IMG/VR virus record: IMGVR_UViG_3300044839_000061
Location: 1-41,079 of that record
DNA length: 41,079 nt
Origin: a virus
Strand: one strand, 5' to 3'
In this document: in pieces, positions 1 to 41,079 of the stretch
Position numbering within the stretch: position 1 is the stretch's first letter
How the letters are laid out: every line of letters starts with the position of its first letter
Made by a program: the position numbers and the translations under genes
The notes under the pieces: generated by a model
Database searches by the model: none
The model's input: the letters and a program-made list of their open reading frames with translations, nothing else
Told to the model about the DNA's origin: nothing

Positions 1-1263
1 TCAGTTTTCATATTGCGGGACCTCCGGGGCTAGATTGTCGATCGAGCCGATTCGGAGCGCAACCGCGGCCGCCCTCGCGGCGTCGATCGCAGCGCCGATC
101 GAGCGCACCATGTCTGCGTCAAGGTTCACATAGGTCCCCTGAAACGTCTTCCAGTTCGTGTGCCCCACGATCGCCATGACGTCCATCGGCGGAATCTTGT
201 AAACGTGGACCATGCGGGTAATCGCGGTGTGGCGCAGCGAGTGCCAGGTCACACCCGCAATGCCGGCATCCGCGCACGAACGGCCAAACGCTTTCTTCGG
301 ATCCAGAATCTCAAACACCCGCTTCCCTTTGTGTGAGGCGAGATGCGCGACGAGCTGCGGCAGCAGCAGGTCGGTAATCGGCACCGGCCGGCGAATCATC
401 TTGTTGCCCTTATAGCTGGTGGCCCAGAGTAGGCGCCCGTCGATATCCACGTCGCGCTCGCGGTCGAGGTTGGCAAACTGCTCGATCTTCCGCATGCCGG
501 TCTCGAGGGCGAAGGTGACCGCAAAAGGCAAGTGTTTCCGTTTCCCGTCCAGGTTGAAAGCGCCGAAGAGTTCGCGCTCCTCGCCAAACGAGAGTATGCG
601 GAGGTGCTTATTCTCGAGCGAAGTCTTGATGAGCGGGTCGCCCTGGCCAAACGGATGATCAACTATCCACTTCTTATTGAGCGCAACTGCAAACACGCGA
701 TGCGCCCAGGACAGCTCGCGATTAACTGACGTGATCGACCGCGGCCGAGTTTCGACATACTCAACGCGGACCTTCTCGGTGTTGCGCATTTCGTAGCGCA
801 CGCGATTGATGACCACCGGAGTCCGCAGCCGCATCTCTTTGTAGTCTTCGAAGTCGTCGTGCGTAACCCTGACGATCGCCATCTTGCCAAAGTATTTCTC
901 GACCGGTTTCAGCGCGTTCCAGGTGGCGCGCCAGGTGCGCTGCCCGGCGACTTTAATGCCGCCGGCATACACGGCCGGCTTGAACTGGTGTTGTTTGCAG
1001 TGAGTGATAACGTCGGAGACGGTGCGCGTATGGTCTGGCCTGGCGGTGCCTGTAAGCTCATCTTCAATCTCTCGCGCGATTTCTCCCATCGCGCGAGTGG
1101 CGCCGGCAAGGCTGTAAGCAATACGCTTCTTCTCGCGCCGGCGACCCTTCAAGTCGGTGTAGCGTTTCTTAACGATGAAGCGGACCGTGTCTTCTACCGA
1201 CTCGGTCGCGTGTCCGCTCTTGTCCACCCTAAAGATGGAACCGTCGGCTGAACCTCTGGGCAT
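1..1263 (-). CDS. int: Tyrosine-recombinase phage integrase
   Basis: Site-specific recombinase (420 aa) that would integrate and excise the element. Seen: an N-terminal arm-type DNA-binding region (about residues 1-70, lysine/arginine rich), a SAM-like core-binding region (about 80-210) and a C-terminal catalytic domain. The catalytic set is visible: Arg in ETGMRKIE, HSLRHT (His-x-x-Arg), GHTN (second His) and the nucleophile Tyr in GTYVNL. I chose the ATG at 1263 rather than one 30 bases upstream because an AGGAGAGG ribosome site sits seven bases before it, and because the neighbouring paralogous protein also starts MPRGS. It lies two bases after the GIY-YIG gene stop, so the two are probably one transcript. 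The attachment site is not identifiable here and may lie left of base 1. Confidence 0.95.
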   Translation of the reverse strand: MPRGSADGSIFRVDKSGHATESVEDTVRFIVKKRYTDLKGRRREKKRIAYSLAGATRAMGEIAREIEDELTGTARPDHTRTVSDVITHCKQHQFKPAVYAGGIKVAGQRTWRATWNALKPVEKYFGKMAIVRVTHDDFEDYKEMRLRTPVVINRVRYEMRNTEKVRVEYVETRPRSITSVNRELSWAHRVFAVALNKKWIVDHPFGQGDPLIKTSLENKHLRILSFGEERELFGAFNLDGKRKHLPFAVTFALETGMRKIEQFANLDRERDVDIDGRLLWATSYKGNKMIRRPVPITDLLLPQLVAHLASHKGKRVFEILDPKKAFGRSCADAGIAGVTWHSLRHTAITRMVHVYKIPPMDVMAIVGHTNWKTFQGTYVNLDADMVRSIGAAIDAARAAAVALRIGSIDNLAPEVPQYEN

Positions 1264-1265
1264 AA

Positions 1266-1892
1266 TCAAACCTCTCCTGTTAGTTGGATCCATCCGAGCG
1301 CTAGTCTTGTCGGCGCTGCGATAATGCCACGCTTATTACCAGGTGGCTGGAGGCGGGCTATCAAGCGCCGCTCTCTCATGAGCCAGTCGCCGAACCGTGC
1401 CGAGCCGCTTACTTTTACAGTGACGGTTTCAGCTTCGCCCCACGGGGTGATAATCAACCTATGTCCGGTGGTAGCGTCACGTCGTTGGGAGATGCGATAG
1501 CTAAGAAGTCGAGTCTTGAGGTTTTCAGATGAGCCGACGTAGAAGAGAATACCGTTCAGATAAAACGTATAACAACCAGGGGCGCTCGGGACCTGCTCCA
1601 AGCTGAAAACGTCGTGAGAACTCCACCGGGACCGCGATTCGTTGCGGGTGACGACCGGTTTCCGCCATGAAACTCGGCCCAGCTTTTCCCGACTGATGTC
1701 CGCCTCGATCTCGCGGAGCCGTTGCGCCGCCTCGGAGGCGCTGTAGGCGATGCGCTTTTTCTCTCGGCGACGGCCCTTCGCATCGGTGTAACGTTTCTTA
1801 ACGACGAAGCGAACAGTCTCCCGCACCGACTTGGTCACGTGACCGCTCTTATCGATTCTGAGGACGGAGCCGTCGGTCGAACCGCGTGGCAT
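1266..1892 (-). CDS. Integrase arm-binding domain fused to GIY-YIG nuclease
   Basis: A 208-aa protein in two parts. Residues about 1-68 are a close copy of the integrase N-terminus (MPRGSTDGS, IDKSGH, VKKRYTDAKGRRREKKRIAYS). The rest is a GIY-YIG endonuclease-type domain: CYTFY in the GIY place, FYVGSS in the YIG place, then Arg in LKTRL, Glu in MRERRL and Asn in PPGNKR, so the usual active-site residues look complete. Inference: it binds the integrase arm sites and cuts, or competes, there. The ATG at 1892 matches the integrase start. A GTG at 1925 is also in frame and overlaps the end of the upstream gene. Neither has a clear ribosome site. It sits directly upstream of int. It could instead be a homing-type nuclease that captured an integrase fragment. 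Confidence 0.8.
   Translation of the reverse strand: MPRGSTDGSVLRIDKSGHVTKSVRETVRFVVKKRYTDAKGRRREKKRIAYSASEAAQRLREIEADISREKLGRVSWRKPVVTRNESRSRWSSHDVFSLEQVPSAPGCYTFYLNGILFYVGSSENLKTRLLSYRISQRRDATTGHRLIITPWGEAETVTVKVSGSARFGDWLMRERRLIARLQPPGNKRGIIAAPTRLALGWIQLTGEV
1271..1278 (-). promoter_or_regulatory. Ribosome-binding site of the integrase
   Basis: AGGAGAGG read on the minus strand, seven bases before ATG 1263. It overlaps the last codons of the upstream GIY-YIG gene and decides the integrase start. Confidence 0.75.
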
Positions 1893-1903
1893 GTAAGTTA
1901 GGT

Positions 1904-2374
1904 TTAAGGGGTTTCCCAGCGGCACTTGATGCGTTCGTACCGCTTCACGGCGGCCATATTGCCGTCATAGAGATACCAATGACCGCAGGGCTCGCCGTCG
2001 CTCATCGGCTGGAGAGTTGCAAACTGGTGCTTGAGCAGCCACTGTTCCGGATAAGGATCCTCGTCGTGCATTCCGTTCGCGGCCCAACGGACGTACTGAG
2101 CCAGTTCCGGACCGCTCGCATCAAAGATCTCGAAATTCTGCTTTGGGTATTCCTCGTGAAACTTGGTGGCAAAGTCTACGAGGCAGGCGGTTGACGGACG
2201 CTTTGGAACAACCAATATAACCGAGGTGCCGAGGGATGCCTCATAGTGGGTGAACTCGCGAATGTCGGCCAACAGTTCCGCGCAGGGGGTTGGCGTCACG
2301 CTTGGCGACTGGGCCACGGCCGCGCTTGCAAGGCAGACGAGCACGAAGAGACCTGCGAGTCGGATTTTTCTCAC
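1904..2374 (-). CDS. Small secreted protein of unknown function
   Basis: A 156-aa protein with an N-terminal signal peptide (VRKIRLAGLFVLVCL, then a likely cleavage site after AVA). The mature part has four cysteines that could form disulfides. I do not recognise the family. The GTG start at 2372-2374 is chosen because GAGAGG lies a few bases before it and the signal peptide begins there; the frame stays open further upstream but codes implausible sequence. It lies between the RHH genes and the GIY-YIG gene in the leftward group likely to be expressed in the lysogen. A lysogenic-conversion or surface-exclusion role is possible but is inference. Confidence 0.7.
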   Translation of the reverse strand: MRKIRLAGLFVLVCLASAAVAQSPSVTPTPCAELLADIREFTHYEASLGTSVILVVPKRPSTACLVDFATKFHEEYPKQNFEIFDASGPELAQYVRWAANGMHDEDPYPEQWLLKHQFATLQPMSDGEPCGHWYLYDGNMAAVKRYERIKCRWETP

Positions 2375-2420
2375 TGACCACCTCTCTACTCTCACGCCGT
2401 GCGCATGCCGACGTGGTGAA

Positions 2421-2693
2421 CTAACTCTTCCGCTTCCTGCGCTCGTCTTTTGGACTCGCCCAGCCGATTTCTTCTTCCAACATGAACCGTAAAACCTGGT
2501 CTGCCGTGTAGCCCGTGTCCGTGGCGACCGCTTCAACGCCGGTGCGCAAGTCGTCCGGCAGGACCATTCTCAGTGCGTCAGCGACTACCAGACTAAGAGG
2601 CGGGAATTCAAGCAGCGTTCCTTGGGCTTTTTTTCGGCCGCCGATTAGGCGGCCTGGTCCTCCCGGAAAGTTGTTCGACAACTTGCCCAACAA
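2421..2693 (-). CDS. Small ribbon-helix-helix-like protein
   Basis: Up to 90 aa. The segment DALRMVLPDDL, then GVEAVATDTGYTADQVL and FMLEEEI, has the strand-helix-helix pattern of Arc/CopG DNA-binding proteins. The start is uncertain: the TTG at 2693 has no good ribosome site, and the reading frame overlaps the end of the RHH gene at 2608-2937 by up to 86 bases in another frame, so a later start is possible. Probably a small regulator cotranscribed with its neighbour. An antitoxin role cannot be excluded, but no toxin partner is visible. Confidence 0.55.
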   Translation of the reverse strand: MLGKLSNNFPGGPGRLIGGRKKAQGTLLEFPPLSLVVADALRMVLPDDLRTGVEAVATDTGYTADQVLRFMLEEEIGWASPKDERRKRKS

Positions 2694-2937
2694 CTAACGC
2701 TAACTCGGCTACCCGGCTGGTTAAAAGCTCAACTTCGGTAGCCTGGGGAGGGATCGGTATTCGCTTGCTCGACGGGACATCGATTAGGACCCCGTCCTGA
2801 TTAAACTGCTCTACGCCTCGACGCAGCAAAAGTTCGATTGTGCTACTGAGCGAGCGGCTGGTCGCCGCCGCGACCTTTTCGATGTCGCGTTTCAGGTTTG
2901 CGGGCAACCGAACTGAAGCTTGCGCGTCTCTGGCCAT
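2608..2937 (-). CDS. Ribbon-helix-helix DNA-binding protein
   Basis: A 109-aa protein starting MARDAQASVRLPANLKRDIEK. Residues about 6-45 follow the RHH pattern: a strand (ASVRLP), a helix with KVAAATSRSLSST, and a second helix IELLLRRGVEQF. The rest is a helical segment (EVELLTSRVAELALVVGQVVEQL), probably for oligomerisation, and a basic tail. The ATG at 2937 is preferred to the more distant in-frame starts because it begins at the domain. It is the first gene of the leftward group and faces another RHH gene at 3026 across a 90-base gap, the usual place for an autoregulating phage repressor. No Shine-Dalgarno sequence is visible. Confidence 0.7.
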   Translation of the reverse strand: MARDAQASVRLPANLKRDIEKVAAATSRSLSSTIELLLRRGVEQFNQDGVLIDVPSSKRIPIPPQATEVELLTSRVAELALVVGQVVEQLSGRTRPPNRRPKKSPRNAA

Positions 2938-2946
2938 TCCGCGCGA

Positions 2947-2975
2947 ATTGGACTCTAGCATACTTTGTAAGTCAA
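2947..2975 (-). promoter_or_regulatory. Candidate leftward promoter
   Basis: Minus strand: TTGACT (2970-2975), a 17-base spacer and TCCAAT (2947-2952), a four-of-six match to TATAAT. Transcription would begin about two or three bases before ATG 2937, implying a nearly leaderless message, which fits the missing ribosome site. Seen from consensus only. Confidence 0.35.
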
Positions 2976-2988
2976 CGTAAACTTTTGC

Positions 2989-3017
2989 TTGACAATGAAT
3001 ACATTTGCGGTTAACGT
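2989..3017 (+). promoter_or_regulatory. Candidate rightward early promoter
   Basis: A perfect TTGACA (2989-2994), a 17-base spacer and a weak -10 TAACGT (3012-3017). The expected start of transcription lies about one or two bases before ATG 3026, again implying a leaderless message. It diverges from the leftward candidate 14 bases away, so one operator could govern both directions. Confidence 0.35.
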
Positions 3018-3025
3018 GCGCAGCC

Positions 3026-3220
3026 ATGGTTAAGAAGGGCAGACAAAAAGAGTTTGAAGCCTACATCACGGTGCGTTGTACCGAGGCCACTTATGCCGAG
3101 CTGGCAGAGTTGGCCAGGAACGACAACCGTCCGATGTCGAACTACGTCCGCATCGTTCTCGATCGCCACGTCGAAGTAGCAAAGGCCACGGCTAAGGAAG
3201 CCGAACCGCAGGCAGCGTAG
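3026..3220 (+). CDS. Small ribbon-helix-helix protein, rightward
   Basis: A 64-aa protein, MVKKGRQKEFEAYITVRC, then TYAELAELARNDNRPMSNYVRIVLDRH. This is the strand-helix-helix layout of RHH DNA-binding proteins (strand about residues 9-16, helices about 18-30 and 34-50). A TTG 21 bases upstream is in frame, but the sequence between does not look like RHH protein. There is no Shine-Dalgarno sequence before the ATG. It is the first rightward gene, divergent from the RHH gene at 2608-2937, which suggests a paired lysis/lysogeny-type control. This is inferred from position and fold only. Confidence 0.65.
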   Translation: MVKKGRQKEFEAYITVRCTEATYAELAELARNDNRPMSNYVRIVLDRHVEVAKATAKEAEPQAA

Positions 3221-3381
3221 TAGTCGAGACGGCGAGACACGAGAAACACACTGCGGGCGTTTCCAGCAAGGCGGGCGTCGGGATGGTTTGTCTGGCATTG
3301 CCGAATCCTGGGGAGAATTCAGCTACAGGGGAAAGCAGTGAAGGGAGAAGGTTTTTTGGGGGAGAGGCTCAAGAGTGTAAA

Positions 3382-3397
3382 CCCGGAATCATCCGGG
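3382..3397 (+). other. Short stem-loop in the 3221-3448 gap
   Basis: CCCGGA, loop ATCA, TCCGGG: a perfect 6-bp stem with a 4-base loop. A T-run follows about 20 bases later (3418-3425), too far away for a standard intrinsic terminator. The rest of the 228-base gap is purine rich and shows no other clear feature. Confidence 0.3.
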
Positions 3398-3448
3398 CGC
3401 ACGGTCCAAGTGTTTTATTTTTTTTCAAACGGAAAGGGATTAACCCAA

Positions 3449-3760
3449 ATGAGTGAGAGCAGCACGGACGGTCTATGGGGAACGCAGATAAGGGAACAAG
3501 CGACAGAGCAGGCCGGCGCGAAGCCTGCGGCTCTGATATCCGACTTCCGCACCAAGGCTGGGGCAATCCAGCACTTCCAATACAAGCCGCCCACGCCTGA
3601 CACCCGTCCGAAATACGGAAGTGTCACCCGAGCCTTCGTCGCGCTCGTTGAAGATATCTTCGACCTCGTCCCCGAGGGTCCCGGCAAAACGGTCGCGTTC
3701 CGCAAACTCAGCGACGCCCGCATGGCAGTCAATTCCGCAATCGCAAACGAGGGGCAGTAA
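3449..3760 (+). CDS. Acb2/Tad1 hairpin-domain-like protein (possible anti-CBASS sponge)
   Basis: A 103-aa protein. Residues about 42-101 resemble, from memory, the Acb2/Tad1 hairpin domain: FQYKPPTP then a Tyr-containing linker, a first helix RAFVALVEDIFDLVPEGP, and a second helix KTVAFRKLSDARMAVNSAIAN. In the family the corresponding pieces are F-x-Y-x-P, helix one ending near CP or VPxSxE, and A-x-x-x-L-x-x-A-x-x-x-x-N-x-A-I-A. Acb2 and Tad1 proteins sequester cyclic nucleotide signals of CBASS and Thoeris defence. The start is the ATG at 3449, preceded by GGAAAGGG. This copy has ARMAVN where the usual form is EAMMWAN, so binding is unproven. The N-terminal 40 residues are not recognised. 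It lies first in the early operon, where anti-defence genes often sit. Confidence 0.62.
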   Translation: MSESSTDGLWGTQIREQATEQAGAKPAALISDFRTKAGAIQHFQYKPPTPDTRPKYGSVTRAFVALVEDIFDLVPEGPGKTVAFRKLSDARMAVNSAIANEGQ

Positions 3761-3765
3761 ATCCA

Positions 3766-4044
3766 GTGACCCAACCCGACCGCCAGACCCGCCACCTCGA
3801 TCACGTCCGCGAATACGTTTGGATAGTCACCGTCTATCACACCGCGTGCTGCGAGTGTGAGGAAGACTTGCCGCCGGGCTCGCGCATTCTCTGGAAGCCG
3901 GCCCAGCCGCGCGGCAAGAACAACTGGTGCGCGCCCTGCGGCACTGAAGAGGTCGGCAGTTACCCGCCCTCGCGTTACTGGGAGCGGCGCCAGTCTGACT
4001 TTGAAGACCGCCAGGGCGCCAACAGGCGCGTGGATGTCGACTAA
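3766..4044 (+). CDS. Small zinc-binding phage protein
   Basis: A 92-aa protein with two cysteine pairs, CCEC near residue 29 and CAPC near residue 55, suggesting one structural zinc site. GTG start at 3766 with GAGGGG about ten bases upstream. It begins five bases after the preceding stop and is followed immediately by a tiny membrane protein gene. Function not recognised. Confidence 0.6.
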   Translation: MTQPDRQTRHLDHVREYVWIVTVYHTACCECEEDLPPGSRILWKPAQPRGKNNWCAPCGTEEVGSYPPSRYWERRQSDFEDRQGANRRVDVD

Positions 4045-4140
4045 ATGGCCAACCCAACCAAAACACAATTGCTCGTTGCCGCGCTCGCTGCGTGTGGCGC
4101 TGCCGCCGCCGTGGCCCTGCTGCTCTGGTGGAGTTACTGA
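4045..4140 (+). CDS. 31-aa single-pass membrane peptide
   Basis: MANPTKTQLLVAALAACG, then AAAAVALLLWWSY: a short polar start followed by one hydrophobic helix with Trp-Trp-Ser-Tyr at its end. Its ATG directly follows the stop of the previous gene (TAAATG) and its TGA overlaps the ATG of the next (TGATG), so it is tightly placed in the operon, which is the main argument that it is real. Function unknown; a membrane-active early peptide is possible. Confidence 0.5.
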   Translation: MANPTKTQLLVAALAACGAAAAVALLLWWSY

Positions 4141-4712
4141 TGACGCCATTCAAGACGTGCCCCACGCATTTGCCTACGCCGGTCGAACTGCCGTTCACCG
4201 AGTTTGGTGTCTCCCGGGCGCGCGCGGACGGTCGCAATCTCTACTGCAGAGGCTGCATTCGCAGGAAGGTGACCGAAAGCCGGCGCGCGTTAAAGGAATA
4301 CCGTGCCGCGCGAAAACTGAACACGACCCGCCCCGTAACGAAAGCCGCGCCGCTGATTGGCAATCCGAACTCTCCGGTGAATCAGGCGCGGGTACTGGTC
4401 GAACTGCCGCCGGAGGAGCGCGTGAGACGCGTAATCGCCAACGGCGCGCGCACGTGGGGAAAAATCGCCAAGGCGTCCGGTCTCGATGAGGACGCAATGG
4501 GCATTGCTCTCGCAACGCTGTTGCTGTGGACGCGCGAGATTAAGACCCGGACCGTCGACGATACTCGCCACTACTTCATCAACAACGAAGAGCAGTGGTC
4601 AGAAGTCAGAGGTCAGAGGTTAGAAGGCCCCGAGTTGCCGCAGCGGCGGCCAGACTCGCAGTCCTTCAGCGCACTAGAGGGTTTGATGCCGGGCAAAAGG
4701 AAGGTGGGCTAA
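4140..4712 (+). CDS. Zinc-finger and winged-helix phage protein
   Basis: A 190-aa protein. The N-terminus has MTPFKTCPTH and YCRGCIRRK, a C4-like zinc site in a pattern common in small phage proteins near replication genes. The region about 85-140 (ERVRRVIANGARTWGKIA, then SGLDEDAMGIALATLLLWTREI) looks like a winged helix-turn-helix. The ATG at 4140 overlaps the stop of the tiny membrane gene. Its 3' part contains a GTCAGAGG-type repeat translated as SEVRGQRLEG, apparently inserted into the coding end. Probably DNA binding; exact role unknown. Confidence 0.6.
   Translation: MTPFKTCPTHLPTPVELPFTEFGVSRARADGRNLYCRGCIRRKVTESRRALKEYRAARKLNTTRPVTKAAPLIGNPNSPVNQARVLVELPPEERVRRVIANGARTWGKIAKASGLDEDAMGIALATLLLWTREIKTRTVDDTRHYFINNEEQWSEVRGQRLEGPELPQRRPDSQSFSALEGLMPGKRKVG
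4597..4627 (+). repeat. GTCAGAGGTCAGA-type degenerate repeat
   Basis: Several tandem copies of a roughly 8-base unit (GTCAGAAG, GTCAGAGG, TTAGAAGG). The same family recurs at 8719-8750, 11718-11750 and 20095-20129. Here it is translated as part of the C-terminus of the zinc-finger/winged-helix protein. Confidence 0.8.
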
Positions 4713-4714
4713 GA

Positions 4715-4906
4715 ATGCTTTCAGTTGAACTGCACACCCGCGAGGGCGAATACATCACGACCGTCGAGGCGCCGATGCTCGTGAAGGTGGGAGAGCAGCG
4801 CATGCCGGAAGTGATTCTCTGGGGCGTGCGCTTCTTCGCGCTGGATTCAATCAAGGGCGTCTATCGCGAGGCCTTTGCCTACGCCGTGCCGCTGGAGAAA
4901 TTCTGA
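4715..4906 (+). CDS. Small hypothetical phage protein
   Basis: A 63-aa, probably beta-rich protein (MLSVELHTREGEYITT to AYAVPLEKF). The ATG at 4715 follows GGAAGG by about ten bases and lies two bases after the previous stop. Its stop TGA overlaps the next ATG. Not recognised; reads like a small single-domain phage accessory protein. Confidence 0.5.
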   Translation: MLSVELHTREGEYITTVEAPMLVKVGEQRMPEVILWGVRFFALDSIKGVYREAFAYAVPLEKF

Positions 4907-5121
4907 TGAATATCGAGCTGACGAGCGACGAAAAATCTATTGACGGCGTGTTGCATTACCGGACCGTGGTCAACTCCTGGCGGCCTTATCAGGGCGAAGC
5001 GCTCGAGCGCCGCGTGCGCGAGTTGATGGACGATAGCCGTGAAGCGTTCGAGCGCCGCGTACGCGAGTTGGTGGACGACAACCCGGCGCCCAGCTTCAGC
5101 GGCGACAACGACGACAAATGA
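4906..5121 (+). CDS. Small acidic protein with an internal tandem duplication
   Basis: A 71-aa protein containing two consecutive 15-residue units, EALERRVRELMDDSR and EAFERRVRELVDDNP, likely one amphipathic helix doubled. It starts at an ATG overlapping the previous TGA and ends in an ATGA overlap with the next gene. Function not recognised. Confidence 0.5.
   Translation: MNIELTSDEKSIDGVLHYRTVVNSWRPYQGEALERRVRELMDDSREAFERRVRELVDDNPAPSFSGDNDDK
4996..5085 (+). repeat. 45-bp tandem duplication
   Basis: Two adjacent 45-base units (4996-5040 and 5041-5085) differ at few bases and encode the doubled helix of the 71-aa protein. A partial third copy, GCGAAGCGCTCGAGCGCC, recurs at 5248-5265 inside the next gene and again encodes EALER. 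Confidence 0.85.
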
Positions 5122-5459
5122 CTAGCGACGATCGCATTGCGGCCGCCCGCTGCCAGCTCGCCGAGGTTGAGGCCGCCACGCTGCAGGCCGTCGCCACTGC
5201 GCGCGCCTGTCTCGCGGTCGTCGAGGAAGAGAATCACGAGCTGCGCCGCGAAGCGCTCGAGCGCCAACAGCGGTACTACACCGAACTCGAGGTGGCCGGC
5301 CTCTGGAAAGTCAGCGAGTCGACCATCGCGCGGATGCGACGAGCGCGCCGGTTCGATTACACCCTGGTCGGCATTCAGGTGCGCTACACGGAAGCGCAGG
5401 CGGCCCAGGTGGGCGAGGCGGTCATGGCGCGCGGTCACCAGTTCCGGAAAACCGGCTAA
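5118..5459 (+). CDS. Coiled-coil plus MerR/excisionase-like helix-turn-helix protein
   Basis: A 113-aa protein. Residues about 1-50 are a helical, probably coiled-coil segment rich in Ala and Glu. Residues about 53-100 (YYTELEVAGLWKVSESTIAR, then RRARRFDYTLVGIQVRY) follow the HTH_17/excisionase pattern: a helix-turn-helix followed by a small wing. It could act as an excisionase or an early regulator. It directly precedes the replication gene and begins in an ATGA overlap with the previous gene. Confidence 0.6.
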   Translation: MTSDDRIAAARCQLAEVEAATLQAVATARACLAVVEEENHELRREALERQQRYYTELEVAGLWKVSESTIARMRRARRFDYTLVGIQVRYTEAQAAQVGEAVMARGHQFRKTG

Positions 5460-5492
5460 CGGAAGAGAGAACAAGGCTGAGAGGTCCCCCGT

Positions 5493-6425
5493 TTGGCTCA
5501 AGCGAAGTCCGGCTATACAAAAGTGGAAAACTACTTTTTCGATCATGTGATGCCGCGTGTCAGTTGCGTGGAATGGAAGACGATCTGCGCCGTCATACGC
5601 GAGACCGTCGGCTGGAACCGCGACGAGGCTGAAATCTCGGTCGAGCGCTTCATGCAGCTCACCGGCTTTGCGCGCCAGGCGATGATGGCCGGCATCACGA
5701 AGTCTCGCCAGCGCGGCTCCATCGCGCGGCGCACAATCCGCGACGGCCGGCAACGCACCTTCAAGTATCGCGCCATCCCGCACGCCAATCTCGCAGCTCT
5801 CCCCGAACCCGCCCCGCGGCGTAAGCAGGACACTCTGCCCTTTGACGTCTTAGCGGTCGCCGGTCATCCCTCGCCGGTTACTTCTGACACTGAGGAAATC
5901 GTGAGTCAGAGCGAAACAAAGTTTGATAATCATACTTTGATATCAAAGTTTGAAAATCAAACTTCGATCGGGCTGACGGAGTATGAAAATCAAACTCCGA
6001 AACTCGTAGTCCTTAGATCTATTAAAGAAAGGGATCTAAGAGAAAGACAAATTAAGAACGCGACCGACAAAACCGGCCGCGAGCAACAAGCTGTGGAAAA
6101 CTACGAAACCACGGAAAAAGACAACGTCTCCCAGCTTTGCCGGTTTTGCTCCTCCCAACACGCCGACCCGCTCACCGCGCCCGCCGTCACGCTCTATTAC
6201 GACCGCTTCAGGCTGATGCTCAGCGAAGGCTTTCGCCACGACGTTTGGCTGACGGTCCAGGACCTCGCGCTGTGGGGCCGCATTCTCGACGGCTGGTGGT
6301 ACACGAACGGGCGCGGCAAGCGGGTCGACAAGAATCCGCTCGGCATCAAGCAGATGTTGAGCGCCTACGAAGAGGAAGTTAGCAAACAACGAGAACGGGG
6401 AGAGGGAGGAGCGGCACGGGCATGA
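5493..6425 (+). CDS. Replication initiation protein, lambda O-like
   Basis: A 310-aa protein. Its N-terminus (SGYTKVENYFFDHVMP, CVEWKTICAVIRETVGWNRD, then RFMQLTGFARQAM) matches the pattern of phage replication protein O winged-helix domains. The middle (about 140-190) is low complexity and coincides with the iteron-like repeats in the DNA. The C-terminal part (YYDRFRLMLSEGFRHDVWLTV) may recruit a helicase; no phage helicase was recognised, so host DnaB may be used. The TTG start at 5493 is supported by GAGAGG about eight bases upstream. It ends in an ATGA overlap with the next gene. Confidence 0.7.
   Translation: MAQAKSGYTKVENYFFDHVMPRVSCVEWKTICAVIRETVGWNRDEAEISVERFMQLTGFARQAMMAGITKSRQRGSIARRTIRDGRQRTFKYRAIPHANLAALPEPAPRRKQDTLPFDVLAVAGHPSPVTSDTEEIVSQSETKFDNHTLISKFENQTSIGLTEYENQTPKLVVLRSIKERDLRERQIKNATDKTGREQQAVENYETTEKDNVSQLCRFCSSQHADPLTAPAVTLYYDRFRLMLSEGFRHDVWLTVQDLALWGRILDGWWYTNGRGKRVDKNPLGIKQMLSAYEEEVSKQRERGEGGAARA
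5920..6060 (+). other. Candidate phage replication origin inside the O-like gene
   Basis: Three 20-base iterons lie at 5920-5939, 5947-5966 and 5980-5999. The second contains the perfect inverted repeat AGTTTGA-AAA-TCAAACT; the others differ at one arm position. A perfect 16-bp palindrome ACTTTGATATCAAAGT (5934-5949) bridges the first two. An AT-rich, purine-rich stretch (6008-6060) follows, containing an inverted pair CTTAGATC/GATCTAAG (6012-6019, 6033-6040). Lambda has the same arrangement: iterons then an AT-rich segment inside gene O. Confidence 0.55.
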
Positions 6426-6727
6426 AAACAGAGAATTGCAGAGACTGCGGCGCCGGGATCGTCTGGGCCACCAACAATCAATCGCAGCGGCGCACCATGC
6501 TCGACGTGCGCCCCTGGCCGCCGGAGTCCGCACACGGCAATACGCATCTCGACACCGCACACAATAGCTGCGTCGAGCTGGAGCCGGAGATTCGAGAGAG
6601 CGCCAAGCAGCGTGGCATTGCGCTCCACACCAATCACTTTGAAACCTGCCCGGCGCGCGAGCGCGTGCCGCGCTATCTGAAAACGTTCGGAGAAGAGGAG
6701 AAGGGAATTTATGAGCACGCAAATTAA
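6422..6727 (+). CDS. Small zinc-binding phage protein
   Basis: A 101-aa protein with NCRDCGAGIVWATN near the N-terminus and a later HFETCPARERVPR. This Cys-x-x-Cys plus His/Cys pattern is common in small phage proteins around replication genes. It begins in an ATGA overlap with the O-like gene, and its end overlaps the start of the ParB-like fusion by 17 bases. Specific function unknown. Confidence 0.6.
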   Translation: MKTENCRDCGAGIVWATNNQSQRRTMLDVRPWPPESAHGNTHLDTAHNSCVELEPEIRESAKQRGIALHTNHFETCPARERVPRYLKTFGEEEKGIYEHAN

Positions 6728-9146
6728 CGGCACCGCAATCCCTGGGATGCCGCCGGAACTAGCCGAGAAGGGCTGGCAGCTATTTTTGACTGACACAGCC
6801 CGCTTTAAGGCCGTCAATACGAAACTCGGCATTGAAGAAGGGTCTGGTCCCTACCCTGCTGCCGATGAAGCGATCGGCGCCGCACGCGACCTGCAGGTAG
6901 AGATTGAAGAAGAAAAAGCAGTGCGCGAGGAGGCCCAGGAGTCTGCGGGCGAAAACGCCGATCGGCTAGAGGCGGAACACGTCGCGGCAGTGGCCCGCAG
7001 TCGGGAAGAGGCTGGCGGTCACGAATGGAGGAAAACTTCTCTGTTCGGTGAAAGAGGAGGTTTCGACAAGTATCGCTGCGAGCTGTGCGGCGCAACCGCG
7101 AAGCGCTACGGTGTGAGCTGGCCGCCGGTCCCCGACGGCAAGTCCGCGTTTGCGTGCCCCAAAGCAGCGAGGTCAGGCAAGTCAGAGGTAACCGAGCCCA
7201 TTCTACCTGTCGACCTAGTAGCGGCCGGATGGACAATCGAGTGGAGCAAATCAAGCGAGGGTGTCGAGTGGCAGCTCTCAAACGAAACGCTGGACCTTGA
7301 AACAGAGTGGCATGAGAAATCTGCGGATGCCTTTGCTCAGGCTCAAGAACTTACCCGCGCGGCTGAAGCCAATCGTGCCGAGAACGGCTCGCTGACACCC
7401 GAAGACATGCTCGTCAGTGGCTGGCACCTGGTGTTTGATAAGGACCCGAACTGTAAGTTGCCCTACACCGCGAAGAGTGATCTCCTCGGATTAGTGACGC
7501 CAACCTATCGCTACGCGCCTGACGCGTTGGCCCGCGCGCGCGAGCTGGAAGCCGAACACGACGCAGCCGCGGAAGCAAAAGCCAATGCCACGATCGAAGA
7601 GGCGAAACAATCAGAGGGCGCCGCTCGAGCCGCGGCGGTGCACAACGCAATCATCGACGCCGAGCGACCAGTGCCGCCGCGCGAGACCCGTCAACCTCGC
7701 CCGACCGTGCTCAAGCTAATCCCGACCGCTTCAATCAATCCGGAAGTGGCGCTCTCGATGCGCGCCGCCGGTCTCGACCTGCTGAAGGTTGCCGAGTACA
7801 AGGAAGCCCGGCTCGACGGCGCGAAGTTTCCCCCAGTCGATGTCTTCCACGATTCCGAGACGGGCGAGAATCATCTCGCCGGCGGCGCGCACCGGCACGC
7901 CTCGGCCGGGCTCGAGATATTCGCAAACGTTCACGACGGCACGAAGCGCGACGCCATCATCTTTGCCGCCACCGAGAACGCGACGCACGGCCTGCCGCGC
8001 ACGAACGAAGACAAGCGCCTGGCGGTCACGGCCCTGCTCACCGACGAGGAGTGGGTCGTCAACGCCGATATGGTCATCGCGAAGCATGCCGGTGTGACGC
8101 AGCCCTTCGTCGGTAGCGTGCGCAGCGACCTGGAACTTAAAAACGTTATAAGTCCCCAACCCCGCCGCCGCGGCACTGACGGCGTGATGCGCGACACGAC
8201 GAAGATTGGCACGCAGCACGAGAAACGAGCAGACGCCGACGCCGCCGGCGAGGCGGACAACCGCCAAACAACGCTCGCCGACATCGGCGTGGACCTGCCG
8301 CCACGTTTCCCGGAAGCGGGGGAAGCGGAAGAGGGGCAAAGGGAAACGGGTCCAGGGGAAGGGGCGCGCGAAGTCACCGTCTGTCGCGTGTGTCAATGCA
8401 CTGACGAATCTCCCTGCGAAGAAGGCTGCTCCTGGGTGCGGCCCGGCGACGACGTGTGTAGCGCCTGTCTCGCAAAGGCGGCCGGTCAGCCGTCAACGGT
8501 CGACGGTCAACCAGGCGCCGAGTTTGGCAGCGAGCCACTCGACATCGTGCAAGTCATGAACCGCCACGCCGGGGTGCTCTATCGCATGCAGCTCGAGGAA
8601 ATGGGCTTCAGTCACGAGGCTATTCTCAAAGCAGTCAGCGAGGGCGCCATCCTGCAACCCGAAACCGGCAAGTTCACCCTTCCGGACCACCAGCCGCAGC
8701 CGAGCGGAGGAGAGCATAGGTCGGAGGACAGAAGTCAGAGGTCGGAAAGCACGGTGAGCACGGCGAGTGGGCCACCGGCAAAACCCAAACAGAAGATCGA
8801 AGAGATCCTGAAGGGGCGGATGCTGACGATCTCGTTTACGTGGATTCCAAAAGTCCCAGGCGCGAGCGTGTCGGTTAAAGCCGGCAAGCCGGAAGACGCC
8901 GAGCGCGGCATGATTCCATCTGACGACATGCCGCGGTTTCCGGAAAGCATCATCGCCATGATTACCCGCCAGCTCAGCGGCGCCAAAGCCCCGCCAGCAG
9001 CGTCGAAGAAACCCGCAGCAGCGCCGAAGAAGAGGCCCTCTGCGGCCCAGGCTGCGCTCAACAAACACAAGGCCCGCAAGGCCGCCGCGAAAAAGAAGCC
9101 GACAAAGAAGCCGGTAAAGAAGGCAGCGAAAGCGAGGAAGCGGTAA
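6711..9146 (+). CDS. Large ParB-like fusion with zinc finger and histone-like tail
   Basis: An 811-aa mosaic. Three degenerate repeats of roughly 60-70 residues fill the first 300 residues (PPELAEKGWQLF, PVDLVAAGWTIE, PEDMLVSGWHLV, each ending in an Ala/Glu-rich helix); a Cys-x-x-Cys segment interrupts the first two. Residues about 325-480 are a ParB/Srx-type domain (FPPVDVF, HLAGGAHRHASA, ENATHGLPRTNEDKR). About 555-590 is a Cys-rich zinc finger. A short beta-rich segment near 695-755 is followed by a Lys/Ala-rich tail like histone H1 or AlgP. ATG 6711 has GAAGGG upstream. It heads the group with ubiquitin-like, E2, JAB and ThiF genes, hence ParB-related as in PRTRC systems. The segment near 700 could be a PRTRC-E-like piece; that is a guess. 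Confidence 0.75.
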   Translation: MSTQINGTAIPGMPPELAEKGWQLFLTDTARFKAVNTKLGIEEGSGPYPAADEAIGAARDLQVEIEEEKAVREEAQESAGENADRLEAEHVAAVARSREEAGGHEWRKTSLFGERGGFDKYRCELCGATAKRYGVSWPPVPDGKSAFACPKAARSGKSEVTEPILPVDLVAAGWTIEWSKSSEGVEWQLSNETLDLETEWHEKSADAFAQAQELTRAAEANRAENGSLTPEDMLVSGWHLVFDKDPNCKLPYTAKSDLLGLVTPTYRYAPDALARARELEAEHDAAAEAKANATIEEAKQSEGAARAAAVHNAIIDAERPVPPRETRQPRPTVLKLIPTASINPEVALSMRAAGLDLLKVAEYKEARLDGAKFPPVDVFHDSETGENHLAGGAHRHASAGLEIFANVHDGTKRDAIIFAATENATHGLPRTNEDKRLAVTALLTDEEWVVNADMVIAKHAGVTQPFVGSVRSDLELKNVISPQPRRRGTDGVMRDTTKIGTQHEKRADADAAGEADNRQTTLADIGVDLPPRFPEAGEAEEGQRETGPGEGAREVTVCRVCQCTDESPCEEGCSWVRPGDDVCSACLAKAAGQPSTVDGQPGAEFGSEPLDIVQVMNRHAGVLYRMQLEEMGFSHEAILKAVSEGAILQPETGKFTLPDHQPQPSGGEHRSEDRSQRSESTVSTASGPPAKPKQKIEEILKGRMLTISFTWIPKVPGASVSVKAGKPEDAERGMIPSDDMPRFPESIIAMITRQLSGAKAPPAASKKPAAAPKKRPSAAQAALNKHKARKAAAKKKPTKKPVKKAAKARKR

Positions 9147-9610
9147 TGGGAGTTATCAAAATCGAAGGCAAGAGCGTCACGCTGGACGACGCCATCATCG
9201 ACGCCGGCATTGCCGCTATCAAAGCCGCGCTGTCAGTCGACTTTCCGGACGTCGAGAATGCCGACATTGAAATCATCGGCTCAAGAGCGCCGGGCGTAGT
9301 GCGGTCGGCGACCGTGGTCAAGCGCGGCACCGGGAAGGGGATGCCCGACCTGGTCGACTTGCGGGGCGTGGCAGGTGGACGCAGGGAAGCGCGAATCGTG
9401 CGAACTCCTTCAGCCGCAATTAAGGCCTTACGTGCAGGGTTGGCCGCGACGAGTGCTGGCGATAACGGGGCGTTGAATATCTGGACGGATGACACAGGCG
9501 CTTATCGCTGCGAGTCAATGAAGTTCATGGTGACCTTGGAATCGAGAGTCTTCAATAAGCAATCGTCGGTTGTGAAGTGGTTCAAGCAATGGTGGGCGAG
9601 AATTCAATGA
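9146..9610 (+). CDS. PRTRC protein C-like (ubiquitin-like) protein
   Basis: A 154-aa protein. The first 65 residues (IKIEGKSVTLDD, AALSVDFPDVENADIEI, VVKRGTGKG) follow the small PRTRC protein C pattern, which ends P-E-L-x-N-A and later R-x-x-G-T-K-G and has been considered ubiquitin-like. After this come DLRGVAGG (Gly-Gly at 77-78) and a C-terminal extension not seen in the short family members as I recall them. The extension has alpha/beta character (NIWTDDTGAYRCESMKF). It starts at the A of the preceding TAATG overlap. Inference: a modifier protein of the cassette, perhaps processed by the JAB peptidase. The family call rests on a short motif. Confidence 0.5.
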   Translation: MGVIKIEGKSVTLDDAIIDAGIAAIKAALSVDFPDVENADIEIIGSRAPGVVRSATVVKRGTGKGMPDLVDLRGVAGGRREARIVRTPSAAIKALRAGLAATSAGDNGALNIWTDDTGAYRCESMKFMVTLESRVFNKQSSVVKWFKQWWARIQ

Positions 9611-9864
9611 ACGCGCAACGTGCGGTGATCGATTCGCTGCTCGCGGCTCCGGAGTATGTCAACCCGGCGATCGCGCTGGCGCTCGAGTGCATGGCAGACG
9701 AGACGCGCGGGGACCAGGAAGGAATCGAACGCGCGATTCGCTCCGGTGCCATGGAGCGCGCCATTGCCGACGGCGAACGCGAGGGCACGGCGGTTATCAA
9801 GTCGCTGCTGTCATGCAGCGAAGCGCCACCGGTGGCCAGCAGGAAAGTGCCGGCCGGATTCTGA
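9607..9864 (+). CDS. Small helical protein in the PRTRC-like cassette
   Basis: An 85-aa, mostly helical protein (MNAQRAVIDSLLAAPEYVN, EGIERAIRSGAMERAI). The ATG at 9607 overlaps the previous stop (ATGA). No family recognised. Its tight coupling suggests that it belongs to the ubiquitin-like cassette or the early operon. Confidence 0.5.
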   Translation: MNAQRAVIDSLLAAPEYVNPAIALALECMADETRGDQEGIERAIRSGAMERAIADGEREGTAVIKSLLSCSEAPPVASRKVPAGF

Positions 9865-9866
9865 AG

Positions 9867-10877
9867 ATGCAGCAATCAGCAAACAGCAATCAGCCAGCTT
9901 TACCGTTCGAGCGCGCGTTGCTCTATCTCGCGTCGCGAGCCCGGGCGCGCACACCGCTCGGCGCCGGCGAGTACCTCGTTTGCCTGCGCCATCACGCGCG
10001 CGAGAATTACGACAAGCGTCTGACCGTCGCCGTCGACTGCCTCTCCATCTATCGCCAGGCGTTTCCCGAACAGTATGCGCGCTCGACGGCGCCGGCCTTC
10101 TCCGTGCAGCGCGAGCATGAGTTTTATAAGCTGGTCCATACGCAGTGTTTTCCCTTAGTGGTCGACGAGCAAACGGACCTGCTCACTTATCTCGAGCGCG
10201 AGCCGCGCTTCTTTCTGCCATTCATTCCGGTGCGCGGGCTGCAGCGTTACGAGTGGCTGCCCGGAGCGTTCGACTACTCGGAAATCGACGTGCCCTATCA
10301 GCTCGCGTTGCTACTGTCAGCGATATTGCCCGACGAAATCGGCAAAACCGAGGGGCCGATTACCGTGGGCGGCCTGACGTTTCCCGCCGACTTCCCGCGC
10401 CCGGCGCTGCCGCTCGGCGGACTCGGCTGGTCGCTCTTCGTGCACGCGCTAAAAACCGAGGACAGTCCGCTCGCCTATCTGCCGGCCGCGTTTGAGCTCA
10501 TCACTTACAAAACCGGAAACACCTGGCTCGACATGCCGCGCCAGGTTAGCTATCTCGGCCACGCCTGGTCGCCGGAGCGCGTGGCCGAGTTAGCCGTGAT
10601 GCGCGCGAAGGCTGACCAGTACGACATCGCCATGCGCAAGCTCCATAACTGGCTGCGAGAGGACCTACCAACGCGTCTGACGCGCGCGGTAACGCTCTGG
10701 AACACCGCGAGCGCGCGGGAAGCTGAGTGGGGCTATGAGGGTCTCACCGGCGACGAGTTCATGGAAGCGGCCGTCGGCCGAGGGCTGGGTGTGCCGATGC
10801 CTAATCAGATGATGGCTTTGCCGCCGGGCGAATTGGACCGCCTATGGGCGGGAAACGAAAGGGAATTATATACTTGA
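9867..10877 (+). CDS. Unknown 336-aa protein in the PRTRC-like cassette
   Basis: Starts MQQSANSNQPALPFERALLYLASRA; the first residues are encoded by a CAGCAATCAGC-type repeat. The body is soluble, mixed alpha/beta and rich in aromatic residues, with no signal peptide or clear catalytic motif. The ATG at 9867 is two bases after the previous stop; the open frame extends upstream but there reads as Arg-rich nonsense. The gene ends inside a 15-bp inverted repeat. Its place between the ubiquitin-like and E2-like genes suggests an accessory or substrate, but nothing in the sequence shows this. Confidence 0.6.
   Translation: MQQSANSNQPALPFERALLYLASRARARTPLGAGEYLVCLRHHARENYDKRLTVAVDCLSIYRQAFPEQYARSTAPAFSVQREHEFYKLVHTQCFPLVVDEQTDLLTYLEREPRFFLPFIPVRGLQRYEWLPGAFDYSEIDVPYQLALLLSAILPDEIGKTEGPITVGGLTFPADFPRPALPLGGLGWSLFVHALKTEDSPLAYLPAAFELITYKTGNTWLDMPRQVSYLGHAWSPERVAELAVMRAKADQYDIAMRKLHNWLREDLPTRLTRAVTLWNTASAREAEWGYEGLTGDEFMEAAVGRGLGVPMPNQMMALPPGELDRLWAGNERELYT
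9869..9895 (+). repeat. CAGCAATCAGC-type degenerate repeat
   Basis: Near-tandem copies of GCAATCAGCAAACA. A related pair, AGCAATCGGCAA twice, lies at 14276-14302 after the VRR-NUC gene. Here it codes for the start of the 336-aa protein. Confidence 0.65.
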
Positions 10878-10910
10878 CTGCCTAAAGTATATAATTCCCA
10901 AACGAAAGGG
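10853..10910 (+). other. Perfect 15-bp inverted repeat flanked by 11-bp direct repeats
   Basis: GGGAATTATATACTT (10861-10875) and its exact complement (10885-10899) are separated by nine bases. AAACGAAAGGG occurs on both sides (10853-10863 and 10900-10910). The stem covers the last codons of the upstream gene. There is no T-run, so it is not a standard terminator. It could be an operator, an RNA processing site or a tiny insertion with target duplication. The second AAACGAAAGGGG also serves as ribosome site for the E2-like gene. Confidence 0.7.
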
Positions 10911-10919
10911 GACAATTGG

Positions 10920-11714
10920 ATGCCTAACGAAGACGTGTTGTCAGAGCTGACGAGATTGATGGCGCACACGACTGCAATTCACGCGGAAGTCGAGAACCCG
11001 CGGCTGGAGTTTCGCGACGGGCAGTTTTTCTTTCGCATGACAAACCTCGAGGGTGGCGTGACGGAGCGTTATGTTTCCGACGCGGCCGTGCGCGAAGCCT
11101 TCTCCAAAATCCCGATCGACAGCGGCTGGCTGCGTCCGGAGATTGCGCGCTGGGGCGACGGCAAGCATGGCGAGTGGGCCGTGGCGTTCTTCCCGCCGGC
11201 AGTGCACGAGTTGGAAGTGAGTTTCGACCTCGAGCCAGAGGACCATGAGCGCGACCGCGAGGCGGGCAGAATGTCGAGTGAGGACAGCCGCAAGCTCCTG
11301 CGACTGAAAGTGCCGCTGCCGGGTCTCGTCTTCTTCGGGATGGGCACTAGCTATTTTGTGTTTGCGGTGAAGACCGAACAGCTCGATCCGTTTCAGGAAA
11401 TCTTTCGCGCGCCGCTGCCGAATGTTTACACCGACGGCAAAGTTTGCTGGGGCCTGGTTAAGCCGCCGCTGCCGAATGCTCGCTCGATCTTCACCGCGTG
11501 GGACCTCTTCATTAGGTCCACTTTCAACAATCACCTGGCCAGTGGGAAGTCGAAGATGCACAGCATTGACGTGCGCGTCATGCTGAGAGTCGCCGCGGGA
11601 ATGATGCCGGTGCCGTTTCCTGTCGACGATCTGGTCCGGCAAGTTGCAAACGTTGGTGTGACTCTCGACAAGGCGCTGCGCGACTTTATGGAAACGGGAG
11701 CAATGGCGGAATGA
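10920..11714 (+). CDS. E2-like protein (Prok-E2_D / PRTRC protein B)
   Basis: A 264-aa protein. The core at about 130-215 (LPGLVFFGMG, YFVFAVK, FRAPLPNVYTDGKVCWGL, then SIFTAWDLFIRSTFNNHLASG) matches the Prok-E2_D/PRTRC-B pattern, in which the Cys of GxVCxG is the proposed ubiquitin-conjugating-type active site; here it is Cys176. In a conjugation pathway E2 takes the modifier from E1. The ATG at 10920 follows GAAAGGGG. Its stop TGA overlaps the ATG of the JAB gene. The presence of ThiF, JAB and ubiquitin-like genes nearby strongly supports the assignment. Confidence 0.8.
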   Translation: MPNEDVLSELTRLMAHTTAIHAEVENPRLEFRDGQFFFRMTNLEGGVTERYVSDAAVREAFSKIPIDSGWLRPEIARWGDGKHGEWAVAFFPPAVHELEVSFDLEPEDHERDREAGRMSSEDSRKLLRLKVPLPGLVFFGMGTSYFVFAVKTEQLDPFQEIFRAPLPNVYTDGKVCWGLVKPPLPNARSIFTAWDLFIRSTFNNHLASGKSKMHSIDVRVMLRVAAGMMPVPFPVDDLVRQVANVGVTLDKALRDFMETGAMAE

Positions 11715-12454
11715 TAGGTCAGAGGTCAGAAGTCAGAGGTCAGATGACAGAGTCCGTCGCCACTACTGTCGGCCGCTTCGTTGAACACCACCTCGCCAAG
11801 CGCGGCGCTCAGCTCCCGCCCGTCGACGAGTCGCTGCTGCTCGATTACGTCATTGGCAACAACGGATTATTCGCGCGCGGCCGGCGCCCAGGACTGGAAG
11901 CTTGCATCCCGATCGCGCACGCGCGCGTGCGCGGCCTCCGCGGTGTCGAGCCTTATGTGCAGTGGGGATATCCGAAAGTGCCGGCGAGTGTGCTCGCTCT
12001 GATATTCCATATCTCCCAGACGATCGCGAAGAAGGAACCGCGCGAGACGCTGTTTCATCTCTCGTTTGGCCCGGCCGCTACTGCAGGCGGAACCGACCAG
12101 ATCCCGTGCACCGGTCACGTGTGTTGCGCGGCGGGCTGGCACCTGGAGTTTCCCAAACAACAGGGGACGGACCAACACGTCGAGGCGCTGGAAAAGGGCG
12201 CGGGCACTTCTGAAGAGCGCGCGGTGATCGAAGTGCACAGCCACCATGAAATGGATCCGGTGTTTAGCGCCACCGACGACGCCGACGAGGGTACGATGAG
12301 CTTCCGGATCTATGGCGTCATCGGGAACATTTTTACCAACCCGTCAATCCGTGTGCGCGTCGGGTTGTTTGGATACTTCTACGAATGCTCGGCAAGCGAG
12401 TTTTTCGAAATGCCGGAGGGCGTGAGTGATTGCTGTGAAAGGAAGTCAGGATAA
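11711..12454 (+). CDS. JAB/JAMM metallopeptidase (PRTRC protein A-like)
   Basis: A protein of 247 aa, or 236 aa if translation starts at the second ATG (11744). It contains HSHHEMDPVFSATD at 176-189, an exact His-x-His-x7-Ser-x2-Asp JAMM motif for zinc and catalysis. JAB enzymes cleave after ubiquitin-like modifiers or mature their precursors. Segments before and after (VIEV; FRIYGVIGN; IRVRVGLFGYF) fit the JAB strands. The first 11 residues (GQRSEVRGQ) come from a GTCAGAGG repeat inserted at the junction with the E2-like gene, so the ancestral start is probably 11744. The general-base Glu upstream is not assigned. Confidence 0.78.
   Translation: MIGQRSEVRGQMTESVATTVGRFVEHHLAKRGAQLPPVDESLLLDYVIGNNGLFARGRRPGLEACIPIAHARVRGLRGVEPYVQWGYPKVPASVLALIFHISQTIAKKEPRETLFHLSFGPAATAGGTDQIPCTGHVCCAAGWHLEFPKQQGTDQHVEALEKGAGTSEERAVIEVHSHHEMDPVFSATDDADEGTMSFRIYGVIGNIFTNPSIRVRVGLFGYFYECSASEFFEMPEGVSDCCERKSG
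11718..11750 (+). repeat. GTCAGAGGTCAGA-type degenerate repeat at a gene junction
   Basis: Four near-copies of GTCAGAGG/GTCAGAAG sit exactly between the E2-like stop and the likely original JAB start, adding an in-frame N-terminal extension to the JAB protein. Confidence 0.85.
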
Positions 12455-12946
12455 ATGACCGAACCATCAGGAACAATTGCGCACGCCGTTGCTATGACGT
12501 CGGACCAGAATAAGTTACCCAGGGAATCTGCCCTGCTGACGCTGGCGTGGATTCACTATTGCGGTGGCGACTACAACCAGCCGCTTGCTCCGGACTTCAT
12601 CGAAAAATTTAGAGCGTCGGTGGATAGCGTTGCCGGCGACTTTGCCGCAGTGCTCAAGGAGACGGGCGCCCTACAAGATGAAGAGCAAATCTCCGTTCCG
12701 CTCGCGGTCAAAAAGGACGACGTTGAGAACTTCGTGATCGAGATCGTTAACCGCCTGGGACTCCACCCCGCGGTTGCGATGCAGTTTCTCGGTGTTATTG
12801 CCTACGCCGATGGAAACCTAAAGAAACAACTACACCTTCCAACTCTCGCTGCCCACATGGGCAAGGAAGCCGCGAGATACGGCTATCAGGTTGACCTTCA
12901 AAAGGTCGAAGACGTTCCACTTAACATCACGGGAGCCGTTCAATGA
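12455..12946 (+). CDS. Unknown 163-aa protein in the PRTRC-like cassette
   Basis: A mostly helical protein (SALLTLAWIHYCGGDYNQP; DDVENFVIEIVNRLGLHPAVAMQFLGVI) placed between JAB and ThiF. It starts directly after the JAB stop (TAAATG) and ends in an ATGA overlap with the ThiF gene, so translation is probably coupled. No family recognised. A role as cassette partner or target is possible but unsupported by sequence. Confidence 0.6.
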   Translation: MTEPSGTIAHAVAMTSDQNKLPRESALLTLAWIHYCGGDYNQPLAPDFIEKFRASVDSVAGDFAAVLKETGALQDEEQISVPLAVKKDDVENFVIEIVNRLGLHPAVAMQFLGVIAYADGNLKKQLHLPTLAAHMGKEAARYGYQVDLQKVEDVPLNITGAVQ

Positions 12947-13896
12947 GCAAACGAAACAAACGGCGTCATTCGCCATTCCAGCCACCGAAACCGAAACCCG
13001 AAATCGGGCCTAACCCGCCGTCGCTGAATCTCGACTTCATGAATGCGGCCACCGTCGTCGTGCCGGACTGGTCGAGCGTGCAATTCATTCTCGCCGGCTG
13101 CGGCGGCATCGGCGGTTACGTCGCGCCACACCTGGGCCGGCTGATGCGCGTCCTCTACGACAACGGCAAGGCCGCGCAGCTGACGCTCGTTGACCCGGAC
13201 ATCGTTGAAGAGAAGAACATCGGGCGCCAGAATTTCTGCGACGCCGAGATTGGCCAGCCGAAAGCGCTTGCCCTCGCGCGCCGCTACGCCCCGGCCTGGG
13301 GACTTAACACCGCCGTCTTCCAGAGCGAGTTTGACGAGAGCCACATGTTTGGCGGCAGCGACCTGATTGTCGTCATCGGCTGCGTCGATAACGCCCGGGC
13401 CCGCGCCACGTTGAACGACACCCTCGGGCACAATCCGGAAGAGCTCAGCATGGGAATGCCGCGGGTCTGGTGGCTCGATTGCGGCAACCTGAAAGACACG
13501 GGCCGGGTAATGCTCGGCTCGGCTTTGACCGTGGACCAGTGCGAGGGCGCCTTCGTCGCGCCCGGCAAAGTAGCCGCGCTGCCGTCGCCGGTGCTGCAGT
13601 ATCCCTCGCTGCTGATACCCGGGCGCGACGAAGTGCAAGACCGCGAGATGTCGTGCGCGGAGCTGCAGGCTGCGAACCTGCAATCGCTCAACATCAATCC
13701 GGCCGTCGCCTGGATGGCCAACAACATGCTCACGCGCTTGCTCGTCACTAACGACCTGAAGGTTTACCAGTCGGTCGCGAACCTGGCTTCCGTAACCGTG
13801 AAGTCTTTCTATTGCACACCGGAAGAGATTGCGCGCGAGCTCGGCCGCTCGGTGGAGTTTGTTACCGGCTACGAACGCACGGAGGCGGCAGCATGA
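12943..13896 (+). CDS. E1-like ThiF-family adenylyltransferase (PRTRC ThiF)
   Basis: A 317-aa protein with a Rossmann-type ATP site at about 49-58 (ILAGCGGIGG), LVDPDIVEEKNIGRQNF (acidic residues and the Asn-x-x-Arg that contact ATP and the modifier tail), and VVIGCVDNARARATL. ThiF/E1 enzymes adenylate the C-terminus of ubiquitin-like proteins. Later segments, WWLDCGNLKDTGRVMLG and LNINPAVAWMANNML, also fit the PRTRC ThiF type as I recall it. The catalytic Cys is not certain; Cys147 and Cys170 are candidates. It ends in an ATGA overlap with the VRR-NUC gene. Confidence 0.85.
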   Translation: MSKRNKRRHSPFQPPKPKPEIGPNPPSLNLDFMNAATVVVPDWSSVQFILAGCGGIGGYVAPHLGRLMRVLYDNGKAAQLTLVDPDIVEEKNIGRQNFCDAEIGQPKALALARRYAPAWGLNTAVFQSEFDESHMFGGSDLIVVIGCVDNARARATLNDTLGHNPEELSMGMPRVWWLDCGNLKDTGRVMLGSALTVDQCEGAFVAPGKVAALPSPVLQYPSLLIPGRDEVQDREMSCAELQAANLQSLNINPAVAWMANNMLTRLLVTNDLKVYQSVANLASVTVKSFYCTPEEIARELGRSVEFVTGYERTEAAA

Positions 13897-14267
13897 GCAC
13901 ACCAGAGGCCCGGCGGTCGGAGGTCAACGATCGCGCGGCCGCCACGCTCCTCAAGATTACCGAGGAAGAACTCGGCGAGTGCGTGCGCAGCGCCTGCAAC
14001 GCGCTCGGCTGGCGGTTTCTCTGGCTGCGGCATCTCAGTAACTCTGCCGAAGGAATTCTCGACCTGCAACTAATTCCGCTGCGCCACCAGGACCGGCGCC
14101 ACACGCTGCATCGCGAGCTGAAGGGTTACGACCGAAACGGCCGGCTCGGCAAGCTGACGTCGGAACAGGCGGAAACGATCCATGCGCTCAATGCCGCCGG
14201 CGACGACGCGCGCAAGTGGGATCCGGGCGATTGGACCAGCGGCCAGATACTCGAGGAACTGAAGTAG
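13893..14267 (+). CDS. VRR-NUC-type nuclease
   Basis: A 124-aa protein of the small phage VRR-NUC (PD-(D/E)xK) kind. Seen: GILDLQLIPL (Asp), HRELKGYDR (Glu-x-Lys), LTSEQAETI (Gln of the typical helix), then a W-x-P/S-Q-I-L ending. Such enzymes are often DNA-structure nucleases such as Holliday-junction resolvases that help packaging or recombination. The ATG at 13893 has GGAGG about eight bases upstream and overlaps the ThiF stop. Confidence 0.75.
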   Translation: MSTPEARRSEVNDRAAATLLKITEEELGECVRSACNALGWRFLWLRHLSNSAEGILDLQLIPLRHQDRRHTLHRELKGYDRNGRLGKLTSEQAETIHALNAAGDDARKWDPGDWTSGQILEELK

Positions 14268-14308
14268 AAAAAAATAGCAATCGGCAAGCAAGCAATCGGC
14301 AATTCTTT

Positions 14309-14818
14309 TTGACTTACTCCCCCGGTGATCCCCCTACCGAGAAAGGCGCTCCGCGGCGCGGCGGCCGGGGCTTCTATCGAGACCGGGACCTTCCATATCA
14401 GGAACCGAAGCGGCCCGGCCCGCGCCACGAATCGCGCGACGCGCGGCGCAGTCCGGATGCGCGCGAGGCTGCGGAACTCGGCCGCGAGTTGGCAACACTC
14501 GCCGACAAGTTCACTCGCTTCCGTGGCCCGATTAACCGCCTGCGCCACCATGTGCTGGTCCAGGCGCGCAGCGAGGACTGGAAGCTGCAGACAATCAGCG
14601 AGTGTCTCGGCGCCGACCCGCTCTCGATCGAAGAGATTATCGAGGAGACGGATCTCGACCAGCAGAGCGTAAACGAGGGGCTCTTCGCGCTGGGGTTGAA
14701 AGGCGAGGCGGTGCGTTGCAACCGCAACGGCGGCGCCATCGTGATACGTCGGGACAATAAGCCGGCGGAGAAGGTGTACTGGCGGCGCGCGCGGCGCGCG
14801 GGCGCGGCAGAGGGGTAA
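14309..14818 (+). CDS. Probable DNA-binding protein with C-terminal winged helix
   Basis: About 169 aa if the TTG at 14309 is used; the start is uncertain since no ribosome site is clear and the frame is open further upstream. The first 50 residues are Arg/Pro-rich and disordered. The rest (LADKFTRFRGPINRLRHHVLVQ, ISECLGADPLSIEEIIEET, QQSVNEGLFALGLKGEAVR) resembles a winged helix-turn-helix. An AGCAATCGGCAA repeat lies just upstream. Function unknown. Confidence 0.5.
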   Translation: MTYSPGDPPTEKGAPRRGGRGFYRDRDLPYQEPKRPGPRHESRDARRSPDAREAAELGRELATLADKFTRFRGPINRLRHHVLVQARSEDWKLQTISECLGADPLSIEEIIEETDLDQQSVNEGLFALGLKGEAVRCNRNGGAIVIRRDNKPAEKVYWRRARRAGAAEG

Positions 14819-14847
14819 CAGGGGAAGAGGGGAACGGGGAAAGGGAG
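14812..14847 (+). repeat. GGGGAAAGGG-type purine repeat
   Basis: Degenerate copies of GGGGAA(C/A)GG follow the stop of the preceding gene. Other members are at 17531-17556 and 20747-20770, with translated versions near 8318-8365 and 19824-19850. A 14-codon frame at 14875-14919 after it is too short to call. Confidence 0.65.
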
Positions 14848-14932
14848 CAGGACGGCAGGAACAGGAGGCAGGTGATGACGAAGACAGTTTGGAAAATTCT
14901 CTTTAAGAGATTCCGGTAAGCAGCGAATAACG

Positions 14933-15145
14933 ATGCCGAAGGGTGCCGAGGTGCTAACAGTGCAGCCGGAAGACGGCGGCGAGCCGGCGCTGTGGGCGCT
15001 TGTCGACCCAATGGCTGAGACCGAAGAACGCGTCTTCATGGTCCCCGCGACCGGCGACGCAATCGAGAGCGCAGGTTTGTGGTACGTCGGGTCATTTGTA
15101 AAGCGCGACGGTTACGTGGGTCACGTCTTCGGCGTTTCCGCCTGA
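14933..15145 (+). CDS. DUF7352-like small phage protein
   Basis: A 70-aa protein, MPKGAEVLTVQPEDGG, LWALVDPMAETEERVFMV, ATGDAI, then GYVGHVFGV. This matches my memory of a widespread phage family with the layout PKGAxVLxVQ, LWALVD, GTG and HVF (DUF7352). Role unknown. The stop lies inside a TCTGACATC repeat that begins right at the gene end. Confidence 0.6.
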   Translation: MPKGAEVLTVQPEDGGEPALWALVDPMAETEERVFMVPATGDAIESAGLWYVGSFVKRDGYVGHVFGVSA

Positions 15146-15172
15146 CATCTGACATCTGATATCTGACATCTG
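15142..15172 (+). repeat. TCTGACATCTGACATC-type repeat
   Basis: Four near-tandem units of CTGACATCT directly at the end of the DUF7352-like gene. The same family, sometimes inverted, occurs at 16759-16774, 24185-24285 and 28943-28974. Confidence 0.85.
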
Positions 15173-15182
15173 CTTTCAAGCC

Positions 15183-15827
15183 ATGCTAACTGCCAAAACA
15201 ACAACATCGAGCACCGGCAGCAAAGACTTTGATAAGCAAACCACGTTTGCCATCTACTCGGCGCTCACCATGACCGCTAAAGAAATCCAGGCGGAGACCA
15301 TTAAGGGCCTCGACAAGACTTCCGGCGGCGCCTTCGATATCCGCACCAACTGGAACAAGCCCTCGAACATCTTCGGCGTGCGCGTCAAGCCGGCGACGAA
15401 GCAAAAGCTCGAGGCCTGGATCGGCACCGCGGCGGAGTGGCTCGAAAAGTTTGTGCGTGAACCGCAGGGCTCGATTGTGCTGAAGCTGCCGCGCGGCGAG
15501 TTCATTGCGATCCCCACGTCAAACGTGCGCCGGACTAAAAGAGATCTGATTCGGGCGACCCAAAGACCGCAGGCGATACGAGGGAAGCGCGACATTCTGC
15601 TGCCGATGAAATCCGGGCGCGGCTTCGTGCTGTTTCAGGAACAGGGCCGCGGCGTCAACGCGAAGCGCGTCGCGCTCTACGTGCTCGTGCGGCGGGCGCA
15701 GATTCACGAGCGCGATGTTTTGTATGGACCAGCGAAGCGCGTCTTTCAGAAACGCTTTCCGGTAAACCTCGAGCGGCAATTGAAGGTGGCCTTCGCGCCG
15801 CGGAAATCAGCGGGCAGTGGGCAGTGA
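15183..15827 (+). CDS. gpZ/connector-like phage structural protein
   Basis: A 214-aa protein. The pattern FAIYSALTMTAKEIQAETIKGL, FDIRTNWNK, VKPATKQKLEAWIG, EWLEKFV and a basic C-terminal half resembles tail-completion (lambda Z-like) proteins, in which an N-terminal helix is followed by an RT-x-W motif and paired strands. In lambda such genes sit after the capsid genes; here it lies before the terminase, which is unusual. The C-terminal KSAGSGQ is encoded by the edge of a GGGCAGTGGGCAG repeat. Confidence 0.5.
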   Translation: MLTAKTTTSSTGSKDFDKQTTFAIYSALTMTAKEIQAETIKGLDKTSGGAFDIRTNWNKPSNIFGVRVKPATKQKLEAWIGTAAEWLEKFVREPQGSIVLKLPRGEFIAIPTSNVRRTKRDLIRATQRPQAIRGKRDILLPMKSGRGFVLFQEQGRGVNAKRVALYVLVRRAQIHERDVLYGPAKRVFQKRFPVNLERQLKVAFAPRKSAGSGQ

Positions 15828-15838
15828 GCAGTGGGCAG
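15812..15838 (+). repeat. GGGCAGTGAGCAGTGGGCAG-type repeat
   Basis: Three near-tandem copies of GGGCAGTG/GAGCAGTG cover the end of the gpZ-like gene. The inverted form is at 17931-17959, before the terminase. Confidence 0.85.
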
Positions 15839-15843
15839 ATAAA

Positions 15844-15912
15844 TCAGAACCGGGATGCGGACTGGGGTCCCCGCGCGGGCAGCCCGCGTGGGGTGGTGGT
15901 AGCGACCGGGTC
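15844..15912 (+). repeat. Dispersed TAGCGACCGGGT element, copy with 39-bp insert
   Basis: The left half CAGAACCGGGATGCGG (ending 15860) and right half TAGCGACCGGGTC (15900-15912) are contiguous in the copies at 17557-17586 and 28279-28307. Here they are split by 39 bases (15861-15899) that contain a GC-rich imperfect hairpin (CCCCGCGCGGG and CCCGCGTGGGG). Confidence 0.8.
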
Positions 15913-15927
15913 CGGAACACCAAAACG

Positions 15928-16140
15928 ATGAGAAGCCAAAAGAGAGCAGTGAAAGTTCAGCGAGTCTGCGTGTTGCATGCCGATCGCGCGGGCCGCTTCG
16001 ACGTCGTCGGCATTCTAGTCTGCGGCGAGTGCCTTCAACGCTACAGCGTGGAGCGCCGGCGCCCCCAGTCTCAGGGACTGCGCGAGCGTCCGTTCATGCA
16101 GAGCCTGCTTAGCGCAGCTTACCGGCCCGACGAAGCTTAA
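15928..16140 (+). CDS. Small hypothetical protein with Cys/His residues
   Basis: A 70-aa protein (MRSQKRAVKVQRVCVLHADRA, ILVCGECLQRYSVERR). The CVLH and CGEC pairs suggest a zinc site. The ATG at 15928 is the first credible start; upstream the same frame is translated repeat. Not recognised. Confidence 0.45.
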   Translation: MRSQKRAVKVQRVCVLHADRAGRFDVVGILVCGECLQRYSVERRRPQSQGLRERPFMQSLLSAAYRPDEA

Positions 16141-16159
16141 ACCACCAGAGGAAAAAGAA

Positions 16160-16759
16160 ATGACAACCAGAAAACGGACACCCAACACCCCAGACCCGAC
16201 ACCCTCCAAAGGCTGGCGCAATCGCATTGTCGGCCACGGCGAAAAGCCGGCGAGCGAGTTCAACTTTAACCCGCTCAACTATCGCCGCCATCCGGAAGAC
16301 CAGCGCGCGGCCGTGCGCAAGATGCTCGGCATGGTCGGCTGGGTAACCGAAGTGATCGAAAACCGGCGCACCGGCAACCTCATCGACGGCCAGGCGCGCA
16401 TCGAGGAGGCGCTGCGCCAGGACCCGGCGCAACTGATTCCTTTCACCGAAGTGGATCTCACGCTCGAGGAAGAGAAAGCCGTGCTCGCGTCCCTCGATCC
16501 GATGACCGGCATGGCCGAGCACGACGCGGAAACTCTGCAGCAGTTGCTCGACGAAACCATTGCCGCGCTGCCGGACCTGCAGGAGCTGCTCACTTCGCTC
16601 CACACGATAGACGTCGAGGAAGAGGCGGACGAACCAAAATCACGCACCGCGGTATTCACCGAGCACATTCGCCTCGTCATCGAATGCAAGAGCCGCCGCC
16701 AGCAGACGAAACTCTTAAAACGGTTTGAAGAGGAAGGGCTGGAGGTGAGGGCAACCTAG
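16160..16759 (+). CDS. ParB-like nuclease-domain protein upstream of terminase
   Basis: A 199-aa protein. Residues about 34-120 form a ParB/Srx-type domain (NFNPLNYRRHPEDQ, VGWVTEVIENRRTGNLIDGQAR, then EEEKAVLASLDP). The last 40 residues (HIRLVIECKSRRQQTKLLKRFEEEGLEVRA) form the small alpha/beta tail common in this phage family. These proteins often lie close to terminase genes; the biochemical role is unclear. Start ATG 16160, with AGAGGA upstream. The N-terminus (TPNTPDPTPSK) is encoded by an ACACCC-type repeat. Confidence 0.75.
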   Translation: MTTRKRTPNTPDPTPSKGWRNRIVGHGEKPASEFNFNPLNYRRHPEDQRAAVRKMLGMVGWVTEVIENRRTGNLIDGQARIEEALRQDPAQLIPFTEVDLTLEEEKAVLASLDPMTGMAEHDAETLQQLLDETIAALPDLQELLTSLHTIDVEEEADEPKSRTAVFTEHIRLVIECKSRRQQTKLLKRFEEEGLEVRAT

Positions 16760-16936
16760 ATGTCAGATGTCAGACTAACCGTGAAGAGTCTCCCAGCAAA
16801 GCCGCATACCGCTGTCTGGCTGTGCGCCTGCGGCGAAAAGCACATGCGCACCATTACGCGAGTCGGCCAGACATTGGAGCACTGGCCATACAAGCCACCT
16901 GCGAAAAACGAGGTCGATCTCGTTTTCTATCCATAA
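16760..16936 (+). CDS. 58-aa hypothetical protein
   Basis: MSDVRLTVKSLPAKPHTAVW, LCACGEKHMRTI, then EVDLVFYP. The start codon and first five residues lie within a GATGTCAGATGTCAGA repeat directly after the previous stop, with GGAGG about 15 bases upstream. A CACGEKH segment could bind zinc. The ordered sequence after the repeat and the close spacing argue for a real gene. Confidence 0.5.
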   Translation: MSDVRLTVKSLPAKPHTAVWLCACGEKHMRTITRVGQTLEHWPYKPPAKNEVDLVFYP

Positions 16937-16949
16937 CGAAGAACCGCCG

Positions 16950-17513
16950 ATGGCCACGAAAACTCGAAACTCAAAACCCGAAACTCAAAACTCCGCCGCC
17001 GCCGCGGCAGGCACGCAAACCGCGCTCGGCGTGGACGGTGAAGACTGGGCCGCCGACAAAGGCAAGGTCGCAAACATCTCCGACCTGCACCGCGCTACCG
17101 GCATGGACCGCTCGACGATCGTCAAGCGCCTCGACAGGGCCGGCGTCCGGCATAAATTCAAGCGCGCGAAGGAAACCTTCTACGACGAGGCCGAGGCAAT
17201 GGCGGTGCTCTCTTTAAGCGGCCGGCAGGCGGAGACGCCGGCGCCACTCACCCAGGCGCGCACGCACAAGACGACGGCCGAGGCGGCGCGCATCGTGCTC
17301 AAGCTGAAACAGGAACAGGGCGAGCTGGCGCCGCGCAGCGAGTTTCGCGAGGAAGCATTCAACCTGGTCAAGGCCGTGCACACCCGTTACACGCGCTACG
17401 CGAAAGAAGCGCGCCGGCGGTTCAAGCTGACGGCCGAACAGGCGCGGCAGATGGAGACCGACTTCGCGCTGATTTTCGATGATTTGAAACGGGACTATCC
17501 GGACGTGCTTTGA
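16950..17513 (+). CDS. Terminase small subunit, Nu1-like
   Basis: A 187-aa protein. It has an N-terminal winged-helix region (about 40-90: ISDLHRATGMDRSTIVKRLDRAG) and a helical region (TTAEAARIVLKLKQEQGEL, then LVKAVHTRYTRYAKEARRRF) like lambda Nu1 and its relatives. It recognises the packaging site and recruits the large subunit. The first 20 residues (TRNSKPETQNS, then polyalanine) are encoded by an ACTCAAAAC repeat (16960-16994). It is separated from gpA only by a small zinc-finger gene and repeats. Confidence 0.7.
   Translation: MATKTRNSKPETQNSAAAAAGTQTALGVDGEDWAADKGKVANISDLHRATGMDRSTIVKRLDRAGVRHKFKRAKETFYDEAEAMAVLSLSGRQAETPAPLTQARTHKTTAEAARIVLKLKQEQGELAPRSEFREEAFNLVKAVHTRYTRYAKEARRRFKLTAEQARQMETDFALIFDDLKRDYPDVL
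16960..16994 (+). repeat. CGAAACTCAAAAC-type repeat in the Nu1-like gene start
   Basis: Near-tandem copies of CGAAACTCAAAAC, translated as TRNSKPETQNS. The reading frame is kept through the repeat. Confidence 0.75.
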
Positions 17514-17556
17514 AGCGCGGGGACGCAGGAGAAAAGGGGAAAGGGTAAAGGGGAAA

Positions 17557-17586
17557 TCAGAACCGGGATGCGGTAGCGACCGGGTC
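17557..17586 (+). repeat. Dispersed TAGCGACCGGGT element, intact copy
   Basis: An intact 30-base copy of the element seen interrupted at 15844-15912; it directly follows a GGGGAAAGGG purine repeat (17531-17556). Confidence 0.8.
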
Positions 17587-17603
17587 TCGATGGAGGGGAA
17601 GCC

Positions 17604-17828
17604 ATGAGCGAGATAACGAGACAACGCCGACTTGAGATTCTGGACGGCCTCAGTTCAACCACCTGCGGCGGCTGCGGGAAAACCAAAAAGGCAAAGATGT
17701 CGCACTGCCGAACCTGCTACTACGCTCTGCCTCCGAAAATGCGCAGCGCGCTGTATCAAGGCTTTGGCTGCGGTTACGAGGAAGCCTATGAAGCTTCACT
17801 CCAATTTCTTTCAGAGCGAGCAGCATGA
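17604..17828 (+). CDS. Small zinc-finger phage protein
   Basis: A 74-aa protein with CGGCGKTKKAKMSHCRTCYYALPPKMR-like content: two Cys-x-x-Cys pairs around residues 22-39, then a helix ending near FGCGYEEAYEASLQFL. This layout occurs in small proteins next to phage terminases. The ATG at 17604 follows GGAGGGGAA. Confidence 0.65.
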   Translation: MSEITRQRRLEILDGLSSTTCGGCGKTKKAKMSHCRTCYYALPPKMRSALYQGFGCGYEEAYEASLQFLSERAA

Positions 17829-17872
17829 TCGGCCCCGACAAGAAAAGAAGTTCGCGTCGCCGAGCCGCCGCT

Positions 17873-17959
17873 CATTGCGGGCGGGACGCCCGCGCTCCCA
17901 GCGCTGACAGGCCTCTGGTTTTCTCCGGCTGCCCACTGCCCACTGCTCACTGCCCACTG
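17873..17959 (+). repeat. GCGGGCG hairpin repeat followed by CCCACTG repeat
   Basis: Two repeat families fill the gap before the terminase: a GC element with a perfect 7-bp stem (GCGGGCG, loop GGA, CGCCCGC) at 17873-17901, related to 30773-30804, and tandem CCCACTG units at 17931-17959, the inverse of 15812-15838. An open frame from 17825 runs through both but is repeat translation. Confidence 0.8.
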
Positions 17960-17968
17960 TAGTCCCCA

Positions 17969-19978
17969 ATGTCTTCCCCCGCCATCCAGGAAATCTTTCG
18001 CGACGCGATTAACGCGGCCATCCCCGACGCGCTGCTGACCGGCAGCGAGTGGGCCGACACCTATCGCTACGTTTCCCAGGGACCGCGCCGTGGCCAGAAG
18101 TGGACCATGGACACCGTGCCCTACTTCGTCGAGCCGCTCAACTGCATCAACGACTCGCGCGTGCGCACGATTGTCTTCATGTCTCCCTCGCGCGTCGGTA
18201 AGACTGAAGGCCTGCTGCTGAATGCCGAAGGTTACTGGATGCACCACGACCCGGGCCCGATGATGCACCTGCGGCCGACGCTCGACGACGCCAAGCTCTT
18301 CAGCCGCGAGCGCCATAGCTCGTTTATCGAGGAGACTCCGGTGCTGCGCGAGCTGATGGAAGACCGGGGCTCGACGCGCGACGGCGACAACACGCTGCTG
18401 TATAAAAAATTCCTGGGCGGCTACACCTATTTCACCGGCGCGAATTCGCCGCGCGGGCTGATTGCGCAGGACTTCCAGCGGCTGCTGGCTGACGAGATTG
18501 ACGCCTACCCGGTAAACGCCGGCGGTTATGGCGACCCCCTCGACCTGGCCAACGTGCGCCTGCGCAACTATGAAATCGAAGGTCTGGCGCAATCTATTTT
18601 CACCTCGAGCCCGACAATAAAGTGCCAGGTCCCGCCACTGCCCAACCAATCGCGGATTGAAATGGCTTACAACTCCGGCGACCAGCGGCGCCTCTTTGTG
18701 CCCTGCATGCGGTGCGGCGAGTTTCAGGAAATCCTCTGGTCCTCGATCGTCTGGACGGAGCTAGGGCGCGAAGCCAAGGATGCCTGTTTCGTTTGCCCGA
18801 TCTGTAAGGGCATTAACGAAGAAGACGAAAAGCCGGAGATGCTGGCACACTGCGAGTGGCGCGCGCACGCGCCCTTCGTCGACACCGCGAGCTTCTGGCT
18901 GTGGGGCACCTACTCGCCGTGGATCACCTGGGGCGGCATGGCCAAGGAACTTACCGAGGCCTACCGCGCGAAGAGCTATGAGAAATACCAGGTGTGGTGC
19001 AACTCGACCTGGGGATGGCCCTGGGAAGAAGGCGAGGGCATCGACGAAAAGGAAATCTCGTATCACCGGGAGGATTATCCTGCACCGGTCCCCGCCGGCG
19101 TGTTGCTGCTGACGGCCGGCGCCGACACGCATCCGGATCGCATAGAAGTGGAAATTCTTGGCACCGGACTGGAGGAGGAGACATGGTCTATTGCCTACAA
19201 AGTGTTCTACGGCGATCCGAATCAATACCCGTCACCCATCTGGGATGACTTCGAAGACTTCCTGCTGACGCGCTGGCAGCACGAGCTGGGCGTCGAGATG
19301 CAGGTGTCGGGTCTGCTCATCGACTCGGCGGGCGGCTGCACCGATGGCGTCTACAAGTTCACCAAGGCCAACGAGCATCGGCGTTGGTTTGCGAGTATCG
19401 GCGCTTCGAAGCCCGGCCGCCCGATTGCGCCGAAGAAACCGAGCCGGGTGGGACCGATGCGCGCCAAGCTCTTTACCATCGGCACCGAGGCCGCAAAGGA
19501 CAAAGCGTCGGCGGCGCTCCGCGTGCAAAACACCCGGCCCAAAGGAATGCCCGAAGGCGGCCCGGGCTACTGCCACTTTCCGATTACTTATCCCCCCGAC
19601 TATTTCAAGCAGCTTGCATCCGAGAAACGCGTGCCGCACGTGCACCTCGGGTTTCACGTTTGGCGTTGGGTAACAATCAAAGCGGGAGCGCGCAACGAGC
19701 CCTGGGACTGCCGCGTTTACAACCTCGCCATAGTGGCCATTCTCAAGCCGAACTTTGAGCGACTGCGCGAGCGGCTGCTAGGGGAAGCGGCCGCGGCGAA
19801 GGAAGAGCGACGCGCGGCGCGCGAAAAGGGGAAAGGGGACGGTGACGACGGCGACCCAAGCGGAACCGTAAGGGAGGGCTCTGAGGATCCAAACCCGACA
19901 CCCGACACCCGACACCCGGCACCCCCGCCGTCTTTCCGCATGCCACGGCGCCGCGGTGGCTTCGTCAAGAAATGGTAA
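17969..19978 (+). CDS. Terminase large subunit, GpA family
   Basis: A 669-aa ATPase-nuclease that cuts and packages phage DNA. ATPase residues: SPSRVGKTE (Walker A, near residue 72) and RLLADEIDAY (Walker B, near 172). A zinc-finger-like insert has CMRC and CPIC (near 250-275), typical of GpA. The nuclease half carries GADTHPDRIEVEI and LLIDSAGG. The C-terminal 60 residues are low complexity, partly from a GGGGAAAGG repeat and an ACACCCG repeat (19893-19925). The ATG at 17969 has no clear ribosome site and follows a CCCACTG repeat by nine bases. Confidence 0.92.
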   Translation: MSSPAIQEIFRDAINAAIPDALLTGSEWADTYRYVSQGPRRGQKWTMDTVPYFVEPLNCINDSRVRTIVFMSPSRVGKTEGLLLNAEGYWMHHDPGPMMHLRPTLDDAKLFSRERHSSFIEETPVLRELMEDRGSTRDGDNTLLYKKFLGGYTYFTGANSPRGLIAQDFQRLLADEIDAYPVNAGGYGDPLDLANVRLRNYEIEGLAQSIFTSSPTIKCQVPPLPNQSRIEMAYNSGDQRRLFVPCMRCGEFQEILWSSIVWTELGREAKDACFVCPICKGINEEDEKPEMLAHCEWRAHAPFVDTASFWLWGTYSPWITWGGMAKELTEAYRAKSYEKYQVWCNSTWGWPWEEGEGIDEKEISYHREDYPAPVPAGVLLLTAGADTHPDRIEVEILGTGLEEETWSIAYKVFYGDPNQYPSPIWDDFEDFLLTRWQHELGVEMQVSGLLIDSAGGCTDGVYKFTKANEHRRWFASIGASKPGRPIAPKKPSRVGPMRAKLFTIGTEAAKDKASAALRVQNTRPKGMPEGGPGYCHFPITYPPDYFKQLASEKRVPHVHLGFHVWRWVTIKAGARNEPWDCRVYNLAIVAILKPNFERLRERLLGEAAAAKEERRAAREKGKGDGDDGDPSGTVREGSEDPNPTPDTRHPAPPPSFRMPRRRGGFVKKW

Positions 19979-19987
19979 CGCTCTCAT

Positions 19988-19999
19988 AACCGTTATAAG
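19988..19999 (+). other. AACCGTTWTAAG boundary motif
   Basis: AACCGTTATAAG, ten bases after the terminase stop. Variants sit at 26057-26068, 31580-31591 and 35006-35017, each in a gap between late genes, and one at 8141-8152 inside the ParB-like gene. TATAAG/TTTAAG resembles a -10 box, but no matching -35 was found. Confidence 0.4.
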
Positions 20000-20094
20000 T
20001 CATTAACTCCAAACTTGCGCGCTTCGCGCTTCCTCTTCCGGCCCACCCTCGCGCCAGCCCGCCGCGCCGCTTCGCCTATCATGCCGCCCGGAAA

Positions 20095-20129
20095 GCCAGA
20101 GGTTAGAGGTCGGAAGTCAGGGGTCAGCC
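20095..20129 (+). repeat. GTCAGAGG-type degenerate repeat
   Basis: Copies of GTTAGAGG, GTCGGAAG and GTCAGGGG in the gap before the 20159 gene. The wider gap (19979-20158) otherwise holds only the boundary motif and the ribosome site. Confidence 0.75.
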
Positions 20130-20158
20130 AGGACAAATCGCTCGGAGGTCTCGTTCAG

Positions 20159-20734
20159 ATGGAAATCCAAACCGCGCCAAAGCGCCATGTTGTCCACCAA
20201 GTCATTCAGCGCCCGTTTGCGGAGAGCGTGGCCATTGAGCAGTCGTCCCAAAGACTGCTGGAGCGCGCGGAAGCTTTCCTGCGCGAGCACGGCATACCGC
20301 TGCTGGCCGGGAGCGCGGCCGGCGCCTGGACATTTACGAACACAGGCCGCGCGTCGCTTTTGAACGGCACGTTTGATATCGACTCAGACTCCTGGAAGAT
20401 GGCGCTCTTCCTGAGCACCTCGAATCTCGGGGCCGCGAGCACGACCTATGCGGGTGTCACCAACGAACACGCGAACGCCAACGGCTACACGACCGGCGGC
20501 ATTGCGGTGACTCTCTCGCTGTCGGGAACGGCCACCGAAAAGGTGGACAGCACCAGCCCGACCTGGACGGCTGCCGGCGGCTCGATCGTGGCGCGCTTCG
20601 CGGCAATCTACGAAGTGGGCGGCAACGTGCTGTGCTACTGCTTACTGGACTCAACGCCTGCCGACGTGACAACGACAGACGGCAACATGTTCACCGTGCA
20701 GATTCATGCGAACGGCGTGTTCACGCTGGCGTAA
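20159..20734 (+). CDS. Phage structural protein (neck or fibre-like)
   Basis: A 191-aa protein. The N-terminal 60 residues are helical. The rest (FDIDSDSWKMALFLSTSN, NGYTTGGIAVTLSLSG, WTAAGGSIVARFAAIYE, then CYCLLDSTPADV) is a beta-sandwich-like pattern typical of a common phage virion protein. The start at 20159 is chosen because GGAGGT lies ten bases upstream; earlier in-frame ATGs read into repeat. First of a five-to-six gene block between terminase and portal. Confidence 0.55.
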   Translation: MEIQTAPKRHVVHQVIQRPFAESVAIEQSSQRLLERAEAFLREHGIPLLAGSAAGAWTFTNTGRASLLNGTFDIDSDSWKMALFLSTSNLGAASTTYAGVTNEHANANGYTTGGIAVTLSLSGTATEKVDSTSPTWTAAGGSIVARFAAIYEVGGNVLCYCLLDSTPADVTTTDGNMFTVQIHANGVFTLA

Positions 20735-20777
20735 AAAAATAAGCGCAAAGGGGAACGGGTAAAGGGTAAAAGTACCG

Positions 20778-21659
20778 ATGGATAACTTCAAAAACTTTGC
20801 CAAGGTAAGTCTGTCGGCCGGCTATGACGACTCGGCGACTGAAGTCGAACTCGCCGGCGGCGAGGGCGCGAAGCTTCCGGACGCGCCGTTCAACGCCACC
20901 TGGTGGAATTCAACTGACTATCCCGATCCGAGTGACGATCCGAATGTCGAGATCGTGCGCGTGACAGCGACGGGGCTAGTCGTGTCGGGAGCAGGAACGG
21001 TTGCGGTGAATGGCCCCTATACGAAACGCGGGGAATCAGAGGGCAAGGCTTATTACAACCTGGTCGACGAGGCCAATAACGTCAACAGTTTAAGCGTCTC
21101 GTGGCGCGCTAGTGATTCTCGATGGGAGATACGCAGCGCGTCTGCCATAGCCTACGCCTCGACCGACGACACCCTCTTCCCTTGGCAGGCGACGTTCAGT
21201 GAGTTCAGTGGAGATACCCCTGCTCCCGCTGTAGCCGCAGACGCGCTCAGCATCGAAAGGGCGCAGGAAGGAACCGCGGCAGCCAATCACGACATTGGCG
21301 GCAAGACCTACAAGATGGTCGCGGGGCTGACGGCAAAGGGGATCGGGTTTCCCTATCTGATTTACATTGCGCAGTTGACTCAACTGTCGACAGAGGAGCC
21401 CTTTGACGATCTGACGGTTACAGTAATCGTGAACACTCTGGGCGGCCCGGTCGAGTGGGCCCATGACGCTTCCTCGCTCTATTCCGCAACGTGCACAGGG
21501 GCTTTCCCCGCAGTTCGAACGCAGATTATCTGGCAGTCCGGCGGCGGCGGTTCGCTGGTCGCTATCGACGCTTACAGAGTGAACGACGATACCGTGGAAG
21601 TACAGGGCGATCCGAGGCTCGACGGCCGGTGGATAGAAATTCGAATCTGGCCCGCGTGA
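20778..21659 (+). CDS. Phage virion/fibre-like protein
   Basis: A 293-aa beta-rich protein. Pieces such as VSLSAGYDDSATEVELAGG, KLPDAPFNATWW, IVRVTATG and LSIERAQEGTAAANH are typical of phage structural modules that end in a RxQEGT motif. The module appears split by an insertion at about residues 68-150. The C-terminal 100 residues are a second beta domain. The gene follows a GGGTAAAGG repeat whose end (AAGGGTAAAAG) may act as its ribosome site. Confidence 0.5.
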   Translation: MDNFKNFAKVSLSAGYDDSATEVELAGGEGAKLPDAPFNATWWNSTDYPDPSDDPNVEIVRVTATGLVVSGAGTVAVNGPYTKRGESEGKAYYNLVDEANNVNSLSVSWRASDSRWEIRSASAIAYASTDDTLFPWQATFSEFSGDTPAPAVAADALSIERAQEGTAAANHDIGGKTYKMVAGLTAKGIGFPYLIYIAQLTQLSTEEPFDDLTVTVIVNTLGGPVEWAHDASSLYSATCTGAFPAVRTQIIWQSGGGGSLVAIDAYRVNDDTVEVQGDPRLDGRWIEIRIWPA

Positions 21660-21665
21660 ACAAAA

Positions 21666-22397
21666 ATGCAACTCGGAACATTCCCACTCGGAAGCGTTGA
21701 ACTCGGCGGCATGGTGCCCCCGCCTGGCTCCGCCACGGTTATAGTCACGCCGGACGTTGCCGTTCTCGCTCTCACGCAACTTACGCCGTCGCTCCGGTCT
21801 GCGGTTGTTCCGGCTACAAAGCCCTTCTCTCTTACGACCTTTGCGCCCGCGGCAAAACTCAGCCTCGTTCCCGGAACGAAGGCGCTGGCGCTCGCTGCTT
21901 TCGCGCCCGCCGCAAGACATAGCGTCAATCCAGCAACGAAGGCGCTGGCAACAACGACGTTTGCGCCGGTAATTCGCAAGGCCGCTATGCCAGCCGCCGC
22001 CGCTCTCGCCATCGCAGCGTTTGCCCCACGGCTGCGGCGGGCGCTGGTGCCGAGCCCGGTAAACATCACGATTACAAACTACGCGCCGCGGCTGAACGCG
22101 CGAGTGATACCCATCGCGCGCGCCTTCGTGACGTCCACCTTCGCGCCCGCGTTAAAGCTTCGCGCGGTTCCGAGTACCCGCTCGCTGGCGCTGGTAACTT
22201 TTGCGCCGCACACGCTCTCTTCGTTTCACGTATTCCCTGCAACCGTCCACTTAGCGATCGGAACGTTCGCGCCTGCGTTCATCGCGTGGCAACCGGGCTT
22301 CATCGCCAAAGTCGCAGCGGAGAACCGGACCGCGCGCGTGCTGACTGAAGATCGGAGTGTCGTGGTCGCCGCGGAAAACCGGAGGGCGAAAGCGTAG
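21666..22397 (+). CDS. Protein with nine 20-residue VPATKxLALxTFAP repeats
   Basis: A 243-aa protein. From about residue 26 it consists of nine imperfect units of 19-22 residues, for example VPGTKALALAAFAPAARHSV and NPATKALATTTFAPVIRKAA. After these comes KVAAENRTARVLTEDRSVVV, AENRRAKA, a short C-terminal module seen in other phage proteins. The repeats suggest a beta-solenoid or fibrous structure; likely a virion surface or fibre protein. ATG at 21666, six bases after the previous stop. Confidence 0.6.
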   Translation: MQLGTFPLGSVELGGMVPPPGSATVIVTPDVAVLALTQLTPSLRSAVVPATKPFSLTTFAPAAKLSLVPGTKALALAAFAPAARHSVNPATKALATTTFAPVIRKAAMPAAAALAIAAFAPRLRRALVPSPVNITITNYAPRLNARVIPIARAFVTSTFAPALKLRAVPSTRSLALVTFAPHTLSSFHVFPATVHLAIGTFAPAFIAWQPGFIAKVAAENRTARVLTEDRSVVVAAENRRAKA

Positions 22398-22405
22398 ATG
22401 CCCTT

Positions 22406-22696
22406 ATGAGTCTCGCCACTTATGAAAAAGACCCGGACGCTATTCTCGATTACGAAATCGACTGGTCCGACTGGCTCGCCGGCGCGGACGGCACGGGCGA
22501 GCTGACGATCGCCGATTCCGTCTGGGCCGTCGCGGCCGGGCTGACCACGGTGAGCGAGTCGAACACGGACACGGCCGCGCTCATTCGTTTGTCTGGCGGC
22601 ATCTGGGGCAGCGAGTATCGGGCGACAAATCACATCGTGGCCAGCAACGGCGAGGAAGACGACCGCACGATCGTGATTCGCGTAGTGCAGAGGTAA
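22406..22696 (+). CDS. Phage structural protein, fibre-associated family
   Basis: A 96-aa protein, YEKDPDAILDYEIDWSDWLA, ADSVWAV, IRLSGGIWGSEYRATNHIVA, DDRTIVIRV. I recognise the K-D-P-D-A-x-L-D-Y and DWS-x-WL signature from a small family commonly found with phage virion genes. Exact position in the virion unknown. Two bases separate it from the next gene. Confidence 0.55.
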   Translation: MSLATYEKDPDAILDYEIDWSDWLAGADGTGELTIADSVWAVAAGLTTVSESNTDTAALIRLSGGIWGSEYRATNHIVASNGEEDDRTIVIRVVQR

Positions 22697-22698
22697 CG

Positions 22699-23280
22699 AT
22701 GACGACGCCAACGATTCCCAATTGCGAGCCCCGCGAGATTACCCGCGGCGCCACCGTGGCGTGGACGCGCTCGCTCTTCGATTACCCGCCGGCGGACGGC
22801 TGGACGCTGACGACTTATTTCCGCGGCACCGGCAAGGGCGTGGACGTCGAGGCGGAAGCGGATGGCAGCGACTATGACCTGACGCTGACGGCGGCGCAGT
22901 CGGCAAGCATGGCGCCCGGGCGTTACGACTGGCAGTCGTGGGTGGCGCGCGGCGCCGGCGAATCGCTCGAGCAGCACCAGGTGGGCGAAGGCGTCGCCAC
23001 GGTGAAGATTGGATTCACGGCCGTCGATGCGGACACGCCCGTCGACCTGCGCTCGGAAAACGAGTTGAACCTGGCGGCCGTGCGCGCGGCACTCGGCAAG
23101 GCAGTGGATAAAAACAAGGCCGAGTATTCGATTGCGCAGCGCATGAAGCGCGAGCACTCGATTCCCGATCTGATTGCCTGGGAGTCACGGCTCGTGCAGC
23201 TCGTCAATCAGGAACGGCAGGCGGCGTCTTTGCGGCGCGGCGCACCTTTTCTACGAAACGTTTATACGCGGTTCAAGTAA
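22699..23280 (+). CDS. Phage structural protein, possible head-tail joining
   Basis: A 193-aa protein in two parts: an N-terminal beta domain (about 1-105: ITRGATVAWTRSLFDYPPADGW, DLTLTAAQSASMAPGRYDW) and a C-terminal helical part (NELNLAAVRAALGKAVD, YSIAQRMKREHSI, LVQLVNQERQA). The family is common next to the 96-aa protein above. Probably a virion component. Confidence 0.5.
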   Translation: MTTPTIPNCEPREITRGATVAWTRSLFDYPPADGWTLTTYFRGTGKGVDVEAEADGSDYDLTLTAAQSASMAPGRYDWQSWVARGAGESLEQHQVGEGVATVKIGFTAVDADTPVDLRSENELNLAAVRAALGKAVDKNKAEYSIAQRMKREHSIPDLIAWESRLVQLVNQERQAASLRRGAPFLRNVYTRFK

Positions 23281-23326
23281 ACCAACCCACCCGCATCGCG
23301 AGGTGGTACTGACAGGAGAAAACCCA

Positions 23327-24175
23327 ATGCGACAATTAGCACTAGTTGAAGATGCGGGCCTTGCCACTATCAAGCGTCCGGAAACGAGACCCGACCTGAC
23401 CGCGGCGGTGACGGCCGCAGCGCTGGCGGGCGCCGGCGCCGGCAACGTGAACAATGGCGCGCACTCTTACCTGGTCACGTTTGTGACCGCGCAAGGCGAG
23501 ACCGATATCGACGGCGAGGACCTTGGCCAGGTGTCGGTCACCGTCGCCGCGCTCGGCACTAACGGCCAGGTGGCGCTCTCGGCAATACCGGTCGGCTCGA
23601 GCTTTGTTACCGCGCGAAAAATCTACCGCACCAAGGCGGGCGCGGATCCTAACTTCGTCGCGAACTATTTCCTGCTCGCGACGATCGCCAATAACTCCGC
23701 GACCACCTACACCGATAACACGGCGGACGCTTCGCTCGACACGGCGCACCCGGCGCCGACAAGCAATACGACGCTGAACACCATCTTCTCGTTTGACGCG
23801 CTCAATGGTCTCAACCCGGCGGCGCTGCTGCTGAGTGGAGTCGGAGCCGCGGCGGCTTATCCGAAGACGACTTCCGGAGCGCAGACGCTGCTGGCCGCGC
23901 ACGCGACCATCGATCGGATTGTGCTGATTATCGTGAGCATCACGGAAACGTTTGCGAACGGCGACGGCGCGAAGCCTTCGTTCAACCTCGGCGAGACGTC
24001 GACGGCGACCAAGTTTAAGTCGGGCCTGACGAGTGGCACCGCCGGCGACAAGCTGGTCTATGCCGGCACGCTCTCGGCGACGAAGGCGCTGCTTGTAACC
24101 GGCACGGCCGGAACCGGCACCACTGAAACCGGCGCGATTGCCGTGGCGGTGCTGGTGCTGCCGGCCGCGTCGTAA
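23327..24175 (+). CDS. Alanine-rich phage virion protein
   Basis: A 282-aa protein. Residues about 25-125 form an Ig-like or fibronectin-like module (HSYLVTFVTAQGETDI, VTARKIYRTKAGADPNF, TTYTDNTAD). The C-terminal half is beta-rich and Thr/Ala-rich. The ATG at 23327 follows AGGAG by about ten bases. Last gene of the block before the portal; a decoration or fibre protein is likely, but the family was not recognised with confidence. Confidence 0.5.
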   Translation: MRQLALVEDAGLATIKRPETRPDLTAAVTAAALAGAGAGNVNNGAHSYLVTFVTAQGETDIDGEDLGQVSVTVAALGTNGQVALSAIPVGSSFVTARKIYRTKAGADPNFVANYFLLATIANNSATTYTDNTADASLDTAHPAPTSNTTLNTIFSFDALNGLNPAALLLSGVGAAAAYPKTTSGAQTLLAAHATIDRIVLIIVSITETFANGDGAKPSFNLGETSTATKFKSGLTSGTAGDKLVYAGTLSATKALLVTGTAGTGTTETGAIAVAVLVLPAAS

Positions 24176-24184
24176 AAACCCAAG

Positions 24185-24285
24185 GATGCCAGATGTCAGA
24201 TGTCAGATGCCGGCGATAACAGACGCCACCATCACACGCCTACGCGAGTGGCTGCCGCTCGTCTGACATCTAGCATCTGGCATCC
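24185..24285 (+). repeat. 101-bp element bounded by 23-bp inverted repeats
   Basis: The left arm (24185-24207) starts GATGCCAGATG; the right arm (24263-24285) is its complement with 21 of 23 matches, separated by 55 bases. Both arms are made of the GATGTCAGAT repeat. The inside holds a 19-codon frame (MPAITDATITRLREWLPLV) that may be the remnant of a short gene. It fills most of the gap before the portal. Confidence 0.7.
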
Positions 24286-24309
24286 AGCAGTCTGCTGAGA
24301 ACTGACAAG

Positions 24310-26058
24310 ATGGCCAACGCCAACAGCACACTCGGTCTCGACACCCCCAGCATGGCCCAGGCCCGCGCGCAGCAGAATCGCGCGCGCCTGGACCGCGATG
24401 CCGTGCAAATCGCCACGCGCATCGAGCAGCGCACGGAAGTCGTCGGCCGGCTCGACTCGGAACTGGAGCGCGCCGCTCTTCAGCGCAAGTTGCAGCGGGC
24501 GCAATTTCAGCGGACGTACCAGGCGGCGATGCCGTCACGGCAGACGTCGGACTGGTCGCTATCGCAAACCTCGGCCAACTCCGAGAGCCGCCGCTCGCTG
24601 CGGGGACTGCGCGCGCGCAGCCGTGAAGAGCAGCGCAATAACGGCCCGGTCAAAAAAGTCATTGCCATGTACGGCAACGAGGTGGTCGGGCCCGAAGGGA
24701 TGACGCTCTCCGACGTTATCGAGGGCGACGAGGACAACGAGCAGGACACCGCGCTTAACGAACTGGTCATCGAAGGCTTCAAAGAGTGGGCCAAGATGGA
24801 GAATGCTTCGTCGAGCGGCGAGATGTCCTGGCCCGACCAGCAAAAGCTGGCCATGGAAACGGTAGCCCGCGACGGTGAGGTCCTGATTAGGAAACGCTTC
24901 GACGCGCCCAACCCCTTCGGCTTCGCCCTGCAGTTTATGGACGTCGCCTGGCTGGACGAAACTTTCAACACGATCCTGCCAAACGGCAACCGCGTGCTGA
25001 TGTCAATCGAGCTGGACGACTTTGACCGCCGCGTTGCTTATTACCTGACCCGTCCGTCGTCTGATTATCTCTATCCGGAATACGGCTCGCCGCTGATGCG
25101 GACGCGCGTGCCGGCGAGCGAGATCATCCATACCTTCCTGATTACCGAACACGAGGCGCAAGTGCGCGGCATTCCCTGGCTGCACGCCATCATGGAGATG
25201 CTGCACACGCAGCGCGGCTATGTGGACGCGGAGCTTTACGCGAGCCGTCGCGGCGCCTGCGTGACGGATTATCTGATTCCCCCGAAGAATGACGAGTACA
25301 ACGAACTCTATTCCGGCGACGACGCCAAGGCCGCGCAGGTAGTCCCGGGATACACTCCTGGCGCCATCAATGAAGTCGAGCCTGCCGGTCAGCAAATCGT
25401 GCCGCCGGGCTGGGACGTAAAGGGGACCGACCCGAAACATCCGAACGCGAACTTCGACGGCTTCATGAAAGGCTCGTCGCGCTACATTGCCGCCGGCTCC
25501 CTCGTGCCTTACTTCCGGATGTTTTCAGACCTCGAGGGTGTGAATTACACCTCGAGCCGCGCCGGCGACAACGAGGCGCACGATTTCTACCGCTTCCTGC
25601 AGCGCTGGCTCAAGGACCACTTGTGCCGGCGTGTGTTCTTCGACGTGGTCAAGTCCGGCATGTTGACGGGCGCTATACCGATCGGGATTGCCGATTACGT
25701 CCGCTTGGATCCTACTTTCGACCCGCGCGGCTGGGATTCGGTTGACCGGCAGAAAGACGCCACGGCGGACATCATGAACATCGGCGCGGCGCTCGACACC
25801 CACACACGCGTTGCTGCCGAGCGCGGCTACAACTGGCGCAAGATTGTCAAGAAACTCGGGGCCGAGAAAAAGATGCTCGAGGCTGCCGGAGTCACGAGCG
25901 AAGCTTTCATGCCGAAAATCGCAGCGGCACCGGAGAACATGGGCGGCGGCGCCCCAGGCGGGAAGGGCCAGCCGGGAGACGGCAATCAGCCGCCGCCGGC
26001 AGAAGAAGGCGGCAAGGGCCCAGACAGCAAGCCGTCCACTTCCCCCGCCGACTCATAA
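24310..26058 (+). CDS. Portal protein, lambda type
   Basis: A 582-aa protein of the lambda gpB-like portal family. Seen: AQARAQQNRARLDRD-type N-terminal helix, SRRSLRGLRARSREEQRNN (the early arginine-rich helix), NEVVGPEGMTL, WARDGE-like ARDGEVLIRKRF, VPASEIIHTFLITEHEAQVRGIPWL, and YFRMFSDLEGVNYTSSRAG. It forms the dodecameric DNA gate and tail-attachment site. The last 60 residues are Gly/Pro/Lys-rich and probably disordered. Confidence 0.9.
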   Translation: MANANSTLGLDTPSMAQARAQQNRARLDRDAVQIATRIEQRTEVVGRLDSELERAALQRKLQRAQFQRTYQAAMPSRQTSDWSLSQTSANSESRRSLRGLRARSREEQRNNGPVKKVIAMYGNEVVGPEGMTLSDVIEGDEDNEQDTALNELVIEGFKEWAKMENASSSGEMSWPDQQKLAMETVARDGEVLIRKRFDAPNPFGFALQFMDVAWLDETFNTILPNGNRVLMSIELDDFDRRVAYYLTRPSSDYLYPEYGSPLMRTRVPASEIIHTFLITEHEAQVRGIPWLHAIMEMLHTQRGYVDAELYASRRGACVTDYLIPPKNDEYNELYSGDDAKAAQVVPGYTPGAINEVEPAGQQIVPPGWDVKGTDPKHPNANFDGFMKGSSRYIAAGSLVPYFRMFSDLEGVNYTSSRAGDNEAHDFYRFLQRWLKDHLCRRVFFDVVKSGMLTGAIPIGIADYVRLDPTFDPRGWDSVDRQKDATADIMNIGAALDTHTRVAAERGYNWRKIVKKLGAEKKMLEAAGVTSEAFMPKIAAAPENMGGGAPGGKGQPGDGNQPPPAEEGGKGPDSKPSTSPADS

Positions 26059-26172
26059 CCGTTTTAAGACTTTCCCCTCTCCAGTATTCCGCGATATCCT
26101 GAAATTTCCGACGTTCTTCCGGCCCACCCTCAACCCAGCCTCGCCGAAGCTTCGTGTTAATTTCCCGCCTCG

Positions 26173-28275
26173 ATGGCTTCCCCCACTTTCAACCCCCAGG
26201 AACTGATTGGCCGCACGCTGGTCCGCGACTTCCGTCTCGGCAAGACCAACACAGTCGTCGACCGCGAGCGTCGCACGGTTCGAGTAGCCATCACTTCCGA
26301 CGAGCCTATCCTGCAGGTCATCGGCGGCCGCACGGTTGCCTACGTCATTCTCGACCACAAACCCGAATCCATAAATCTGGGGCGAGTTAAGAACGGCGGC
26401 TCGCGCGTGCTCGACAATCACGATCCGAAACTGCGGCTGGGCTACCAAAGCAACGCCGAGACGGATAACCACGTGCTGCGAGTGGACTGGAATTTTCTTT
26501 CGCGCGGCCGCGGCGCTGAAGAGTTCGAGGAAATCGCCGAGGCCGTGGAAAAGGGTTTCTCCCCGGGCGCATCCGGCGGGTTTTCCATCGACAAGGTCGC
26601 CCCGAAACCGGAGCGAGCTATCGGCGGAATTCCCGTGGTGCGCGCCACGCTTTGGACTTTACTCGAGGGCTCGGTCGCCTCGATCGAAGCCGACGACACG
26701 GCCGGTGTCGGCCGCTGCTTGAATGACGACGCGCGAGCTGTAGCGCCGGCCGAAGGCAGTCCGGAAGAGGAAGCTGGCGAGAGCGCCGACGAAGAAGACG
26801 CCGAAGGCGACAACGCCGCGGACGACGATCCAACCTTAACCCGTACAACGAGGAGTAAAACCATGACTGCTGCTGAAATCGAAGCCAAGCGCGTAGCCGA
26901 CGAGGCCGCCCGCGCCGCTGCCAACCCGCTCGTTGCACTGGAAACGCGCACCAACGACTTCGTTAAGTTCGCGCTGCTCTATGCCGACACGGACGAACAC
27001 AAACGCACCATGACCGATATCGCACGCGAGTTCGCGCTCACCGGCAAGGGCGACGACGAGCTGAAGGCCGAAATCGTAAAGACTCGCGCCGCGTGGTCCA
27101 CGAAGGTCGGCGGCGCGATGCCGCGGCTGACTGATAGCGAGAAGCGCGAGTACTCGATCGCTCGCGCGATTATGACTGACGCCCGCAGCCGCAAGGGCGG
27201 CGACGACCTCAAGGACGCGGACACTAACTCTTTCGAGTTGGAAGTGTCGCAGCAAATTCAGCGCGATCTAAAACTCGTGCAACAGTTCGAGGGTTTCTTT
27301 ATGCCCACCGGCATGGCGCTGCGCGGACATCAGCCGGTCGGACCCGCCGGCCAGGAAACGTTCTTCCGCCAGTTGCTGGAAATGTTCAAGCGCACGGGGC
27401 TCGATACGGCGACCGACACCAAAGGCCAGGAACTGGTCTACACCGAGGCCGGGTCGTTCATCGATATGCTGCGCAATAAGGCGATGGTGATGCAGCTCGG
27501 CGCCACTGTACTGCCGGGACTCGTCGGCAACGTGTCGTTTCCGCGCCAGACCGGCGCCGGCGCTGGCCACTGGGTGGAAGAGAACCCCAGCTCGGACGTG
27601 GACGACGACGATGTCGCGATGGATAACGTGACCCTGTCTCCGAAGACTTACCAGAGTTCGACTTCTTACTCGCGGCAATTGCTGCGGCAGGGCACGGTCA
27701 ACGTCGACAACATCGTGCAAAACGATCTGACCGCCGTGAACGCGCTGGAAATCGATCGCGCTTCGCTGCACGGCACCGGCGCCAACAATCAGCCGAAAGG
27801 CATCTACGCGCTTGACGGTGTCAATACCACTTCCTTCGCCTCTTCCGGCACCACGCCGGCCCCTATTAGTTTTGCGGGCGTCATCGACATGGAGACGAAG
27901 ATTGCGGTGGCCAATGCCGACCTCGGCACCATGGCCTACCTGACCACTCCGGAAGTCCGCGGCACCGCCAAGCAGACGGCCGAGCTTTCAAATACCATCG
28001 CCCTGGCCCTCTGGCGTTCTGGCGAGATGAACGGCTATCGCGCCGAGGCCACCAACCAGCTTTCCAAAACGCTCGGCGCCGGCTCTGACCATGGCCTGGT
28101 CTTCGGTGTGTGGAGCAATTTGATGATCGGCGAGTGGGGCGCCATCGAGGTCATCACGGATCCGTATCGCCTGAAGAAACGCGGCATGATCGAAGTGACC
28201 ACGTTCCTGATGGCCGACATCCAGGCGCGCTACGCGCAAGCCTTCACCAAGGCCCAGTACCTTAAGAAGTCGTAA
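26173..28275 (+). CDS. Prohead protease fused to HK97-type major capsid protein
   Basis: A 700-aa protein. Residues about 1-175 are a U35-type prohead protease (VVDRERRTVRVAIT, SRVLDNHDPKLRLGY, EAVEKGFSPGASGGFSI). About 190-225 is an acidic linker. From 231 follows the capsid part: a short helical delta-like domain (AEIEAKRVADEAARAA) and the HK97 fold (about 360-700: YTEAGSFIDMLRNKAM, GAGHWVEENP, TLSPKTYQSSTSYSRQLL, ALEIDRASLHGTGANNQPKG). It has a lambda-type portal and terminase as neighbours, so head modules are mosaic. An internal ribosome site before codon 231 suggests a separate capsid-only product. Confidence 0.88.
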   Translation: MASPTFNPQELIGRTLVRDFRLGKTNTVVDRERRTVRVAITSDEPILQVIGGRTVAYVILDHKPESINLGRVKNGGSRVLDNHDPKLRLGYQSNAETDNHVLRVDWNFLSRGRGAEEFEEIAEAVEKGFSPGASGGFSIDKVAPKPERAIGGIPVVRATLWTLLEGSVASIEADDTAGVGRCLNDDARAVAPAEGSPEEEAGESADEEDAEGDNAADDDPTLTRTTRSKTMTAAEIEAKRVADEAARAAANPLVALETRTNDFVKFALLYADTDEHKRTMTDIAREFALTGKGDDELKAEIVKTRAAWSTKVGGAMPRLTDSEKREYSIARAIMTDARSRKGGDDLKDADTNSFELEVSQQIQRDLKLVQQFEGFFMPTGMALRGHQPVGPAGQETFFRQLLEMFKRTGLDTATDTKGQELVYTEAGSFIDMLRNKAMVMQLGATVLPGLVGNVSFPRQTGAGAGHWVEENPSSDVDDDDVAMDNVTLSPKTYQSSTSYSRQLLRQGTVNVDNIVQNDLTAVNALEIDRASLHGTGANNQPKGIYALDGVNTTSFASSGTTPAPISFAGVIDMETKIAVANADLGTMAYLTTPEVRGTAKQTAELSNTIALALWRSGEMNGYRAEATNQLSKTLGAGSDHGLVFGVWSNLMIGEWGAIEVITDPYRLKKRGMIEVTTFLMADIQARYAQAFTKAQYLKKS
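26851..26855 (+). promoter_or_regulatory. Internal ribosome-binding site inside the protease-capsid gene
   Basis: AGGAG lies seven bases before an in-frame ATG (26863), exactly at the linker between protease and capsid. This is better than the site at the annotated start of the full-length protein, where none is clear. Confidence 0.65.
26863..28275 (+). CDS. Nested in-frame capsid-only product
   Basis: Translation from the internal ATG would give a 470-aa protein, MTAAEIEAKRVADEAARAA onward, that is the delta-like domain plus the HK97-fold capsid without the protease. Making many free capsid subunits and few protease-capsid fusions would suit assembly, analogous to the nested Nu3 within lambda gene C. 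Evidence is the ribosome site, the in-frame ATG and the domain boundary; the product itself is inferred. Confidence 0.6.
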   Translation: MTAAEIEAKRVADEAARAAANPLVALETRTNDFVKFALLYADTDEHKRTMTDIAREFALTGKGDDELKAEIVKTRAAWSTKVGGAMPRLTDSEKREYSIARAIMTDARSRKGGDDLKDADTNSFELEVSQQIQRDLKLVQQFEGFFMPTGMALRGHQPVGPAGQETFFRQLLEMFKRTGLDTATDTKGQELVYTEAGSFIDMLRNKAMVMQLGATVLPGLVGNVSFPRQTGAGAGHWVEENPSSDVDDDDVAMDNVTLSPKTYQSSTSYSRQLLRQGTVNVDNIVQNDLTAVNALEIDRASLHGTGANNQPKGIYALDGVNTTSFASSGTTPAPISFAGVIDMETKIAVANADLGTMAYLTTPEVRGTAKQTAELSNTIALALWRSGEMNGYRAEATNQLSKTLGAGSDHGLVFGVWSNLMIGEWGAIEVITDPYRLKKRGMIEVTTFLMADIQARYAQAFTKAQYLKKS

Positions 28276-28278
28276 AGC

Positions 28279-28307
28279 CAGAATCGGGAATGCGGTAGCG
28301 ACCGGGT
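28279..28307 (+). repeat. Dispersed TAGCGACCGGGT element, third copy
   Basis: An intact but slightly diverged copy right after the capsid stop (CAGAATCGGGAATGCGG, then TAGCGACCGGGT). Confidence 0.75.
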
Positions 28308-28340
28308 AAGCGAGTTTTCGGTGAACACGGGAGGCGAGCG

Positions 28341-28583
28341 ATGGCAGTTGGTTTCGAAAGGGCAGGCGCGAAGACGAGGCGGATTCGCTTCACGTCTGAC
28401 ATGTCGCACGAGGGCGTCAACTATGGACCGCAATTCGAAACCGACGAGGCCGAGATCGAGGCCCGCGCCGCCGGCAATTACGTCCGCTCCGGACGCGCGC
28501 AGTTCGTCGCCGACGGCCCTGCCCCTGAACGCGAAACTTTCCAGGACGCCCCAGCGCAACCGGGTAGGACGAAGGGTAAGTAA
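28341..28583 (+). CDS. Small phage protein after the capsid gene
   Basis: An 80-aa protein (MAVGFERAGAKTRRIRFTSD, PQFETDEAEIEARAAGNYV). ATG with GGGAGG upstream, directly adjoining the next gene. By position it could be a head accessory protein; the family is not recognised. Confidence 0.5.
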   Translation: MAVGFERAGAKTRRIRFTSDMSHEGVNYGPQFETDEAEIEARAAGNYVRSGRAQFVADGPAPERETFQDAPAQPGRTKGK

Positions 28584-28931
28584 ATGCCGCTTGAGACTGC
28601 GAGCGAACTGCTCGAGTTCTTTGATACCGACGACTCGGCGATCGTCGCGCACATTACCGGCCCGAACGGATTCGCAGTCAGCTTTCCGGTAATCGTCGAC
28701 GACGATACGCAGGACGTGCCGCTCTATGAAACGAACGTCGATGTGCCGAAGGTTACTTTCCTGGCCCGCGACCTGGACGTCGCGCGCGTAAGGGCGGGCA
28801 TGGTGGTCAACTTTCCCGACGTGGCCGCGGACGACCCGCTGCATGCGCGACTGCGCGGCAAGACGTTTGAAGTAATGCGCCGGCCGGTAAGCGCCGAGCC
28901 TGGTACGAGTCGAGTCTTCTTAAACGAGTAA
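28584..28931 (+). CDS. Head-tail joining protein (gpFII-like)
   Basis: A 115-aa beta-rich protein (AIVAHITGPNGFAVSFPVIVD, VTFLARDLDVARVRAGMVVNF, then a C-terminal GKTFEVMRRPVSAEPGTSRVFL) with the size, position and strand layout of phage head-tail attachment proteins, which bind the portal side of the connector and the tail. It starts directly after the stop of the previous gene. Confidence 0.6.
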   Translation: MPLETASELLEFFDTDDSAIVAHITGPNGFAVSFPVIVDDDTQDVPLYETNVDVPKVTFLARDLDVARVRAGMVVNFPDVAADDPLHARLRGKTFEVMRRPVSAEPGTSRVFLNE

Positions 28932-28942
28932 CAGGGGCCGAA

Positions 28943-28974
28943 GATGTCAGATGTCAGATGTCAGATGTCAGAGG
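28943..28974 (+). repeat. GATGTCAGATGTCAGA-type tandem repeat
   Basis: Four near-perfect copies of GATGTCA directly after the head-tail joining gene and before the signal-peptide frame. Confidence 0.85.
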
Positions 28975-28998
28975 CCGTCACCAACCAGAGGAGAACCC

Positions 28999-29098
28999 AT
29001 GAAACGATTCTTAGTTGCCACGCTGCTGACGCTGATAGCCGTCGGAGCTTCCTTTGCTGCTGCCACTTACCCGGTCGCTACGGCTCCCGGTTCTGATT
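28999..29098 (+). pseudogene. Signal-peptide reading frame running out of frame into the tail gene
   Basis: A strong ribosome site (GAGGAGAACCC) precedes an ATG that encodes MKRFLVATLLTLIAVGASFA, a classical signal peptide with cleavage near AAA-TYP. The frame then enters the tail terminator gene in the wrong frame and stays open to 29544, but that part is a shadow. Either it is the remnant of a secreted-protein gene truncated by the tail gene, or a short leader peptide coupled to it. Confidence 0.45.
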
Positions 29099-29611
29099 AT
29101 GCCTACTCTCCCGCTAACAATTCGCCGGCGCATCGCGGACCTATTGCAGTTGCGCGTCGAGGCGATCTCCACCGAGACCACGCTGACGCTTCCCGACGGC
29201 TCTCAGTTTCAGTACCGGACGAACCTGGGCTCTCGACCCCACGGGCGCTGGCCCGCGGCCGCACAGTTCGAGGACCTGCCGGCCTGGGGAGTCTTCGACC
29301 AGGTGAACAAGACCGTGCAGGACTTTCCGCGCGAGAAGGCAGTCACGAATACGCTGCCCTGCCAGATCCGGATCTTCCTCAAGCGCTCGCCCAACGCGGA
29401 CGAAGTGGACGATTACATTGGCGACGTGATGCGGGCGATCGTGACCAACCACGAAACCGGCGCCTACGACCCAACCTTTGGCGGACTGGCGATAGATACC
29501 AAGCCGGACGAAGACGGCTTTATTGTGCCGCGCGAGACGTTTGAGATTGACGGCGCGGCGGTAGGGTTTACGGTCGAGTTTCTGAGTGGTCCATTCGATG
29601 CCTACGACTAA
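29099..29611 (+). CDS. Tail terminator-like protein (gpU position)
   Basis: A 170-aa protein, MPTLPLTIRRRIADLLQLRVE, then WGVFDQVNKTVQDFPREK, CQIRIFLKRSPNADEVDDYIGDVMRAI, FEIDGAAVGFTVEF. This matches the alpha/beta layout of phage tail-terminator/completion proteins and the order: after head-tail joining, before tail tube. ATG at 29099 is the best start by homology pattern, though no ribosome site is clear; translation may be coupled to the upstream signal-peptide frame. Confidence 0.65.
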   Translation: MPTLPLTIRRRIADLLQLRVEAISTETTLTLPDGSQFQYRTNLGSRPHGRWPAAAQFEDLPAWGVFDQVNKTVQDFPREKAVTNTLPCQIRIFLKRSPNADEVDDYIGDVMRAIVTNHETGAYDPTFGGLAIDTKPDEDGFIVPRETFEIDGAAVGFTVEFLSGPFDAYD

Positions 29612-29626
29612 ACGGCAGGAGACAAC

Positions 29627-30742
29627 ATGAGCACAGAGCGAAAGTATTACATCGGCGCCGGCGACGTGCATGTCGCTCCGCTTGACGCGAATGGTAATCC
29701 CGGCCCCTTTCGTAATCTCGACGAGGCCCCCATGTTCGAGTGGGATGAGACCGTGGAATACGCCGACAATTACGCCACCGGAAAGGACGGGCCAAACGTC
29801 CAGGACCTGCACGCGGTCATTAAGCGCTCGCTGGCGCTGACGGTGCAAATCAAAGAGCAGTCGCTCGAGAACCTGGCGCTGATAAACCACGGCGACGCCG
29901 AGACGGTTGCCGCCGGCACCGTCAGCAACGAAGTGCTACCGGAAGGATTCGCGGCCGGTGATATCTATTTCGCCGAACACGTGAATATCGACGTCAGCAC
30001 CGCGGTGATGACAGACGCGGCGGGCACTCCCAACGTGCTGAACAAGGGTGTGCAGTATCGCATCGAGACTTCTGGCCGCGTGACGTTCCTCGATCTCGAC
30101 GCCGCCGACGCCGTCAAGGCGACCGCAACCATCACTCTCGTCAGCCAGCCCAACGCGGACGACACGCTCGTCGTTGGCGGCAAGACTTACACCTTCAAGG
30201 CGTCACCGACCACCGCGCTGCACATCGGCATCGGCGTCGATAAAGAAACGACCGCGACCAACATCGCGAACCGCGTCAACCTCGACACCGCGACCACGCT
30301 CTGCACGGCCGTGCCGCACGCTGGCAGCGTCACGCTGACCGCTAATACCGGCGGTACTGCCGGCAACTCCATAACGCTGACCGTTGACGGCGCGCGGCTG
30401 ACGAAGGTCGCCTTCGCGAATGGCGAGGCCGCCGACGCTCTGACGCAACCGTTTCACCTGGCCTACAGCCATGGCGCCAGCCGCGAGTCTTCGGTGCTCA
30501 GCACTACGCCGCCGGAGTTCTGCATCATCTTCGACGGCACTAATCTGGCGAGCGCGGCAGGCGAGCGCCTGTATGCGCGCGTCGATCGCGCGTCGCTTTC
30601 GCCGGCGACTAAGATGCCGCTCAAGTCGGGGGGCGCGGGCGGCGCGGGCAACACGCCCGCCGAGTACGAACTCAAGGGCGTCGGCCTGATTGCCCCGGGC
30701 AAGACGGCGCAGGACGGGTACGGGAAAGTTAAGATCTACTAA
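29627..30742 (+). CDS. Major tail tube protein with an inserted domain
   Basis: A 371-aa protein. Residues about 1-160 and 265-371 resemble a tail tube protein (KYYIGAGDVHVAPLD, KRSLALTVQIKEQSLENLAL, ELKGVGLIAPG). Between them is an inserted module (about 165-260: DDTLVVGGKTYTFKA, TTALHIGIGV, TATNIANRVN, VTLTANTGGTAGNSITLT) typical of phage surface domains. The ATG at 29627 follows AGGAG. It polymerises into the tail tube; the insert probably faces outward. Confidence 0.72.
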   Translation: MSTERKYYIGAGDVHVAPLDANGNPGPFRNLDEAPMFEWDETVEYADNYATGKDGPNVQDLHAVIKRSLALTVQIKEQSLENLALINHGDAETVAAGTVSNEVLPEGFAAGDIYFAEHVNIDVSTAVMTDAAGTPNVLNKGVQYRIETSGRVTFLDLDAADAVKATATITLVSQPNADDTLVVGGKTYTFKASPTTALHIGIGVDKETTATNIANRVNLDTATTLCTAVPHAGSVTLTANTGGTAGNSITLTVDGARLTKVAFANGEAADALTQPFHLAYSHGASRESSVLSTTPPEFCIIFDGTNLASAAGERLYARVDRASLSPATKMPLKSGGAGGAGNTPAEYELKGVGLIAPGKTAQDGYGKVKIY

Positions 30743-30772
30743 GCGGAACCGGTTCGCGACTCAAGGCAGTCG

Positions 30773-30804
30773 CCCATTGCGGGCGGGGGCGCCCGCGGTC
30801 CCAG
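30773..30804 (+). repeat. GCGGGCG hairpin repeat
   Basis: A related copy of the element at 17873-17901, with the arms GCGGGCG and CGCCCGC around a short loop, between the tail tube gene and the holin-like gene. Confidence 0.75.
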
Positions 30805-30817
30805 GGGAGAAACACCG

Positions 30818-30997
30818 ATGTCAATCAGTCGAGTAGTAGCAGTCCTGGCGCTAGTGGCCCAGGGATTAAATCTCTTTGCCGGCGCGGTAGGCTTTTACAA
30901 GCCGGGCTGGGCGCTGGTGGCCGCCGCCGGCGTCGCTGGAATTCAGGCGTTCACCGCGCGCGTGCAGGGAAGCAGCGCCACCGCTAGGGGCGAGTAG
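30818..30997 (+). CDS. Holin-like small membrane protein
   Basis: A 59-aa protein: MSISRVVAVLALVAQGLNLF, AGAVGFYKPGWALVAAAGVA, then a short polar tail. Two hydrophobic segments separated by a YKPG turn fit a small two-helix holin. AGGGGAG lies eight bases before the ATG. It is followed by a membrane-anchored coiled-coil protein, so the pair may serve lysis. No endolysin gene was recognised next to it. Confidence 0.55.
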   Translation: MSISRVVAVLALVAQGLNLFAGAVGFYKPGWALVAAAGVAGIQAFTARVQGSSATARGE

Positions 30998-31025
30998 GAA
31001 TCTCACCGGGGAGGGCATTACGAGT

Positions 31026-31472
31026 GTGGAACACCTCTACACCAACATCGGCACGCTGGCCGGCTCGCTCCTCATTGCTTACGTCCTGTTTCGTTCTCGC
31101 ACCTCGGCGCTTCTGAGGGAAGAGCTCGACGCGCTCGGCAAGAAATGCGTGCGCATCGAGGAGGAGAGCGAGGCCTTGAAGAAGGCAGACCGCCTAAAGG
31201 ACATAATTATTGCCGACCTGAAAGCCAAGACGGACCTCGATTCAGTGAAGTCACAGATCGCGGAACTGAATAAGCAGACGGCCCAGGAGAGCGCCGAGAC
31301 CCGCCTCATAATAGTCGGCATGATTCAAACGGCCACTAAGGACTTGATGACTGGATTCGGCCGCCACGTCGAAGACGAGCGCGAGTTCAAGCAGTTAATG
31401 AGCGACAACTTTGCACAAGTCACCTTAGTGCTCGATAACCTTGAAAGACGCATGGGCGTCGCTACCCGCTAA
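31026..31472 (+). CDS. Membrane-anchored coiled-coil protein (spanin/holin partner-like)
   Basis: A 148-aa protein. An N-terminal transmembrane helix (GTLAGSLLIAYVLF) is followed by a long charged helical region (REELDALGKKCVRIEEESEALK to NKQTAQESAETRL) and a C-terminal helix. This resembles inner-membrane spanins or coiled-coil lysis partners. GTG start at 31026 with GGGGAGGG about 12 bases upstream. The following 132-base gap (31473-31604) holds the boundary motif near its end and nothing else clear. Confidence 0.5.
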   Translation: MEHLYTNIGTLAGSLLIAYVLFRSRTSALLREELDALGKKCVRIEEESEALKKADRLKDIIIADLKAKTDLDSVKSQIAELNKQTAQESAETRLIIVGMIQTATKDLMTGFGRHVEDEREFKQLMSDNFAQVTLVLDNLERRMGVATR

Positions 31473-31604
31473 GTTAATACCCCTGCCACCGCGCGCCGGC
31501 AATCACCGCCACGCACGCGATGAACTTGAACCAACCCATTCGCGCCGGGAGTCCTCGGGCTCTAAGCGCTTCATCTTAAAACGCCTATAAGAGAGGAATT
31601 CAGA

Positions 31605-31964
31605 ATGTCAAAACTAAATCTCAGTCGCTTCAAAAGCGGTGGCCGGCACACCGTCGTCGTGAAGCTCCCCTTCGAAGACCCGACAACGGGCAAGGTCGTT
31701 ACTGAAGAGATGCGCGTGGTCTATCGCGGGGTCTCGCTGCGCGACAGCCAGGAAATAGAGGACCGGGTTAACGCGGCCGGGGAAGATGACGAACGCAAGG
31801 GGCTGGTGGCCGCGCTTTGCGAGGCGGTGATCGAGTTGCCGGACCTCGAGGATAACGGGCAGCCCGTGCAGCCCAGCGTCGAGTTTTTCGAAACGCTCGA
31901 CACTTTCTTTCTTAACCGCATCGGCCGCGCCATTCGTGAGGACCGACAAGGCCCAAACAGTTAA
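31605..31964 (+). CDS. Tail assembly chaperone, gpG-like
   Basis: A 119-aa protein, MSKLNLSRFKSGGRHTVVVKL, EMRVVYRGVSLRDSQEIEDRV, FFETLDTFFLNRIGRAIRED. Size and place (just before the tape measure gene) fit phage tail chaperone G. Four codons before its end is the slippery heptamer CCCAAAC, giving a -1 fusion with the downstream T-like segment. GAGAGGAA precedes the ATG. Confidence 0.7.
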   Translation: MSKLNLSRFKSGGRHTVVVKLPFEDPTTGKVVTEEMRVVYRGVSLRDSQEIEDRVNAAGEDDERKGLVAALCEAVIELPDLEDNGQPVQPSVEFFETLDTFFLNRIGRAIREDRQGPNS

Positions 31965-32155
31965 GCCATCGCCTGTTGATTGAGTGGTACCGGAGCGGTG
32001 GCAAAACCGGAAGGGCTTTGGAAGGGCAGGAGCTGATCGAGCTCGCGTTCGTACTCGGCCGCATGCCCGACGAGATCGAGCAGAGCGACGAGGTTTGGGT
32101 GAATAAGATGCTCGCCGCGCTGAGCGCGCGTATTGCGGCAAGCCAAAAGCGCTAA
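31605..32155 (+). CDS. Frameshifted tail assembly chaperone, gpGT-like
   Basis: Joining 31605-31958 to 31958-32155 by a -1 shift gives 183 aa. The T-like extension begins PKQLSHRLLIEWYRSGGKTG and continues GQELIELAFVLGRMPDEIEQ and VWVNKMLAALSARIAASQKR. It has no credible start codon of its own in the right place, yet its residue pattern is protein-like and it fills the gap before the tape measure gene. In lambda and many siphophages G and GT are made in a fixed ratio and fold the tape measure protein. Confidence 0.65.
31952..31958 (+). promoter_or_regulatory. Programmed -1 frameshift site CCCAAAC
   Basis: The heptamer fits X-XXY-YYZ in the correct register (zero-frame codons CCA at 31953 and AAC at 31956). 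The zero frame stops two codons later (31962-31964). After slipping, CCC-AAA-CAG continues an open frame to 32155. Confidence 0.65.
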
Positions 32156-32180
32156 TCGCGCCCGCTCAATTTCCATTCAA

Positions 32181-35000
32181 ATGGCCAGGACTATAGAAGC
32201 CTACAAGCTGAGGACGGAGCTCGCGGTTGACGCCGCGAAGGGCCGCCGTGAGACGCAGGCGTTTGAGAAAGACGTCGGCAAGGTCGAGAGTCGCTTCAAG
32301 TCCCTGGGTAAAGAGATCACCTCGGCGATGAAGGGCGCCGACGTTTCCGCCGGGCGCAAGTGGGGCGAGAACTTCAGCTCTGGCGCCACCTCTGTCATCA
32401 CCGGCAGCATCAAGAGCCTCGGCACTACCATCGGCTCGATCATCGGCACCGCCATCGCGCCCGGCATCGGCACCGCCATCGGTTCGACGGTGGGCTCGGC
32501 CGTTGACGCGGCGCTCGAAAAAGTCTCCGGACCAATCCTCGAAAAAATCAAGGGCGGCATCGAGCTCAATAAGCTGCTCGAGCAGACGCAGATCGAGTTC
32601 ACCACCTTTGCCGGCAGCGAGAGGGAGGCCAAGAGATACCTATCGGACCTCCTGAAGATGTCGACCGATCTAGGGATTCTCCCCACCGTCCTGATTGACG
32701 CCTCCGAAAAGACCTACGACCTCACTAACAATCTAAAACTGACGCGCACCATTCTCAGGGCGGCGGCCGACCAGGCGGCGGACTTTGGCGGCAAGGTTGA
32801 AACGTTCCAGGATATCGCTACGCAGCTCGGCTTGATTGCTGAAAAGGGCGAGATGGCGAGCCGGGAGCTGAACAAGCTCTACAAGTTGGGAATTGATGCC
32901 CCCAAACTTTTAGCTCAAGCAACAGGCAAGAGCGAGGAGACTATAAAGAAGTGGATCTCTAAGGGGGAAATTGATGGAGCCGTAGCGGCCAGGTTGATTG
33001 CCGAAGGAATTGAGCGGCAGAAGGCGGGGTACGCGCGAAAGCAGGCCATGACGTCGACCATCGGCGCCGAGCGACGTAGTGAGGCCCTCACGCAGGTGCG
33101 TGCCGCGGAAGGCACGCAAAACGCGACGCACGCTCTCGGTGATTTCTATCGCAACTTCAACGATGTGATGGATAGTCCGCAGGCGAAGAGGTTCGTTAGC
33201 TTTATCGACGAGAAGACCGGCTCGCTAATCAACATGGTCGAGAAGGCGTCGCGCGCCGGCGTCAACGTCGCCGAGGGCCTCGGCGTCGGCATCACCAGCG
33301 GCGAGGCGCTCAAGAGTCTCGGCGCTTCCTTTACCTCACTGGGCGACTATACGGAGACAACGCTCAAGGGAGTGTTCGGCATAAAGTCGCCTTCCCAGCG
33401 AATGATCGACGCGGTGGGAATACCGCTGGGCGAGGGCATCGGCGTCGGCACCAAGCAGGGGATGATGGCCTATGCCGACCTGCACGCCCACGATGACGTC
33501 GAAGACTTTATCCGCGCCTACTCTGAGGCGGCGCGCGAGGCCCAGAGAAAAACCGGCGTGCCGGCCTCGGTCTCGATGGCCCAGGCTATCCTCGAATCTG
33601 GCGCCGGCAAGTCGGGACTGACCAGAAGGGCTAAGAACTTCTTCGGCATCAAAGGCAAAGGCTCGGCGGGCTCGGTGAACATGCGCACGCGCGAAGAGAC
33701 CCGCTCCGGAAGCAGCTACTATGTCAACGCTCCATTCCGTGCATACAACTCCGCCGACGAATCGTTTCTCGACCACGGCGAATTCCTGCGCGGCCCACGC
33801 TATCGCGGCGCCCTGCAGTTCGCGGGCGACCCGAAGGCTTACGCTCAAAAGATAGCCTCAGCCGGCTACGCTACCGACAGGAATTACGCGGGCAAGGTTG
33901 GCGGGCTGATTGATAAGTACGGCCTCAGTCGGCTTGACGTGGGCGGTGCGGCCGTCAGCGCCTCAAATCCGATGCCGGTCTACGTCGCGCATGACATCGT
34001 GGGCGGCGCCTCGCTCATCTTCGGTAAGGGCCGGAAACAGCAGCCGACATCGTTCAGCACCTCGGTATCGTTTGACGAGAACTCGATTCGAGTTGATCCG
34101 GTCGCCCAGATGTTGGACTTGGCTGGGAAAGCCGTCCCTGTATTTGAAGGCTTGGCGCCTGCAATCGCGAACGCCAGCGGTCCGCTGCTTACCTTTGACC
34201 AGGCGATGCACATTGCCTCCGGAACGCTCAGCGACTTTGGCCTCGGAATGCCGCTCCTAACCAAAGAGATGCTCGATTTTGGAAGGGAGACGCGAACGGA
34301 TCTAGCACTTACGACGAACCTCTTAGAGCAAAACGTCACCACGCTTCATCGCACGGTTGGCATTGCCACGCAGCTTTCCGTGGCCGTGGGCCAAGCAGGG
34401 ACCATGTTGCCGCAGCAAAAGGTGGGAAAGAAGCGCGGGCTGTTCTCGCAAATCCTGGGCTTCGCGGCGCCGTTTCTCTCGTTTATTCCCGGCGCGGGCC
34501 CAATGCTCTCGCACCTTGCGGGGATGGCCAGCGCCGGGCTCGCCGGCAACTGGGCGGGCGTCGCTTCCGGGGTTGCCGCAGGCCTGCAGCCGGGCGGCGT
34601 CTTTCACGGCAGCGGGTCGAGTCCCGGCGGAGGGGGCGGCGCGGGCACGACTATCGGATCGGGCGTCGGCACTAGTGGCCATGGCGGACTCGTACACCGC
34701 GCGGCTGGTGGGCCAGGCTTTCGCGGCCGCACCTACTGGACCGGTGAGCACGGTCCGGAACCATTCATGGCGCCGAGCAATGGCTATTTCCTTAACCACC
34801 GCGACGCGATGTCGGCAATTGGCGGCGGCGGAGATCCGGCAATGGCGGGAATGCTCGAGCGGCTGCATGGCGTGCTGGCGCGACTTGAAGGCGTGGACCC
34901 GACTCACGTCGTGCGCATGGGCGCGCGCGGAATGATTGACGCTTACGACCAGGATGCGGGGTTGATTCGCATGAGCTCGCAGCGCCATCGGCTTGAGTAA
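32181..35000 (+). CDS. Tape measure protein with a glucosaminidase domain
   Basis: A 939-aa protein setting tail length. N-terminal coiled coil (RRETQAFEKDVGKVESRFKS), a hydrophobic Gly/Ile-rich segment (about 75-115, possible membrane-insertion helices), a tape-measure core (LLEQTQIEFTTFAGS, KTYDLTNNLKLT, TQLGLIAEKGEMASRELNKL), then a FlgJ/GH73-like glucosaminidase domain at about 440-600 (GVPASVSMAQAILESGAGKSG with the probable catalytic Glu near 470, RAKNFFGIKG, FRAYNSADESFLDHGEFL). The C-terminal part has a Gly-rich stretch and HGGLVHRAAGGPGF, WTGEHGPEPFM. The hydrolase domain would help DNA entry through the cell wall. ATG 32181. Confidence 0.85.
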   Translation: MARTIEAYKLRTELAVDAAKGRRETQAFEKDVGKVESRFKSLGKEITSAMKGADVSAGRKWGENFSSGATSVITGSIKSLGTTIGSIIGTAIAPGIGTAIGSTVGSAVDAALEKVSGPILEKIKGGIELNKLLEQTQIEFTTFAGSEREAKRYLSDLLKMSTDLGILPTVLIDASEKTYDLTNNLKLTRTILRAAADQAADFGGKVETFQDIATQLGLIAEKGEMASRELNKLYKLGIDAPKLLAQATGKSEETIKKWISKGEIDGAVAARLIAEGIERQKAGYARKQAMTSTIGAERRSEALTQVRAAEGTQNATHALGDFYRNFNDVMDSPQAKRFVSFIDEKTGSLINMVEKASRAGVNVAEGLGVGITSGEALKSLGASFTSLGDYTETTLKGVFGIKSPSQRMIDAVGIPLGEGIGVGTKQGMMAYADLHAHDDVEDFIRAYSEAAREAQRKTGVPASVSMAQAILESGAGKSGLTRRAKNFFGIKGKGSAGSVNMRTREETRSGSSYYVNAPFRAYNSADESFLDHGEFLRGPRYRGALQFAGDPKAYAQKIASAGYATDRNYAGKVGGLIDKYGLSRLDVGGAAVSASNPMPVYVAHDIVGGASLIFGKGRKQQPTSFSTSVSFDENSIRVDPVAQMLDLAGKAVPVFEGLAPAIANASGPLLTFDQAMHIASGTLSDFGLGMPLLTKEMLDFGRETRTDLALTTNLLEQNVTTLHRTVGIATQLSVAVGQAGTMLPQQKVGKKRGLFSQILGFAAPFLSFIPGAGPMLSHLAGMASAGLAGNWAGVASGVAAGLQPGGVFHGSGSSPGGGGGAGTTIGSGVGTSGHGGLVHRAAGGPGFRGRTYWTGEHGPEPFMAPSNGYFLNHRDAMSAIGGGGDPAMAGMLERLHGVLARLEGVDPTHVVRMGARGMIDAYDQDAGLIRMSSQRHRLE

Positions 35001-35005
35001 CTCAA

Positions 35006-35017
35006 AACGGTTTTAAG
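35006..35017 (+). other. AACSGTTTTAAG boundary motif before a minor tail gene
   Basis: AACGGTTTTAAG lies between the tape measure stop and ATG 35023; the following AAGAGAAC probably serves as ribosome site. See the related copies at 19988, 26057 and 31580. Confidence 0.4.
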
Positions 35018-35022
35018 AGAAC

Positions 35023-35526
35023 ATGGAAACTCTCAACACAACCGGATTTCTATTCACCGAAGTGGCGGGCGACTGGAATGTGCTGACCGCAGACTTTGGC
35101 GACGGCTACGAATCGTCGGCGACGGTTGGCGCTCCGGAAGGGACGCGCTCCTGGAGCATGAAGATAGACGTACTGCCCGACAGCCTGGCGCAGGCGGGCG
35201 GCATTGCTGACGACCTGGATCCAAGCTTCCTGTTGACCGAGGGCGGAGACTTTGTGCTGACCGAGGGCGGGGATCGCATCGTGCTCGAGCGCGAGTCGAC
35301 CCGCGCGCAATATCTCTGGCGCTTCTTCCGGGTGAGCAAGGCCGCCGGCAATCAGCCCTTCTGGGTGGAGATGGACGATCCGGACGACGGCCTGCGCAAG
35401 CTCTACCTGGCCAGCTTCGTCGATAACAAACTGAGTTACGCAATTCTCTGCGCGAAGATTTATTCGACCGGACTGCAACTACGCCAGCGCCGGCTGCGCG
35501 ACGTCGAATCGCCGGTATTAGTTTAG
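35023..35526 (+). CDS. Minor tail protein, gpM-like
   Basis: A 167-aa protein. VLTADFGDGYESSATVGAPEGTRSW is the DFGDGY signature of lambda M-type minor tail proteins, and the C-terminal half (YLWRFFRVSKAAGNQPFWVEMDDP) fits. Between them is an insert with two LTEGGD units (FLLTEGGD and FVLTEGGD) seen as an adapter in some phage tail proteins. It links tail tube and tip. Immediately followed by a fibre-like gene with a strong ribosome site. Confidence 0.7.
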   Translation: METLNTTGFLFTEVAGDWNVLTADFGDGYESSATVGAPEGTRSWSMKIDVLPDSLAQAGGIADDLDPSFLLTEGGDFVLTEGGDRIVLERESTRAQYLWRFFRVSKAAGNQPFWVEMDDPDDGLRKLYLASFVDNKLSYAILCAKIYSTGLQLRQRRLRDVESPVLV

Positions 35527-35534
35527 GAGGCTCA

Positions 35535-36785
35535 ATGGCTGACCAAAAGATTTCCCAATTTACCGAAGTCACCTCGTTGCTGGCGAGTGATTACCTGGCA
35601 GTGGAGCGTGGCGGCGCCTCGAACAAGCGGATCCGCTACGACAAGCTGCTGAGCGGTCCCGCGATCGTAGGCGCGCTCGGCTATACGCCGCTGCGGAGTT
35701 TCAATTCCCGCACCGCGGCTGACGTCATATTACAGTCTTCAGATCTGAATGGTCTCAGTGGCGCCGGGCTGACGGGTATTGGCACGGGCACGGGCGGTGT
35801 TATCAACACTGGGAGCACAACGATCGGCGCGGACAGCGATGCTGACAGTGTTGGCGTGATTGACCTGCAGACCCGCGGGCTGACGCGCTTCCGCGTTGAG
35901 AACGGCGGCCGGCTCACCCTCCTGCACGCGAGCGGAGCGGGCGGCTTCGACGTCATGCGCATGAACTATAACGATCCGAACAGCCTCGGCGATTTCAACT
36001 TCGTGCAGCGCCTGACCGCTAATACCTATACCCCAACTAACGGTGCTCACGCCGGCAAGCGGGATAACGTCACGCTGTTTGGCTACAACGTCTCGCCTAC
36101 CGGCAAGCAGGTGGGCGGCGAACACGCCTTCTACACTTCTCTCGAGAGCCGTTACATCACCAGCGAGGGCACGACGCAGCTCGAGTACTACGTCGAATAC
36201 GTGAATCACGACAACAGCTTTTCCTCCCGACCGTGGTCCATGACCGTCAACCTCGATAACGACCACGCGGAGATCGAGCACGTGGCGGGTGTTGTGAGGT
36301 TCGTTCCGCCTAACTCTGACGGCAACCCGTGGCTGTCATTTAACGGTCACGATGGTGACCGGGGCGGCGAGATGAATTTTTATGGAGCGTCAAGCATCGT
36401 GCTCGATGGCGCCAGCGCTCAAGAGTGGCTTACGAAGGCTGGCCAGAAGATTCTTAAGATCGTATCCGGAGACGATATCAGCGTCGGCGATGGCGTGGTT
36501 GGCGCTGACGAACACCTGCGGCTGTTTCCCGCACTGGGGATGTTTGGAACTGACGCCCTGATAACTCTGCACTTTGGCAATGAGGGATTCGGCATCAGGT
36601 ATAACGGCGCGGCGGGGTCCGGTAACTCAGGCTTCCAGTACCGTGAAACACGCAACAGCGTGTCTAACGATTGGCGCTACTTCAACGACGGGCGGCTGTT
36701 CGACTCCGGCGCTTATCACGCAATCCTGATCGGCGCTGACGGCAGCGGCCCGGGCGGATCCGGAAAAGCACTATACATCGCATAA
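35535..36785 (+). CDS. Tail fibre-like protein
   Basis: A 416-aa protein. The N-terminus MADQKISQFTEVTSLLASDYLAVERGG is the attachment module of many phage tail fibre/tip proteins (KISQ-x-T...D-x-L-x-V-x-R/G). The rest is beta-rich with GYTPLRSFNSRTAADV and SDLNGLSGAGLTGIGTG segments, probably trimeric. AGGAGG lies eight bases before the ATG. Placed among minor tail genes; it may be host-receptor binding. Its C-terminal ligand-binding part is not recognised. Confidence 0.6.
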   Translation: MADQKISQFTEVTSLLASDYLAVERGGASNKRIRYDKLLSGPAIVGALGYTPLRSFNSRTAADVILQSSDLNGLSGAGLTGIGTGTGGVINTGSTTIGADSDADSVGVIDLQTRGLTRFRVENGGRLTLLHASGAGGFDVMRMNYNDPNSLGDFNFVQRLTANTYTPTNGAHAGKRDNVTLFGYNVSPTGKQVGGEHAFYTSLESRYITSEGTTQLEYYVEYVNHDNSFSSRPWSMTVNLDNDHAEIEHVAGVVRFVPPNSDGNPWLSFNGHDGDRGGEMNFYGASSIVLDGASAQEWLTKAGQKILKIVSGDDISVGDGVVGADEHLRLFPALGMFGTDALITLHFGNEGFGIRYNGAAGSGNSGFQYRETRNSVSNDWRYFNDGRLFDSGAYHAILIGADGSGPGGSGKALYIA

Positions 36786-36800
36786 CGAAAGGATTTCGTC

Positions 36801-37049
36801 TTGAAAAAATCGCAACCTCAACCGATAACATTGCCGGACGCGATTGCCCGGCAAATTACGCAGACAGACCAGCAGATCGCGGACCTGCAGCACGAACTTA
36901 GAGTCGGCCGGTTGGTGCGCGAGAATCTGGTGCTGAAGGCCGCGCTCGAACTTTCTCTTGACACCAAACAACTGGCTTGGATGGAGCTTGCCCGCGAAGG
37001 CGATTACCTTGTGTTTCGTCCAATCAAGTTACCCGTCGAACAATCCTGA
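36801..37049 (+). CDS. Small coiled-coil protein
   Basis: An 82-aa protein, MKKSQPQPITLPDAIARQIT, QTDQQIADLQHELRVGRLV, then LSLDTKQLAWMELAREGDYLVF. A central coiled coil suggests a helper or trimerisation element of the tail. TTG start at 36801 with AAAGGA upstream. Its stop overlaps the next ATG (TGATG). Confidence 0.55.
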   Translation: MKKSQPQPITLPDAIARQITQTDQQIADLQHELRVGRLVRENLVLKAALELSLDTKQLAWMELAREGDYLVFRPIKLPVEQS

Positions 37050-40000
37050 TGCCTGCCGAAGACCCAGACCTCGAAGCCAAGCTGGCCACGCTGCGCACCA
37101 TGCAGCGCGGCGGCACAAGTCCGCGCGTGGCGGAGCTGCTGAGCGTGGCCTGGCCCGCTCCGGACGGCGTTATCTACTATGCCACGCGCATCGCTCACGA
37201 CCTGCTCGATAAAGAGGAACTCCTGGACCGGCTCGACGGCCCAATTGAACTGCGACTCGGCTCCGGAGTCTTCCTCGACATACCGCAGACCGCGGGAATC
37301 AGCGACGACAAAATAGACCTCGACTTTTGGGACGGTGACAACGAGCTGACGCGATTGACGCAGACGCACGGCGCCGGCATGAAGGTCGAAGTCTTCTATT
37401 ACTTTCCGGACGTGGACCTGCTGCTCTCGAAATGGTGGGGTCACTTGCAGCCACCGGACCAGGTGGACGTCGATCGCTTTCGCTGCAGCGCGCAGTCTGG
37501 GTTTCGCTCGAGCAATCTGGATCTTCCCGGCCGCGGGTGCTTTGCCGGCTGCCAGAATGTCTATGGCGGGCTGCTGCTGACGCAGGAAGAAGTTAACGAA
37601 GGCGGTTGCCCCTACTCCCGACACCTTGGCGGCGTGCCCAATGAAGACAGCTTCGGCAGCGATGCGAGCTGGCTACAGACGGACACGCCCGGCGGGGAAG
37701 TGGGATCGTTAGCCTGGACGGCGCCGGCTTACGATGACAGCGGGTGGTCCGCGGCCGTCGAACAGGCCGCTATTGGCAGCGCTCCCTGGACATGGAGCAA
37801 CGGCCCCTCGCCCTTCCCGCCGAGTTCGGTCACGCAATGGATTTGGGACCACGATTCGCGGCACAGCTTCGATAACAAGACGCTCTATTTCCGCAAGAGT
37901 TTTGTCGCGGCGGATACTACGGCGCTGCTGGTACTCACCGGCGACAATTCCTTCGTCGCCTATCTCAATGGCCTGCGCATCGCTTCCGGCTTCGACTGGC
38001 AGCAAGCCTACTCGGCGCAACTAACGCTCGTCGTCGGCCAGACTTATGTAATTGCCGTGAAGGTGATGAATGGCGCGGCGGTTGACGGTTTCGTCTCGAG
38101 CCCGGGCGGACTGCTCGCGGTGCTTTCATCCGGAGTGCAGGGCATCGGCTTCGGTAATCTGGATCCGGCCACCGGTCTGCCTTACCCGAATTGCCCGCGC
38201 AACAATGTCGCGGCTTGCATCGCGCGGCTTGGCGATAGTCGCTCCTACCTCGGCGTTGACACCATCATCGAATCGCACACGGTCAACGAAACCAAGGGAC
38301 CAAACATCACGGTCACGTCGCGCGGCAACGAGACGAATCTCAGCCGGCCGCTGCGTGTGATAGCCGGCCAGCGCCACGTTTCCGATTTGGACTTGCTCGC
38401 GTTTGTCGTCGAGCCGAACACGAAGCATCCGGACCAGGGCTCGGTGAAGTGTCTCTATGTTTGCGGCGAAGGGGAAAACCAGTCGGTCGCTAATGGGAAG
38501 ATTAACGACCAGACGATCGCGCCGCAGCATTCCAACTATCGCACCGGCGCCAAGCGCCAGCCGCCCACCTCGTTCTCTCCAAACATTCTCAACTATTCGG
38601 GTTCGGCGCTGTTTCTCGGCGTGGCCCAGGGCGACTTCACCAAGGCAACGGCAGATGACTTGAAGGGCTCAGTCGATATGCAGGGGCTCAAGGACGTGCG
38701 GGTGTATTCGGACGAGGACAACTACACCGAGCAATACACCACGGAGCGCGGCTGGTGGCTGATGCACTGCCTCAGAAATAAGCGCTGGGGTTACGGCCTC
38801 GACGCGCGCCGGGTGCATATCCCCGACTACCTCGACATTGCTGCCTGGTTCAAGGAAATCGTTTCCGTCAAAGACAAAGAGGGCACGGTATTCACCGGGC
38901 CCCGTTCGCAGTTCAATGCGGAGCTGATTGGGCGCTCGACGCAGCAGCAGATAGAAGACATTTGCCGCAGCGGCCGGTTGGGCTTGCCGTTTCCACACAA
39001 GGGCAAGGATCGCGTTGTGCCACTGCGCCGCGCGACAGAGCTGTTTTCGGCGGCAGTGTTTACCGATAAAGCTTTCTTCGGCGCCTACGCGCGAGCCGCA
39101 ACGACGCTGGAGCGCGAGGAATGGTTCACCGGGTTGCTGGCCGCTCGAGATATCTCCCAGGCGGCGTTACTGGCCGAGGGCCAGGACCGCGTGATTGACT
39201 TGTTCGAGTCGGCGGAATACACGGCCCGCGCGCGGACTGACGAGGAGTTTATCTCGGACTGCTATCTGGCATTCCTGCGACGCGAGCCGGATGCCGACGG
39301 CGCTGCCTTCTGGCTGGCGGAGTTGGTGGCCACTGACCGCGGGCACATCCTAACGGCGTTCTCAGAGTCTCTTGAGTTTATTGCTGACTGCTCGGATAGC
39401 GAGGTGCCGACGTTTAGCGATCGGGGCGACGCGCGCAATATCTGTCTTGACCGGCCGCAAGCTGACGGCGGCAAGTCAACGCTCACTCATTCAATTCAAG
39501 CGGACGGCGATCTGCCGAATCGCGTCGTGCTCACCTTTGACGATGCGGCCCATGAAAACAAACAGGTGCCGATTACGTTTGAAGACGTCGAGCAGCAGCT
39601 CCGCGCCGGCCGCGCGTTCGGCGACACATCGCGACGGGTGGTCCAGAAGGATTACAGCGCGTTTGGAATCACCGACGCCGGCGAGGCGGGGCGGCTGGGC
39701 AACCTGCTGCTGGACCTGGGAGAGTTTGATGAGGGCGGCGTTAAGAATAATCTGCGCTTCACACTCACCACCTGGTATCTCGAGACGGTGAATCTCACGA
39801 AGTACCAAATCATCAAGCTTGACTCGGCGAAGCTCGACGCTATCAATGCGGTGCGCACACTGAAGGGGCTCGAGCCGTTTCATTATTTCCGCATTCGCTC
39901 GCTGCGACGACTTCCGGATCTGAAGGTGGAGATCTCCTGCCAGGCTTATCCGGTCGATTACTACGAGCTCCTCGAGCTGCTGACGCAAGGGCCGCCGATA

Positions 40001-40141
40001 GTGCCGGGTGGGCCACTCGACCCTGACCCGCTGGATCCGGATTCCCCAGGGCGCCGCCGGATTCCGTTCAAGGTGGGGCTGCTGTCAGTCGGGCACAATG
40101 ACGACCAGATAATGTTTGAGATCGACCGCGGGGCTGTTTGA
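37049..40141 (+). CDS. Large tail-tip protein with cysteine cluster and inserted domains
   Basis: A 1030-aa protein. The N-terminal part (LLSVAWPAPDGVIYYATR, IELRLGSGVFLDIPQTAGIS) leads to a cysteine-rich region (GRGCFAGCQNV, EGGCPYSRH) that continues only after residue 375 (YPNCPRNNVAACIARLGDSRSYLG). Such a cysteine set recalls the iron-sulfur minor tail protein L of lambda. About 200-355 is an inserted jelly-roll-like domain (WTAPAYDDSGW, KTLYFRKSFVAAD, FVAYLNGLRIASGFDW). About 660-785 looks like a DUF4214-type helical module (FISDCYLAFLRREPDADGAAFW). Presumably forms the tail tip or hub. The start at 37049 overlaps the previous stop. Confidence 0.65.
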   Translation: MPAEDPDLEAKLATLRTMQRGGTSPRVAELLSVAWPAPDGVIYYATRIAHDLLDKEELLDRLDGPIELRLGSGVFLDIPQTAGISDDKIDLDFWDGDNELTRLTQTHGAGMKVEVFYYFPDVDLLLSKWWGHLQPPDQVDVDRFRCSAQSGFRSSNLDLPGRGCFAGCQNVYGGLLLTQEEVNEGGCPYSRHLGGVPNEDSFGSDASWLQTDTPGGEVGSLAWTAPAYDDSGWSAAVEQAAIGSAPWTWSNGPSPFPPSSVTQWIWDHDSRHSFDNKTLYFRKSFVAADTTALLVLTGDNSFVAYLNGLRIASGFDWQQAYSAQLTLVVGQTYVIAVKVMNGAAVDGFVSSPGGLLAVLSSGVQGIGFGNLDPATGLPYPNCPRNNVAACIARLGDSRSYLGVDTIIESHTVNETKGPNITVTSRGNETNLSRPLRVIAGQRHVSDLDLLAFVVEPNTKHPDQGSVKCLYVCGEGENQSVANGKINDQTIAPQHSNYRTGAKRQPPTSFSPNILNYSGSALFLGVAQGDFTKATADDLKGSVDMQGLKDVRVYSDEDNYTEQYTTERGWWLMHCLRNKRWGYGLDARRVHIPDYLDIAAWFKEIVSVKDKEGTVFTGPRSQFNAELIGRSTQQQIEDICRSGRLGLPFPHKGKDRVVPLRRATELFSAAVFTDKAFFGAYARAATTLEREEWFTGLLAARDISQAALLAEGQDRVIDLFESAEYTARARTDEEFISDCYLAFLRREPDADGAAFWLAELVATDRGHILTAFSESLEFIADCSDSEVPTFSDRGDARNICLDRPQADGGKSTLTHSIQADGDLPNRVVLTFDDAAHENKQVPITFEDVEQQLRAGRAFGDTSRRVVQKDYSAFGITDAGEAGRLGNLLLDLGEFDEGGVKNNLRFTLTTWYLETVNLTKYQIIKLDSAKLDAINAVRTLKGLEPFHYFRIRSLRRLPDLKVEISCQAYPVDYYELLELLTQGPPIVPGGPLDPDPLDPDSPGRRRIPFKVGLLSVGHNDDQIMFEIDRGAV

Positions 40142-40159
40142 TTCAGAGGGAGTTTGCCA

Positions 40160-40405
40160 ATGGCAAGTGGCTACACGAGTTTCGAAGTTCTGATTGATAA
40201 CGACGACGGCACGACCACGCCGGTCTTGTCGCAACCGATAACCGTTTATGACGTCACGAACGACGTTGCGCTCGACGACCTTGCAAGCGACGCCAATGGC
40301 CACGTTGCTTCAGGCACGCTCGACGTGGACGCCGGTACGATCGTTCGCTTCAGCGCGGCGCTGGCGGACGGCCGGTGCGGGTTTAAGGAAGAGGTTACGG
40401 TGTGA
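40160..40405 (+). CDS. Small tail-associated protein
   Basis: An 81-aa beta-rich protein (MASGYTSFEVLIDNDDGTTT, VTNDVALDDLASDANGHVA), like a carboxypeptidase-regulatory or Ig-like single domain. The ATG at 40160 follows GAGGGAG; a TTG six bases earlier is also possible. It ends overlapping the start of the next gene. Confidence 0.55.
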   Translation: MASGYTSFEVLIDNDDGTTTPVLSQPITVYDVTNDVALDDLASDANGHVASGTLDVDAGTIVRFSAALADGRCGFKEEVTV

Positions 40406-41079
40406 ACCTTGTTCTGAAACATGCGGGCGGCGCGAACCTGGTTGTGCGGCCGCAGGTGCGTCCTGCCTGGTATCCGGCGGCGCGCAGTCGGCCGGTGCAG
40501 GTTGAAGTCTGGTGGCGCTATGAAGGCGAACCACCTGCAGCTGCTCGCCTCATCGGCACGTTCGCTCCCGGCCAGGCTGTCAGCTATCCCCTGAACCCAC
40601 TGGTGGACCGGAACATCATCCTCAGCACAGTCTCAATCAGCGCCGCGGGCTTGCGCTCAGTGCGCGACATCGCCGACGCGCATGAAACAATGCTGGTATT
40701 TCAACGCGAAACAGAAGCGCCAACAGTCGCGCTCGTCGGCAATGCCACGCACACGCTGCTGACGCTGGCAGTTGACGGCTTCTCAACGCTGGCCATCAAG
40801 CGACGCGTGCGCGTGGCTGACGACGTTGACATGGCCACGGGACTGGTCGAGGCAGAGACCGAAGTGAGCCCGGGCAATACGCTGCCCCGGGTTATCTACC
40901 TCAACCGCACTGACAGCAACCCTCACACCCGCACTGTGTACGTGGCAGTCTCCCACTCGAGCGGCGGAGACTATGGCGCCGAGTCCGGGCCCGACGCGTT
41001 CACCTACGCCGACGTTGACGAGACCGGTGGCGACGACGGCGACGGCGACCCCTTCGGCGGCAAAGACTACGATGTCTGA
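40402..41079 (+). CDS. Beta-rich tail protein at the window end
   Basis: A 225-aa protein, MNLVLKHAGGANLVVRPQVRP, VQVEVWWRYEGEPPAAARLIG, then RETEAPTVALVGNATHTLLTL and an acidic Gly/Asp-rich C-terminus. The GTG start at 40402 overlaps the previous gene, and the stop TGA is the last codon of the window. Probably a further tail-tip or fibre component; the tail region is likely to continue beyond the window. Confidence 0.55.
   Translation: MNLVLKHAGGANLVVRPQVRPAWYPAARSRPVQVEVWWRYEGEPPAAARLIGTFAPGQAVSYPLNPLVDRNIILSTVSISAAGLRSVRDIADAHETMLVFQRETEAPTVALVGNATHTLLTLAVDGFSTLAIKRRVRVADDVDMATGLVEAETEVSPGNTLPRVIYLNRTDSNPHTRTVYVAVSHSSGGDYGAESGPDAFTYADVDETGGDDGDGDPFGGKDYDV

Follow-up and report, generated by a model that had tools for sequence, protein, structure and literature searches.

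In bacteria, ubiquitin-like tagging is best known as an anti-phage weapon, and a phage genome in which the tagging machinery appears to be encoded raises the question of what the set comprises and what it could serve. In the window analyzed here, the whole 41,079-base stretch of IMG/VR record IMGVR_UViG_3300044839_000061, positions 6711-13896 hold one rightward operon in the order ParB-like protein, ubiquitin-like protein (UBL), HEL, F, E2, JAB, accessory gene and E1. Here the phages themselves encode the full complement of E1, E2, UBL and JAB in one conserved operon, and the best explanation of the whole is that it probably constitutes a complete phage-encoded ubiquitin-like conjugation pathway. 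In the open-access literature searched, no paper on complete phage-borne UBL cascades and no dedicated functional study of the operon family was found.

Genomic context and distribution of the operon

The first-pass annotation had described a single rightward, overlapping gene set lying between phage replication and packaging genes, and both points hold. All eight open reading frames are found in place on one strand, and neighbors either share 1-4 bp or have no more than 42 bp between them. Directly upstream lies the gene for a replication-initiation O-like protein (5493..6425, + strand; PHROG 678, 2.5e-10; TIGR01610, 3e-8), which shares 61% amino acid identity with its counterpart in phage L001, and a terminase gene flanks the other side. 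Seventeen further IMG/VR records carry the operon, giving 18 virus records in total, ten of which fall in one E1 clade (support 100/99), and the JAMM motif is intact in the JABs found among them. The carriers are a group of uncultured bacterial viruses; a search for a named phage with the E2 found none. The operon proteins are under purifying selection, which is strongest on the UBL core, with dN/dS values of 0.011 for the UBL core (window versus L001), 0.06 for HEL, 0.11 for E1 and 0.26 for the large terminase subunit TerL.

In the phage group of the window the operon immediately precedes the packaging and head genes, a position that would suit a role in virion modification, with the UBL attached to phage structural proteins for control of assembly or escape from host recognition. 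Such a role is nevertheless improbable, as homologous operons reside on conjugative plasmids, which have no virions, and in other viral records, such as G006, the terminase is far from the operon.

The ubiquitin-like protein and its variable C-terminal extension

A UBL, an E2, a JAB protein with an exact JAMM motif, an E1/ThiF protein and a ParB-like protein had all been assigned in the first-pass annotation, and each assignment is borne out by the matches given below, that of the UBL by sequence profiles without a significant fold match. The mature part of the UBL (9146..9340, + strand) comprises 65 residues and ends in ...VVKRGTGKG. The window protein gives no direct match in Pfam or NCBIfam, PRTRC_C included, and the PRTRC_C model scored one of 22 UBL family rows, at 0.098. 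The protein does match UBLs of cyanobacterial plasmids (blastp, 2e-4) and scores 21.7 bits against a phage-free profile, while all of 500 shuffled sequences remain at or below 6.8 bits; as a family, the UBLs align with annotated PRTRC_C proteins (hhalign 93.3%, 2.7e-7) in register up to the terminal Gly. The Lys-Gly end is invariant in the 17 aligned UBLs, and a β-β-α-β-β order is predicted for the homolog from phage L009. Foldseek with a modest model of the UBL gave no significant PDB match, nor did the fold search with a UBL-HEL model.

The mature part is followed by a variable extension of 89 residues (9341..9607, + strand), predicted to be removed after Gly65. DNA homology between the window and L001 stops at window position 9339 and restarts at 9607. 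Most of the 18 viral records and many plasmids encode a UBL with a C-terminal extension, which is often HEL, cleanly fused in frame; judging from the reading frames, the UBL is as a rule produced as a precursor, and its C-terminal extension varies. In the window and L001, the two closest phages, the tails are related neither to each other nor to anything searched, which might also be expected if the extensions were annotation or assembly artefacts arising from a frameshift at the junction of the UBL with the small gene that follows. This explanation is highly implausible given the recurrence of the extensions and their frequent in-frame fusions, the ATGA overlap of the tail end with the HEL start in both the window and L001, and the fact that tail absence goes with JAB absence.

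The E2, JAB and E1 enzymes

The E2-like conjugating enzyme (10920..11714, + strand) belongs to Prok-E2 family D (Pfam PF14460, Prok-E2_D, 5e-22; 78.8 bits against a gathering cutoff of 25) and is related to PRTRC_B (hhalign 98.5%), although no PDB relative was found by sequence. Cys176 and the downstream His205 are invariant in an alignment of six sequences (A1); Cys176 is probably the catalytic residue and His205 a probable catalytic helper.

The JAB/JAMM metallopeptidase (11711..12454, + strand) matches Pfam Prok-JAB just under the cutoff (2.4e-5) and PRTRC_A also under the cutoff (1.2e-10; hhalign 98.8%), and contains the exact JAMM motif HSHHEMDPVFSATD, complete with Glu112, H176-x-H178, Ser186 and Asp189. 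In its N-terminal extension, Arg59 and Trp143 are invariant in five sequences.

The E1-like adenylating enzyme (12943..13896, + strand; 317 residues) has a ThiF fold (Pfam PF00899, 6.5e-12) and also matches PRTRC_ThiF (3.6e-38), with 131.3 bits below the cutoff of 144.75. It consists of the ThiF domain alone, without a rhodanese domain, has a GCGGIGG nucleotide loop and an invariant Ser237-Cys238 pair, and a profile search of the PDB returned ThiF/E1 matches. Membership of the E1 in the ThiF/MoeB family, together with the JAB-processed UBLs proposed in siderophore clusters (PMC1779556), is consistent with a sulfur carrier like ThiS/MoaD, in which a UBL thiocarboxylate made ready by E1 and JAB would feed a biosynthesis and the E2 homolog would not act as a ligase. 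The invariant E2 cysteine and the absence of a rhodanese gene from the neighborhoods examined make this reading quite unlikely.

Coupling of JAB to the UBL tail

In the dereplicated set, 32 operons combine JAB with a tailed UBL, five combine JAB with a mature UBL, 14 have a mature UBL without JAB, and none has a tail without JAB, so that in a complete operon a tailed UBL is always accompanied by JAB. The UBLs of the JAB-less operons stop at the terminal Gly with one exception, that of the JAB-less phage L013, which lies outside the alignment of 17; this protein ends in His and may be inactive because His replaces the terminal Gly. Eight tree-independent contrasts in JAB presence are available, of which about six agree with the rule and none opposes it (p ~0.03), and all eight viral operons fetched afterwards follow it (8/8). 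In the L058 plasmid operon the UBL is fused, and no JAB or E1 gene lies within 5 kb. In Planktothrix, JAB is internally deleted and a TGA directly after the Gly replaces two tail codons.

A correlation in both directions had to be dropped, and the one-way rule was kept, because, once PRTRC plasmids were included, Robbsia, Cupriavidus, Sphingomonas, Rhizorhabdus and Pseudanabaena proved to combine JAB with a mature UBL; in the five operons of this kind JAB must have another role. In view of the coupling of JAB to the tail and the deletion and stop codon in Planktothrix, JAB is most likely the UBL-maturing protease, for which the maturation of BilA by the JAMM protease BilC provides a precedent (PMC11354881). 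The Planktothrix natural experiment and the coupling would assign JAB a clear biochemical role, and the predicted UBL cleavage sites are now directly testable.

HEL, F, the ParB-like protein and the accessory gene

Three genes of the operon had been left as unrecognised at first, which applies to one of them: the genes at 9607 and 9867 prove to be conserved operon members in phages and cyanobacterial plasmids, while the slot that holds gene 12455 varies and the gene itself is accessory. HEL (9607..9864, + strand) is an 85-residue helical protein with an NPAI motif and a P-x-GF C-terminus, and its HMM family includes phage and cyanobacterial operons (35.7 bits, shuffled sequences at most 8.9 bits). 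In other phages, for example L009, and in Nostoc it is fused to the C-terminus of the UBL, and it stands out as a conserved UBL partner. PRTRC synteny had suggested that HEL is itself the UBL, which was rejected because HEL has its match in Nostoc in a helical protein that follows the UBL within the same fusion.

F (9867..10877, + strand; 336 residues) lies upstream of E2, and homologs of it were present in the operons examined from phages and cyanobacteria; its AlphaFold model (pLDDT 81) is mostly helical, and a fold search with it gave no significant PDB match. The accessory gene (12455..12946, + strand) occupies the slot between JAB and E1, which in L001 is filled by an unrelated gene. Searches of PHROG and PADLOC gave no identification for F, HEL, the UBL tails or gene 12455.

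The ParB-like protein (6711..9146, + strand; 811 residues) consists of a variable N-terminus, a ParB N-terminal-type domain at approximately residues 316-505, a C-terminal domain at approximately residues 694-770 and a Lys-rich tail. The ParB domain profile of the family matches ParB in the PDB (E 0.006), and the sister protein from L012 matches PHROG 1033, 'ParB-like partition protein' (1.8e-11). The comparison with PRTRC ParB (hhalign 85.7%, 5.4e-6) covers the N-domain only, and the overall architecture differs. The conserved C-terminal domain aligns across the phages and with a cyanobacterial upstream gene; a resemblance to PRTRC_E noted by eye gains no support from profiles.

Proposed pathway and targets

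From homology and residue conservation, a series of steps can be proposed. The UBL would be translated as a precursor, and JAB would cut after the terminal Gly of ...GTGKG, discarding the tail or freeing HEL where it is fused to the UBL. E1 would then adenylate the exposed Gly and bind the UBL in a thioester linkage, with Cys238 as the probable acceptor, before handing it to Cys176 of E2, where His205 would probably assist, for joining to a target; JAB may also undo the modification. HEL could be a UBL-binding adaptor or the first substrate.

The most likely targets would be the element's own DNA replication and maintenance proteins, the ParB-like protein or its partners. The operon itself includes the ParB-like gene and follows the O-like gene, plasmid relatives adjoin dnaN, SSB, holA or primase genes, and the gene neighborhoods of the relatives point to DNA replication and maintenance at least as much as to host-defence or virion tagging. 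Alternatively, the phage UBL might be put on host or rival-phage proteins for counter-defence or superinfection exclusion, as Bil or type II CBASS in reverse. Related enzymes do serve anti-phage defence (PMC10097602; PMC11354881), CBASS or Shedu genes lie beside some plasmid relatives, and the E1 weakly matches the PADLOC E1-E2 and BilD models; however, the match to defence models is confined to the E1 fold, the operon sits between the replication and the packaging genes and not in a variable accessory region, and its core proteins are conserved as well as TerL or better, which together leave counter-defence unlikely. As for self-directed conjugation, we tentatively suggest that temperate phages and related plasmids might regulate their own replication or maintenance via their own UBL, made as a precursor with a freely exchangeable tail, matured by a dedicated JAMM protease and in many lineages releasing HEL, much as ribosomal proteins are released from their eukaryotic ubiquitin fusions.

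Comparison with known systems

The operon had been called PRTRC-like, and the resemblance to the PRTRC systems of proteobacterial and Deinococcus plasmids is fair: the order ParB-(E)-C-F-B-A-ThiF is the same, and UBL, E2 and JAB are related by profile. The definitions of PRTRC do not apply, however, and strict membership was rejected. No model passes its NCBIfam cutoff (PRTRC_A, 41.3 against 101.8 bits; PRTRC_B, 53.3 against 131.45), the PRTRC E and F models have no match among the operon proteins (hhalign 0.1% and 0.0%, respectively), and the E1 falls outside the annotated PRTRC ThiF clade on a 100/100 branch in two trees. HEL was not detected in PRTRC operons, and the PRTRC UBL is mostly encoded mature, Xanthomonas excepted, whereas the phage UBL is usually tailed.

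Bil (BilABCD) and type II CBASS Cap2/Cap3 likewise conjugate a UBL or cGAS with an E1, an E2 and a JAMM protease. In contrast, the phage E1 is a single-domain protein separate from E2, the UBL has one domain, and there is no nucleotidyltransferase; the PADLOC Bil/Cap models for UBL, E2 and JAB gave no match, and only the Rossmann region of the E1 did.

A further close likeness is to operons of cyanobacterial plasmids (Nostoc, Planktothrix, Oscillatoria and Kamptonema), which also have a family D Prok-E2, share the order UBL-HEL-F-E2-JAB-E1 and group with the phage operon in the E1 tree, with amino acid identities to the window of 41-43% for E1 and 36-37% for E2. They differ in being plasmid-borne beside conjugation genes, in their short (VK) or fused tails and, in those examined, in lacking a large ParB-like protein directly upstream. 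Operon type 6d, as characterized in Iyer et al. 2006 (PMC1779556), has a UBL with a C-terminal Gly, an E2 with a His downstream of the Cys, a JAB with an N-terminal α+β domain with conserved Arg and Trp, an E1 without rhodanese and a rapidly diverging α-helical protein, all of which have counterparts in the phage operon, whereas its account of type 6d describes no phage source, HEL gene or tail-JAB coupling. By these sequence relationships, the operon forms a phage branch within the wider class of UBL-E1-E2-JAB operons that was described in 2006; while that class has been known since then, the UBL precursor with a variable tail and the coupling of JAB to the tail are new.

The operon in its phage setting

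The window, a virus record of 41,079 b in IMG/VR, carries phage genes, including those for an integrase, an O-like replication protein, a terminase, a portal, a major head protein and tail components. In a 955-residue product encoded at 32133-35000, an endolysin-like domain occurs together with a tape-measure-like match. Eight genes at 6711-13896 overlap or nearly abut in a single rightward run. The E2, JAB and E1 identities proposed for three of them in the first-pass annotation were borne out by profile searches, and family-level evidence likewise upheld the ParB-like and ubiquitin-like (UBL) assignments. Two genes that had been called unrecognised, HEL (9607-9864) and F (9867-10877), both on the plus strand, turned out to be conserved members of the operon. 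HEL encodes a helical protein of 85 residues with an NPAI motif and a P-x-GF sequence at the C-terminus, while the product of F is predicted to be mostly helical and gave no match in a PDB search. Gene 12455 is accessory, and the same slot in the close phage relative L001 and in L017, another of the fetched DNA stretches, is filled by unrelated genes.

Coupling of JAB to the UBL tail

That the JAB protein would mature the UBL is well supported by comparison among operons, and a precedent exists in BilA, which is matured by BilC (PMC11354881). In complete operons, any residue past the terminal glycine of the UBL is always accompanied by a JAB, and where JAB is missing the UBL stops at the glycine, with the exception of L013, which has a final histidine. 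The UBL of this JAB-less phage (L013:5848-6057) ends in ...AATTKH, not Lys-Gly, and is possibly an inactive or re-purposed modifier. After dereplication, 32 operons have both JAB and tail, five have JAB with a UBL ending at the glycine, none has a tail without JAB, and 14 have neither. A naive Fisher test on the first 51 rows, which are related to one another, gives p = 1.8e-8, and among tree-independent pairs about six agree and none oppose (p about 0.03, range 0.031-0.0625). The rule had been stated, and then narrowed to its one-way form, before eight further viral operons were fetched; seven of these have a tailed or fused UBL together with an intact JAMM protein, and the eighth (L070) has neither tail nor JAB.

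Judged from its sequence, Planktothrix (L003) is a natural experiment on this coupling. Its E1 is closely similar to that of Oscillatoria, and compared with the latter only the first codons and a C-terminal remnant are left of its internally deleted JAB gene (L003:5645-5779). The UBL gene ends in GGA-GTA-AAA-TAA in Oscillatoria, whereas in Planktothrix it ends in GGA-TGA, with the stop directly after the glycine codon. The Xanthomonas PRTRC_C proteins (L047:3261-3656 and L063:2726-3124) extend about 60 residues past the UBL glycine, and JAB (PRTRC_A) is present in both. A Chroococcidiopsis plasmid (L058, 3638-5681) encodes a UBL-HEL fusion, F and E2, with JAB and E1 absent within 5 kb, and was treated as an exception and left out of the complete-operon counts. 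AbiEi/AbiEii genes lie downstream of this set.

HEL and sequence constraint

HEL is found either as its own gene after that of the UBL or fused behind the UBL, as in the phages L009, L011, L012, L014, L071 and L075-L078 and in Nostoc and others. Because such fusions occur in many lineages, HEL is a probable physical partner of the UBL. The predicted structures are modest, with pLDDT 79 and pTM 0.41 for UBL-HEL and pLDDT 81 and pTM 0.75 for F.

Nei-Gojobori dN/dS values between the window and L001 are lowest for the UBL core (0.011), HEL (0.06) and E1 (0.11), followed by F (0.14), JAB (0.22) and E2 (0.24), and highest for TerL (0.26), O (0.28) and the ParB-like gene (0.31). The UBL core is identical at 64 of 65 residues, and the residues beyond GTGKG are wholly unrelated. 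Homology between the two DNAs ends at window position 9339 and returns at 9607, the HEL start codon.

Distribution among viruses and plasmids

Searches of viral contigs, whose records may be incomplete, found the operon in 17 further viral records. A GpA-type terminase is common to the phage type of the window, which comprises six records including the window and L070/G010, and portal and integrase matches are present in five of the six, the window among them. The remaining operon-bearing viral records have other terminases or none recognised. Record 3300025324_000020 appears circularly permuted, and its JAB is divided between the record ends (the end of L009 and the start of L066). Outside phages, the closest relatives of the E2 reside on cyanobacterial plasmids and in Chloroflexota, and at tblastn sensitivity the E2 was not found in any named phage. 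ThiF-like proteins occur without the window-type E2 in large Salmonella, Vibrio and Bacillus phages (OQ632216.1, OZ195729.1, OM634661.1).

Possible function and relation to known systems

Conserved residues and knowledge of the families indicate that the UBL would be passed from E1 to E2. Genes for dnaN, SSB or holA adjoin the operon's plasmid relatives in L047, L050, L052, L054 and L056; since the plasmid neighbours comprise dnaN, SSB, holA and primase, and phages have an O-like gene and ParB, a role in DNA replication or maintenance is tentatively suggested. Plasmid operons are also adjoined by defence genes, namely those for a DncV-like nucleotidyltransferase and a SAVED protein in Oscillatoria and Shedu in Pseudomonas (L007:7379-10576, L006:6549-8087).

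In E1 trees, the window falls inside a viral clade of 10 records (support 100/99), which lies within a cyanobacterial, Chloroflexota and viral half from which the annotated PRTRC systems are split off with 100/100 support. The cassette had initially been described as PRTRC-like; its PRTRC scores are below cutoff and the E and F proteins are not detectably related, so the strict PRTRC label does not apply. The hhalign values represent one-against-one comparisons. In every feature tested, the window operon matches the operon type in row 6d of PMC1779556.
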